NCBI RefSeq assembly: GCF_047511655.1
Contig: NC_133389.1
Span: 147,028,473 to 147,092,472, forward strand
Direction: 5' to 3'
DNA from: Castor canadensis
Taxonomy: Eukaryota > Chordata > Mammalia > Rodentia > Castoridae
Length of the DNA: 64,000 nt
Both the position numbers and the translations under genes were made by a program. Position 1 is the first letter of the stretch, and every line of letters begins with the position of its first letter. Below the pieces are notes generated by a model. That model was not told the origin of the DNA and did not search any database. It worked only from the letters and a program-made list of their open reading frames with translations. This document shows, piece by piece, positions 1-64,000 of this stretch.

Positions 1-465
1 AACCGATATCCATAGAAGCATTATACACACTAGCTAAAAGGTGGAAGCAACCCATGTCCATCAAGGGATGAACTGATAAACCAAACTTGCTATACACATA
101 CAGTGAAATATCACTGAATCTTTAAAAAGAAGAAAGATGGTGGCACAAATTATAATCCCAGCTACTCAGGAGGTGGAGGCAAGAGGATAATAAACTTGAG
201 GTCAGCCTGGGAAAAGATAGCAAGATGCTATCTCAAAAACAAAATAAAAACAGAAGGAGTGGTGGCATAGCTCAAGTGGTAGACTGCTTCTCTAACAAGT
301 GTGAGGCTCTGGGTTTGATTCCCAGCACCACAACAAAAATAAATAAACAAATAATAAATAAAGTACAAATTGGAGGCTAAATGAACTATGCAAGTCACAA
401 AATTACAAATGCTGAGTTACCTAGATAAATCAAATTTATAGAGACAGAAAATGGAATGGATGCTA
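1..465 (+). mobile_element. Old L1 3'-end remnant, split by a SINE
   Basis: Bases 1-135 resemble the end of L1 ORF2 in nucleotide sequence (a stretch like 'tccatcaagggatgaactga', equivalent to the 'cases and dwellings' tail seen in every L1 here). After a SINE at 136-345 the element appears to resume with a phrase near 430-460 that is typical of old L1 3' UTRs. It is heavily decayed with no open frame. The start lies outside the window. Family level (L1M-like) is inferred from divergence. Confidence 0.6.
136..345 (+). mobile_element. Dimeric SINE (B1-like + ID-like)
   Basis: A B1-like left part (about 140-235, with 'ataatcccagctactcagg') is followed by an A-rich linker and an ID-like right part (258-335) with the tRNA-type A box 'tggcatagctcaagtggtag' and B box 'gggtttgattcccagc'. 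It ends in an A-rich tail. It interrupts the old L1. Confidence 0.8.
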
Positions 466-795
466 CCAAAGTTCATATCTGAAATTCTACTCCCAAAGGG
501 ATGCATTTGGAGGTGAGGCTTTGGGAAGAGAATTAGGTCACAGGATAGAACTTTCATGGATGGGAACAATGCCATTATAAGAAGAGGCCAGAGAGCAAGG
601 TAGCTCTCTTTCTGCCATTAAAGGAAGCAAGAAGACAGCTGTCTGTAAACCAGAAAGAGGCCCCTCACCAAGAACCCAATCCTGCTGACACCCGATCTCA
701 GACTTCCAATCTCCAAACCTGCTTGTTGTTTAAGCCACTCAGTTTTTAGTATTTTGTTATAACATGTGTATTTGGCCACAATAAAGGTTTTTCAC
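466..795 (+). mobile_element. MLT1/MaLR-like LTR remnant
   Basis: The order of diagnostic phrases matches MLT1-type solo LTRs: 'gcatttggaggtgaggct', 'gccattataagaagaggcc', 'tctgccatt', a run on lesions of the type 'ctgctgacacccgatctcag', then 'cttccaatctccaaacctg' and 'tgtttaagccactcagt', ending near 'attttgttataac'. The family name is tentative; the LTR class is more secure. Confidence 0.6.
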
Positions 796-796
796 T

Positions 797-930
797 GAGT
801 ACAGTGGCACGCACCTACAGGCCTAGCTACTTGCAAGGCTGAGTCAATGGAGGCAGGGAGATCACTTGAGCCTAGGAGTTCAAGACAGTCAGGGCAACAT
901 AGCAAGATTCCATTTCAAAAAAAAGTGATA
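797..930 (+). mobile_element. B1/FLAM-like 7SL-derived SINE monomer
   Basis: It contains 'gtggcacgcacctacaggcc', 'gaggcagggagatcacttga' and 'agggcaacatagcaagattc', followed by an A-run. This is the layout of a 7SL-derived monomer without an ID part. Confidence 0.7.
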
Positions 931-1188
931 AAAACTGTGTTTCAAATCTTCAAACAAAAGAAAAGAGAGAAGAAATATAATATCACTACAAAAGCAAGCT
1001 GTTTTAAAATTCAATAATGAAATACTTCCAGAATGACCAAATAAGAACCTCCTAAAATTTGTTTCTTCATAAAAGCACTAAGAACACTGGTGAAAACTAT
1101 CAAAGTCAACTTTTTCACAGCTCTAAAATTAACAACAGGTTCACAATGTTAGGAGGATGTTTTACTCAAGAAAAATGGCTAGTTGAGT

Positions 1189-1403
1189 CTGGGCACCGTG
1201 GCTCACCCATATAACCCTGCCTCGCTACTTGGGAGGCAGAGATCAGGAGAATCACAGTCCAGGCAAAAATTACATGAAACTCCATCTCAACCAGTAACTG
1301 GGTGTAGTGGTACAGGCTTATCATTCCAGCTACACAGGAAGCATAAATAGAAGGAATGCAGTCCAGAACACCCCAGGGACAAAAATGAGAACCTATCCCA
1401 AAT
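1189..1403 (+). mobile_element. Two tandem B1-like SINE monomers
   Basis: Two consecutive B1-like units (about 1190-1300 and 1303-1403) share the 'gtggctcac...gctacttgggagg...atcaggaga' pattern and end in 'ccatctcaa' or 'cctatccca'. The second is decayed. L1 copy 1 is inserted immediately at its tail. Confidence 0.65.
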
Positions 1404-1419
1404 ACAACTATGACCATCC

Positions 1420-1663
1420 AGGCACTGAATGAAAATAACTTCAAGCCCAGATACTCTACTCAGCAAAACTATCATTCAAAATAGATGGAGCAATAAAAGT
1501 CTTCCATGATAAGCAGAAACTAAAACAATATGTGACCACAAAGCCACCACTACAAAAGATTCTGCAAGGGATTCTGCACACAGAAAATGAAACCCAACAT
1601 AACCATGAAAGGGCAGGCAGCACCAAACTACAGGAAAAGAAAAAGGAAGAAAGTAAACAGTAA
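1420..1663 (+). pseudogene. L1 ORF1 C-terminal fragment (copy 1)
   Basis: The fragment aligns to the last ~80 codons of the intact ORF1 in copies 2 and 3, beginning at the equivalent of ALNENNFNPR in the C-terminal domain and ending at a TAA at 1661-1663. The N-terminal coiled coil and RRM were lost by 5' truncation during insertion. An early small indel near 1451 breaks the frame at the junction. It cannot make a functional RNA-binding ORF1 protein. Confidence 0.85.
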
Positions 1664-1713
1664 CCTCAACTTAGGTACACACAATCAAACCTTCAAACAA
1701 CTAAGACAACTAA

Positions 1714-4700
1714 ATGACAGGAATCACCACATACCTATCAGTACTAACACTTAATGTTAACGGACATAATTCACCCATCAAAAGGCACCGTTTGACAAAA
1801 TGGATTAAAAAGGAAGATCCAACAATTTGTTGCTTACAGGAGACCCATCTCACCAACAGAAATAAGCATAGGCTTAGGATGAAAGGCTGGAAGAAGATTT
1901 ACCAAGCCAATGGCCCCCGAAAACAGGCAGGAGTTAGCAATACTTATCTCTGACAAAGTAGACTTCAAACCTACATTGATCAAACGAGATAAAGAAGGAC
2001 ATTCCATACTAATAAAAGGGGAAATAACCAAAAGGAAATAATAATTATCAACCTATATGCACCTAATGTCAACACACCCAATTTCATCAAACATACCCTG
2101 AAAGACCTAAAAGCATGTATTAACTACAACACAGTGGTTGTGGGAGACTTTAACATCCCATTATCATTAATAGATAGGTCATCCAAACAAAAAATCAATA
2201 AAGAAATCCAAGATCTAAAATACACAATAGATCAAATGGACCTACTTGATGTCTACAGAACATTTCATCCAACTTCTACACAATATACATTCTTCTCAGC
2301 AGCCCATGGAACTTTCTCCAAAACAGATCATATCCTAGGGCACAAAGCAAGCCTCAGCAAATATAAAAAAATAGAAATTATACCATGCATACTATCTGAT
2401 CACTATGCAATAAAACTAGAACTCAACAACAAAGTAAAGACAAAAAACATGCAAACAGCTGGAAACTGAATAACTCATTACTTAATGAACAATGGGTCAT
2501 TGATGAAATAAAAGAGGAAATTAAAAAGTTCTTGGAAGTCAATGATAATGAAAACACAACCTACCAGAACCTATGGGACACAGCAAAAGCAGTCCTGAGA
2601 GGAAAGTTTATAGCCATGAGTGCATATATTAAAAAGACTGAAAGATCCCAAATCAATGACCTAATGATATATCTCAAACACCTAGAAAAACAAGAACAAG
2701 GAAATCCCAAAACAAATAGAAGGAGAGAAATAATAAAAATAAGAGATGAAATCAACGAAATAGAAACCAAAAAAACCATACAAAGAATTAATGAAACAAA
2801 AAGTTGGTTCTTTGAAAAAAATAAACAAGAGAGACAGACCCCTGGCAAACTTGACTATAATGAGGAGAGAAAAAACACAAATTAGTAGAATCAGGAATGC
2901 AAAAGGGGAGATAACAACAAACACCATGGAAGTCCAGGAAATCATCAGAGACTACTTCAAGAACCTATATTCAAATAAATTTGAATATCTTAAAGAAATG
3001 GACAGATTTCTAGATACATATGATCATCCAAAACTGAACCAAGAGGAAATTAATCACCTGAATAGACCTATAACACAAAATGAAATTGAAACAGCATAAA
3101 GAGTCTCCCCAAAAAGAAAAGTCCAGGACCTGATGGATTCTCTGCTGAATTCTATCAGACCTTTAAAGAAGAACTGATACCAACCCTCCTTAAACTGTTC
3201 CACGAAATAGAAAGGGAAGGAAAACTGCCTAACACTTTTTATGAAGCCAGTATTATACTTATCCCAAAACCAGGCAAAGACACCTGTAAAAAGGAGAACT
3301 ATAGGCCAATCTCTTTAATGAACATTGACGCAAAAATTCTCAACAACATAATGGCAAACCAAATTCAACAACACATCAAAAAGATTATTCACCACAACCA
3401 AGTAGGCTTCAACCCAGGAATGCAGGGGTGGTCAATAAACGTAATAAACCACATTAACAGAAGCAAAGACAAAAACAACTTGATCATCTCAATAGATGCA
3501 GAAAAAGCCTTTGATAAGATCCAACACCATTTCTTTATAAAAGCTCTAAGAAAACTAGGAATAGAAGGAAAGTACCTCAACATTATAAAAGCCATATATG
3601 ACAAACCTACAGCCATTCCCTCTAAAAATCAGGAACCAGACAAGGATGCCCACTATCTCCACTCCTATTCAACATAGTACTGGAATTCCTAGCCAGAGCA
3701 ATTAGGCAAGAAGAAGGAATAAAAGGAATACAATAGATAAAGAAACTGTCAAAATATCCTTATTTGCAGACGACATGATCCTATACCTTAAAGACCCAAA
3801 AAACTCTACTCAGAAGCTCCTAGACACCATCAATAGCTACAGCAAGGTAGCCGGATATAAAACCAACATCGAAATCATTAGCATTTCTATACACTAATAA
3901 TGAACAAACTGAAAAAGAATATATGAAAACAATTCCATTTATAATAGCCTCAAAAAAAATCAAATACTTAGGTGTAAACCTAACAAAAGATGTGATGACC
4001 TCTACAAGGAAAACTATAAACTTCTGAAGAAAGAGACTGAGGAAGACTATAGAAAGTGGAGAGATTTCCCATGCTCATGGATTGGTAGAATCAACATAGT
4101 AAAAATGTCTATACTCCCAAAAGTAATCTACATGTTTAATGCAATTCCTATCAAAATCCCAATGACATTCATTAAAGAGGTTGAAAAATCTACCGTTAAA
4201 TTTATATGGAAACACAAGAGGCCACGAATGGCCAAGGCAATACTCAGTCAAAAGAACAATGCAGGAGGTATCACGATACCCGACTTCAAACTATATTACA
4301 AAGCAATAACAATAAAAACAGCATGGTACTGGCACAAAAACAGACATGAAGATCAGTGGAACAGAACAGAGGACCCAGATATGAAGCCACACAACTATAA
4401 CTAACTTGTCTTTGACAAAGGAGCTAAAAATATACGATGGAGAAATAGCAGCCTCTTCAACAAAAACTGCTGGGAAAACTGGTTAGCAGTCTGCAAAACA
4501 CTGAAACTAGATCCATGTATATCACCCTATACCAAGATTAACTCAAAATGGATCAAGGATCTTAGTATCAGACCACAAACTCTAAAGTTGATACAGGAAA
4601 GAGTAGGAAATACTTGGAGTTAGTAGGTATAGGTAAGAACTTTCTCAATGGAACCCCAGCAGCACAGCAACTAAGAGATAGCATAGATAAATGGGACCTC

Positions 4701-5490
4701 ATAAAACTAAAAAGCTTGTGCTCATCAAAAGAAATGGTCTCTAAACTGAGGAGAACACCCACAGAGTGGGAGAAAATATTTGCCAGCTACACATCAGACA
4801 AAGGACTGATAACCAGAATATATAGGGAACTTAAAAAACTAAATTCTCCCAAAACTAATGAACCAATAAAGAAATGGGCAAGTGAACTAAACAGAACTTT
4901 CTCAAAAGAAGAAATTCAAATGGCCAAAAAACGTATGAAAAAATGCTCACCATCTCTAGCAATAAAGGAAATGCAAATTAAAACCACACTAAGATTCCAC
5001 CTCACCCCTGTTAGAATAGCCATCATCAGCAACACCACCAACAACAGGTGTTGGTGAGGATGCAGGGAAAAAGGAACCCTCTTACACTGCTGGTGGGAAT
5101 GTAAACTAGTATAACCACTCTGGAAAAAAAACTTGGAGGCTACTTAAAAAGCTAAACATTGATCTACCATTTGATCCAGCAATACCACTCTTGGGGATGT
5201 ACCCAAAAGATTGTGACACAGGTTACTCCAGAGGTACCTGCACACCCATGTTTATTGCAGCACTATTCACAATAGCCAAGTTATGGAAACAGCCAAGATG
5301 CCCCACTACTGACGAATGGATCAAAAAAATGTGGTATCTATACACAATGGAATTTTATGCAGCCATGAAGAAGAACGAAATGTTATCATTTGCTGGTAAA
5401 TGGATGGAATTGGAGAACATCATTCTAAGTGAGGTTAGCCTGGCCCAAAAGACCAAAAATCGTATGTTCTCCCTCATATGTGGACATTAG
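1714..5490 (+). pseudogene. L1 ORF2 pseudogene (endonuclease-reverse transcriptase, copy 1)
   Basis: This corresponds to the whole ORF2 (1272 codons in copy 2). It begins [17 protein letters not shown] with the endonuclease motifs LNVNG and QETHL near residues 13 and 43, and GDFN near 2143. A one-base insertion near 1936 ends the first frame. Later fragments cover the linker, the RT domain (SLFADD equivalent near 3768) and the Cys-rich C-terminus near 5040-5100. Between 3611 and 4001 it carries a 32-nt deletion and several 1-2 nt indels that are also present in copy 3. At 5052 the CWRGC motif is interrupted by a stop. A dead copy; no product is expected. Confidence 0.92.
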
Positions 5491-5999
5491 ATCAAGGGCA
5501 AACACAACAAGGGGATTGAACTTTGATCACAAGATAAAAGCGAGAGCACACAAGGGAGATATGAGGATAGGTAAGACACCTAAAAAATTAACTAGCATTT
5601 ATTGCCCTTAACGCAGAGAAACTAAAGCAGATACCTTAAAAGCAACTGAGGCCAATAGGAAAAGGGGACCAGGAACTAGAGAAAAGGTTAGATCAAAAAG
5701 AATTAACCTAGAAGGTAACACACATGCACAGGAAATCAATGTCAGTCAAATCCCTGTATAGCTATCCTTATCTCAACCAGCAAAAACGCTTGTTCCTTCC
5801 TATTATTGCTTATACTCTCTCTTCAACAAAATTAGAGATAAGGCAAAACAGTTTCTGCCAGGTGTCCAGGGGGTGGGGGGGAGAGGGAGGGGGCAGAGTG
5901 GGTGGTAAGGGAGGGGGTGGGGGTAGTGGGGAGAAATGACCCAAGCATTGTATGCACATATGAATAATAAAAAAACAAAATAAATAAAAATAAAAATAA
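5491..5999 (+). other. L1 3' UTR with G-rich tract (copy 1)
   Basis: This is the L1 3' untranslated region. It contains a dense polypurine/G-run tract at about 5868-5936 with many runs of 3 or more G, which has G-quadruplex potential and is a usual L1 3' UTR feature. It ends in 'gcacatatgaataataaa' and an A/AAAT-rich tail. Short ORFs here are not conserved genes. Confidence 0.85.
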
Positions 6000-6012
6000 A
6001 CAACTAAGACCA

Positions 6013-6108
6013 AAAAGCAATGGGGGTGTAGCTCAAGTGGTAGACCACCTTCCTAGTAAGCTCAAGGCCCTGAGTTCAAACCCCAGGACCACAAAAAAAA
6101 AAAAAGAG
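6013..6108 (+). mobile_element. ID-type tRNA-derived SINE
   Basis: It contains the A-box region 'gtgtagctcaagtggtagac' and B-box region 'gagttcaaaccccaggacc', then an A13-type tail. It sits directly after the copy 1 target duplication. Confidence 0.9.
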
Positions 6109-6495
6109 TCTCAGTAAGAACAGTGAGGTTTGTAGCTTTTTAAATTTCTCTATTTCCAGCAGCACTCTCTCTCTAGCATCAGGGAACCCTTGACACCAGG
6201 ATCCTTGCAACCATGATAAACTATGGAAAACAGCCCTCTAGCAACCACTGGAAGAGGTACAACAGGGTTGAGGCTTCCCAAAAAGACCTTATATTCCAGA
6301 GAATGGTCATCATTTGAGCAGGCAGTTATCTGGACAAGATCTATTCTCAGACTTGTCTTTATTGCATGTGACTCAATGGGAGTCACGTGTTCACTCAGTG
6401 GAAAAGCCCTATCCCTACAATATCTGATTAAAAAATGAACACGGCAGTTTTTTAGTTCAGAACGTGCTGAGGCAGGAATGCCAGCTGTGACAAAC
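6109..6495. other. No recognised feature
   Basis: AT/GC-mixed sequence without a convincing coding frame. The 115-codon minus-strand frame at 6150-6497 has no recognisable domain and I treat it as chance. Confidence 0.5.
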
Positions 6496-8190
6496 AAGGC
6501 AGGATAGGCAGAGCAATTAGAAAAGAACTATAAAACACAAATCAGAAATAGAAAAGTAAAATGATCTCTGTTCATAGAAGACATGATCAGATTTGATCAT
6601 ACAGACTCAAAAACAACAAAAAAAAGTTAAAACTAATAAATTTACAGTAAAGTTGCAAATACAAAATCAATACTTCTATACATAGACAAAAAACTATCTG
6701 AAAAGGAAATTTAAGAAAAAAATTCTGTTTAAAGTAGGAACAAAGCATAAAATACTTAGGAATGAATTCAATCAATGAGGTGAAAGCCTTGCACACTAAA
6801 AAATATAAAATATTAATGAAGAAATTAAAGAAGACAGGTAATTGCAAAAATATGCCATTATCACAGAATGGAAGAACACTGTTAAAATGTCCATATTACC
6901 CAAAGAAATCGACAGATGCAATGCGATTCCTATTTTCAAAAAATCCTAATAGCATTCTTTATAGAAATAGAAAAAAATCTGAAAATTCATATGGTGCCAC
7001 AGAAGACTGTGAATAACCAAAACAAACTGAAGCAAAAAGAGCAAAGCTGGAAGCATTACACTTACTGATTTCAAGGTAAATTACAAAGCTACAGTAACCA
7101 AAGCAGTATGGTACCAACATAAAACAGACAAATAGACCAAGGAAATAGAATAGAGGCCCAGAAATAAATCCACACATTTACAGTCATCTGATCTTTAACA
7201 AGGGATTCCCACAATAAGGAAAGGACAGTATCAGTAATTAATAAATGCTGTTGGGAAAACTGGATGCTCACAATCTGAAGAACAAAATTGGACCTTTATC
7301 TCACGTCACAGATAAAAATCAATTCAATGCCAGTCACTGGTGGCTCACACTGTAATCCTAGCTACTTGGGAGGCAGATATCAGGAGGATCATGGTTTGAA
7401 GCCAAGCCGGCCAAATAGTTAGTGAGACCCTATCTCGAAAAAAAAATTATAAAAAAGGGCTGATGGAGTGGCTCAAGGTAGCCCTGAGTTCAAACACCAG
7501 TACCACAAAAAAAAAAGGGGGATGGTTAAGGGAGGGGCGGGGGAAAGAGGGGAGAAATGACCCAAACATTGTATGTACATACAAATAAAAAAAAACCCCT
7601 CAAAATGGATTAAAGACTTAAACATAGAGCATGGAAACAAAAACTACATAATATCACTTATAGGTAGAGTCCAAAAGTGTCTAACTTGTCTAACAGTGCA
7701 GAATGGTGTTTTCCAGGAGTTGAGTGGTAAATAGACATGGAAAGGTAGTGGTCAAAGAATACAAAGTTATAGTTATATAAGATGAGTAAGTACTGGATAT
7801 CTACAACATAGTGTCTATAATTAGTAATAGTGCACTGCATACTTGGAAGTTTCTAAGAGGGAAAATCTTCAATGTTCTCATCACACAGGAAAAAAGTAAC
7901 TATCTGAGGCAAGGTGAGGATATATTAACCAGCTTGCCTGTGTCACCACAGGCAACTTCACAATGCACATGTATATCAAAACATCAAATTGTTCACCTTC
8001 AATATATTTTATTTGTCTCAGGCTTTTTATTGAGCCAAGTGGAAGAAAGAAAAGAGATAATAGCAAGCTAGAATTCTTAGGGATATATTTGAATCCTAGA
8101 ATCAGTATTTACAAGGTGAGTATATTACAGGTCCACAAACATTGTATGAGGAGAAACTGGTTGCATTCATAGAAAGTTGTTCAACCAGTA
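6496..8190 (+). mobile_element. Ancient L1 remnant (ORF2 RT end to 3' UTR)
   Basis: This is decayed L1 sequence. Around 6560-6600 it resembles the 'ttcatagaagacatgatc' stretch (RT FADDM equivalent). Near 7100-7200 it has the 'agtatggtaccaacataaaa' and 'atagaatagaggcccagaaa' stretches, and at 7245-7265 the 'tgttgggaaaactggatg' stretch. It is interrupted at 7329-7596, resumes with 'ctcaaaatggattaaagact' and runs into a 3' UTR-like part around 7690-8170. No frame survives. The old L1M grade is inferred from divergence. Confidence 0.75.
7329..7596 (+). mobile_element. Dimeric SINE joined to a ~75-nt L1 3' tail
   Basis: 7329-7516 is a dimeric SINE (B1-like part, 'gagaccctatctcgaaaaa', ID-like part with 'gagttcaaacaccagtacca'). 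After its A-run, 7517-7596 is only the very end of an L1 of the copy 1-3 type: the G-rich run, 'gagaaatgacccaaacattg', then a terminal A-run. The host L1 sequence resumes at once ('cctcaaaatggattaaag'), so the two pieces occupy a single break in the host. They are either one chimeric insertion or two nested ones. Confidence 0.7.
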
Positions 8191-8331
8191 TATATATATG
8201 GCTCAAAGTCAGAGATTAAGCAAAAACATTATTTAAATGACTCAACTATATACTGTTTACAAGAAATACTAATTAGTCAGAGACACAAGAAGGATGAAAG
8301 TTTAAAAATGAGAAAAGATGTACAATGTATT

Positions 8332-8703
8332 ATGAGATGGATTGTGTTCCTTTAAATTCATATATTGAAGCCCTAGCCATCAGCAATGTGGCTAAATTTG
8401 GAGACAGGTCTTTTAAGAGGTAATAGAATTAAAATGGGGCCATAAGGGTAGTTCATAACCCAAGCTGACTGGTGTTCCTCTTATAAAAATAGGAAAGTTG
8501 GATGCAGAAAAGCACACCAGACACTGCACACAGAGGAAAGACCATGTGAAGACACAACAAGAAGGTGGGTATCTACAAGCTAAAGGCAATGAACTCAGAG
8601 GAACCTAAACCTGACAGCACCTGGATATGAAAAATAAATTTCTGCTCTTTAAGTCACTCAGTACATGGTGCTTTGTTATGGCACTACTAGAACACTGATA
8701 CAC
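8332..8703 (+). mobile_element. MLT1-like MaLR solo LTR
   Basis: Diagnostic MLT1 phrases occur in order: 'aattcatatattgaagccct', 'gagacaggtcttttaagagg', 'gactggtgttcctcttataa', 'gaccatgtgaagacacaac', 'atctacaagctaaaggcaat', 'ataaatttctgctctttaag' and 'ggtgctttgttatggcacta'. It lies inside the old L1. No internal retroviral sequence is present. Confidence 0.75.
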
Positions 8704-8785
8704 AATGTAGACAGTAATGAAAGAGCTGGAGTGACAATGTGATTATCAGACAAAATAGACTTTACAGCAGAAAGTGTTACTACAG

Positions 8786-8865
8786 AGGCTCAAGGCGTGG
8801 CTCAAGCAGTAAGGGGCCAGCAAGCAGAAAGCTCTGAGTTCAAACTCCAGTACTGCCAAAAAAAT
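8786..8865 (+). mobile_element. ID-type SINE
   Basis: It has 'gcgtggctcaagcagtaagg' (A-box region), 'gagttcaaactccagtactg' (B-box region) and a short A tail. Confidence 0.8.
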
Positions 8866-10044
8866 GTTCTTTAATTGCAGGCAGAGGATATTATGTCATG
8901 ACAAAAGGGTAAATTCAGAAGGAAAACATGGCTATTATAATTATATATTTACCCAACAACAGGGCTGCAAAATAAATGAGCAAAAACTGAGCCACTGACA
9001 CTATGCTTTTCCATAATGGATGCAACTATCCAGAAGATCAACAAGAATCTGTATGATACCAAAAGCACAAGGGACCATTAAAAAATTGGACTTCATCAAA
9101 TTTATAAACTTTTGTGCTTCAAAGACTACCAAGAAAGTGAAAAGACAATCCACAGCATGGGAGAAAATTTTGCAAGCTATATATTTCATAAGGGTCAAGA
9201 ATTCAGAATATGTAAAGAACTTTTACAACTCAACTGTAGCAGGACAAAAAAGATCATGTTTTAAAAATTAGCACAGAATTTGAATAGACACTTCTGCAAA
9301 GATATGCAAATGGACAATAAGAATGTGAAACGATCTTATTAGTCATTATAGAAATGTAAATCAAAACCACAATAAACTATCAGTTCTGAACCACTAGGGC
9401 AGCAACTGAAAAACAGTAAGTGTTGGCAAGGATGTAGGGAAATTGAAACCCTCAGGCATTGCTAATTAGAATATAAAATAGAGCACCTGCACCCACTTTG
9501 GAAAACTTTGTCAGGTCTTCAGAATAATAAACATAGGGTTACTGTAACAACCAGCAATTCCACTCCTAGGTAAATATCCAGAGAACTGACAACATATGAA
9601 AAAAACATTTACACAAATGTTCTTAGGAGCATTTTTTATAGTAGCCATAGAGTGAGAACATCCCAATATCCATCAACTCATGAATGGATAAACAAAATGA
9701 GGTATATCCAGTACAGTGAAATGCTTGCCCATGAAAAGGAGTGAAGTCCTGATACACACTACAACATGCATGAACCTTGAAAACATGCCCAGTGAAAGAT
9801 GCTAGTCACAAAAGACCATACATTGTACGATTTCACTTATATGGAGTGTCTGGAATAGTCAAATTTATAGGGATAGAATGTAGATCAATGGTTTGATGGT
9901 GTTTGGGAATGGGGGAAGTGAAGAGTGACTACTATGGTATGATGTTTCTTTGGGAAGGTGATGAAAAGATTCTGGAATTAGATAGTAGAATAGCTGCACA
10001 ATTTTTTGAATGTACTAAAAACTACTGAATTATCCACTTTAGGC

Positions 10045-10122
10045 TCAGTGGTGCTGAGGATCGAACTCAGGACCTTGTACAACCTAGTCAAGTGCTCTAT
10101 CACTGAGTTACATCCCCAGGTT
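10045..10122 (-). mobile_element. ID-type SINE
   Basis: Reverse-strand ID element. On the + strand it reads from 'gaggatcgaactcagg' (B box) to 'ctatcactgagttacatccc' (A box). It is nested in the 3' end of the ancient L1, whose sequence continues on both sides. Confidence 0.85.
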
Positions 10123-10211
10123 CTGAATTATATGCTTTAAAGTGGAAAGTTTTATGGTATGTGAATTATATCTCAATATAACTGTTAATTAAAAAAACAA
10201 TGAGGAAAAGA

Positions 10212-11515
10212 CTTTTTTCTTTTTTTAATTTTATTTTATCGTTTTTACATTTACTTACATGTGTATACACTATTTGGGCTACATTCCCCCCACTTTCCAG
10301 GCAGAACCTGTTCCACCCTCTTGTTCTCTAATTTTGTTGAAGAGAAAACATAAGAGGTAATAAGGAAGACATAGCGTTTTTGCTAGTTTGAGATAAACAT
10401 AGCTATACAGAGAGATTCCTAGCATTGCTTCCATGCACTTGTGTATTACAACCCACATTGGTTCATCTCTACCAGACTTCTTCGCTACTTCCTGGTCCTC
10501 TTCCCATAGTGGCCTCTGCCAGTTTAAGATTACTCTATTTGCTCCTCTACAGTGAGCACATCAATCACATTCAAGATTTTCTTCCCTTTCCCTATTCCCC
10601 TCGTTCGCATTCTCCCCTTAGTCTGTGACCCATGCCCAATAATATTATTGCATTTGCTTTAGATCTATAATCCACAGATGAGGGAGAACATGCAATTTTT
10701 GGCCTTCTGAGCCTGGCTAACTTCACATAAGATGATGGTCTCCAGTTCCATCCATTTACTTGCGAATGACAAAATTTCATTCTTCTTTGTGGCTGAGTAA
10801 AATTCCATTGTGTATAAATACCACATTTTCTTAATCCATTCATCAGTAGTGGGGCATCTTGACTGTTTCCATAGCTTGGTTATTGTGAATAGTGTTGCAA
10901 TAAACATGGGTGTGCAGGTGCCTTTGTTATAACTTGAGTCGCATTCCTTCGGGTATATCCCTAAGAGTGGATATACCCGAATAGATCATACGGCAGATCT
11001 ATGTTTAGTTTTTTAAGAAGTCTCCATATTGTTTTTCAAAGTGGTTGTACTAGATTACATTCCCACCAGCAGTGGATGAGGGTTCCTTTTTCCCCCACCC
11101 GCATCCTCTCCAACATTTGTTGTTGGTGGTGTTCCTGATGGCAGCTATTCTAACAGGAGTGAGGTGGGATCTTAGTGTGGTTTTGATTTGCATTTCCTTT
11201 ATGGCCAGGGATGGTGAGCATTTCTTCATGTGTTTTTTGGGCATTTGGACTTCTTTCTTTGAAAAAGTTCAGTTTAGTTCAGTTCCCCCCATCTTTATTG
11301 GTTTATTGATTTGGGGGGAGTTTAGTTTTTTGAGCTCCCTGTATATTCTGGTTTTCAGTCCCTTGTCTGATGTATAGCTACCAAAGATTTTTGCCCGTTC
11401 TGGGGGTTGTCTCTTCAGATTAGAGACCATTTCAATTGTTGTGCAGAGCTTTTTAATTTCACACAGTCCCATTTGTCCATCCTTTCTCTTAGTTGCTAGG
11501 CAGATTGAGTTCTGC
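10212..11515 (-). mobile_element. L1 3' fragment, 5'-truncated
   Basis: From a T-rich left edge (the reversed poly-A) it reads, on the minus strand, as the L1 3' UTR and then the C-terminal third of ORF2. Minus-strand frames at 10665-10907, 11050-11244 and 11269-11472 contain [34 protein letters not shown] and related ORF2 tail segments, with frameshifts between them. It is an older relative of copies 1-3, with a different 3' UTR. A perfect hairpin at 10948-10981 replaces the expected ORF2 sequence. Confidence 0.88.
10948..10981. repeat. Perfect 13-bp inverted repeat, 8-nt loop
   Basis: ttcgggtatatcc (10948-10960) pairs exactly with ggatatacccgaa (10969-10981) around the loop ctaagagt. Other L1 copies here have an ordinary sequence in place of the second arm (for example the 47.96 kb fragment continues gaggtattgctgg), so the second arm is a local change in this copy. 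Confidence 0.9.
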
Positions 11516-12365
11516 TAAGGAATACTCAGTTCGGCTCCAGAGAAATTCATTGACAGACTGTGCTAAATGCTGGCTGCAAAGACAAATAATTAATTGTCCT
11601 TACCTTTGGGGAATTTCATATTTAATAAGAAATTAGTAAACAGAAAATCTTTAGAAAGAATTTTGACTTGTTCCTCCAGTTTTCACCTTCAAAAATTTTC
11701 ATATGCTAATTTTGCCATGACAAACTTTCAATCTTAGCTGCCACCCAAATTCAACAATCAGATTCTGAAGAGAAGCTAACTCAAATTCTAGCTCGTCACA
11801 TTTCTCTTCCACCTGTGGTCTTGCCTCTGGGCCATGACCGCCCTGTTGCAGTGTGTAGTCCTAGCTTGGGGATGCCAAGTTCTCGTCTGTCTCCACTCCA
11901 TCACCCTTGCCTCAATCCATGCTTACTTCCCTTCCAGCTTTTACAGGACCTAGGTTTTATTCCCTTAAGCACATTTGTCTTTTTTTTTTTCAAACACCAT
12001 TAAGGTTCTTCAGATATCACATATTTTAAGTAGTGCCATCAAAGTAAATGCAGCTCCCTTCTTTTATGTCTTTTATATCTTTTACTTAATAAAGATCCTT
12101 GATGGGCTCTATGAGTCCAAACACAATGTTTTATGCCTTGTACTAAATAAGCCAAGTATTTAACACCATCTCATATACCCTGTTGATACAGAAAAGTTGC
12201 AAACCAGATGCAGGCAGCATACAAGTTTGGTATAAGCTGTTCTAAAAACATTTCAATTACTTGCCAACAAATTGCACTCAAGAGAGTGTGTTACATACAC
12301 AAATACTTTCAGATTCACTTGAAAAATCTGAAGAGTTGGTCATGCTGCACCCAAACTCCCAAGTG
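11516..12365. other. No recognised gene
   Basis: Low-complexity T-runs occur at 11981-11990. Small frames here show no family resemblance and start at unrelated positions. I see no splice-flanked exon of known sequence. Confidence 0.5.
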
Positions 12366-12598
12366 GCAGCAATTTTTAACAAGAGTCCAACACGTGTTGT
12401 ATGCGCAGTAAATTTTGCCTTAATTCTTCATAACTTAAAACATTTAGGAGGTGCATTTACTTCAAAGAGAAGCAAATCCAAAAATGAAGATTCCATTGGT
12501 GTATGGCTGAGACCCTCAGTGATTTCTGTGGTGTATCCTGGAATAAAGATGCTTCACGCAGAGCTTGCAGGATAAGCAGATGCTCTGCGTGTCTCAGT
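12366..12598 (+). repeat. Left arm of a diverged inverted repeat
   Basis: Its reverse complement resembles 12929-13166. Shared stretches include 'tacttcaaagagaagc', 'cattggtgtatggctgagac' and 'gaccctcag', with similarity continuing to 'gatgctctgcgtgtctcag'. By eye the arms are roughly three-quarters identical. I do not recognise the family. Confidence 0.7.
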
Positions 12599-12928
12599 GG
12601 TGACAACTCCATTGCTCTGATGAAGCATGCCTCTCCGCAATCCTCACCACAATCCCCACGTTTACATAAACAACACATACAGCTGGTGTCACTTGTGACC
12701 TGCTGGCTCTGGAGATGTTGGAGTTTGAAGCAAATTCAAGTTCAGAAAGTTAGAAGTTTTGTTCAGTCTTAAAGGGAAGACCTCTTTCCTTACCTTTAGA
12801 TTTTAAATTGCATGGCCATGTTCCTCTACCTCTGCCACCCTTTCCAAGTTTCTCATGTCAACAACTGCTTCATCTTCCTAAAATCCACGTAATATCTAAG
12901 ATCCAACTATCACCTACATACATGAATG

Positions 12929-13166
12929 ACTCCTCAACACTCATGCAGAGGCATCTTCTGATCCAGCAAACTCCTCCATAAAGCATCATAGTTCCAGGCT
13001 GCTAGGCAGAAAGTACTGAGGGTCTCAGCCATACACCAATGAAATCTTCACTTCTAGACTAGCTTCTCTTTGAAGTAAATACTCCTCCCAAATTTCTGAG
13101 TTCTGATGAATTAAAGCTAACTTTACTGCACATATAATATATGTGGGACTCTTTTAAAAATGCAGA
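12929..13166 (-). repeat. Right arm of the diverged inverted repeat
   Basis: Reverse-strand partner of 12366-12598, separated by a spacer of about 330 bp. The best-conserved block on the + strand is 'gagggtctcagccatacacc' to 'ttctctttgaagtaaat'. It could be two opposed copies of an unclassified dispersed repeat, or one local inverted duplication. Confidence 0.7.
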
Positions 13167-13179
13167 ACCTATGTAAGGG

Positions 13180-14165
13180 ACTTTAACACCTTAATAGCAA
13201 AGAAACAAATAACCTAAATTAAAAATGGGCAATAGACTTAAACAGATATTTCTCAAAAGAAAACATATTAATGGCCAACAGGTGCACAAAAAGAATGCTC
13301 AGCATCACTAATCATCGAAGAAATACAGATCAAAACCACAGTGAGGTACTCTCATCCCAGTCAAAAAGACTGAAGGGAACAAGTGCTCAGGTGGATGTGG
13401 AGAAAAGGGAACCCTGCACACACTGCTAGTGGGAACCTAAGGTAGTCTTGCCACTGTGGAAAACTGTACGGAGTTTAAAATTAAAATTAGAACTATCATT
13501 GGAGCCAGCAATCCCAAAGAAAACAAAATGAGCAGGTCAAATAGACATTTGCACTCCTTGTTCATTGCACCACTGTTCACACCGACAAGAAATGGAAACA
13601 ACCAGCTTGTTCATCTACTGATGAATGGATAAAGAAAAAGTGGTACATAGTCCATACAGTACTATTTGGGCATTAAAAAAAGAATGACATACTGTCATTT
13701 GTGACAACATTTATAGACTGGAAATAATTATGTTAAGTGATATAAGCCAGGCACAGAAATATAAGTACTGCATGATCTCACTGATGTATGGAGTCTAAAA
13801 TAGCTGATCTTAGAAGTCGAGAACAAAGTGGTGGTTACCAGAAGCTAGAGGAGAGAAAAATGGGGAAAAGCTGATCAATGAGTGCTGAGTTACAGCTAGA
13901 TAGGACGAAGATGTTCCAGTGTGCTACTGCACAGAGGGGTGACTACAGGAAACAATAACACACTGTATATTTCAAAATGCCAGAAGCAAAGATTTTGAAA
14001 GTTGTCACCATAAACAAAGATAAATGTTGAGAAAATAAGTACATTGAACCTGATTTAAATATTATATAATGAACACATGTAGCAAAACATCAGATCATCT
14101 TATCAGCATATACAACTATGTTCTATGTGCCAGTTCAAAATAAATTTAATAAATAATTGAAATCT
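13180..14165 (+). mobile_element. Ancient L1 3' remnant
   Basis: Decayed ORF2 tail: 'caatagacttaaacagatat', 'aatacagatcaaaaccacag', 'ttcattgcaccactgttcac', 'gatgaatggataaagaaaa', then a 3' UTR with 'gtggttaccagaagctagag'. It ends near 'aataaatttaataaataat'. No open frame. Confidence 0.75.
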
Positions 14166-14184
14166 TTAATGAATATCCACATGC

Positions 14185-14295
14185 AGATTATAATGTAGTA
14201 GGGCTGGTGCAGAGCCTGAAACTCTGCATTTCTAACAAGTTTCCCAGAGAAGCAGATGCTGCTCATCTGTGGACCAAACTTTCAATACCAAGGAG
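14185..14295 (+). mobile_element. MER5A-like hAT-Charlie MITE fragment
   Basis: The phrases 'gagcctgaaactctgcattt', 'ctaacaagtttcccagagaa' and 'gatgctgctcatctgtggac' follow the MER5A order (non-autonomous hAT). It is only the right-hand part. Confidence 0.6.
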
Positions 14296-15285
14296 TTCAA
14301 AGACTTACAAAAGAAAGTTTCTGAGATGAAAATTATCTGAATGACTTAATTAGACCTCCAAGGCAACTTTCTGTCATTTAAAAACTATAAAAATGTGCCT
14401 TTTAGCATCCTGTGCCAACTTAATATCTGATTTATATAAATATCTGCCTTTCATAATGGTCCATGCGGAAGGAACAGGTAGTTCCTTCAGCTATTAGGCA
14501 TTGGTGATTGTACATTCTCTACATGATCAATACTGGGATTTATATGGAGTCACTGGCCAAGTTTCCCTATGCTCAGAGTGCTTAGAATCTAGTTGGCAAA
14601 AAGACTAACTGGAAGAAAATAAGTAGAGTGCAATCTAAAACAACAGATGACTAAGATCTTAACTGCTGTAAACAGTCATCCCAAGGAGGGATCAGCAGAA
14701 AAAATGATGAAAACCACTGTCTTTAAACTGTGTATCAAAGGATAATGGAAGTGTAAGTAGAACTGGTAAGCTTTCCATGAGCTTTCTGTGGCAAAAGTAC
14801 TGGGGTAGAGGTGAGCCTGCGGTATTTATAGGATAGAGAGAAGACCTGCCTAAAGCCAACAGAGTGCTCCACCCATACCGCCCCATCCAGAGTACAAGAA
14901 GCAGGGAAGCTAACTCCTAAGACCCTGATGAACACCTATAAGGAACACTAACAAGATATTTCTTTATAGGAAGGCTCCACTAGTTTGCTTCTTGGGTCCT
15001 TTCCAGGTTTTCCTCAACTGCAAGACAAAACTCCCAGTTTTCAACTAACACATAATTCTCACCGGAGTCTGCCTGCTGCTGACCACAGGAGACAAGCGAA
15101 GGGAACACGGATGTACAAAAGTGCTATGAAGTTAGAAGCCTCACTGGCTGTGTCAGGTTAAGCATACCGCTGCCACTCATTATTCCCAGTTCTAGACTTT
15201 CTCATAGGTCTTATTTTCAGTTCTGTCATCAGCCTTCTTTGTGGCTCTTCTGTGAACCCTGTCCAAATTTCCTCATCCCTCTTAC
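14296..15285. other. No recognised feature
   Basis: Unique-looking sequence. Short minus-strand frames near 14692-14935 overlap each other in different frames and show no domain. Confidence 0.45.
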
Positions 15286-15289
15286 ACAG

Positions 15290-15715
15290 GTGAGTAATGA
15301 ATCACATTTCAGGTTTTCCCTGACCGCTCCATCTAAAAGAAGTCTCAGTTATGCTTCATTCTCTATCAAAGCCCAGGGCACATATCATACTTCCTAGTAT
15401 GGTTTTTTGTTTCATTTTTTAACTTATAAAACATTTCAAATATATTCAGAAGTTCATATAGTTCAGAAGTTAATATAACAATAACCCATATACCAAAGCC
15501 AGATTTAGCAAACTTTGGCTGTTTGCCATATTTGTTTTGCAAGTATGTTTGTTTACTTAATGATTCAGATCTCTGTTACATGTTTTCCACTAGATTATCT
15601 GTTTTATCCAGGGAAGGTCTTGCATGATTATTAAGTTCTCTTATACCTGTAACTTAGAACCTGGCACCTAAGGCTCTCAATGTTTGTTCAATTAATAATG
15701 CATGAATGACTTTTT
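15290..15715 (+). mobile_element. Possible L2 remnant
   Basis: The pieces 'ttccctgaccgctccatcta' and, near the end, 'tagaacctggcacctaagg' with 'tgtttgttcaattaataatg' resemble the L2 3' end. The middle part is unrelated or too decayed to assign. Confidence 0.35.
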
Positions 15716-15976
15716 TGTCCTAGCATTAAATGATGGTCATCACTATAAAAGAGTTATTAGACAAAAGACACTCCATCTTTGTTAAAGTCAAAGGGGGGAA
15801 GGAAATGTTCTTTATTGAAGAAAGGGAATAAAATATAGACATATACTTTAACTGGTAATTACACATTAGAGTGGGTTAAGTGAGGAGGGTACAGAACTTC
15901 AGAGGGGGAAAGAAAGAAGAGTAAGAATAAGAAGAATAAAGGAAGGGAGGAAGGAAGAGAGAGGGAATACAGAAGA

Positions 15977-16172
15977 CAGGCATTGGTGGCTCACACCTGT
16001 CATCCTAGCTACTCAGGAGCCAAAGATCAGGAGGATCGCAGTTCGAAGCCAACCCCAGGCAAATAGTTCACAAGACCCTATCTCAAAAAAACTCATCATG
16101 AAAAAAAAGGCTAGTGGAGTGGCGCAAGGCGTAGGCTCTAAGTTCAAACCTCATGACTGCAAAAAATAAGAG
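15977..16172 (+). mobile_element. Dimeric SINE (B1-like + ID-like)
   Basis: A well-preserved left part ('catcctagctactcaggagc', 'gatcaggaggatcgcagttc', 'agaccctatctcaaaaaaac') is joined to a right part with a deleted A-box area ('agtggcgcaaggcgtaggct') and an A-rich tail. Confidence 0.9.
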
Positions 16173-17146
16173 AAAGAATCCAGAACCACTATAAGTGGTT
16201 TTTTTTTTGGGGGGGGCAGGGTTAGGCCAAAGGCAATTCAGATCATGTCCTGAAAAAAACTAGGAGTAGCAAATCCATTTCTCTGAAATGAAATGAAGCA
16301 TAAGGCAAAATTGTAGGAAAGGTCTTGTACAATTGTTAGTCTTCTCGCCCTTTCGCTCAGTATCTTACTGCAAATCCTAAATGCCTAGGTTCCTCCCACT
16401 GTGGTTTTCTACATGCTTTCAAATACCAAGTGTACAGTTTTATACTTTCACCATCAAAATTTATTTGGTCTAAATTCTATTCCTTTGAGCTCCTATTTTT
16501 CTAGTGAGTCACTGAGAGATAATACACATATTATTTGAAGCACTATCCATTAGTGAAAATATTACTTCCTCAACCCTTTATAGTCAAGGTGGACCTCCAG
16601 CTCTCTAGTGAAAAAGTTTCATAGTCAAAGATTGTGGTGCATTGTTTTATTTGTTAATAATTCTCCCTTCCTTCCCTGTCCTTGGCACCCTTCACTAATA
16701 AGTGAACAACAGGTGGGCAAAGTATACTTATAATTAATGCCCATTGGTATAACAGAAGTCATTTCTAAGCAGTGTCATGAAGAAATGTCTTTCTTGCTCC
16801 ACAAATATCTTCCTCCACAGATAAACTGCTATACAAATACTTGTTCCCTATTCAGCCAGCACACGTCAGCATGGAGAAGCAATCTTATATCACTGCCTGT
16901 CACTTGCACAGCACATTCATAAATTCAGGGACCACAATTTGGCTATGTCCCCAATCTTCACTTCTCCTTGTAGCATTTTCTCAATATCAGAAGGTTTCAC
17001 ATCTTCTTTGTGAATTAGCTTCTAGATACCTCTTTTCTTCAAGAAGTCATCATCTTCTCATCTACACCAGAAACCAGTGCTCTCCCAGTCCTGTCCCCTC
17101 ATCTTTTCCAATCTAATGCTAGTTAACCAAAAAAAAATCTCTCTCC
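16173..17146. other. No recognised gene
   Basis: A T9/G7 homopolymer pair lies at 16200-16217. Otherwise ordinary AT-rich sequence. Small frames at 16737-17116 overlap in different frames and have no domain. Confidence 0.45.
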
Positions 17147-17400
17147 TTACAGCATGAGTCTCCAATGCCAAATGAACAAAGCAGCACCAAGCACTCCTCC
17201 CTGAACAGATGCCAAAAGCTGATTCATTCTCTGTGTGACATCGGTGCTTTCATCCAACCGTAAAGTGAAATATCTGCTAGCATGTACTTGATAGCAATCG
17301 CTCCTCCACACGCTACTCCAGCCAACTGTATCATTTGACAAAGGAATTTCATCAATAACTTCAGGTTTCTCTCTAAGGATAAAGTTTATCTATCTTTAAC
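17147..17400 (-). pseudogene. hAT-type transposase fragment
   Basis: The minus-strand frame at 17147-17341 contains YFTLRLDESTDVTQRMNQLL. The LDESTDV(T/S) block is characteristic of the catalytic region of hAT transposases and of genes domesticated from them (ZBED/FAM200/SCAND3 type). Only about 60 residues are open, with no flanking zinc finger or C-terminal dimerisation domain visible, so this is most likely a decayed transposase or a retrocopy of a domesticated one. Which of these it is cannot be decided from the fragment. Confidence 0.6.
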
Positions 17401-17880
17401 TTTCAACTGATTTTCCAAGTGTCTCTTTAATAAAATGACTCATACTTATTTTTTTGCTACAAGGATCCCTTGATGAGGCTAGTAGAGTTATAGTCTCTTA
17501 CTTACCTTTAGCAATAATACATTAATTCTGTAAAGGAAAGCATTATTGTGTGTTTGTCCTAGAAAACCTCAAGAGTACAACAGAGAGGCCACTGTGCTTT
17601 GTTTGATAATGACACAAAAGCATCTATGGCTTCATGCCACTATTGGACCGTTTCAGAACAGGCAACGATTAAGGATGGTGAGCCCAATTTAAAAAAAAAA
17701 ACAATTTTGAGATAGTCATTGTAACATTTCTATATGCATTCTTCATTTTCAGTCACTGTTCTAAAATTATCACTGTTACAGATTCCCTTGACTCTATACA
17801 TATAGATTTACATTTTATGTTTGTGGTGGAATTCAATCCCAGTGTGTTTATGGCATTCTGGACTGTAGCACTTACATTGC
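17401..17880. other. No recognised feature
   Basis: AT-rich sequence adjoining the hAT fragment. An A11 run lies at 17690. The same transposon could continue here but I cannot see it. Confidence 0.4.
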
Positions 17881-17881
17881 T

Positions 17882-18200
17882 ACAGGCTGAGCATCCCTTA
17901 TCTGAAATGATTGTGACCATAAGTGTTTTAGATTTCAGATTTTTTTCAGATTTTGGAATAATTGCATATACATAATTAGACTTGGTGGGGGGACCCAAGT
18001 CAAAACATGGAGTCCCTTTGTTTCTTATATATCTTATCCAGGTAGCCTAATGACTTTCGATGCAATATGTTTAATAATTCAGTATAGAAAACAAAGTTTC
18101 ATGGTATATAATTTTCTACTTGTGGCATTATGTCATTGCTCAAGAATTTTCAGATTTTAGAGCATTTCAGATTTTTGGATTAGGGATGTTCAACCTGCAT
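17882..18200 (+). mobile_element. Non-autonomous Tc1/mariner-Tigger-like DNA transposon
   Basis: Terminal inverted repeats: caggctgagcatccctta (17885-) against attagggatgttcaacctg at the right end. The interior has repeated 'cagatttt' blocks and 'tgcatatacataatta', as in a Tigger-class MITE common in placental genomes. No transposase frame. Confidence 0.7.
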
Positions 18201-18539
18201 CTTCACCACTATTTTTATACTTTAATGAGACACGTTTGAACAGCTGTTCTATTTTTGTGAAATAGAGATACAACTTAAAAATAGCAACAGCAAAAAATAC
18301 TCTAGCAAATAAACCATAATCTAAAGATATAAAAAGTACACTAACCAACATGAAGTGGACCACTAATGAAATGTACACATTGACAAGTGCAGCCTATAGC
18401 ACAAATACAGTTGTTAATATTATAGTAAGTTTTCAGAGAATATACAGAGGGATGTCTACTGAAATCATAATCACTCTCATATCTCAAAGCCCTACAAGCT
18501 CTACCACCTCCATATCACCTGATCTCATTTCTGACCCTG
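18201..18539. other. No recognised feature
   Basis: AT-rich sequence, then a short pyrimidine-rich part. The 79-codon frame at 18350-18589 lacks any recognisable motif and runs into the L2 remnant. Confidence 0.4.
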
Positions 18540-18962
18540 CCCTACCCCAGGTCACCCCAGCCTATCACACTGGTCTTGTGAATCTTTGAATACATCCAAA
18601 AACATTCCCACCTCAGGATCTTTGCACTGACTGGCCCTCTGCTCTCTACCTACCACTCTGTCTCTCGGGTTTCTATAAAAGGATCTTCTCTTACTTTCTT
18701 TTAAGTCTTTGCCTAGGTCTCTTTCTCCTCAGTCAAGTAGAATTTATCCTGTTGTACTTACTTATTTCTAGCATGCTGTATAATTTATTTATTTACTTAC
18801 TTGCTTATTTATTTTATTATCTGTCTCCTTCCCCCAATAGAATCAGAACTCCACAAGGTCAGGGATCTTTGTATTTATTGGTACGCAGCCAGCACCCAAT
18901 CAGACACTAACTCGTAGAAGCACAGTGAATATTAGTCGAATGAATGAATAAACAAATGAAAT
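18540..18962 (+). mobile_element. L2 3'-end remnant
   Basis: The order 'atctttgcactgactggccc', 'cctaggtctctttctcctca', 'ctccacaaggtcagggatct', 'cagccagcacccaatcagac' and terminal 'tgaatgaataaac' matches the L2 LINE 3' end. A TTTA-type simple repeat is embedded at 18780-18820. Confidence 0.65.
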
Positions 18963-19411
18963 TCTTTTATTGATTTTTCCTTTCTAACCACCAAACTGAT
19001 CATGGATTTTACTTTAAGAATTAAACAGAGACTCATACACCATCAAAGGTTTTTAGGCAAAAGAATTATATCAACAGAGCAGTGTTAAAACTAGACAAGG
19101 TCAGGAGATAATTTAAAGTTTGGAGAAGCTGAATGCAGAGTTTAATTAAGAAGTCAACCTATGAAAGATATGATGAAGGCCACCGTGATGACCATGTCTT
19201 CGTAAGTGGTTTACTTTGCCACACACAGGCAGGCCTACAGACATGTGATCAATATTTACATACATACATATATATCTATGTATAGAGATATATATGCAAA
19301 ATATATATACACACACAAAAACATGTGAGTTGAAGAAATCCAGAAGAAACTAAGAACATTTTCCCATCACATGACATTCTTCACACGAAAGCTAATGATT
19401 TGGGTCATAGT
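18963..19411. repeat. Unassigned sequence with TA/CATA microsatellite
   Basis: Mostly unassigned. At about 19251-19318 a run of TACA/CATA then TATA and ACACAC units forms a compound microsatellite. Confidence 0.6.
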
Positions 19412-19544
19412 CAGGATGACCACACCTGCGAGTTTTCCTGGGAGAGCTCCAGTTTACACTTGATCTGGTGCCCTTTCCAGTTAGTACCACCTTTGACTCT
19501 CAAAAGTGTCTTCAACTGGACAGAAAAATTGCATGGCCATCCTA
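19412..19544. mobile_element. Short MITE with terminal inverted repeats
   Basis: About 132 bp bounded by aggatgaccacac at the left and gcatggccatcct at the right, which are imperfect inverted repeats. Interior phrases ('tggtgccctttccagttagt', 'cctttgactctcaaaagtgt') resemble an old mammalian hAT-type MITE. The family name is not assigned. Confidence 0.5.
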
Positions 19545-20405
19545 TTAACACGAGAGATACATAAATGTCTTCTTCAGGCATGCTGACCAGGCTTTGAGGA
19601 CGTTAGTGGACTGAATACTGGAAAAGAGACAGCCATAACTAATTATAACACTTCCTGGGCAGCACTGCAAGTGAACTCTTACTAACAGGCAATTCTTTAG
19701 CAAAGGAGCACAGTGACTGTCGCAAACGCAGGTGGCACAAGCTTCAGATATCGGCTTCTGTGTAGAACTCAAACCCTTATCTAGCTACCTGCACAAACTC
19801 AAACCCCTATGAAAATTGCCACATGATGAACGGACACACCAGTCTTCCTTTTCAGAAAGCCTTGTGTCTGAAAAGCTGAGATCCAAACCCAACTGGAGAC
19901 AGAAAAGAGTACAGAAAACAAAAGCCTTCTAATTCTTATCATGTCCTGAGACCTGGGAAACTAAGAGAGTGTGGAATGAAGACTTGACAACATTTGTGTT
20001 ATCAGCTCTCAGTCAACAGCCAAGAACTCTACTAAACACTAAACTGTAAAACTTGCATTCGTATCTATAGGTGCCATACACCCATCTGGTCTGCAAGTGT
20101 GTTTTATACAAACTGCTCTCCCAAATCATATGCATCGTCCCAAATTGTGTCAGCCCTAAATAAAAGGACAGGAAGCAATTCTCATTGTAAAGGCATACAA
20201 CCCAGGTAGTCACTTAATGACTTAAGAATAAAACTATTTCATTTTTTATATGTGCAAATAGATAACAAGCAATTTCTCATTCTCTTGTCTTCCCTACTAC
20301 TTCTTTTTTCTTGTGCATTTTTCAGGTTTAAATTTTTCTGATTTTCTATCTTTTCATTCAACAAATGAAAGACTAAAATGAAGCAAGACTCAAAATCTGG
20401 TGATA
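19545..20405. other. No recognised feature
   Basis: Unique-looking sequence. Minus-strand frames of 75 and 66 codons (19545-19772, 20013-20213) show no domain or conserved motif. Confidence 0.45.
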
Positions 20406-20862
20406 GCTGGGCACACTGGTGCATACCTGTAATCCTAGCACTACAGAGGCTGAGAGCAGAAGACAATGAGTTCAAGACCATTTGGACTGCATTTAAAAAA
20501 ATCTCAAAAAATAATACCAAGGCCAGGCACAGTGGCTCACCCCTATAATCCCAGCTACTCAGAAGGAGGAGATTGTGAAGACCACAATTCCTGGCAAACC
20601 CAGTCAAAAAAGTTAGCAAGACTCTATTTCAACAAATAAAGCCAGGCCTAGTGGCATATGGCTATAATTGCAGCTGCACGGGAGGCGTAGGTAGGAAGAT
20701 TACAAAACTGGCCCTGGGGAAAAAGTGTGAGACTGTACCTGAAAAATAATCTAAAAGCAAAAAGGGCTCCAGGTATGGCTGAAGTGGTAGAGCACTTGTC
20801 TAGCAAGTGCAAGCCCCAAGTTCAAACCCAATACTGTACTAATAGTAGGAATAAAAAAAAAT
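20406..20862 (+). mobile_element. SINE cluster: three B1-like monomers and one ID
   Basis: Three consecutive B1-like units start near 20408 ('gctgggcacactggtgcata'), 20523 ('ccaggcacagtggctcaccc') and 20641 ('gccaggcctagtggcatatg'). The last is joined to an ID part at 20765-20850 ('gtggtagagcacttgtctag'). The order suggests repeated insertion into A-rich tails. A 126-codon minus-strand frame across it is chance. Confidence 0.8.
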
Positions 20863-20877
20863 GTGGTGTCAAGAGAG

Positions 20878-21455
20878 GGGTGATGAAGAAGAAGACTCAA
20901 AACTCAGTTCTCACATATATTTACCACCCAAACCAATGAGACCTGTTGAAACTGTTTCAGGAATGGGGGAAGAGAATGGTGGAGGGGAGAATTCAAGTAT
21001 GACATATTTGATATATTGTAAGAACTTTTATAAATGCTGCAATGTAACCCCACCCACCCAGCACAACAATAAAAAAACCTTTTTTTAAGTTAAAAGGGAT
21101 ATATATGGAAATGGCACAATGAAACTCCCCGTGTAGCTATCTTAAACAAACAAAAATGTCTTTTTTTCAAAAACGAAGGACAGGAAGGTAAATCAGGTCC
21201 TGTCTGGTGGTTGGTAGCAGTGGGAGGTGGAGGACATAAGGAAAGGGTGTAGGAGGGAGAATATGGTGGAGATATTATGTACTTATGTATGAAAATGGAA
21301 AAATGAGATCTGCTGAAACTATTCTAAGAAGGGGAAGAGGGGGATAAAGGAGAATGACAGAAGTGGTAAATTTAACTAAGATATATTGTAAGCCATGGGG
21401 GTCACAATGTATCCCCAGTACAGCAATAATATGATAATAAAAATAAAATTTTTAA
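20878..21455 (+). mobile_element. Two tandem copies of an unclassified A-tailed repeat
   Basis: 20878-21075 and 21225-21455 are diverged copies of the same 3' end. Each has 'gagacctgttgaaactgttt' or 'gagatctgctgaaactattc', then a GA-rich stretch, 'atatattgtaag', 'caatgta(a/t)cccc', 'agcacaac' or 'agtacagc' and 'aataa'. The second copy extends upstream to about 21090. The A-rich end suggests a retroelement. I cannot name the family. Confidence 0.6.
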
Positions 21456-23140
21456 AAAAGTGAAAGGGGGCACATGTGATCCTTAAGACAAGTCAGCAGG
21501 AATAAACTGGCACTGTCACAGGAAACCAGAAGGTCTGGTCATCCTTCTAATCTGTCATTCTAATCTTATCTCCCCCATGTGCAGAAGCAAGCCCTGCCCT
21601 GTTAGATCACTCAAACTCTGCACATAACTCTTCTCTCTTTCAGGTTAGACTTGACTTTTAACAACAAAATGGTTTACACTCAATGCTGCCATTCCCCATC
21701 CAACACACCAGGCAGAACTGGTTCCATTTTTCCCCCAAGATGGCAGGCAGCAATGTACTAGCATGTGGACCGAGGCCAGACCTGAAGAAAGCCTCAAGCT
21801 AGGAGTCTCTGGCTTCTCTTGAAGAAACACTTCACAGCAGAGACAGCCACCTGGTAAGAGAGTACACAGACACTAGCCGTAGATTTAATTTGTATTTTAA
21901 CTATTGCATCATTTCATGGATGCCAGAATACATACCAAAACTGTCAAAGCCCAAAAGCCATCTCCCCTGCAAAACACATCCATCCAGAAGAAAAGGTCAC
22001 AGCATCTATCCTTAACTACAGGTAATGACCTTGGTTTTTTTTTGTTTTTTTTTTTGCCTTTTGCAGAAATCAATAGTATAGAAGGTTTTGAAAAAAGTAA
22101 GAAAGTTAGAGTACCGATGCTTACTTCATGCCTCCTGTTCCAAGAGGTCAAACACTGTTTGTGTTCATTAAATTTAGTCCTGTGGGTGGTGAATATTAAT
22201 TTACTGAAATATTTTTGCTCACATTCATAAAAAGGGAAATCAAGTTTGTGATCTAGTTGCACAAAATCTACAATGGTGTTGAGAGCCACTGACTTGTGTC
22301 AAACACCAACATCACAGCCCTTCATAAAGATTCACTGCCAAAAGGTGCCCCAACCTGTGATGGAGACCATCAGAAGGCAAATGTCGGAGGCTGGTAAATC
22401 ATCATAGAAGTCTTGTCCATAGCTGAGACAATGCTGGAGGTCAGGGAACCACCTGTCAAGGAGATGCTGAAGGTGACTATATTCAAACTAATGCAGATTA
22501 GACTGAAGTCCTTCCAGCTAGGAGACACTATAAATCCACTTATATACAAGAGCTAAGAAAGGTAGGACTGCACCCCCATCTCCAGAAGTAGAAAGTTACT
22601 TTTACTTTCAAAGCATTTTAGTTAATATAACTGCTTAAACTATCTCATCTACCCACAATTGAGGCCAAAATGTGTCAAGGTAGTAATCAAAACAAACAGC
22701 TCAATGACTTTTTAAATGTGCAAAGAAAGAAAAAAACTGGTTTGGCTGCAAGATGGTAATGTGATAATGCTCCTTTGGGAGACCAAAATTATGTCTTTCC
22801 CACCTTCCACTGCACCCTGCTTCACCTCCCCATTGTGAAGTCTACAGTTCCTGAAGAATACAATGACCCTTTATGCCTGGCTTCTCTCATCTGCTCAGAT
22901 GCCATCTGTCTCCCACACTATATAAACAATCCCTGCAGGAATCTTCTGATGACCAAACAGATTAGCAAGCTCCAGATTTTCACACCATTAATACTATCCC
23001 TACCCAGTTTAAGCTTGTTTCAATAACTCCAAACTTAAGAACTAAGCTTGCTTCTTAAGATTATGTGAGTGACATTTTAAAGATAAACCCTTGGAGCATA
23101 TAGCCATCTGTTGGGAGGAAGCAGAAGAGAGAAGAGAGAG
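21456..23140. other. No recognised gene
   Basis: About 1.7 kb without an identifiable repeat or gene. A T-run occurs at 22034-22055. A 126-codon minus-strand frame (21909-22289) owes its K-run to that T-run and has no domain. An 83-codon + frame at 22775-23026 likewise lacks support. Confidence 0.45.
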
Positions 23141-23142
23141 AC

Positions 23143-23195
<53 letters not shown>
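23143..23195 (+). repeat. (GA)n microsatellite
   Basis: An uninterrupted run of about 25 GA dinucleotides within a longer purine-rich stretch from about 23110. Confidence 0.95.
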
Positions 23196-23200
<5 letters not shown>

Positions 23201-23859
23201 TTCTCTCTAGGCAACAGAAGAAATGAGCCCTTGAGGGAATAGGAGAGAACAGTTAAGAGAAAATCCTATTTGTAAGACAAAGACCAATTTCACCAGGTCC
23301 ACTATTAGACTCGGCTGATGAAAATATTTTTTCTTCTAAACGACAAACTATAGAAAACTATTCCAGAAATGACAAGTTTTACACTTTGACAAACATATGT
23401 ACAAGGAGAACTCAAGAGTTTGCTTGACTCTAGGACAACAAAAGCAGAAATCTCATCGAGGAAGGCTAAAGGCCCGGGTGAAGTTTGCCTGCCGGGCACC
23501 TCTGTCCCTGTGATCATTGATGCTGTCTCCAAGTCTAACGCTAACGACCCCTTATAACTCTTATTGTAAGCGATGTGTTGATTCCAAAGAAATAAAAGCG
23601 CCTTAAAGACGTTCCCAAAATCAATCATAATAGCAGCTGAACGCTGTTAATGGAGAAGACAAGGCAGGAGAGAGCCAGACCTCTGCAGCAGCACGTCCTC
23701 GGAAACGTCTTCGTCTAAATCTGCAGCCCCAGTCTCCTCCAGGCCCCAAGCACCAGCAGAGGAGGTTCAGCATACATTGCAAAGCAGAAGGGAAACACAG
23801 CCCGCTCTCCTTCCAGTGATGCTCAGATGGACCGCAAGTCCCAGCTCCCGGGGCTAACC
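23196..23859. other. Flank of the CpG island
   Basis: GC content rises gradually toward the island. The 82-codon minus-strand frame at 23621-23869 would lie just past the island on the minus strand. It has no recognised domain and no flanking splice logic that I can support. Confidence 0.4.
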
Positions 23860-24960
23860 TGACAGCCACTTCCCGGCGTCTGGCTGCCGCGTTTCAGGGC
23901 AGCGGAAGCAGAATGTCAAATGAATGACCGCGCCGGGGCGCGAGGGTGGAAAACAAAGCCACCTCCCGCCGGCCGATACCTGCGGCGCGAGCGCGGGGCG
24001 CGGGCCGCGCACTCACCTGGGCTGGGCGCCGCGGCGGCGGACTGCGGGTGGGGACCCGGCCGCGGAGCTTCAGGGCGCCCCGCAGTCGGCGGGACTCGCG
24101 CTCGGGCCGCTCCGTGCGCGCCGCGGGGAAAGCAGGCGACCCGGGACGCCGCCGCGCGTCGCATGCAGCCCCTGGCTGCGGCGGCCGCTGCCCCAGAACC
24201 GTGGGACCCTGCGCTACCGTCCCCGAACCCGAGACCCGGGGCAACGACCGGAGAGCTGCGGCTCCCGGAGCAGAGCGCACCCCTCAGCGGCTCTTCCCGC
24301 CGTCCTCCTCAGCGGGCTGGGTCTCGGCTAGCCTTTGTGCTGGCATCTTCCTCGCTCGCAGCGACACTCGGAGCTCCCCAGGCGGCTCCGCGCCGCCACC
24401 ACCCCCGGGTTACGCCGCGCCCCCCGCGCGACCCGCCGATTGTGTCGAGTCAGCGGCGGGGACGCGCGAAGCCATGTCTCCGCCCGCGCTCCGGAGGCCG
24501 CCGGGGTCCGGGCTCCCGGCCGGCCGCTCCCTCTCCAGGCGTCGCCCGCGAGCTGGAGCAGGAGCTGGCCGCCGGCGTCGCCTCCCTCTCCCCGGCCTCC
24601 CTCCCGTCACCACTGTCCTCTGCCCCGCGCGCCCAGGCGCCCGCCCAGCCCCCACCTCGGCCCGCTCACCTCCAGCGCGCCCGCGCCCCTCCCGCCGGGT
24701 GCCCGGGCCACATCTGTCCGCACCGTCCTGGGCGCGTGTCGGGGGCTGTCTGCACGTCGGGGACCCGTGGAAGGAGGCGGGGGGATGACAGGGTGAGGAC
24801 CGGAGTCACAGCCAGACCTCGGCCCGCGGGACGTCCCTAAGGAAGGTGCGCTAGAGGAGGGCGGCGCAGCTGGGCGGAGGATGAGTACCGAGGCTGCGGC
24901 GGAGCCTGAGCCGCTCTCCTCCTGAGAAACCGAAGGACGCCAGCCGTCCTGCCGGCGTTG
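23860..24960. promoter_or_regulatory. CpG island, candidate promoter
   Basis: About 1.1 kb of strongly GC-rich, CpG-dense sequence in an otherwise AT-rich window (for example 'gcgcgagcgcggggcg', 'ccccgcgcgacccgcc'). It lacks any repeat and there is no obvious TATA box, as is usual for CpG-island promoters. Frames up to 306 codons open here on both strands because the GC-rich sequence has few stops; they are low-complexity R/P/A/G and I do not call them proteins. A consensus splice donor on the minus strand at 24019-24011 argues for a first exon transcribed leftwards. A weaker CAG|GTATC donor follows at 23982. The identity of the gene is unknown. Confidence 0.75.
24011..24019 (-). other. Candidate 5' splice site of a minus-strand first exon
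   Basis: The minus strand reads CAG|GTGAGT, a full match to the U1-complementary donor consensus, with the exon ending at 24017 and the intron starting at 24016. The exon would lie in the island to the right (higher coordinates). Whether it is coding is unknown: in the frame from the ATG at 24280 it would end after a glutamine codon (phase 0), but the encoded residues are low-complexity. Confidence 0.5.
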
Positions 24961-25034
24961 CAAAGGACGAAGGAGACCCCTGAGGTCATGCAGGCAGGAC
25001 GGTCCCTACATCCCACCAGACGGCTGAGGAGGAC

Positions 25035-25150
25035 AGTGTCGTGCCTCGGTTTCCCCAACTGCAAGGACAGGATGGTAATCCTGCTACATGGGTGTGGTCA
25101 AAATGAAAAATGGATCATTGAAAGCGTACTTTGCTTTAAAAAGCCACTAA
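25035..25150 (+). mobile_element. MIR remnant
   Basis: 'gcctcggtttccccaactgc' followed by 'aggatggtaatcctgctaca' and 'gcgtactttgc' matches the 3' half of the tRNA-derived MIR SINE. Confidence 0.55.
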
Positions 25151-26765
25151 TATTTAAAATTGCTTTCTGTGTGTTTCTTCTGCACCATTCCTTCGGACTC
25201 GTTCTCACTTAGGAAAACAATTTAATGCTGAAGTAGAAGTCTGTTGCTCCCACCACCACCACCATGGTGTCGATCCAGACATGGGAAAGATTTGCTCTTT
25301 TTGCAGTTAAACTATATCTTTATAGAGAAAGTCGCAAAGCACATCTTCTCTCCAAACAATGGGATAGCCCATCTTTGGGAATTTTTGAATGTATCCTCAT
25401 CCCCTCCTTTTCTGGTAACTGATTGATGTATCCTAAGATACATGTATCAATCTGCCCCCGCACCCACAATGAATCCTGTGGTTCCAGGATATGACACCTC
25501 TCACCCTCATTCCCCAGCACTAGTCACTCATCATGTGCCAGACCACAGTGATAGGTTCTGGGTTACCATGCAGGTCCAGAAACTCAGGTTGGGGCTTTGT
25601 TGAATCTGTTCAGACAGGGAAGCTCTTTAAACTAGGATGACTAAATTGTAAGCGTATGAGCCCGTGATAACAAGGGCCACTGGAGTATGCTAATGAAGTC
25701 AAGTTTAAAGGAAGAAAGGCTTGGAAGAGAAGGTGATGCCTGGCCCTCTCAGGAGCCTTGGGAGGCAAATGTGTCTGCAGTGAGTGATCTCTACTCCAGC
25801 AGCCCATTGAAAAATTTCCTCAAGACCCGTTTCAGTTTGTCACATATCACAAAAGAGTCCTGACTCAGTCTCCTGGACCTGTCATCCCAGGCATCATGGA
25901 TGAACCCCTCCCTGCCAGAGGTCTGACTCTAGTTTCTACTGCAAGAATCCTGATGGCACACGATGTGCTTTTTCTAAAACTTAGACGAGCAACCCCATCC
26001 CTGCAACCTTTTGCCAACTGTATTATAACCACTGTGTTAACAATTTATCTTTAAACTGAAAAACTTAAAATGAATAGAGGTAAAGTGGATCAGTATCAAT
26101 ACCCTAGATTTTTTTCAAAGAAACAAACTATCTTTAAAACTTTCAACATATCAACCATTGTAACAAAGGAGCAAAATAAAGTTAATAGCAAAATCATCCT
26201 AAAATCTTAGAACTTGCAAAGGTATGTAAAGGTTAGGTTCTTTCATACAGCACTCCCAGGCCTGATCACTGCCACTGCCCAATATAGGTTCCTGTTCACA
26301 GGATCTGTGACTGGGTCTCACCTAGCTTCTTATTAATCCATTCCCATTAAAAAAAAAAACCTCAAGTGTTTCAAAAGCTGGTCAATTCTATGTTGAAACT
26401 GACATAACATTAGAAATGTGATTCTTTATAATAAGTCAAAGCACTAGAGACACAAGTGGACCACTCAAGTGGACCACTTAATTGTCACTCTTCCAAGATT
26501 TGTACATGGTCCTTAACTTCTTGTCATGTGACAGTGTCCTGACCCTTCAATATCCTTGGTGAGCTCCTTTCCATCAATGTGCTTGGGTTTGTGAATGCTC
26601 CTCCTTGAAGCCCAGTGTCCAAGCTAAACCTAAAGACAGATTCCAAGAAACTTAAAGACACTTTCCAATACTCCTTCCATGCCTTACAGACATGTCTACA
26701 TGGTTTTATGCATTTGAAAAAGTTTAAAAAGTAATATATTTTGATCTCAAGAGATTTGTAATAGA
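25151..26765. other. No recognised feature
   Basis: About 1.6 kb with no identifiable repeat or gene. There is a CAC-type short repeat at 25251-25264. The small frames (60-66 codons) at 25244-25807 overlap on both strands and show no motif. Confidence 0.45.
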
Positions 26766-28101
26766 ATAAACATTTGTGTTCCCCAAAATTTATGTGTCCT
26801 GACCTTCAATGTGATGAAGTTAAGAAGAGAGGGCCTATAAAGGAAATGCAAATCAAAACCACACTAAGAACACCTCACCCCTGTTAAAATAGCTATCATC
26901 AAAACACCAAGAACAACAGGTGTTAGCAAGGATGTGGGGAGAAAGGAACTCTCGTACACTGCTAGTAAGAATGCAAGCTAGTGCAACCACTCTGGAAAAC
27001 AATTTGGAGGCTTCTTAAAAAACTAAACATAGATCTGCCATATGATCCAGCAATCCCACTCCTAGGGATATACCCAAAGGGATGTGACTCAGGTTACTCC
27101 AGAGGCACCTGCACACCCATGTTTATTGCAGCACTATTCACAGTAGCCAAGTTATGGAAACAGCCAAGATGTCCCACTACAGAAGAATGGATTAAGAAAA
27201 TGTGCTATTTATACACAATGGAATTTTACTCAGCCATGAAGAAGAATGAAATCTTATCATTCACAAGTAAATGGATGGAACTCAAGAGCATCATCCTGAG
27301 TGAGGTTAGCCAGGCTCAGAAGACCAAAAATCTTATATTCTCCCTCATATGTGGACTTTAGATCTAGGGCAAAGGCAGTAATGTTGTTGGACTTGGGTCA
27401 CACGCTAAGGGGAGAGCACATACGGGAGGAATGGGGATAGGTACAAAACTCAAAACTTGAAAGTGTTTGATGTCCCCACTGCAGAGGAGCTAATACAGTA
27501 ACCTTAAAGTGACAGAGATCAATATGGGAAGGTGACTGGGAAGTATTAAGAGGTCAGGTAGAGATGAATCAATTCAGGTTGTAATATACTTGTGCATGGA
27601 AGCAATGCTAGGAATCTCTCTGTATAGCTATCCTTATCTCAACTAGCAAAAACGTTTTGTCTTTCTTATTATTGTTTATGTCTTCTCTTCAACAAAATTG
27701 GAGAAGAGGGCAGAATAGGTTCATCATGGAAGTAAGGGGGGTGAGGGGGAGAGGGAGTGGGCGGGGGTCAGGGGGGAGAAATGATCCCAATAATGTATGC
27801 ACATATGAATAAATGAATAAAGAAAAAAAAGAAGAGAGGGCCTTTGGATGGTGATTAAATCATGAGCAGACTAGTGTCATTTTATTAAAGGGTCCGTTGG
27901 AAGCTCTCTCACCCTCTTTCTATCACAAAGAAAAGAAGGTAGTCTGCAACCACAAGAGGACCCTAACCTGAACCCAACCATGTTGGAACCCTGATCTTAG
28001 GCTTCTCACCTCCAAAACTATGAAAAATAAATAAGTATCTGCTGTGTATAAGTCACCCCATCTATGATACTTAGTTACAGAGCCCAAAATAACATAAGAC
28101 T
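26766..28101 (+). mobile_element. MLT1-like LTR split by an L1 insertion
   Basis: The left half (26766-26836: 'gtgttccccaaaatttatgt', 'cttcaatgtgatgaag') and right half (27831-28101: 'tttggatggtgattaaatca', 'ggaagctctctcaccctctt', 'gatcttaggcttctcacctc', 'tgaaaaataaataagtatc') form one MaLR-type LTR. The break is filled by the L1 fragment 26837-27830. Confidence 0.7.
26822..27843 (+). mobile_element. 5'-truncated L1 with perfect target-site duplication
   Basis: A 3' L1 fragment (26837-27830) flanked by the exact 13-bp duplication gaagagagggcct (26824-26836 and 27831-27843). It holds the last part of ORF2 (frame 26981-27361 with [16 protein letters not shown] and [15 protein letters not shown]), a 3' UTR with a G-rich tract near 27735-27777, and an A-rich tail. 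The ORF2 fragment upstream of 26981 is frameshifted. The perfect duplication implies a fairly young insertion. Confidence 0.95.
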
Positions 28102-29012
28102 ACTGTCTCTTTTCATTCTAACTTCCATTTACCATAATTCTCCTCATGTCTGGAAGAATTGGGGCAGTTGAGGACATTTTGGAGATCTAGCTGAGGGAGG
28201 GTGAGTTAGTTAAGGGTCATAAATCATGTGGTCCCTGGGAATTTGCAGCCTATTATAACAATGACAACTATTCTGACTGCTCAAAGACTTGCAGTCACTT
28301 GGGTTGCTTAGTGTGACAAAGGAGAAAAGTCAGAAATCATATCACCAAATGAATGCATTCTCTGGGACCTGCAGGGAAATATATGGGTAGAAGATTGCTG
28401 ATGTTTGAAATCTATGCTTCCAGACTTAGGATATGGAAAATCCTCCCACATCTTATGCTTTACATATATAGAAATGTCAAAGAGATTTTCAAAATTTGAC
28501 AAAAATCCTAAAAATGTAATTGACTTTCCCAATAGTGACTTGTGCACTAGAAAAAAACTCTTCTAAGCCAACAGTAATACAAATAAATTTTGATCAACTT
28601 TGCTAGTGGAAGACTGAAATATCTATTAGAGAATATAATGTGATGAAATCATTTTCATATGAAAAAGAAACAGAAGAATATAGGGCCAAAATATATAAGC
28701 CCTATGTTTTATCTGCTCTTCTGTATTTGCAATGTATATTTTTCTTAAAGAGTGCCCCAGAATGTGCAGTCTTTGATCCTTACAAATCTTGAATCTATCC
28801 CCATTCAACTTGATAGTCTATGTACTAATCAGTGTAGCACTCAGGAGTGAGAACTTTCAGTTGAAAAAAATGCTAACTTACACACAGTATTGCCTTAAGA
28901 CATCCATTTCTGTATCATTTCATCTATCAACCATCATAAGGACACGAATAAACCACTGTTGTAACTTGGGAACTGAAGGCATGACGAAAGAACATCCATT
29001 TGAATGCCAAAA
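28102..29012. other. No recognised feature
   Basis: About 0.9 kb of AT-rich sequence between the MLT1-like LTR and L1 copy 2. The frames (60-79 codons, minus strand) have no domain. Confidence 0.45.
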
Positions 29013-29509
29013 TATATTTTTTTTTCATTTTTCTTTTATTATTCATATGTGCATACAAGGCTTGGTTTATTTCTCCCCCCTGCCCCCACCCCCTCCCTTA
29101 CCACCCACTCCACTCCCTCCCACTCCCCCCCTCAACACCCAGCAGAAACTATTTTGCCCTTATCTCTAATTTTGTTGTAGAGAGAGTATAAGCAATAATA
29201 GGAAGGAACAAGGGGTTTTGCTGGTTGAGATAAGGATAGCTATACAGGGCATTGACTCACATTGATTTCCTGTGCGTGGGTGTTACCTTCTAGGTTAATT
29301 CTTTTTAATCTAACCTTTTCTCTAGTTCCTGGTCCCCTTTTCCTATTGGCCTCAGTTGCTTTAAGGTATCTGCTTTAGTTTCTCTGCATTAAGGGCAACA
29401 AATGCTAGCTAGTTTTTTAGGTGTCTTACCTATCCTCACCCCTCCCTTGTGTGCTCTCGCTTTTATCATGTGCTCATAGTCCAATCCCCTTGTTGTGTTT
29501 GCCCTTGAT

Positions 29510-32500
29510 CTAATGTCCACATATGAGGGAGAACATACGATTTTTGGTCTTTTGAGCCAGGCTAACCTCACTCAGAATGATGTTCTCCAATTCCATCCAT
29601 TTACCAGCGAATGATAAAATTTCGTTCTTCTTCATGGCTGCATAAAATTCCATTGTGTATAGATACCACATTTTCTTAATCCATTCGTCAGTGGTGGGGC
29701 ATCTTGGCTGTTTCCATAACTTGGCTATTGTGAATAGTGCCGCAATAAACATGGATGTGCAGGTGCCTCTGGAGTAACAGTCTTTTGGGTATATCCCCAA
29801 GAGTGGTATTGCTGGATCAAATGGTAGATCGATGTCCAGCTTTTTAAGTAGCCTCCAAATTTTTTTCCAGAGTGGTTGTACTAGTCTACATTCCCACCAA
29901 CAGTGTAAGAGGGTTCCTTTTTCCCCACATCCTCGCCAACACCTGTTGTTGGTGGTGTTGCTGATGATGGCTATTCTAACAGGGGTGAGGTGGAATCTTA
30001 GTGTGGTTTTAATTTGCATTTCCTTTATTGCTAGAGATGGTGAGCATTTTTTCATGTGTTTTCTGGCCATTTGAATTTCTTCTTTTGAGAAAGTTCTGTT
30101 TAGTTCTCTTGCCCATTTCTTTATTGGTTCATTAGTTTTGGGAGAATTTAGTTTTTTAAGTTCCCTGTATATTCTGGTTATCAGTCCTTTGTCTGATGTA
30201 TAGTTGGCAAATATTTTCTCCCACTCTGTGGGTGTTCTCTTCAGTTTAGAGACCATTTCTTTTGATGAACAGAAGCTTTTTAGTTTTATGAGGTCCCATT
30301 TATCTATGCTATCTCTTAGTTGCTGTGCTGCTGGGGTTTCATTGAGAAAGTTCTTACCTATACCTACTAACTCCAGAGTATTTCCTACTCTTTCTTGTAT
30401 CAACTTAAGAGTTTGGGGTCTGATATTAAGATCCTTGATCCATTTTGAGTTAATCTTGGTATAGGGTGATATACATGGATCTAGTTTCAGTTTTTTGCAG
30501 ACTGCTAACCAGTTTTCCCAGCAGTTTTTGTTGAAGAGGCTGCTATTTCTCCATCGTATATTTTTAGCTCCTTTGTCAAAGATAAGTTGCTTATAGTTGT
30601 GTGGCTTCATATCTGGATCCTCTATTCTGTTCCACTGGTCTTCATGTCTGTTTTTGTGCCAGTACCATGCTGTTTTTATTATTATTGCTTTTTAATATAG
30701 TTTGAAGTCAGGTATTGTGATACCTCCTGCATTGTTCTTTTGACTGAGTATTGCCTTGGCTATTCGTGGCCTCTTGTGTTTCCATATAAATTTAACAGTA
30801 GATTTTTCAATCTCTTTGATGAATGTCATTGGAATTTTGATGGGAATTGCATTAAACATGTAGATTACTTTTGGGAGTATAGACATTTTTACTATGTTGA
30901 TTCTACCAATCCATGAGCATGGGAGATCTCTCCACTTTCTATAGTCTTCCTCAATCTCTTTCTTCAGAAGTGTATAGTTTTCCTTGTAGAGGTCTTTCAC
31001 ATCTTTTGTTAGGTTTACACCTAGGTATTTGATTTTTTTTGAGGCTATTGTAAATGGAATTGTTTTCATACATTCTTTTTCCGTTTGCTCATTGTTAGTG
31101 TATAGAAATGCTAATGATTTTTCTATGTTGATTTTATATCCTGCTACCTTGCTATAGCTATTGATGATGTCTAGAAGCTTCTGAGTAGAGTTTTTTGGGT
31201 CTTTAAGGTATAGGATCATGTCGTCTGCAAATAGGGATATTTTGACAGTTTCTTTACCTATTTGTATTCCTTTTATTCCTTCTTCTTGCCTAATTGCTCT
31301 GGCTAGGAATTCCAGTACTATGTTGAATAGGAGTGGAGATAGTGGGCATCCTTGTCTGGTTCCTGATTTAAGAGGGAATGGTTTTAATTTTTCTCCGTTA
31401 AGTATAATGCTGGCTGTAGGTTTGTCATATATGGCTTTTATAATGTTGAGGAACTTTCCTTCTATTCCTAGTTTTCTTAGAGCTTTTATCATGAAATGAT
31501 GTTGGATCTTATCAAAGGCTTTTTCTGCATCTATTGAGATGATCAAGTGGTTTTTGTCTTTGCTTCTGTTAATGTGGTTTATTACGTTTATTGATTTTCG
31601 TATGTTGAACCACCCCTGCATCCCTGGGATGAAGCCTACCTGGTCGTGGTGAATAATCTTTTTGATGTGTTGCTGAATTCGATTTGCCATTATTTTGTTG
31701 AGGATTTTTGCATCAATGTTCATTAAGGAGATTGGCCTATAGTTCTCCTTTTTGGAGGTGTCTTTGCCTGGTTTTGGGATAAGTGTAATAGTGGCTTCAT
31801 AAAATGTGTTTGGCAGTTTTCCTTCCCTTTCTATTTCATGGAACAGTTTAAGGAGGGTTGGTATCAGTTCTTCTTTAAAGGTCTGATAGAATTCAGCAGA
31901 GAATCCATCTGGTCCTGGACTTTTCTTTTTGGGGAGACTCTTGATTGCTGCTTCAATTTCATTTTGTGTTATAGGTCTATTCAGGTGATTAATTTCCTCT
32001 TGGTTCAGTTTTGGATGATCATATGTATCTAGAAATCTGTCCATTTCTTTTAGATTTTCAAATTTATTTGAATATAGGTTCTCAAAGTAGTCTCTGATGA
32101 TTTCCTGGACTTCCATGGTGTTTGTTGTTATCTCCCCTTTTGCATTCCTGATTCTACTAATTTGGGTTTTTTCTCTCCTCATTTTAGTCAGGTTTGCCAG
32201 GGGTCTATCGATCTTGTTTATTTTTTCAAAGAACCAACTTTTTGTTTCATTAATTCTTTGTATGGTTTTTTTGGTTTCTATTTCGTTGATTTCAGCTCTT
32301 ATTTTTATTATTTCTCTCCTTCTATTTGTTTTGGGATTTGCTTGTTCTTGTTTTTCTAGGAGTTTGAGATGTATCATTAGGTCATTGATTTGGGATCTTT
32401 CAATCTTTTTAATATATGCACTCATGGCTATAAACTTTCCTCTCAAGACTGCCTTAGCTGTGTCCCATAGGTTCCGGTAGGTTGTGTTTTCATTTTCATT

Positions 32501-33328
32501 GACTTCTAGGAACTTTTTAATTTCCTCTTTTATTGCATCGATGATCCATTCTTCATTAAGTAATGAGTTATTTAGTTTCCAGCTGTTTGCATGTTTTTTG
32601 TCTTTACTTTTGTTGTTGAGTTCTACTTTTACTGCATTGTGGTCAGATAGTATGCATGGTATTATTTCTATTTTCTTATATTTGCTGAGGCTTGCTTTGT
32701 GCCCTAGGATATGATCTATTTTGGAGAAGGTTCCATGGGCTGCTGAGAAGAATGTATATTGTGTAGAGGTTGGATGAAATGTTCTGTAGACATCTACTAG
32801 GTCCACTTGATCTATTGCATATTTTAGATCTTGGATTTCTTTATTGAGTTTTTGTTTGGATGACCTATCTATTGATGATAATGGAGTGTTAAAGTCTCCC
32901 ACAACCACTGTGTTGGCATTTATATATGCTTTTAGGTCTTTCAGGGTATGTTTGATGAAATTGGGTGCGTTGACATTGGGTGCGTACAGATTGATGATTA
33001 TTATTTCCTTTTGGTCTATTTCCCCTTTTATTAGTATGGAATGTCCTTCTTTATCTCGTTTGATCAATGTAGGTTTGAAGTCTACTTTGTCAGAGATAAG
33101 TATTGCTACTCCTGCTTGTTTTCGGGGGCCATTGGCTTGGTAAATCTTCTTCCAGCCTTTCATCCTAAGCATATGCTTATTTCTGTTGGTGAGATGAGTC
33201 TCCTGTAAGCAACAAATTGTTGGATCTTCTTTTTTAATCCATTTTGTCAAACGGTGTCTTTTGATGGGTGAATTAAGTCCATTAACATTAAGTGTTAGTA
33301 CTGATAGGTATGTGGTGATTCCTGCCAT
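29510..33328 (-). pseudogene. L1 ORF2 (EN-RT), one nonsense codon
   Basis: This ORF encodes the L1 endonuclease-reverse transcriptase that nicks target DNA and primes reverse transcription. It is 1272 codons from [11 protein letters not shown] to the stop, close to the usual ~1275. The order is EN domain (LNVNG at 13-17, QETHL with E43, GDFN near 145, SDHN near 230), RT domain ([17 protein letters not shown] near residue 700) and Cys-rich C-terminus ([18 protein letters not shown]). The only visible lesion is a TAC-to-TAA change at 30692-30694 (codon 879), which leaves an 878-residue product with EN and RT but no C-terminal domain. The frame reopens at once. It starts 50 nt after ORF1. Confidence 0.95.
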
Positions 33329-33378
33329 TTAGTTATCTTAGTTGTTTGAAGGTTTGATTGTGTGTACCTAACTTGATG

Positions 33379-34581
33379 TTACTCTCTACTGTCTTGCTTT
33401 TTCTTATCCTGTGGTTTGGTGCTGCCTGCCTTTTCATGGTTAAGTTGGGTGTCACTTTCTGTGTGCAGGATCCCTTGCAGAATCTTTTGTAATGGTGGCT
33501 TTGTGGTCACATATTGTTTTAGTTTCTGCTTATCATGGAAGACTTTTATTGCTCCATCTATTTTGAATGATAGCTTTGCTGGGTAGAGTATCCTGGGGTT
33601 GAAGTTATTTTCATTCAGTGCCCGGAAGATCTCACCCCACGCTCTTCTTGCTTTTAATGTTTCTGTTGAGAAGTCTGCTGTGATTTTGATGGGTTTACCT
33701 TTGTATGTTACTTGTTTTTTCTCTCTTGCAGCCTTCAATATTCTTTCCTTAGTTTCTGAACTTGTTGTTTTAATGATGATATGTCGTGGAGTAGTTCTAT
33801 TTTGATCTGGTCTGTTTGGTGTCCTGGAGGCCTCTTGCATTTGTATGGGAATATCTTTCTCTAGATTTGGGAAATTTTCCGTTATTATTTTGTTGAATAT
33901 ATTACTCATTCCCTTCGCTTGCACCTCTTCTCCTTCTTCGATGCCCATGATTCTCAAGTTTGGTCTTTTGATGGAGTCAGTGAGTTCTTGCATTTTCTTT
34001 TCACAGGTCTTGAGTTGTTTAATTAGTAGTTCTTCAGTTTTTCCTTTAATTACCATTTCATCTTCAAGTTCTGAGATTCTGTCTTCTGTTTGTTCTATTC
34101 TGCTGGATTGGCCTTCCGTTTTGTTTTGCAGTTCTGTTTCGTTCTTTTTTCTGAGGTTTTCCATATCCTGGCTGTTTTCTTCTTTATTGTTGTCTATTTT
34201 TGTCCTGAGTTCGTTTATCCATTTATTCATTGTGTTCTCTCTTTCATTTTGGTGTTTATACAGTGCTTCTATGGTTTCCTTTATTTCTTCTTTTGCTTTT
34301 TCAAATTCTCTATTTTTATTGTCTTGGAATTTCTTGAGTGTCTCCTGTACATTTTGGTTGACCCTATCCAGTATCATCTCTATAAAATTCTCATTGAGTA
34401 CTTGTAGTATGTCTTCTTTTAAATTATTCTTGTAGGCTTCATTGGGTCCTTTGGCATAGTTTATCTTCATTTTGTTGGAGTCTGGCTCTGAGTTTCTGTT
34501 CTCTTCATTCCCCTCTGGTTCCTGTACTAATTTTTTGCTGTGGGGAAACTGGTTTCCTTGTTTTTTCTGTCTTCCTGTCAT
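33379..34581 (-). CDS. L1 ORF1 protein (RNA-binding chaperone)
   Basis: ORF1p coats L1 RNA as trimers and acts as a nucleic-acid chaperone in the L1 ribonucleoprotein. I place the start at MTGRQKKQGNQ (ATG at 34581-34579), giving 400 residues, because basic N-termini of this kind are usual. Order: basic N-terminus; coiled coil (about residues 45-190, heptads rich in E, K and N); RRM beginning near RPNLRIMGIEEGEE; C-terminal domain with ITADFSTETLKARR and FNPRILYPAKLSF. The frame is open for 60 further codons upstream (to 34761) with a hydrophobic reading that I regard as untranslated. It differs from copy 3 at about a dozen residues and has one extra Gln. Confidence 0.93.
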   Translation of the reverse strand: MTGRQKKQGNQFPHSKKLVQEPEGNEENRNSEPDSNKMKINYAKGPNEAYKNNLKEDILQVLNENFIEMILDRVNQNVQETLKKFQDNKNREFEKAKEEIKETIEALYKHQNERENTMNKWINELRTKIDNNKEENSQDMENLRKKNETELQNKTEGQSSRIEQTEDRISELEDEMVIKGKTEELLIKQLKTCEKKMQELTDSIKRPNLRIMGIEEGEEVQAKGMSNIFNKIITENFPNLEKDIPIQMQEASRTPNRPDQNRTTPRHIIIKTTSSETKERILKAAREKKQVTYKGKPIKITADFSTETLKARRAWGEIFRALNENNFNPRILYPAKLSFKIDGAIKVFHDKQKLKQYVTTKPPLQKILQGILHTESDTQLNHEKAGSTKPQDKKKQDSRE

Positions 34582-35052
34582 TGTCCTTGGTGTTGTTACT
34601 GTCCCTGTACTGTGTGTAATTAAGTATTTTCTAGCTTGTAATAATAACAATGGTAATATTGAGAATGGAAGAGTGAGCTGAGATGGAAAGCAAGAAGTTA
34701 AAGAAAAGGGGAAAACAAATATACAGACAAGAGGGAGAAAGCAGAACAAGGTATCAGACAAGAGAGTTTCAAAGGTATAAACAGGGAGTGTTAGTGTACT
34801 AATCGACAGTAAGCTGGTCTGCGTCTTCCCAAGCCATATGGGCGCCGGCCACTGGCGGCCCGGGGGCCTCCTCGGTTCTCCGTTTAACGTGAAGTGGAGA
34901 TTCTCTGCGCCGGCTGGAGATGTGGAGGGGTCAAAGTTATGCCTTTTCTCGGTGATTATGCCTGCAAAGTGTGTCTCCAGCGTCTCTCCAAGATTTCACT
35001 ATAGGAGACTCGCTTTCTGCTTCCTACCTCTAGCCGCCATCTTGGAATTCTC
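34582..35052 (-). other. L1 5' UTR lacking the 985-nt intron (copy 2)
   Basis: On the minus strand, exon-1-like sequence (35050 to 34814, 237 nt) ending in gaccag is joined directly to cttactgtcg (34813 onward), which continues to ORF1. In copy 3 the same two edges flank 55495-56479, which begins GTGAGC and ends TTCAG. The YY1-type motif ccaagatggcggc at the 5' end is kept. Confidence 0.9.
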
Positions 35053-35337
35053 TATATTTTTAAATATATTACAATTTTCCTGCCCTTTTGAAGGAAATGT
35101 GCCAAGTATAAATAATTCATTGTTTTTCCAGTAGCTGTGATTTATGTACTATGCTGTGATTCCCTGATTCACTTAGGAACTTGTTGTCGTGGTTTTACCC
35201 TTAAACTGAATAGACTTAGACTACTATAGTTTTCTTGTTATCTTAAGTAACTTTTTCCCTATCTGAAGATTATTTTGTTTTTAATAGATAATTTTCACAA
35301 ACTTTATTCATTCATTATTCAAAAAAGTTAACGACTG

Positions 35338-35487
35338 AGCCAGATGTGGTGGTGCATGTCTGTAATCCCAGTACTCGGGAGGCAAAGGCAGGAGGATCAC
35401 AAGTTCAAGGTCAGCCTGGGTTACATAGCAAGTTGTAGGCCAGTCTATACTATGTAGTTAGACCCTGTCTCAAAACAAAAAAATTAA
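35338..35487 (+). mobile_element. B1 SINE with internal duplication
   Basis: 'gtggtggtgcatgtctgtaa', 'gcaggaggatcacaagttca', 'ggtcagcctgggttacatag', then a repeated 'aggccagtctatactatgta' segment and 'gaccctgtctcaaaacaaaa'. The duplicated part is a rodent B1 hallmark. Confidence 0.85.
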
Positions 35488-36566
35488 GTGTTACAGAGAC
35501 TACTACAAAAATATGGATGTAGTGTGAATAAATGTGGGATTCCATCGTAAAAGTATTATCACAGTTAATACTTCTGTGGGTATTTTGTTTCATTTTGTTG
35601 TTTTCTGTTTTGACTCTGATTCAATCTTTGCTGTTTGGTAACAAAAACATTTTTTTAATCTAAGAAAAAAAGTCAAACTGGAAAAAACTAATTTTTACCT
35701 AATAGTTTGAAGAGTCTCTTTAGAATTTCAACTTTTTTCATTAAAAAGTGCTCAGATGCCCACATTTTCTCCCCCTCCAAGCTAATGCTTAGGAGAAAAG
35801 GTGGCAGTGTTGGTGGCAGTGGTGGCTTATGTGATTACATGGCAGCAGCTGGGTTGCTAGGTCCAGATGACTGCATGGCATTCTCTGAGTGCATCCTGTC
35901 ATGGGGAGTGACCCTCTTGGCTTCCTGGACTGCAGAAAGTTGACTGGTCCCACTCAGAGTGTTCAGCTGGTGGCTGCTGCATGAAGCCTGTGACTACTGT
36001 GACTCATCATTTGAACTCTCAGCTTGCACTAGGTCCAGGTTTGCTCCCTGACTGAACTGGCCTCCTCGTGTTGCTATAAATGCTACAGTGTCCTCTCAAT
36101 TTCAGTCATATGCATCATCTATTTCACAACATAGGCTCAGTAAAGTTAATCTCAGGGTTTATCTCTGCCTAACCTCTGAATTTACTTTGGAGACAGCTGT
36201 CCTCAGGGTGGCACCAGCGCATGCTATGAGGTAATCCTTACTAACCTTTAAATAGCAATCAAAGCAAGAGTCCCTACTCTAACATATCCCCTCTTCCAGG
36301 CTTAAACCAAGAGAGGGAATATATTTTAAGGAACATATCTGTCCCGCTGTGGCCTCTCCTCTGCCTTTTCACCCATAACCCTCTAGAACGGTCAGAGAAG
36401 CCTTTGCTTTTACTTCCTCTTCCTATCTCCCTGGAACTTCCAGAGTCTTTGGGTTACCCAAATGCCTTTATAGCATGTGCTCCCCTTCCCAGCCCCAGCA
36501 TCACTGCTAAGCTTTAATGGGCATAAGGATGGAGATAGATGTCTTCTTACCAACAGGGGAACATTA
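35488..36566. other. No recognised feature
   Basis: About 1.1 kb without an identifiable repeat. The 78-codon + frame at 35707-35943 has no domain. Confidence 0.45.
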
Positions 36567-36680
36567 CCCTGCACAAACTATAATCCCAGCTACTTGGGAG
36601 GGAGGCTGCGGCAAAAGGATCTCAAGTTTGAGGCCAGCCTAAGCAAAGTTAGTGAGGTTCTATCTCAAAAACAAAGTATT
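36567..36680 (+). mobile_element. B1-like SINE fragment
   Basis: 'ctataatcccagctacttgg' to 'ggttctatctcaaaaacaaa'. The first bases of a usual B1 are missing. Confidence 0.75.
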
Positions 36681-37689
36681 GTTTTTTATTTGTTTCTGAT
36701 TTGTTGATGATTGTGTTTTTGAGAAGACTAGAGGTGATGGGATAGCTGTTTGCCAAAGACAACTTTCCCAGAAGCTGTATCATTACTGAAACTTGTGCCA
36801 AGAAGTTTGTGTTGTGCTTGAGTTCAAAGTCACATAGAGGTCATACAGCAATTAGTCTAAGAAGGCTTAAAGTGAAACAGAAGCACAGACAATGCATTTA
36901 ATTTCACAATGCGTTGTGAAATTAAAAGGCAAAGGTGAGGTCCTAGAAAAATAAAATAAAATACAAGAAGACGAATTTTGGTGCTCCTTTAAGTTTTGCT
37001 CTTTGCCCATATCTTGAGGGCAATGTTGCACCACATAAAACTTGTCCTCTGACACTAGTTTTCACTGTACACCAAGCCAACCATCCAGAGACCCATATTC
37101 CCCCTTCTTTGCCCTACTTTGACTCCTGGAGGCTTACCTGTTTAGACTGCACTACCTTGCCTCTGGACTGGAGGAGTTTGGAGGGGAGCGAGAGAGAAGA
37201 GCTAGAGGGCACAACATGTGCTTACACACACACACACACACACTCCTTAACTTGGTGATGTGGTTCTCACATTCCCCATACCAGGCAGTGCACCTTTCAC
37301 TGCTTCAGACCTCCCCTGGACATGCTTTCCCTGTCCCTTTGTGCTTCTGGATAACAGCAGCCTCCCACGGTTGTTGACTGCCTCAACATCCCTTGTTAGT
37401 TTTCTTTACCCTGCCCTAGCTTAGATGAATAGATTTCATCTAAGAATGCCCACAGCATTCTAGCTCAGCATGCCTTCTGTTTTCCACTGGGGTTCCTCAC
37501 TGGAATCTTTTCCAGAATAGTTACACTTTGAGAAATGATGGATTCGCTCATGGTTAGAAGTACATTTGGACTAGATAGTCTTTACAGTTCTGATCAATAA
37601 GCATTCAAGTCAACAGAGCTCAAATCAACTGCCATCAGGTCATTTCAGACCTAGCTTTGTTGAGAGTTTTTGTTTGTTCATTGTAGTGG
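36681..37689. other. Unassigned sequence with (CA)n tract
   Basis: About 1 kb without an identifiable gene. A (CA)n run of about 10 units lies at 37224-37243. A near-palindromic 'atttcacaatgcgttgtgaaat' type hairpin at 36900-36921 was seen, not further interpreted. Confidence 0.5.
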
Positions 37690-38012
37690 TACTTTTGTTT
37701 GTTTTTTGTTTTCTAGTGGTACTAGCCTGGATTTGAACTTGCTAGGCAGGGCACAAGTCATGCCCCCAGCCTTTTTTGATTTAGTTATTTTTCAGATAGG
37801 ATCTCACTTTTGCAGGGACTGGGCTAGACCATGATCCTCCTTCTTACCTCTTCTGAGTAGCTGGGACAACAGGCACATACCACCATACCCATCTTTCTCA
37901 TGTTGAGATGAGATCTCACCAGCTTTTTGCCTTGGCTGACCTCCAAACTCAATCCTCCCAATTGCCACCTTCTGAGAAGCTGGGATTACAGGTGTGAGCA
38001 AAGTACCAACTT
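37690..38012 (-). mobile_element. Composite SINE (ID + two B1-like units)
   Basis: Read on the minus strand it has two B1-like units (38010 to about 37905, and 37900 to 37795) followed by an ID part (to 37690; + strand 'gcctggatttgaacttgcta'). The + strand shows 'gctgggattacaggtgtgag' at the right end. Confidence 0.8.
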
Positions 38013-38036
38013 TATGTATGTATGTAAGTATGTATG

Positions 38037-38113
38037 TATTTAGGTGGTACTTGAGTTTGAACTCAGAACCTTGCATTTGTTAGGCAGGTGCTCTACCACA
38101 GGACCAGGCCCCC
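38037..38113 (-). mobile_element. ID-type SINE
   Basis: The + strand reads 'gagtttgaactcagaacctt' and 'ttaggcaggtgctctaccac', the reverse of an ID element. A TATG/TATGTAAG microsatellite (about 38012-38040) sits next to it. Confidence 0.85.
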
Positions 38114-38490
38114 AAACCTCATTGACAGTTTTTGACCTCTGTTTTGAAGGCTTAAAAACATCAGTTTTACTAAAGCACCTGGAGATGACAGAACCATAGA
38201 GAATCTTCTTGTTAAACACACTCACAAGATATTTGAGCTATACTTCAAGTTTCCACTTATTAACTTGTAGGTAGACGAGAATCTGTGGTATCAGAACTAG
38301 TAGGCCATCAGCTCAGGGTTCTGCCTTGCCATGGAAAATATCATCTAGAGTTTCAAAATACAGACCACATGTTTGTACCAGAGTAGCACAGGTAAAATGA
38401 TGTTCTAAAATGATGTTTTAAGGGATTTCTCCATAAATTTATGTTGGCATATGAATTGCTTTTATATACTTCAGGTATGTGCCAACATAA
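38114..38490. other. No recognised feature
   Basis: AT-rich sequence with no gene signal. Confidence 0.4.
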
Positions 38491-38865
38491 AACATAATTG
38501 AAAACATGGAATACTATACAGTAACGGGAGTAAATAATTTAGAACTAAATAACAATATGGCTGTACCTCATGAGCCTAATGTAGCATGAAAGAAGATAGA
38601 TACCTATATTGCCTGATTCCATTTATGTAAGTACAAAACAAGTAAAACCTATCAATGCCATTTGGAAGTCAGAATAGTGTTTACTTTGGGTAGGGATTAG
38701 GGCAGAGCTATGGAGGATGACCGGCGGGAGGATTCTGGGAAGCTGGTGATGCTTTTACCTATACAGGTGGATCCATTTGTGGAAATGTATTGAGCTGTAC
38801 ATTGCTAAGAGGTTTGTTTTTGTGTTTACATTACACTTCGATAAAACATTTAAAAAATTACCAGT
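38491..38865 (+). mobile_element. Ancient L1 3' remnant
   Basis: 'catggaatactatacagtaa', 'attccatttatgtaagtaca', 'ctggtgatgcttttacctat', 'gtattgagctgtacattgc' and 'tacacttcgataaaacattt' follow the order of old L1M 3' ends. Confidence 0.65.
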
Positions 38866-39310
38866 ACACTTTTAGGACCAGAGCTTGCCCTCTTTTGGAC
38901 AAAGTTTTCACCTACTAACCAATTAACACCCACCTTTGCTTCTCAAATTAGGCACTAGTTGACAGTGCTAAAATCTTCTATCATGACATTGTCTCAACTA
39001 TTTTTACATAAGCATCTTATACTTGTTGGCTGTCTTCCAGATGAAACATTACACTCTTCCAAATGATGACATTCTGGTCCCATTTAAAAAATGCTTAGAA
39101 ATCATTTCTTAGGTGTTCCATTGATGTCTTAAAAAAATACAGGCTGAAATATGAATGGCTATTTTTTCCATTGATGTCTTTTTATCCCATTATTTATATG
39201 GGATAAAATTTATTTATAGGCCTTCTTGATATGTCAGAGTGGTGATTTGTAACCAGGAATGTGCTTTGGAATCTGATCCCACACTTTCTGAGTCAAAGCC
39301 TCTATACTCA
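38866..39310. other. No recognised feature
   Basis: AT-rich sequence with a small hairpin (tttatccca / tgggataaa) at 39181-39207 and no gene. Confidence 0.4.
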
Positions 39311-39490
39311 GAGACTCTGCTAGGGTCTGAATGTTTGTACCCCCCTCCAACTCATATTCTGAGACCTAATCCACAATTTGATGGTGTCATAATGGAGGTA
39401 GGCATATGAGAGATGATCAGGTCACAAGGGCAGAGATGGTAAAAATGCGATAGAGTCCTCCTAATTAAAAACTACTCTTGTGGTTAGTGT
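39311..39490 (+). mobile_element. Possible MaLR/MLT-type LTR fragment
   Basis: 'tagggtctgaatgtttgtac', 'ttgatggtgtcataatggag' and 'gatgatcaggtcacaagggc' resemble the left half of a MaLR-type LTR. The right half is absent. Confidence 0.4.
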
Positions 39491-39571
39491 CCTTGAACTT
39501 AAACATGGTTAAATGGTAAATTCTATTCTCTCCCCTTCCCACTCTGTCCCTTGAAGTGGTTGTTTGCCTGC

Positions 39572-39903
39572 TTGCTTGCAGTACTGGGGGATTTGAACTC
39601 AGAGCTTTGCGTTTGCCTGGCAAGCACTATATCACACGAGCCACAACCCAGAACTTTTGCTTTTAGTTTGCTTTTCTGATGGTGTGTTAGACTTTTTGCC
39701 AGTGCCAGCCTTGGACTGTGAACCTCAAATATTCCCTCCTGGGTAGCTGCGATTATAGGTATGCACCACCATACCTGGCTTGTTTCTTGATATAGAATCT
39801 CACTAACTTGTTGCTGAGGCAGGGGGCGGGGCTCAAATCTTGATCCTCCTATCTCCACTTCGCAAATAGCTGTAATCCTAGCTATTTGCTACCATGCCTG
39901 ACC
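39572..39903 (-). mobile_element. Composite SINE (ID + two B1-like units)
   Basis: Minus-strand order is B1-like (39900-39800), B1-like (39790-39690), ID (39660-39574). The + strand has 'gatttgaactcagagctttg' and 'ctggcaagcactatatcaca' for the ID part. A 111-codon minus-strand frame crosses it and is chance. Confidence 0.8.
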
Positions 39904-40977
39904 TCCCCCTGATGTCTGTATTTTATTTTTATATAAAATAAGCTAAAGGTTCACGCTGTTGGGCAAAGATCATACAGTTGAATACAAGGCCACCTAAGAA
40001 ACTTGGTGTCATCAGACCCCAAGTTGTAGGCCAGCATTCCCTTGGCCTCATGTGTATAGATAGATCTCATTGAGCTACTGTGATTCTTGTTTATTTAGTC
40101 TGGAGATTGACTGTAAAACCAAGCATCACGTGTCAGCCTACCGGCAACACATGGATCCTCAGCTTGATTAAAAGCAGCCTCTTATCTCTGTGAACTCCTT
40201 AGGAAGCTAAACCCTACCTGGCAACAGTTGCCATGCCAGAGTGACTTTGTTTAAACAGCATTCAAAAACGTCATTAATGAGCATTAAGAAACCCTGAAAT
40301 AAAAATACTTTCATTCCATCTTGCCTTGATTCTTCTAAAAGAACTTATTTTTAACTCAACATTATCATATAATTGTTTTCTAATACTGATTATAGCTTAT
40401 TATTTTAGGCATTTCATTGTTTTGTTTTAGCTTGTTTATAACAAGATTTATCTCACCACTCAGCTGTCTGAAAAAAATACAGGAAAACCTTCTTGGCCTT
40501 CCCCTTTTAGGGAAGAATTATAGCTTCATTGAGGGATACTCAACATACAAAATTTTCCAAAATGCTTAGCATGGGTTAACATAAGCAAATTACACTATGG
40601 TTAAAATTGTCCAAATATCCCCTGTGTAACCATTGTTTTCACAACAATCACTTTGAGTGATAAATTTTCTAATACAACTCAAATCTCTCTAATACACTCT
40701 CTGAAATATTTGCAAATACATTTTCCCTTTTGTTAACTAAACTGTGGCAGATATAAGGTGTTATTATATCCTTCTGCCACTCCACTACCAAGAAAAAAAA
40801 ACACCTTCTATGACAACTGAAGAAATGTAAATGTGGGAACTTTTCAGCTATGCTTCCAAATTAAAGTGCATTTATTTGAGGCAATTCTCTTCTTAGATGA
40901 GCCACATTTCTATGATGGGAAGAGTGCTTCAAGAGTATTTTTCTCCAAAATTGAAGTGAGGATCTTGAAGCGATATT
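39904..40977. other. No recognised gene
   Basis: About 1.1 kb AT-rich, no identifiable repeat. The 61-codon frame at 40833-41018 runs into the L1 remnant. Confidence 0.45.
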
Positions 40978-41440
40978 GGAATTCTATTCACAATATCTTT
41001 GATGTAGAAACAGTGTAAATGTCCATTGATAAAATAAGAATATGGAATCTTATTCAGCCTTTAAAAAGGAAGAGAATTCATCAGTAGGAAACAATATGGA
41101 TGAACCTTGGGAACATTATGCTAGGTGAAGCAATCCAATCACAGAAGGACAAATGCTGCATGATTGCACTTACATGCATATATAAAATAGTCAAACTCAA
41201 AGCAAAAAATACAATAGTGGCTGTCAGGAGCTGAGGGGGAGGAAGAAGTTGGCAATCAATGGTTATAAAATTTCAATATGAGTAAGTTCTAGATATCTGC
41301 TATGCAACATTGTGGCTATATATAGCAATAATGTATTCTGTGTGCATTTAAAAGTCTGTTAAGGGGAGAGAACTCATTTCAGGTGCTTTTACAATAACAT
41401 AAAAATGTTTGCATATGACAAAACAATGTGAACGCTAAAA
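40978..41440 (+). mobile_element. Ancient L1 3' remnant
   Basis: 'ttctattcacaatatctttg', 'atgtccattgataaaataag', 'gaaacaatatggatgaacct' and 'ggtgaagcaatccaatcaca' give the eroded ORF2 end. A 3' UTR follows to about 41440. Confidence 0.7.
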
Positions 41441-41694
41441 ATAAAAAAAGTATCCTTTTAAGTTTTAAATTTTTATTATAGTATATTCTTATAACTGTTC
41501 TATTTTATCAATGTTGTTAACCTCCTACTGTGCCTGATGTATAGACAAACTTTATCATAGGTATGTAAAGAAAAAAAGAAAAGAATGTCCCCAACCAACC
41601 ATAAGTCTGAAGAATGTACAACACTGGACAATTTTTACTTCTTACTCCAGAAGAAACTGACAGAGTATATTTCCTTGATCAGAGAAAACTCACT

Positions 41695-42440
41695 TCCCAT
41701 CTCTGCTGTAACAAATTGTCACAGCTTTAGTGGCTTTAAAAAACATAAAAAGTATTATCTTACAGTTCTAGAAGTCCAAAGTCCAAAGTCAGTTTCAGTG
41801 GACCAGTCAGGGAGTCAACAGGCCTGCCTTCTGTAGGCTTTAGAATTGATTTTATCTTTTCCAGCTTCTAGAGGTCACCTGCATTCCATGGCTTGTGATT
41901 CCTTCCTCCATCTTCAAATCTCATCACTCCAACCTCTGTAGCAGCATCTTCTGCTGCTACTTTTAACTTTCTTGTGTCTCTTATAAGGACCTTCAGGATT
42001 ACATTGGGTCCACCTGCTCAATTTGGGATAATCTCCCTACCTCAAGATTCTTAAATAATCACAATAGCAAAATCCCTTGGTTTTTGTTTGTTTGGTTAGT
42101 TGGCTTTTTTATTTTTGTTTTTGCTTCTTTTAGTATTACTGGGGTTTGAACTCAGTGCCTTTCACTAACTAAGTAGGCATTCTACCATGAGCCAAGTCAC
42201 TAGCCCTTTATTGCTTTAGTTATTTTTCAAATAGAGTCTCGCGTTTTTGTCCTGGAATGGCATCAGGTCATGATATTGCTTGCTCTGGCCTCCTGTGTGC
42301 TGGGATTACAATTATAGGTCACCGTGCTTAGTGGCAAAATCCCTTTTCCCAGGTGGTTTAGCACATTCTCAGGATTCAGGGATTAGGGTGGCCCTTTGTC
42401 TTTTGTGTATTTCAGGTAGCTATATCTCCAGCTAAAATAC
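41695..42440 (-). mobile_element. MLT1-like LTR, split by a SINE
   Basis: On the minus strand this is a MaLR-type LTR. On the + strand one sees 'cttccagcttctagaggtca'-type phrases: 'ttttccagcttctagaggtc', 'ctgcattccatggcttgtga', 'ataaggaccttcaggattac', 'ttgggataatctccctacct' and 'caggattcagggattaggg' (after the SINE). There is no internal sequence. Confidence 0.65.
42079..42333 (-). mobile_element. Dimeric SINE with exact target-site duplication
   Basis: Reverse-strand SINE (T-rich left edge; ID part with 'ggggtttgaactcagtgcct'; B1-like part with 'gctgggattacaattatagg'). It is flanked by gcaaaatccctt at 42067-42078 and 42334-42345, so it is inserted in the MLT1-like LTR. Confidence 0.9.
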
Positions 42441-42928
42441 TAGATTTACAAGTACTCATCCAGATACATTTATAATAGTATATTTTACCCAATGATCTGT
42501 GAGTAGGGATTCTCCTGAGAAGGATGGTTACAAGATGTGGATTTAGCTGTAAAATACATCTTTTTGTTTTCTCCTTTTCTTCCTCTTATGCTGGAGTTCA
42601 ACTACATCAGACACTGAGGTTGACACTAGGAGTGTAATCCATGTCTAGAAGAGGAATCAAAAAGTTGCTTTTGCAGGACCACTGAACCAGCCTGAACTGC
42701 CAAACTCTGGACAGAACATGACAGAACAAACTTTTAGGGACATAAGCCACTGTTTGTGTCTATGTTACTATTAGCCAAACACAATTCTTACCTAACTCCC
42801 CTTGACAGCCTTATTTGGTAAATCTCCTATGTCAGTTGGTCTGAGGGTATTGGTTGAGAGTTACTTTGCACTATGGACCTCTGTATTATTTGGACTACCA
42901 AGCTTAATTTAGCAAAAGAGAAAAAAGT
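42441..42928. other. No recognised feature
   Basis: No repeat or gene identified. Confidence 0.4.
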
Positions 42929-42929
42929 G

Positions 42930-43040
42930 GGGCTGTAGGCATGGCTAAAGCGGTAGAATGTCTGTCTAGCAAGCACAAAGCCCTGAGTTCAAACCCCAGT
43001 ACCACCAGAGAGAGAGGGGAAGGGAGGAAGGGAAGGAGGG
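42930..43040 (+). mobile_element. ID-type SINE with purine-rich tail
   Basis: 'gtaggcatggctaaagcggt', 'gagttcaaaccccagtacca', then a GA/GGAA-rich tail replacing the usual A-run. Confidence 0.85.
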
Positions 43041-43324
43041 AGACAGGAGGAAAAGGAGAGAGAGACAGAGAATGCATGTGTAGGCCTCTATAACTGAAAA
43101 CTTCAGTTAGGACTGGCTCCAGGCACACCCTGACTTTAGGCCAAACTAGAGTACTAGGACCCAGCCCGATTCTGCCTCCTGTGCTTCACCATTGGACTGG
43201 CTCCTCTTGTGGAAGCAGGATGCCACAACAATCCCATCTTCCTCAAATCCTTATTTCCTTTAGGTGAGAGGAAGAGGGAAAACCTCTTTTCCTGAAGCAC
43301 CAACAAGGTCTTCTTGAGTTGCTT

Positions 43325-43800
43325 GGATTTTGTTTTAGTGTGTGCATGTTATGGTCCAAAGGGTCATGTGTTGAAGGCTTGGTCCACAGTCAGTGGCATT
43401 AGAGAGATGACTGGACCACAAAAGTACTGACTTCATCCATGATGAGCTCATATTTACTATGGTTTCCATATGAAGCGTCCCCCAAAAGGGTCATGTTTTG
43501 AAGGCTTGGTCCCCAGATGATGGAGCCAATCATTGAGGGTTGATTGGATCATGAAGGCTCTGATCTAATCAATGGGTTAATCCATTGTATTTTTAGGAGG
43601 TGGTGAGAATGTTAGCAGGCAGGGTCTAGTTGGAGGAAGTAGGTCACTTGGGATGTACCCTGGAAGGGTATATCTTGTCCCAGACACCTTCATTATCTCT
43701 CTCTCTCTGCCTTCTGTATGCAATGAAGTGAGACAAGTTTTTCCACTGCATGCTCCCTGCCATAATGTTCTACCCCAGCACGCACAGTCCCAGAAAAATG
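43325..43800 (+). mobile_element. Two partial MT-type MaLR LTRs in tandem
   Basis: The phrase 'gggtcatgt(g/t)ttgaaggc' occurs at 43362 and again at 43489. The first unit stops after about 100 bp. The second continues with 'aggaggtggtgagaatgtta', 'ctagttggaggaagtaggtc', 'ctggaagggtatatcttgtc' and 'atgctccctgccataatgtt', matching rodent MT/MST-related LTRs. Confidence 0.65.
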
Positions 43801-43814
43801 ACCATTTAGAATGG

Positions 43815-43912
43815 CCATTGCTTAAATTCTATCTCAAAAAAAATCACAAAAAATAGTTTGTAAAGTGGCTCGAGATGTAGGCCCTGAGTTCAAATCCCAG
43901 TACTGAAAAAAA
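43815..43912 (+). mobile_element. 3' end of a dimeric SINE
   Basis: 'attctatctcaaaaaaaatc' linker, then 'gtggctcgagatgtaggccc', 'gagttcaaatcccagtactg' and an A tail. The B1-like part is missing. Confidence 0.75.
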
Positions 43913-45735
43913 AGTACCTAAATTTGAAAATTTAGAAGAAGTCTAGACATTTGAAGGTGTCAGCACACCAGAATCTTAAGAGACTTCTCCAGGAAACCAG
44001 AAATCAAATTTGAGCTTATCTTTGTTGTTATATGCTTAGATACAGTTTTTTTTTTTTGTGCAATCAGTCTAGACCTTAAATTTAAGATTCTGTTTTCTCT
44101 TTCTCAGTCATATACACCAAATTCACACTCATTTATATATCTAACCTATTATTCAGGGTAGGTTCTTATTCAATAGAGTACGTTTTACCTCATTTCTTAA
44201 TTTTTCAAAAGTATGGAAAACAGCCATCCCATGTGTCCATGACTGAGATTGAAGGAGCATTAGCGACTTGCCATAATTACTTTAGTTCTTGTTTTCCTGA
44301 AAGAAAAAATTTCCAGCACAAGTTAAAGACCTAGATTTGTTTTCTTTATTCTTGACTAACTGCACACTGAAGCTAGGTAGGAATGTATCCTTTCCCAAAC
44401 ACTCCCTAGTCCCAGGGTTAAAGATCCAATATCAAAAAGCAGACAGAACTTTTTCTATCCTTTGTATTTTCTTTTATATTTACAGAGTTGGGGTGGTTAC
44501 GGACCTGCACAAAAGCAAGATCAACAAACAATCCTGGTATATTCACCTGCATCCCTTCCCTTGCAAAAATCCCATTAAAAGTTCACAATCAGGACAGGCG
44601 GGAAGGATGATTACCAAGAGTTGTTGACCCACTACCTTTCAAGCTCACTTTTTATTAATGAAGTTGTACTTCTCCCATCATTCTGACTCCTGAGTCATTG
44701 ATTTTATTGGACCATAGCAGAATCGGTCCTTTTCTTGGTTATAAGTTCTGATTCCTGCTTTACTCTTTTCCTGTCTTTCTCAGAAAGAGCCACTACCCTG
44801 AGGTTGGTGCATATCATTCCCATTTTTTATGGGTTTTGCTGTTGTGATTTTGTTTTGTTCACATTTCCATGTGTATATATTCAGATACAAGATATACTAT
44901 GGTTCAACCAATTAGAGTCCCAGCAAGAAACTGATAGTTCACTCAAAGATAAGTCAGAAAGAGGGTCATGAGAGGGATAATGAGGGGACTTATTCCAGAG
45001 GTATGAGCAGTTTCAAAGAACAATAAGCAATGGAAAACGTCCAGAAAAAAAATTAGGAAGCCTTTCCACTTCTTAACTTGAAGAATCAAGGGGAAGGAGT
45101 AATGTTTCCAAGCCTGGTATGGTGTGGTGGCTATGGGACAGGGGTCTGACAGTTAGACCTTCCAGAGAGGAATCAGAGGTCCCAGTTGCCCAAACCAAGG
45201 CAATGGGAAAACAAATAACGAGCTCTCTTTCATCCCTTCTCTGGTCTCCTGTCTGTGCCTTCCATTGGCCAAAACCAACAGGAAGCCAAAAGAGCCTACA
45301 ATGCTGTCCATGAAGGTCAGTCTCTTGTAGCACAGATAAGAAAGGGAGAGGTAGAAAATGGATAGGGAAGGCAAACAAAAAATAACCAATGCAATTGTTG
45401 TAAACCATTACAAAAAAGGAATAGATGTGGAGAAAAATAAGAGTATCTTGTTTTCTTATGAAAATGAAAATAAGTGGTTGTGGAATGCTTTAGTTGTCCT
45501 CAAGTTTAGAGAGGATATTGAGTCAACTCCATCTTCTCAGATATCTATATTCCTCTCCCTCAGCACACTCTCCCTGGCACTCTCAGATATTTCCACCATT
45601 TTAGCTATCACTTTTAAATCTACATGTGGATTCTGAATTTACAACTAAGTCTCTAGATTTTTCTGGTCCAGACCAAAACTAAAAGAAATGATAGAACTCT
45701 GTTAGTAAAGAATTGTTTTACCATCACACCTGCAT
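43913..45735. other. No recognised gene
   Basis: About 1.8 kb with no identifiable repeat. Overlapping frames at 45073-45636 (64-111 codons on both strands) contradict each other and have no domain. Confidence 0.45.
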
Positions 45736-45832
45736 ATTACAAGGAAAATGACTCAGGTTGTGACTTTGCCTAGTCATAAAGCTAGAAATGAAGCTAGAGC
45801 CTTACTTCTTCCTAAGTCCAGTTCTACTCCCC
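45736..45832 (+). mobile_element. MIR remnant
   Basis: 'aaaatgactcaggttgtgac', 'ttgcctagtcataaagctag' and 'cctaagtccagttctactcc' match the MIR core and right part. Confidence 0.5.
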
Positions 45833-45984
45833 ACTAACTTTCGAACTGGAACCTTGAGAACAAGGGTCAAAGAAGGGTTGTGGATATTATTTTAAAAAAT
45901 TGTGTGTGTTCCTTCCTACTTACTTCCCTTTCCCCAACTAATGGCTGTCTGAGAATATTTACAACAGAGGGCCAAAGCCACAGG

Positions 45985-46650
45985 AATAGCAGTACCTCTT
46001 TATCTGAGGGACACATTCCAAGACCTTCAGTAGATGCCTCAAACTGTGGATTGTACTGAACCTTTTTCTACACTACTTATTTTTTTGCTATGCATACCTA
46101 TGATAAAATTTAAGTTATAAATTAGGCAAGAGATTAATAAGAATAAAAATGAAATAGGGCAATTAAGATAACATACTGTAATATGTGAATGCTATCTCTC
46201 TCATTCTCTCAAAATATTATACTTTCATCTTTTCACTTAAAGGAAACACTGAATGACATATCCAAATTGGCAACATTACTACTCTTGTTCTTTGGGCCCA
46301 TTATTAGATAACACAAGGGTTATATGAGCACAAGCCCTGTGATAACAAGACTCTCAATTCAATAATGGCAGGTGGCACATACACATGCAGCACAGATATG
46401 CTGGGCAAAGGGATAATTCACATCCAGGCAGGGTGGAGTAGGATTACCCAAGCTTTTATTTTATTTATATTATATTATTTAAAATATGGAATGCTTCACA
46501 AATTTGCGTGTGCATGGGAGCCATTCTAATCTTCTCTGTATCATTCCAATTTTAGTGTATGTGCTGCCCAAGTGAACAGTGAAGATTTTATAAACCCACA
46601 AGAAAAAAAACTACAGATAAAGCAGGGGGGGGGGAGGGAGCTATAGTATT
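45985..46650 (+). mobile_element. Tigger-like DNA transposon, host of a U6 pseudogene
   Basis: The left part has 'gacacattccaagaccttca', 'gatgcctcaaactgtggatt', 'acctatgataaaatttaagt' and 'gcccattattagataacaca', in the order of a mammalian Tigger element. Its right end ('aactacagataaagcagggg...agctatagta') appears after the U6 insertion at 46482-46580. No transposase frame remains. Confidence 0.65.
46482..46580 (-). pseudogene. U6 snRNA pseudogene
   Basis: On the minus strand it reads from a U6-like 5' end (+ strand 'atgtgctgccca', reversed) through the segment equal to '...acagagaagatta...' to the U6 3' end ending in atatttta. Most of the U6 sequence is recognisable, with several substitutions and a deletion of about 8-9 nt in the stretch before the 3' stem (+ strand 'gcgtgtgcatgggagcc'). 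No functional promoter elements were checked. It is likely an L1-mobilised retrocopy. Confidence 0.85.
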
Positions 46651-47173
46651 CTAAAGAAAAGATAGAAATTAAGGAGACAAAACCTCCAGTCACAGTAATT
46701 TGCTCATTAGTTCCCAATCAGAGTCAGATGTGAGGAGGTGTTTACAGGACCTCTGGGAAAGAAAATCATGTGCACTTTCCAACAGAGCTACAGTTCTCTT
46801 TCCCTCCCTGGACAGTGGCTACCTCAGCATTAGGGAGCACAGCTAGGACAGTGTCTGGACCTGCCAGAGGAGTTGGTGGAGAGAAGTTGTCCTGCAAATA
46901 GATGGAATTGCTATTATCTGCTACAAGCCATCGTAAACATCATCCTTCTCCCCACCCTGTCCTTAAAAAGTTTGCAATCTACAGAGTAAACTGGGCAGAG
47001 AGATATTTTTTTCCCTAAAAAAAGATACTTGAAATCTTTTGGAAAAAACTCAATGTTAATAGTTTTCAAGATGAGGATGGTGTGAAACCAGAGATTGAAG
47101 GTGACACTATGGGAGGCTAAAGGGGATGTGCAGAGATACAAAGGCAGCTGGATCCTTGGAAATAAATGCTCAT
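46651..47173. other. No recognised feature
   Basis: No repeat or gene identified. The 75-codon minus-strand frame at 46914-47141 has no domain. Confidence 0.4.
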
Positions 47174-48247
47174 TTTGAGTCCTTATATTTTTTTTATTTT
47201 GTCATTTTTACATTTACTTACATGTGTATACATTATTTGGGCCATGTCCCCTCCCCTTCTCTCCCCTTTCTGGGCAGAACCTGTTCCTCCCTCTTGTTCT
47301 CCAATCTTGTTGAACAGAAAACATAAGAGATAATAAGAAAGACATAGTGTTTTTGCTAGTTTGAGATAAAGAGAGCTTTACAGAGAGACTTCTGGCGTTG
47401 CTTCCATGACATGTGTATTACAACCCACATCGGTTCATCTCTACCAAATCCCTTCACTATTTCCTGGTCCCCTTCCCATGGTTGCCTCTGCCAGTTTAAG
47501 ATGACTTTATTCACTCCTTTACAGTGAGCACATCAACCACATTCAAGTTTTGGGTTTCCTTCCCTTTCCCTATTCCTCCCATGAGTATTCTCCCTTTCCC
47601 TATTCCTCCCATGTCCGATAAAATTACAGCATTTGTTTCAGGTTTATAATCTGCATATGAAGGAGAACATGTGAGTTTTGGCCTTCTGAGCCTGGCTTGG
47701 CTAACTTCACTTAAGATGAAGTTCTCCAGTTCCATCCATTTACTTGTGAATGACAAAATTTCATTCTTTGTGGCTGAGTAAAATTCCATTGTGTATAAAT
47801 ACCACATTTTCTTAATCCATTTGTCGGTAGTAGGGCATATTGGCTGTTTCCATAGCTTGGCTATTGTGAATAAACATGGGTGCAATAAACATGTGCAATA
47901 AACACGGGTGTGCTGGTGCCTTTGGAATAACCCGAGTCACATTCCTTTGAGTATATCCCTAGGAGAGGTATTGCTGGATCACATGGCAGATCTGTGTTTA
48001 GTTTTTTTTAGGAAGTCTCCATGTTGTTTTCCATAGTGGTTGTACTAGTTTATAGTCCCACCAGCAGGGTACGAGGGTTCCTTTTTCCCTGCTTCCTCTC
48101 CATTTATTGATGATGGTGTTCTTGATGGTAGTTATTCTAACAGGAGTGAGGTGGGATCTTAGTGTGGTTTCAATTTGTGTTGCCATTATGACCAGGGATG
48201 GTGAGCATTTTTTCATGTGTTTTTTGGCTATTTGAGTCCTTACATTT
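47174..48247 (-). mobile_element. 5'-truncated L1 with target-site duplication
   Basis: An L1 3' fragment (47191-48230) flanked by tttgagtccttatattt (47174-47190) and tttgagtccttacattt (48231-48247), 16 of 17 matching. It holds the reversed poly-A, a 3' UTR of the same older type as the 10.2 kb fragment and broken ORF2 tail frames (47511-47885, 47998-48216) with [10 protein letters not shown] and [12 protein letters not shown] short internal duplication, 'ttccctttccctattcctcc', occurs near 47560-47610. Confidence 0.93.
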
Positions 48248-49018
48248 TTATGCCTCTTTACTTCACATTAATTAATAACACAAATCACAGTAATACTAGA
48301 AATCGGGCATAGATGGGGAGAGGAGATAGATATGTAAGTTTAGAACTAATAAATCTATCAGTATGTTTGTGTCCATGATGACATCAGAAGTGACTGATTA
48401 TGGAATCCAGAGAAGTTTATTTTTTTTAACTTGTGACCAGAAGGGACTGATAAACTAGGCACATTGTAGAGGCAATCATGATTTAAGGTCCTAAGGAACA
48501 GAGGAAGTGAAATTGGCCAGCACCACTGGGTTTTACCAATATGGGTATTTCCTGTTAGTATTCAGTACCAGAATCTGACCATCAGCAAGACATCACTATC
48601 ACACTATGATCCTACCTCTCTTTCAGCTAGATGTGTGGCTGTATTCTGATCAGTAGGATGCATTCACTTTCTAGGAAATATCTTTAGGAAGTAGATGTAC
48701 TCCTCCTTATTCCTTCTTTTCTGCCTTCTGGAATACAGACATGATTGCCAGAGCCTTAAAGAGCCAACTTGGATTATGACGCAGAAGTCACTTGATAAGT
48801 GTGGCAAGCAAGAAATGCCTGGAGCCTAGGCATTGTGGATCATCTGTCATTCCTGAACTAGCCACCTTCCAATTTTATTTATGTAAGAGAAATATCTTCC
48901 CACCTTACTTGTCATCATTATTTTGAATTTGCTGTCACTGGAAGCAAAATCAAATAACTGATGCGGCTAGTAAAGAGGGAAGCGAGTGTGGACATGCTGA
49001 TAGAAAAAACAGATGGAA
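48248..49018. other. No recognised feature
   Basis: About 0.8 kb with no identifiable gene or repeat. Confidence 0.4.
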
Positions 49019-49135
49019 TCTGGGCATGGTGGTACATGCACATAGTCCTAGCACTTGGGAGGCTGAGACTAGAGGATCAAGAGAGTTCGAGGTCACCCTG
49101 GGCTACACAGAGAGACCCTGTCTCAAAAAAATAAG
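49019..49135 (+). mobile_element. B1 SINE
   Basis: 'ctgggcatggtggtacatgc', 'gcacttgggaggctgagact' and 'ctacacagagagaccctgtc', then an A-run. Confidence 0.88.
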
Positions 49136-49468
49136 CCAAAATTAAAACAAAAAAGTATGAGAAGTTGGTGGAAATTTAGGTTAGTATTGACATTTTCCTT
49201 GATACTGGGTCCACTCAGTAAAATAACCAACTATGGTGAACATTTATTCTCTTTGCCTAATCAGTACCCCTTTCTCCTCTGAAGAACTGTTTACTTTTTC
49301 CAGTGGAAACTACAATTAGTGGAACTGCTATTACTCTACTCTCCCCTAGTCAAGGGGCAGGAGTCTACAAGTAACTCAGGTGACTCTAGCTTATAATTGT
49401 ACCCTCTCCCATTTATTGGCATGAGTAGCTCAATGGTTGACCCAAGTCAAGCCAATCAAAGTCCTCCT
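49136..49468. other. No recognised feature
   Basis: No repeat or gene identified. Confidence 0.4.
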
Positions 49469-49469
49469 T

Positions 49470-49560
49470 TGGCTGGCAGAGTACCTCATGTGATAGAGTG
49501 CTTGCCTAGAAGTGTGAGGCCCTTAGTTCAAACCCCATGCTTCTCCCCACCAAAAAATAA
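49470..49560 (+). mobile_element. ID-type SINE
   Basis: 'tgtgatagagtgcttgccta' and 'tagttcaaaccccatgcttc', A-rich tail. Confidence 0.8.
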
Positions 49561-49927
49561 GAAAATCATCCTCTGATATTGCTCTATATGGCTTGAGTAT
49601 AAAGTCATTCATTTGATTCAGGAGGCACGGGGATGGAAAGAGGTGAAACTAGTGAAGCTTGATGCCATTTTCCCTACTATGTGCAAAAAGCCTAAATCTA
49701 CAATGGAAATGAGGTCAAGTAGAAGTGAGTAGGAACAAGAGAATTTGGGGTAGAACTTGAGATGTGAACCTAATTGGGTTGACTATTAAAACAAAAAGTA
49801 ACCAACATTCTAGCAAGCCTAGAGTCTTACCATACAATATCCAAAATGTCCAGGATATAATCCAAAATTACTCAGTATTCAATGAACCAGAAAAATGTGA
49901 CTAGTTTTGAAGTCAAAAGACAACCAG
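49561..49927. other. No recognised feature
   Basis: No repeat or gene identified. Confidence 0.4.
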
Positions 49928-50013
49928 CAGGGCTGGGATGTAGCTCAGTGGTAGAGAACTTGCCTAGAATGCACACAATCCTGGGTTCCTTGTACTGAAA
50001 GAAAAAAAAAGTA
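49928..50013 (+). mobile_element. ID-type SINE
   Basis: 'gggatgtagctcagtggtag' and 'gcctagaatgcacacaatcc'. The B-box region is partly deleted; A tail present. Confidence 0.8.
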
Positions 50014-50059
50014 ATCAACAGATGCAAAGGGAGACAACCCAGATCAGGAGGAAGACTGT

Positions 50060-50375
50060 TCTATAAACAGCTATTTTAGGGTATGTGGGATATATGGTCT
50101 ATGTCACAATGACCCAATTCTGTTATAGTAGTACAAAAATATCACAGATTATATGTAAACAAGTAATCGTGTTTATGGCTCAATGAAATTGTATTTATGG
50201 AAATAAAATTTTGAATGCCATATAATTTTTATGTGTCATAAAATTATCTTTTTAGATTTTTCCCAACTATTTAAACTGTGGAAACAATTAGTTGCTTCTT
50301 ATCCATACAAAAACACACAGCAGGTTGGATTTGGCTTCACAAGCTTGCCAGTTCTTCATCTAGATGTTGGAAATA
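50060..50375 (+). mobile_element. Possible hAT-Charlie MITE
   Basis: 'tatttatggaaataaaattt', 'tgtgtcataaaattatcttt', 'ccatacaaaaacacacagca' and 'ggttggatttggcttcacaa' resemble the interior and right end of a hAT MITE with 'ggccggatttggcccg'-type ends. Heavily decayed by CpG loss. Confidence 0.4.
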
Positions 50376-50744
50376 TACAGAGACCCTGAAGCAGCTATTT
50401 TAACCACACTCCATGAGGTACTGGTAAACACTCTTGAAATTAATGCAGAGACAGAAGTTCTCAACTGAGAACCAGAAACTCCTGAGAATTTTTAAATGAA
50501 AATTTAAAACAAACATATTACATCTGAAATAAGTGTCAAGAAACTCAAAAAAACCTCAATCTTTGGAATACTCTACTCCACCAAGATGCACAGCAAGATT
50601 AAGATGGACCCAACAATTCCAAGGGTGGTTATAAGGAAAGAAGCACATCATTTCTGGAGCAGAATGAAGTTTTGAAGAGACAGTATTTCAAACCTAAACT
50701 TTAATTATTAGATTTGTTATTTTATTCTTACATGTACCTGGAAG
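50376..50744. other. No recognised feature
   Basis: No repeat or gene identified. Confidence 0.4.
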
Positions 50745-50745
50745 A

Positions 50746-50856
50746 GGGCTAGAGGCATGGCTCAAGGGGTAGCTTGCCTTGCAAGCATGAAACACTGCAT
50801 TCAAACCCCAGTATCATCGAGAGAAAGAGAGAGAGAGAAAGAGTGAGAGAGAGAGA
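50746..50856 (+). mobile_element. ID-type SINE with (GA)n tail
   Basis: 'agaggcatggctcaaggggt' and 'cattcaaaccccagtatcat', followed by a GAGA microsatellite (50818-50856) that replaced the A tail. Confidence 0.8.
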
Positions 50857-50899
50857 ATACCTGGAAGCCAACACCATGGTTATTTATAATTTTCTTTCA

Positions 50900-51260
50900 T
50901 TATTTGTTTATTCTATTTGTATTGATTTTTTAATCGCAGAAGTAATGCATGCCTGCAAAACTTTTTCCAACAATGTAAAAGTACATAAAAGCATAAAGTG
51001 GAAGTTATTTCTCCCCCACCATTCCATCATGAGTGATAAAAACTGTCAACATTTTACCTACCTATGTCTTTACTAGGCATGTAAAATAAATACATATATT
51101 CAAATATTTTTCTTTTAGATAAAAATAGGATATTATACATCTCTTACTACAAGTTCTTCTCATTCAGTGATGCATTGTGAAATTTTTCCATTTCAGAACA
51201 TTCTGATATATTCATTTTTGATAGCTACTTAGTATGAGTGTCTAATTAATCATCTTCCTG
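50900..51260 (-). mobile_element. Possible ancient L1/HAL1 remnant
   Basis: Phrases such as 'aatgtaaaagtacataaaag', 'aaaactgtcaacattttacc' and 'tttttgatagctacttagta' resemble an old mammalian LINE segment. The assignment and strand are tentative. Confidence 0.3.
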
Positions 51261-51289
51261 TTGATGATTATGATAGACTGAATTATTTA

Positions 51290-51640
51290 CTCTAATTCCT
51301 CACTTTACTATATATACAGAATTCAACACTCTTGCCATGACTTCACAGTGGACTCTGTAATTTTCTGTCCCTTATCTTTGAGCTTGGCTATACCATTTGC
51401 TTTGACAATTGGGATGTTAGTAAATGTGATACAGAGGTTTGAAATATGCTCCTGAAGTTGGTTTGTCCTCTTCTTTTTCTATCATTGCCAAGGTACATCA
51501 CTGCCTCCTTTTACCCTAGAAGAGGACTCATGGAGCAAAGTCATCTTAGTCAACTTGTAGACTGAATGAGAAGAAACACTTATTTGTGTATAACGCTATG
51601 CTTTAGAGTGGTCTTGATAGGCACTATTATTGTGGTAATA
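51290..51640 (+). mobile_element. MLT1-like MaLR LTR
   Basis: 'cagtggactctgtaattttc', 'tgctttgacaattgggatgt', 'acagaggtttgaaatatgct', 'ttgtagactgaatgagaaga' and 'ctattattgtggtaatagaa' follow the order of an MLT1-type LTR 3' half. Confidence 0.55.
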
Positions 51641-52855
51641 GAAGATTTACACAATGATCATTTAGACTAATTCCATTTATTATTATTATAAACCAGTTTT
51701 CAATTAATATTTTTTCCAAAAACTTTGCAATTTCAATGAGATAAACTCCTAGAAATATATAATTCTATATCAAATTTTAAAATTTATTAGGATATAATAT
51801 TTACAAAGAGGGAAACACTGTGATGTTTACATATGTGCTTACAACGTATCTTAGTTAGATTAACCTCCTCCACTGTTTTCCCTCTTCTCCTCTCCCCCCT
51901 TCTTAGGCAATGTCAACAGGTTTCATTCTTCTCTTTTCATATATGAATACAAAATACATCCAACATATTCACCTTCATTCACCCCTTCCACTGATACTCA
52001 CCCCTGGAAAAGATCTACTTTTCCCGTCTGCCTTTCATTTTTATAAGCATATATTGATAGTCCAAGAGGGTTTCACCTTGGTACTTCAGGATTGTATATA
52101 TCGTGCCTCAATCAAGTTAACAACCCCGTTATTTACTCATTCTCTGACACCATGCTCCCATAATATTCAGCAGCTTACAGTATAGTACATTATATTAGAT
52201 CACATTTCTGAAACTACATAATGTTAATGGTAATTTAATATTACTAATATTTTCTGTATTTCAGACTCTATGTATTTTAGAACTGTAAAGGGTCTAAGAC
52301 TTTACCATGCCTGCAAGATAATAAGTTATGCTGCCACATTTTTATAGAAACATGAAACTCTTGAGTCGGGGACAAAGAACTCTATTACTCAGCAGAGGGA
52401 GCAGTGTGAACATCAGCATGTTTGCATTAGTTCCCCTTACACCAAGTACCAGAATGACATCACATATTAATCCAGATGGATAATTAAACATGTATTGGAT
52501 TGTGCTTCAGTAGAGGATCCCTGAACTTAGAGAATCCAGATCTTTTATAATTGGTGAAAGGCAAGCCTGCCCTTTGCTTCAGAGGGAGACACTATTTCTA
52601 TTTTCTACAGTTCTTCCCTATGTAAACATTTGTGAAAATATAGTTTAGAATCAAGGGCATTTAGTGACTCTTCTCAAAAATCATACAGATATGGAAGAGA
52701 TTTATGGACAGTTGTCTCTTAATTGTATTTATTAACTTAATCGTTTGCATTTTATAACTCTAGAAACTAAATCACCCCCAAGAGCATACAAATGGTAGAA
52801 CCAGGCACATTGGTTAATTTTTCCAGGACAAATAAAGATTTCTGTTTTATAAACA
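51641..52855. other. No recognised gene
   Basis: About 1.2 kb of AT-rich sequence. The 91-codon frame at 51910-52185 has no domain. Confidence 0.4.
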
Positions 52856-52865
52856 GTCTTTTTAA

Positions 52866-52920
52866 AATTATTCATTTTTTCACATGTGCATACATTGTTT
52901 GGGTCATTTCTCCCCCCTTA
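52866..52920 (-). mobile_element. Very short L1 3' tail
   Basis: The minus strand reads 'gagaaatgacccaaacaatg' then 'tatgcacatgtgaaaaaatg', the last ~50 nt of the L1 3' end seen in copies 1-3. It is either an extremely 5'-truncated insertion or a deletion remnant. Confidence 0.7.
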
Positions 52921-53021
52921 ATACTCCAGTTGTAGAATAAGGAATATAAATATAAACTTGATTTTTTTCATTATCGTATTTCTTTTGAATTGATAAGCTG
53001 CTTAACTTCTATAAGAAAAAA

Positions 53022-53215
53022 ATAGCCAGGCACCAGTGGCTTATGCCTGTAATCCTAGCTACTCAGAAGGCAGAGATCAGGAGGATCGCAGTTTGAAGCT
53101 AGCCCAGGCAAACAGTTTGTGAGATCGTATCTCAAAAAACCCTATCACAAAAAATTGGGCTGATGGAGTGGTTCAAGGTGGAAGCCCTGAGTTCAAGCCC
53201 CAGTCCCACCAAAAT
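53022..53215 (+). mobile_element. Dimeric SINE, left arm of a palindromic pair
   Basis: The B1-like part (53024-53130) and ID-like part (53158-53215). The right part lacks the ID A-box area, as in other dimers here. Its last 35 nt are the left arm of a perfect palindrome. Confidence 0.92.
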
Positions 53216-53250
53216 ATTTTGGTGGGACTGGGGCTTGAACTCAGGGCTTC
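53181..53250. repeat. 70-bp perfect palindrome, no spacer
   Basis: 53181-53215 is the exact reverse complement of 53216-53250 (35-nt arms; centre accaaaat|attttggt). The arms are the 3' ends of two SINEs lying tail to tail. Confidence 0.97.
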
Positions 53251-53428
53251 ATTCTTGCAAAGCAGGTGTTCTATTGTTTAAGCCACATGTCCAGCCCATT
53301 TTGCTCTGGTTGTTTTGTAGATGTGGGTCTCACAAACTATTTGCCTGGGCTGACCTCAAATCTTGACCCTCCCAATCTCAGCCTACCAGGTAGATAGGAT
53401 TACAGGGTGAGCCACTGGTGCCTGACCA
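53216..53428 (-). mobile_element. Composite SINE, right arm of the pair
   Basis: Reverse-strand ID-like part (53216-53297, with a full A-box area: + strand 'caaagcaggtgttctattgt') and B1-like part (53310-53428, + strand 'ggattacagggtgagccact'). It has no poly-A on its inner side. Confidence 0.9.
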
Positions 53429-54019
53429 TGAACCATTATTTTAAGAAGCCAAAATGCTTTCCAGGAAGACAGTGTATGGAGATTGAAAAGGAAATGAGCC
53501 AAGTTGTCAAAGGTTTTAAGAGACAACATGAACTTCAGAGCTAATGTAGAAATTTGACTTTATTGTCAATATGTTTAATTTTTGGTACTCATTTGTTCTG
53601 AGAAACAAAAAAGAAAGCAATGTGAATATGGATTTTTCTATTTGTTGAGAGGCAAAGATAACAATTCTGTTTTGTAATATTATCTTATTACAGAAGATTT
53701 TGTAAAGATTTAGCCTTTTGTTATTTGATAATTCTTTCATCAAGGTAACCAAATTACATCTTTTTAGTGATACATATACATTATATATGGCAGGTTACAA
53801 CTTATGTAACAGTAAGGTACCATCTGTATCTAAACATAATTAACTCTCAAAAAAAGCTGCAAATGAATCTAATAACCTTCATAATAAAGGAACAGAGTCC
53901 AAGAAATAAGGTTCAAACTAATTGTTTAGAATTTGATGTCTGTGGAAAATACTTTGGTCTCTACTCTTTTCATTCACCTGAAATTTCTTATGTTTTTAAT
54001 GAGACACATTCTTTTTAAA
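53429..54019. other. No recognised feature
   Basis: AT-rich sequence. Frames of 78 and 83 codons on opposite strands show no domain. Confidence 0.4.
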
Positions 54020-54103
54020 TTTTTTGGTGGTTCTGGGATTTGAACTCAGGGCCTCATGCTTGCTAGGCAGGTGCCACACCACTTGAGCCACTCTGCCAGC
54101 TCT
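54020..54103 (-). mobile_element. ID-type SINE
   Basis: The + strand reads 'gggatttgaactcagggcct' and 'gctaggcaggtgccacacca', a well-preserved reverse ID element. Confidence 0.9.
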
Positions 54104-54854
54104 GAAACACATTCTTGTAACATTAATCTGTAGTTTATCTCTGTGCCTGTGTTCATTAAGGGGCTGTATTAATTTTTGATAACTATAAAAAAGCATTCTT
54201 ATTCTTTTCAAGAATATTTACTTAATTGTACTAGCTGCAATTAACTTATTTAATCAGTTACTGAAGATATGCATGCTTGAACATATATTCTTATGTGATT
54301 TTAAGACAGAGATATGATTTTTCCCCAAAATTGCAGAAGGAATAGTGTTATAATTCTTTTCCGCTCCATAAATAAAACAATTTAAGCCTCAGACATAAAA
54401 GAACCAAGTTCTTGACTGCAGTTATCTTAAAATTTTACTTTAGCATTGAATTGTAAACAACTACTTTATAAATCTTTTTCTTACCAGTTTTCTCATTAAT
54501 TAGGTTTTCTTGGCCAAAAATGGTGTAGAAAAGACTTGGGTTACTCTGGGGACATACATATAGAACCATGTACGAATGTGGAAATTCCCATAATTGCCAT
54601 GTAAATGGGACCAAGATTTGAGGAAAAGGAAAAGACCTTGCAAGACTCTCAGTGATAATCTCCTTTTCCTTTATCTTGATTGTCTACTAGGGTGCAAAAC
54701 AATACTAAAAGGTATACATCATGAAGTTTTATTCTTACAAAGGTCCCATCTACCTTTTTCCCTGTACCCACATGTTTTATAGGCAGGGAGCCCTACATCC
54801 TGGTTCCTCAAAAACTTTTCCAGTTTATGCCTTTTGTTTTGGTTTAACTATTAA
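54104..54854. other. No recognised feature
   Basis: AT-rich sequence with no gene signal. Confidence 0.4.
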
Positions 54855-55251
54855 TAGCCTCAAAAAAAATAAATAACATACATGAAGGGGAAATCAATGA
54901 ACTTGAAAACAAAACAATAGAGAAAAATCAAACAAAACCAAAAAGGTGGCACTTTTTTAAAAAAATCTATGAAATTGATGAGCCTCTAGTCAGACTTACC
55001 AAGAAAACAAAAGATAGAAGACAAATATTATCAATATTAGGAATAAAATGAGGACTATCATGACCTGACCCACACAGATTACTTTCAATCTAGGAATACT
55101 TTTAGTAAGGGAATACTATAAACAAATTCATGTGCATAAATTCAACAATTCAGATAAAATGGATCAATCCTTAAAAGTTATAAAGTACATAACCTTACTA
55201 AAACCAAGCAATTGAACAAATCATGAAGTCCTATATTAATTAAAGAAATTA

Positions 55252-56711
55252 GATGGAATTCCAAGATGGCGGCTAGAGGTAGGAAGCAGAAAGCGACCCT
55301 CCTATAGTGAAATCTTGGAGACACGCTGGAGACACACTTTGCAGGCATAATCACCGAGAAAAGGCATAACTTTGACTCCTCCACATCTCCAGCCGGCGCA
55401 GAGAATCTCCACTTCACGTTAAACAGAGAACCGAGGAGGGCCCCTGGGGCCGCCAGTGGTCGGCGCCCATACGGCTTGGGAAGACGCGGACCAGGTGAGC
55501 TCTGCGGTACCGCGGTAGCCCCACAGACAAGCCTGGGCCAGAGCACCATAGCCCCCTGGACAGACTGACCTTCACCCGGGAAAAAAAAGAGAAACTGAGT
55601 ACTAAGCAATAAGAACAGTTAAGACACGCTGGAAAGAGAGTGGGGCGCCCTGAGCGCTGAAGATTGGGGGAAGGGAATCCTTCCCGGGACTGTAAATAAA
55701 CAAGCTGGGCGGGCCAGAGAGCCTCTGGTGGGAGCGGGGCGCGCACCCAGCAACCAGGAGCGGGGAAGCTTGTGAGAGGAGGGAAGACCCACTTCCCATA
55801 TGAACTGTAAACAAACACGCAGGCCTGACAATGCGGGGCAGTGTCACCTTTCCCAGTGCTTGGAAAGGGGAAAGCCTGTAGCAGAGGCCCCCCGCACAGG
55901 AGAACTCTGAGCAAACAAAGCCTGTGGGACCAGGTGAGTGCTAAGCTCACCCCAGAGATCTGCATAAATAACGCCGCCAGCTACAGGCTGAGAGCGGCAG
56001 GCAGGCAAGCCACAGTTGCAGATACCACTCTCAGAACTGCATCCAGACGCTTTTTTTTCTTTTTCTCCCTACCTTTGATGAGAGAACAACCGAATTACAC
56101 CTGCAAGCCAAAAAACTTACTGAAACTGTATTGCATTTGAACTGGGGACACTTGGTGGGGCTTTTTTTTTTTTTTTTCTTCTGTGTGTGTGTGAGTGTAG
56201 TTTTGTTCTACTTTATGCATCCCCTTTGATGAGACAACTACAGAACAACATCTGAGGCACCAACTCCACGACTGGAGATTGAGACGGACATCCAAATTAT
56301 TAAGACTGAAATTGCATTGCATATAAACTTGGAAGTTTTTTGGTTTTTTTTTTTTAATTTTCTATTTTCCATTTTATTTTAATTCATTTTTATATATAGA
56401 TATTACTTTCATATACTTATTTTTTAGTTTTTTATCTTTGATTTTCAATCCTCTCTCTGTCTCTCTATTGTCTGTTCAGCTTACTGTCGATTAGTACACT
56501 AACACTCCCTGTTTATACCTTTGAAACTCTCTTGTCTGATACCTTGTTCTGCTTTCTCCCTCTTGTCTGTATATTTGTTTTCCCCTTTTCTTTAACTTCT
56601 TGCTTTCCATCTCAGCTCACTCTTCCATTCTCAATATTACCATTGTTATTATTACAAGCTAGAAAATACTTAATTACACACAGTACAGAGACAGTAACAA
56701 CACCAAGGACA
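55252..56711 (+). promoter_or_regulatory. L1 5' UTR / internal promoter (copy 3)
   Basis: About 1.46 kb. The 5' end carries ccaagatggcggc (55261-55273), which resembles the YY1 site at the start of mammalian L1 promoters. The first ~700 bp are GC-rich and the rest is T-rich. No tandem monomers of the mouse type are seen, but a diverged direct repeat exists: 'cctttgatgagag' at about 56075 and 'cctttgatgagac' at 56223, each followed by 'gaacaac', then 'attgcat'. Antisense frames of 143 and 183 codons are open here. Confidence 0.85.
55495..56479 (+). other. Intron-like segment in the L1 5' UTR
   Basis: It starts CAG|GTGAGC and ends after a long pyrimidine-rich run in GTTCAG|C (56478-56479 = AG). 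Exactly this 985-nt segment is absent from copy 2. The flanking sequence shares a CAG at both edges, so the join is ambiguous by up to 3 nt, but the GT-AG alignment fits splicing. Removal by an RNA-level splice is an inference. Confidence 0.8.
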
Positions 56712-57911
56712 ATGACGGGAAGACAGAAAAAACAAGGGAACCAGTTTCCCCACAGCAAAAAATTAGTACAGGAACCAGAGGGGAATGAAGAGAACAGAAA
56801 CTCAGATCCAGACTCCAACAAAATGAAGATAAACTATGCCAAAGGACCCAATGAAGCCCACAAGAATAATTTAAAAGAAGACATACTACAAGTACTCAAT
56901 GAGAATTTTATAGAGATGATACTGGATAGGGTAAACCAAAATGTACAGGAGACACTCAAGAAATTCCAAGACAATAAAAATAGAGAATTTGAAAAAGCAA
57001 AAGAAGAAATAAAGGAAACCATAGAAGCACTGTATAAACACCAAAGTGAAAGAGAGAACACAATGAATAAATGGATAAATGAACTCAGGACAAAAATAGA
57101 CAACAATAAAGAAGAAAACAGCCAGGATATGGAAAACCTTAGAAAAAAGAACGAAACAGAACTGCAAAACAAAACAGAAGGCCAATCCAGCAGAATAGAA
57201 CAAACAGAAGACAGAATCTCAGAACTTGAAGATGAAATGGTAATTAAAGGAAAAACCGAAGAACTATTAATTAAACTCAAGACCTGTGAAAAGAAAATGC
57301 AAGAACTCACTGACTCCATCAAAAGACCAAACTTGAGAATCACGGGCATCGAAGAAGGAGAAGAGGTGCAAGCGAAGGGAATGAGTAATATATTCAACAA
57401 AATAATAATGGAAAATTTCCCAAATCTAGAGAAAGATATTCCCATACAGATGCAAGAGGCCTCCAGGACACCAAACAGACCAGATCAAAATAGAACTACT
57501 CCACGACACATCATCATTAAAACAACAAGTTCAGAAACTAAGGAAAGAATAATGAAGGCTGTAAGAGAGAAAAAACAAGTAACATACAAAGGTAAACCCA
57601 TCAAAATCACAGCAGACTTCTCAACAGAAACATTAAAAGCAAGAAGAGTGTGGGGTGAGAACTTCCGGGCACTGAATGAAAATAACTTCAACCCCAGGAT
57701 ACTCTACCCAGCAAAGCTATCATTCAAAATAGATGGAGCAATAAAAGTCTTCCATGATAAGCAGAAACTAAAACAATATGTGACCACAAAGCCACCATTA
57801 CAAAAGATTCTGCAAGGGATCCTGCACACAGAAAGTGACACCCAACTTAACCATGAAAAGGCAGGCAGCACCAAACCACAGGATAAGAAAAAGCAAGACA
57901 GTAGAGAGTAA
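56712..57911 (+). CDS. L1 ORF1 protein (RNA-binding chaperone)
   Basis: Intact. I chose the ATG at 56712 (MTGRQKKQGNQ), giving 399 residues. The frame stays open 60 codons further up to 56532 with a hydrophobic reading, which I regard as 5' UTR. Order: basic N-terminus, coiled coil (about residues 45-190), RRM from RPNLRITGIEEGEE, C-terminal domain with ITADFSTETLKARR and FNPRILYPAKLSF. It lacks one Gln present in copy 2 (ELLIK-LKTC) and has Val and Met/Thr substitutions. Family role: trimeric RNA chaperone of the L1 particle. Confidence 0.93.
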   Translation: MTGRQKKQGNQFPHSKKLVQEPEGNEENRNSDPDSNKMKINYAKGPNEAHKNNLKEDILQVLNENFIEMILDRVNQNVQETLKKFQDNKNREFEKAKEEIKETIEALYKHQSERENTMNKWINELRTKIDNNKEENSQDMENLRKKNETELQNKTEGQSSRIEQTEDRISELEDEMVIKGKTEELLIKLKTCEKKMQELTDSIKRPNLRITGIEEGEEVQAKGMSNIFNKIIMENFPNLEKDIPIQMQEASRTPNRPDQNRTTPRHIIIKTTSSETKERIMKAVREKKQVTYKGKPIKITADFSTETLKARRVWGENFRALNENNFNPRILYPAKLSFKIDGAIKVFHDKQKLKQYVTTKPPLQKILQGILHTESDTQLNHEKAGSTKPQDKKKQDSRE

Positions 57912-57961
57912 CATCAAGTTAGGTACACACAATCAAACCTTCAAACAACTAAGATAACTAA

Positions 57962-60900
57962 ATGGCAGGAATCACCACATACCTATCAGTACTAACACTT
58001 AATGTTAATGGACTTAATTCACCCATCAAAAGACACCGTTTGACAAAATGGATTAAAAAAGAAGATCCAACAATTTATTGCTTACAGGAGACTCATCTCA
58101 CCGACAGAAATAAGCATATGCTTAGGATGAAAGGCTGGACGAAGATTTACCAAGCCAACGGCCCCCGAAAACAAGCAGGAGTAGCAATACTTATCTCTGA
58201 CAAAGTAGACTTCAAACCTACATTGATCAAACGAGATAAAGAAGGACATTCCATACTAATAAAAGGGGAAATAGACCAAAAGGAAATAATAATCATCAAT
58301 CTGTACGCACCCAATGTCAACGCACCCAATTTCATCAAACATACCCTGAAAGACCTAAAAGCATATATAAACGCCAACACAGTGGTTGTGGGAGACTTTA
58401 ACACTCCATTATCATCAATAGATAGGTCATCCAAACAAAAACTCAATAAAGAAATCCAAGATCTAAAATATGCAATAGATCAAGTGGACCTAGTAGATGT
58501 CTACAGAACATTTCATCCAACCTCTACACAATATACATTCTTCTCAGCAGCCCATGGAACCTTCTCCAAAATAGATCATATCCTAGGGCACAAAGCAAGC
58601 CTCAGCAAATATAAGAAAAGAGAAATAATACCGTGCATACTATCTGACCACAATGCAGTAAAAGTAGAACTCAACAACAAAAGTAAAGACAAAAAACATG
58701 CAAACAGCTGGAAACTAAATAACTCATTACTTAATGAAGAATGGATCATCGATGCAATAAAAGAGGAAATTAAAAAGTTCCTGGAAGTCAATGAAAATGA
58801 AAACACAACCTACCGGAACCTATGGGACACAGCTAAGGCAGTCTTGAGAGGAAAGTTTATAGCCATGAGTGCATATATTAAAAAGATTGAAAGATCCCAA
58901 ATCAATGACCTAATGATACATCTCAAACTCCTAGAAAAACAAGAACAAGCAAATCCCAAAACAAATAGAAGGAGAGAAATAATAAAAATAAGAGATGAAA
59001 TCAACAAAATAGAAACCAAAAAAACCATACAAAGAATTAATGAAACAAAAGTTGGTTCTTTGAAAAAATAAACAAGAGAGACAGACCCCTGGCAAACCTG
59101 ACTAAAATGAGGAGAGAAAAAACCCAAACTAGTAGAATCAGGAATGCAAAAGGGGAGATAACAACAAACACCATGGAAGTCCAGGAAATCATCAGAGACT
59201 ACTTTGAGAACCTATATTCAAATAAATTTGAAAATCTAAAAGAAATGGACAGATTTCTAGATACATATGATCATCCAAAACTGAACCAAGAGGAAATTAA
59301 TCACCTGAATAGACCTATAACACAAAATGAAATTGAAGCAGCAATCAAGAGTCGCCCCAAAAAGAAAAGTCCAGGACCTGATGGATTCTCTGCTGAATTC
59401 TATCAGACCTTTAAAGAAGAACTGATACCAACCCTCCTTAAACTGTTCCATGAAATAGAAAGGGAAGGAAAACTGCCAAACACATTTTATGAAGCCACTA
59501 TTACACTTATCCCAAAACCAGGCAAAGACACCTCCAAAAAGGAGAACTATAGGCCAATCTCCTTAATGAACATTGATGCAAAAATCCTCAACAAAATAAT
59601 GGCAAATCGAATTCAGCAACACATCAAAAAGATTATTCACCACGACCAAGTAGGCTTCATCCCAGGGATGCAGGGGTGGTTCAACATACGAAAATCAATA
59701 AACGTAATAAACCACATTAACAGAAGCAAAGACAAAAACCACTTGATCATCTCAATAGATGCAGAAAAAGCCTTTGATAAGATCCAACATCATTTCATGA
59801 TAAAAGCTCTAAGAAAACTAGGAATAGAAGGAAAGTACCTCAACATTATAAAAGCCATATATGACAAACCTACAGCCATTCCCTCTAAAAATCAGGAACC
59901 AGACAAGGATGCCCACTATCTCCACTCCTATTCAACATAGTACTGGAATTCCTAGCCAGAGCAATTAGGCAAGAAGAAGGAATAAAAGGAATACAATAGG
60001 TAAAGAAACTGTCAAAATATCCTTATTTGCAGACGACATGATCCTATACCTTAAAGACCCAAAAAACTCTACTCAGAAGCTCCTAGACACCATCAATAGC
60101 TACAGCAAGGTAGCCGGATATAAAACCAACATCGAAATCATTAGCATTTCTATACACTAATAATGAACAAACTGAAAAAGAATATATGAAAACAATTCCA
60201 TTTATAATAGCCTCAAAAAAAATCAAATACTTAGGTGTAAACCTAACAAAAGATGTGATGACCTCTACAAGGAAAACTATAAACTTCTGAAGAAAGAGTC
60301 TGAGGAAGACTATAGAAAGTGGAGAGATTTCCCATGCTCATGGATTGGTAGAATCAACATAGTAAAAATGTCTATACTCCCAAAAGTAATCTACATGTTT
60401 AATGCAATTCCTATCAAAATCCCAATGACATTCATTAAAGAGGTTGAAAAATCTACCGTTAAATTTATATGGAAACAAAAGAGGCCACGAATGGCCAAGG
60501 CAATACTCAGTCAAAAGAACAATGCAGGAGGTATCACGATACCCGACTTCAAACTATATTACAAAGCAATAACAATAAAAACAGCATGGTACTGGCACAA
60601 AAACAGACATGAAGATCAGTGGAAAAGAATAGAGGGCCCAGATATGAAGCCACACAACTATGAGCAACTTATCTTTGACAAAGGAGCTAAAAATATACGA
60701 TGGAGAACTAGCAGCCTCTTCAACAAAAACTGCTGGGAAAACTGGTTAGCAGTCTGCAAAAAACTGAAACTAGATCCATGTATATCACCCTATACCAAGA
60801 TTAACTCAAAATGGATCAAGGATCTTAATATCAGACCCCAAACTCTTAAGTTGATACAAGAAAGAGTAGGAAATACTCTGGAGTTAGTAGGTATAGGTAA

Positions 60901-61741
60901 GAACTTTCTCAATGAAACCCCAGCAGCACAGCAACTAAGAGATAGCATAGATAAATGGGACCTCATAAAACTAAAAAGCTTCTGTTCATCAAAAGAAATG
61001 GTCTCTAAACTGAAGAGAACACCCACAGAGTGGGAGAAAATATTTGCCAACTATACATCAGACAAAGGACTGATAACCAGAATATACAGGGAACTTAAAA
61101 AACTAAATTCTCCCAAAACTAATGAACCAATAAAGAAATGGGCATGTGAACTCAACAGAACTTTCTCAAAAGAAGAAATTCAAATGGCCAGAAAACACAT
61201 GAAAAAATGCTCACCATCTCTAGCAATAAAGGAAATGCAAATTAAAACCACACTAAGATTCCACCTCACCCCTGTTAGAATAGCCATCATCAGAAACACC
61301 ACCAACAACAGGTGTTGGCGAGGATGCGGGGAAAAAGGAACCCTCTTACACTGTTGGTGGGAATGTAGACTAGTACAACCACTCTGGAAAAAAATTTGGA
61401 GGCTACTTAAAAAGCTGGACATCGATCTACCATTTGATCCAGCAATACCACTCTTGGGGATATACCCAAAAGACTGTTACTCCAGAGGCACCTGCACATC
61501 CATGTTTATTGCGGCACTATTCACAGTAGCCAAGTTATGGAAACAGCCAAGATGCCCCAGCACTGACAAATGGATTAAGAAAATGTGGTATCTATACACA
61601 GTGGCATTTTATGCAGCCATGAAGAACGAAATGTTATCATTCACTGGTATATGGATGGAACTGGAGAACATCATTCTGAGTGAGGTTAGCCTGGCCCAAA
61701 AGACCAAAAATCGTATGTTCTCCCTCATATGTGGACATTAG
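57962..61741 (+). pseudogene. L1 ORF2 pseudogene (EN-RT), mosaic
   Basis: It begins [17 protein letters not shown] with an intact EN domain (QETHL near residue 43, GDFN near 145). A one-base loss in an A-run near 59048 (4 As instead of 5) ends the first frame at 59071, so the first product would be 369 residues. A second open stretch (59107-59940) covers the RT start ([10 protein letters not shown]), then breaks at a 32-nt deletion near 59878. The frame is restored at 60368 because the indels sum to -36. The Cys-rich C-terminus ([18 protein letters not shown]) is kept. Not functional. Confidence 0.94.
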
Positions 61742-62261
61742 ATCAAGGGCAAACACAACAAGGGGATTGGACTATGAGCACATGATAAAAGCGAGAGCAC
61801 ACAAGGGAGGGGTGAGGATAGGTAAGACACCTAAAAAACTAGCTAGCATTTGTTGCCCTTAATGCAGAGAAACTAAAGCAGATACCTTAAAGCAACTGAG
61901 GCCAATAGGAAAAGGGGACCAGGAACTAGAGAAAAGGTTAGATCAAAAAGAATTAACCTAGAAGGTAACACCCACGCACAGGAAATCAATGTGAGTCAAT
62001 GCCCTGTATAGCTATCCTTATCTCAACCAGCAAAACCCCTTGTTCCTTCCTATTATTGCTTATACTCTCTCTACAACAAAATTAGAGATAAGGGCAAAAT
62101 AGTTTCTGCTGGGTATTGAGGGGGGGAGCGGGAGGGGGCGGAGTGGGTGGTAAGGGAGGGGGTGGGGGCAGGGGGGAGAAATAAACCAAGCCTTGTATGC
62201 ACATATGAATAATAAAAGAAAAATGAAAAAAAATAAAAAATAAAATAAAATAAAAATAAAA
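61742..62261 (+). other. L1 3' UTR with G-rich tract (copy 3)
   Basis: Contains a run of G-tracts at about 62119-62177 and ends with 'gcacatatgaataataaaag' and a long A-rich tail of AAAT units before the target duplication. Confidence 0.9.
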
Positions 62262-62917
62262 AAAGAAATTAAATTTGTAGTTAACAACCTCTTAATGAAA
62301 AATTCTAGGTTCATATGTTTCACTGGAAAATGCTAGAAGATATTTATTAAAGAAATAATACCAGTTCTATACAAACTATTTTAGAAAATACATGAGGAGA
62401 AAACACTTCCTAATGTATTTTATGAGGTTAGCATTATCCTAATACTAAAACCAGACATATTGAAAAAAAACAAAGACCAATGTTATAGACAAACATAGGT
62501 ACAAAAGTCTTCAACAAACTGTTAGCAAATCAAACTTAGGAGTAAATGAAAAAAAGAACACAGAATGATCATTCCAAGAATGCAAGGTTGGTTTGATTTT
62601 TGAAAAATCAGTGTAATTCTCAAGATTAGCAGCCTCAAGAAAAAAAAAATCATTTCAATATTATTCAGCAAATTCAAATGTCTTCACAGTAAAAACTCTT
62701 AGGGAACTTGGAGAGTATGGAAATTGCCTTAATCTGATAAAAAGACACTATAAAAATCCAGGAACAAAGCAACAGTCAGTGCACTAGTCAGTGCAACAAG
62801 CAAGAAAAATAAATTCATTCATATTGGGAGACAGAGAAAAAAAGAAAACCCCTCTATTTTCAGGTGACAGCATTGTTTATGTAGGAAATCCCAAAGAAAA
62901 TAAGAGATCAAAATACA

Positions 62918-63000
62918 TGAGGTTGGGGTAGAAGCTCAGTAGTAGATCATTTGCCTAGCATGTTCAAGCCCTGGGTTTGAAACCCATCACTGCTAACAAA
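62918..63000 (+). mobile_element. ID-type SINE
   Basis: 'gtagaagctcagtagtagat' and 'ctgggtttgaaacccatcac' with an AAAC-rich tail. It is nested in the old L1. Confidence 0.85.
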
Positions 63001-63034
63001 CAAACAAAAATTAAAAACTAATACAAGAGTCAAG

Positions 63035-63115
63035 GGCAGGGATGTAGCTCAGTGAAAGAGCACTTGCCTACCATGTGTAAGAGTATGGGTTCAATCTCCA
63101 GCACTGGAAAAAATA
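63035..63115 (+). mobile_element. ID-type SINE
   Basis: 'gcagggatgtagctcagtga' and 'tatgggttcaatctccagca' with a short A tail. It is nested in the old L1 only about 35 bp after another ID. Confidence 0.85.
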
Positions 63116-63487
63116 CATTAGACAATTGCATTTCTACATATTAGCAACAAATAATTAAACTTGAAATGAGAAAAATTTTAAAATGATAGTTTTTATGTAA
63201 ATCTATGAAGATAGATATGGGATCCATATGTTAAAAACTATAAAAACACTTATTAAAGAAGACAAAGAACACCTAAGTGGAGAGATATATTATATTCATG
63301 GATCAAAAGACTCAATAATGTTAAGATTAAAGGCTCCCTAACTTGATAATATAGATTCAACATAATCCCCATCGAAATTCTAGTAGAATTTTGCTATGTC
63401 TTAACAAGTTGATTCTAAAATTTCTGGGAAAGGCAAAGAAACTAGTATAGCTATTCAAATTTGGAAATGAAAAAAGTTAGAAGACTA

Positions 63488-63826
63488 TACAGTTGGCCCT
63501 CTGTATGTGTGGGTTCCACATCCATGGATTCAGCCAACCATGGATAAAAATATTTAGAAAAATATTTTAATCTGGACTGAATATGTACAGTCTTTTTGTC
63601 ATTATTTCCTAAGCAATGCAGTAAAATGACTATTTACATAACACATTTCATTAGGTATTATAAGTAATCTACAGATCCCTGAAAGTATACAAGAGGATGT
63701 GAGTAGGTTATATGTAAGTATTCTACCATTTTATATAAGGGACTTAAGAATTCCTGGATTTTGATACCTGTGGTGATCCTGGGTCAGTCCTCCATTGATA
63801 TTGAGGAACATCTGCACTTTCTGATT
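63488..63826 (+). mobile_element. MER2-like Tigger MITE
   Basis: The left end is cagttggccctctgtatgtg. The interior has 'ccacatccatggattcagcc', 'tgaatatgtacagtcttttt', 'attaggtattataagtaatc' and 'ataagggacttaagaattcc', and the right end is near 'gaggaacatctg'. The ends are imperfect inverted repeats. The old L1 continues on both sides. Confidence 0.75.
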
Positions 63827-64000
63827 TCAAAAACTACTACACACTACACCTCACACCTTATTTTTAAAAATTAATTCTAAATGGATTATAGTCCTAAATC
63901 TAGAATATAAAACTATACAACTTCTAGATGAAAGTATAAGGGAAAAGTCTGCATGCTGCAGGTTAGGCAACAAATTTTTAGATTTGACATCAAAAAGCAC

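What the first reader, a model, noticed from the sequence alone, without database searches (positions are those of the whole stretch)
34813..34814. Copy 2 is a retrotransposed, spliced L1 RNA (SpIRE-type)
Aligning copy 2 and copy 3 5' UTRs by eye, copy 2 joins exon-like sequence ending gaccag (34814, minus strand) directly to cttactgtcg (34813). In copy 3 the same edges enclose 55495-56479: CAG|GTGAGC ... pyrimidine tract ... GTTCAG|C. Outside the segment both copies match closely on both sides. Splicing of L1 5' UTRs and re-integration of the spliced RNA is known from human L1 (SpIREs); I do not know of one described for this rodent lineage. A deletion through the 3-bp CAG shared at the two edges is possible but less likely given full donor and acceptor signals.
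Basis: partly seen in the sequence, partly recalled or inferred. Interest (0 to 1): 0.75.

Follow-up and report, generated by a model that had tools for sequence, protein, structure and literature searches.

The report
Spliced LINE-1 copy, recurrent in genome
One of the jumping-gene (LINE-1) copies here was pasted into the genome from an RNA that had most likely been spliced first, and the same exact scar recurs in other copies of this genome, much as is already known for human LINE-1.

Summary
Copy 2 (about 29022-35052, minus strand) lacks exactly the 985 nt that copy 3 carries at 55495-56479 (CAG|GTGAGC ... GTTCAG|C) and matches it closely on both sides. Copy 2 has a full 5' end, an A tract, a modest 9-bp target-site repeat and an L1-endonuclease-like site. 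The window's own genome could be searched three times: the exact 21-base spliced junction occurs 162 times, the exact intron-exon 21-mer 4100 times. All 30 spliced loci read (copy 2 included) share one junction. Six of 6 intron-side copies read upstream hold the intron, older ones included, so loss is the derived state. A tree of 21 spliced and 9 unspliced rows rejects a single spliced clade (p-AU 4.9e-9); well-supported forks need at least 5 separate losses if loss is irreversible. One deletion inherited by a subfamily does not explain this; repeated splicing followed by retrotransposition does. Copy 2 is a SpIRE-type insertion: a new member of a known kind. No RNA data were available. Also seen: copy 3 carries a ~0.8-kb tract like copy 1 that disrupts its ORF2.

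The parts
34813..34814 (-). Spliced junction of copy 2, GACCAG|CTTACTGTCG
   Evidence: 162 exact 21-mers in the genome
29022..35052 (-). Copy 2: full-length L1 without the 5'UTR intron (its A tract blends with the target-site repeat at the low end)
34814..35052 (-). Exon-1 part of the copy 2 leader
34582..34813 (-). Exon-2 part of the copy 2 leader (232 nt before ORF1)
35053..35061 (-). 5' target-site repeat AAAAATATA, preceded by TT (L1-endonuclease-like site)
   Evidence: 63 of 20,000 random flanks match as well
29013..29021 (-). 3' target-site repeat AAAAATATA, five bases of it inside the A tract
33379..34581 (-). Copy 2 ORF1, 400 codons open, with stop
29510..33328 (-). Copy 2 ORF2, 1272 codons with one in-frame stop at codon 879
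55252..62261 (+). Copy 3: full-length L1 with the 5'UTR intron (3' limit set by the target-site repeat)
55495..56479 (+). The 985-nt intron, GTGAGC...GTTCAG, present in copy 3 and absent from copy 2
55242..55251 (+). Copy 3 5' target-site repeat AAAGAAATTA
62262..62271 (+). Copy 3 3' target-site repeat AAAGAAATTA
55934..55939 (+). Second, higher-scoring donor CAG|GTGAGT inside the intron, not used by copy 2
56616..56616 (+). First base after a second, higher-scoring acceptor in the exon-2 leader, not used by copy 2

Best explanation
Copy 2 is a retrotransposed copy of an L1 mRNA from which the spliceosome had removed a 985-nt intron lying wholly inside the 5'UTR. A full-length intron-bearing L1 is transcribed from its 5' end; rarely the RNA is spliced from CAG|GTGAGC to TTCAG|C; ORF1 and ORF2 are untouched, so the spliced mRNA can be translated, carried in cis and copied into a T-rich site by target-primed reverse transcription. 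This happened several times independently in this genome. Shown here: exact junction, splice signals, insertion marks, many copies with the junction, ancestral intron, no single spliced clade. Inferred: transcription from the 5' end, splicing in germ-line cells, cis mobilisation, weak promoter of the product.
For: Exact GT-AG junction that 5 of 12,421 homology-edged deletions would match. A yTnAy branch-like A 39 nt before the acceptor and no other AG within 53 nt of it. Full 5' end, A tract, target-site repeat. 162 exact junctions against 4100 intron-exon 21-mers, reversed-pattern controls 0. 30 of 30 spliced loci with the same junction; of 20 read in full, 14 have a target-site repeat of at least 10 bp, two of these almost only A. 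6 of 6 unspliced copies read upstream carry the intron. Spliced rows as one clade rejected: p-AU 1.0e-4 with 5 unspliced rows, 4.9e-9 with 9; at least 5 losses on starred forks, 15 on the tree as drawn, if loss is irreversible.
Against: No RNA evidence. The two edges share CAG, as a microhomology deletion would. Stronger splice sites in the same leader were not used. Six of 20 long loci gave no target-site repeat in my search. The 30 loci were picked by similarity to copy 2's spliced leader. L1 copies here exchange tracts, so gene conversion could have moved the gap between backgrounds and inflated the number of origins; the labels are mildly clustered on the tree (29 of 500 shuffles as low). 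Copy 2's exon-1 part differs from copy 3 more (9 of 233) than the rest.
Confidence: 0.92

Rival explanations
1. A single intron loss (by splicing or by deletion) founded an intronless L1 subfamily that then spread; copy 2 and the other junction copies are its descendants.
For: One junction in 30 of 30 loci; 162 copies; 4 of 21 spliced rows keep both ORFs open; 15 of 21 spliced rows sit in one starred clade of 17; two spliced rows pair with each other (L034 and L047, 92/86).
Against: One spliced clade is rejected (p-AU 4.9e-9; 1.0e-4); two unspliced rows lie inside that clade of 17, and spliced L042 pairs with unspliced L055 (99/92); no site is fixed between 30 spliced and 7 unspliced rows.
Confidence: 0.05
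2. Genomic deletion, or a jump of the reverse transcriptase, between the two CAG triplets, unrelated to splicing.
For: CAG is shared by both edges; a 32-bp gap next to repeated bases occurs in ORF2 of copies 1 and 3.
Against: 5 of 12,421 possible deletions with at least 3 bp of homology fall on sites this good, and the identical event would have to recur on several backgrounds.
Confidence: 0.02
3. The intronless form is ancestral and copy 3's segment is an insertion.
For: The window alone, with two full 5' ends, could not exclude it.
Against: 6 of 6 other unspliced copies read upstream hold the segment, older ones too; the deepest rows of the tree are unspliced (midpoint root); 4100 against 162 exact matches.
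Confidence: 0.01

Closest known systems
Human intra-5'UTR SpIREs (SpIRE97/622, SpIRE97/790), Larson et al. 2018, PMC5860796 (abstract, sections 7, 8, 23, part 1 of 2 of section 17, and passages read)
   Same: A GT-AG gap inside the 5'UTR, both ORFs spared, target-site repeats and A tract, a few percent of copies (116 of 6,609 there, 162 of 4,262 exact 21-mers here), several copies with one junction.
   Different: Another L1 lineage with its own 5'UTR; donor about 240 nt from the start instead of 97, gap 985 nt instead of 524; splicing and promoter loss were shown by experiment in human L1 and not here.
Mouse L1spa splice sites and 22 copies perhaps made by splicing, Belancio et al. 2006 (not held; seen only as cited in a passage of PMC9022269)
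   Same: Rodent L1, spliced within the 5'UTR, re-integrated copies suggested.
   Different: Mouse 5'UTRs are tandem monomers and the sites lie in monomers and tether; the leader here was not found to be repeated, though no dedicated repeat search was run on it.
SpIRE in RAP1GDS1 that regained expression from a host promoter, PMC13174262 (abstract and passages read)
   Same: A spliced L1 that was not a dead end, which bears on the spliced copies with open frames here.
   Different: A host promoter drives it; nothing of that kind was tested here.

Membership tests
LINE-1 (L1) retrotransposon | ORF1 with L1 RNA-binding domains and ORF2 with endonuclease and reverse transcriptase | tested here: met
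   Pfam PF02994, PF17490; PF03372, PF00078; best solved relatives are L1 ORF1p and ORF2p
SpIRE | Gap bounded by splice donor and acceptor of the parent 5'UTR | tested here: met
SpIRE | L1 insertion marks: 5' end, A tract, target-site repeats, endonuclease site | tested here: met
   copy 2: (9-bp repeat, partly in the A tract); 14 of 20 other spliced loci have at least 10 bp, two almost only A
SpIRE | Unspliced parent family in the same genome, intron ancestral | tested here: met
SpIRE | Recurrent independent insertions of the same spliced form | tested here: met
   gene conversion not excluded
SpIRE | Spliced L1 RNA exists in cells | not testable with these tools
   no RNA reads on hand
SpIRE | Reduced promoter activity of the spliced 5'UTR | not testable with these tools
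   needs a reporter assay
Intronless L1 subfamily from one founder | Spliced copies form one clade | tested here: not met
   p-AU 1.0e-4 and 4.9e-9

The most novel reading that the evidence does not exclude
In this L1 lineage splicing is not only an accident: it removes 5 of the 6 upstream ATGs of copy 3's leader and keeps the 5'-end CCAAGATGGCGGC motif and both ORFs, and some spliced copies (4 of 21 rows still have both frames open) remain transcribed and have seeded part of the 162 junction copies, so that SpIREs here are not dead ends.
Probability: 0.1. Interest if true: 0.6.

Novelty: new member of a known kind. Interest (0 to 1): 0.45.

Why it matters
It shows that splicing of the L1 5'UTR followed by re-integration, worked out in human L1, has left a comparable trace in another mammalian L1 lineage with different splice sites and at a similar low percentage. 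For human L1 the costly donor is thought to persist because it lies in a transcription-factor site (PMC5860796, section 17); a second lineage with a retained donor lets that idea be tested. The 21-base junction is a ready genome-wide marker for counting and dating such events.

Tried and rejected
Relatives in viral contigs (junction, acceptor, 3' end and 5' end patterns; ORF1 protein) and genome contigs: none found, as expected for a mammalian element. Rfam at gathering threshold listed one U6-like match. An open frame through the spliced leader in phase with ORF1 (138 codons in copy 2, 117 in copy 3 joined in silico; 14 and 22 of 5000 simulations reach that) was considered as a coding extension and set aside: 90 codons of it are open without splicing in copy 3, no ATG opens it, and the frame was noticed after the fact. 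One search's copy 2 leader was one base too long; one search corrects the frame count. The target-site search began at the wrong base and found none; one search replaces it. One search's tree held copy 1 and an over-long L047 row; replace it, with L047 cut short and copy 3's converted tract masked. Not obtained: a search for other junctions and a count of unspliced donors (sent repeatedly, never answered), second-donor junctions (sent, never answered), first donor to second acceptor (planned, never sent). Because the second donor also ends in GACCAG, the 162 may include second-donor junctions; the 30 loci read use the first. Literature: listings (15 of 162 shown; 15 of 74 shown) showed no paper on a SpIRE in this lineage; only open-licence papers are held, so this is weak.

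Full report
What is there. The window holds two L1 elements with full 5' ends, copy 2 (minus strand) and copy 3 (plus strand), and a 5'-truncated copy 1 at 1417-6000; older L1 pieces lie elsewhere (the 5'-end motif occurs twice). They are L1 by protein content: copy 2's ORF1 matches the two L1 ORF1p domains and its ORF2 the endonuclease and reverse transcriptase, and the best solved relatives are L1 ORF1p and ORF2p chains. Copy 2's ORF1 is open over 400 codons; its ORF2 spans 1272 codons with one stop at codon 879. That the host is a rodent rests on B1-like and tRNA-like SINE sequence that I recognised from memory; no call names the species.

The gap. Copies 2 and 3 align from their 5' ends into ORF1 with one large gap of 985 nt, copy 3 55495-56479. 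Its edges are CAG|GTGAGC and GTTCAG|C. A yTnAy branch-like A lies 39 nt before the acceptor, and the next AG upstream of the acceptor's own is 54 nt away. With splice-site tables recalled from memory, 5 of 965,355 breakpoint pairs in the leader are as good on both sides. Against a deletion that uses at least 3 bp of edge homology the figure is 5 of 12,421, or 9 and 13 of 12,421 with two looser cut-offs. Better-scoring sites were available and not used (donor 55934, acceptors 56616 and 55857).

Insertion marks. Copy 2 starts just 5' of GAATTCCAAGATGGCGGC, after TT|AAAAATATA, and AAAAATATA recurs at its 3' end; five of the nine bases blend with the A tract, so this repeat alone is modest evidence (63 of 20,000 random flanks do as well). 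Copy 3 has AAAGAAATTA on both sides (40 of 20,000).

The genome. The window lies in a 2.81-Gb assembly. A search with copy 2's leader across the junction scored 40 of 2600 first-look candidates; all 40 run across the junction at 97-100% identity. I read the best 30, one of which is copy 2 itself: all 30 show GACCAG|CTTACTGTC (27, L030, the loci of L002 and L021). Of the 20 that were fetched in full (the places of L002-L021), 14 have a target-site repeat of at least 10 bp, two of these almost only A, and 6 gave none by my search. Exact counts: spliced 21-mer 162, intron-exon 21-mer 4100, reversed-pattern controls 0: 162 of 4262, 3.8%. This denominator is imperfect: it counts copies truncated inside the intron and misses copies with a change in the 21 bases, and the 162 may include second-donor junctions.

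Direction. Six plus-strand places on contig C1 from the list were read upstream: all 6 hold the donor site and intron sequence, five with GTGAGC and one with GTGTGC. They are 94.4-98.3% identical to copy 3 over exon 2 and ORF1, and from donor to acceptor they measure about 990-1120 nt (in L051 BLAST did not join the last part of the intron). The intron is therefore the older state.

One event or many. Thirty spliced and 7 unspliced rows show no site fixed between the two forms. Over about 5.8 kb from the acceptor on, a tree of 21 spliced rows (20 loci and copy 2) and 9 unspliced rows needs 6 changes of label, 4 of them forced by starred forks; holding the spliced rows as one clade costs 172.9 log units, p-AU 4.9e-9. 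For 5 of the 9 unspliced rows the intron was seen; for the other 4 only its last bases up to the acceptor were fetched. If a lost intron cannot return, starred forks alone need 5 losses and the tree as drawn 15. With 5 unspliced rows the answer was the same in kind (123.6 log units, p-AU 1.0e-4). Over about 1410 bases one unspliced copy, L054, is only 2-3 differences from three spliced ones. Against this reading: labels are mildly clustered (29 of 500 shuffles as low), most forks are weak, sampling favoured relatives of copy 2, and gene conversion can move a gap.

How it works. Inferred chain: transcription from the 5' end of an intron-bearing L1, occasional splicing of the leader, translation of intact ORFs, re-integration in cis. 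The first steps rest on the sequence and on the human parallel (PMC5860796: abstract, sections 7, 8, 23, part 1 of section 17 and passages), where the products have weak promoters. In copy 3 the intron holds 23 of the 38 CpGs counted in the three leader parts and 5 of the 6 upstream ATGs. Four of 21 spliced rows keep ORF1 (400) and ORF2 (1272) open, as do 2 of 9 unspliced rows (L047's ORF2 could not be judged because its row was cut), so part of the spliced copies are recent.

Known or new. It works like a SpIRE and meets the features of one that can be read from sequence. RNA and promoter features were not testable. A mouse precedent exists through Belancio 2006, which I saw only as cited in PMC9022269. 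What is added is the lineage, its splice sites, the genome-wide count and the evidence for repeated origin.

Noticed in passing
59800-60640 (copy 3) against about 3537-4374 (copy 1): Copy 3 carries a tract of about 0.8 kb that matches copy 1 rather than copy 2, unlike its flanks: in the bin 60000-60499, 23 sites have copy 1 = copy 3, 2 have copy 1 = copy 2 and 1 has copy 2 = copy 3. It includes a shared 32-bp ORF2 deletion. Best read as gene conversion from a copy-1-like element into copy 3, which disrupted its reverse transcriptase frame.
   Followed up: partly
34582-35052 (-) and the copy 3 leader: The spliced leader has a long open frame in phase with ORF1 (138 codons in copy 2) without an ATG; 14 of 5000 simulated leaders do as well.
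   Followed up: partly
46480-46577 (-): U6 snRNA-like sequence (62.5 bits) followed by a short A-rich tail, likely a retrocopy; not joined to an L1 in the stretch read.
   Followed up: partly
L051, L052, L056: Older unspliced copies have about 140-155 extra bases inside the intron relative to copy 3, so the 5'UTR changed length between subfamilies.
   Followed up: no
L042 (spliced) and L052-L055 (unspliced), L054: Near pairs of spliced and unspliced copies: L042's row pairs with L055 (99/92), and L054 is 2-3 differences from three spliced copies over about 1410 bases; useful for dating splicing events.
   Followed up: no
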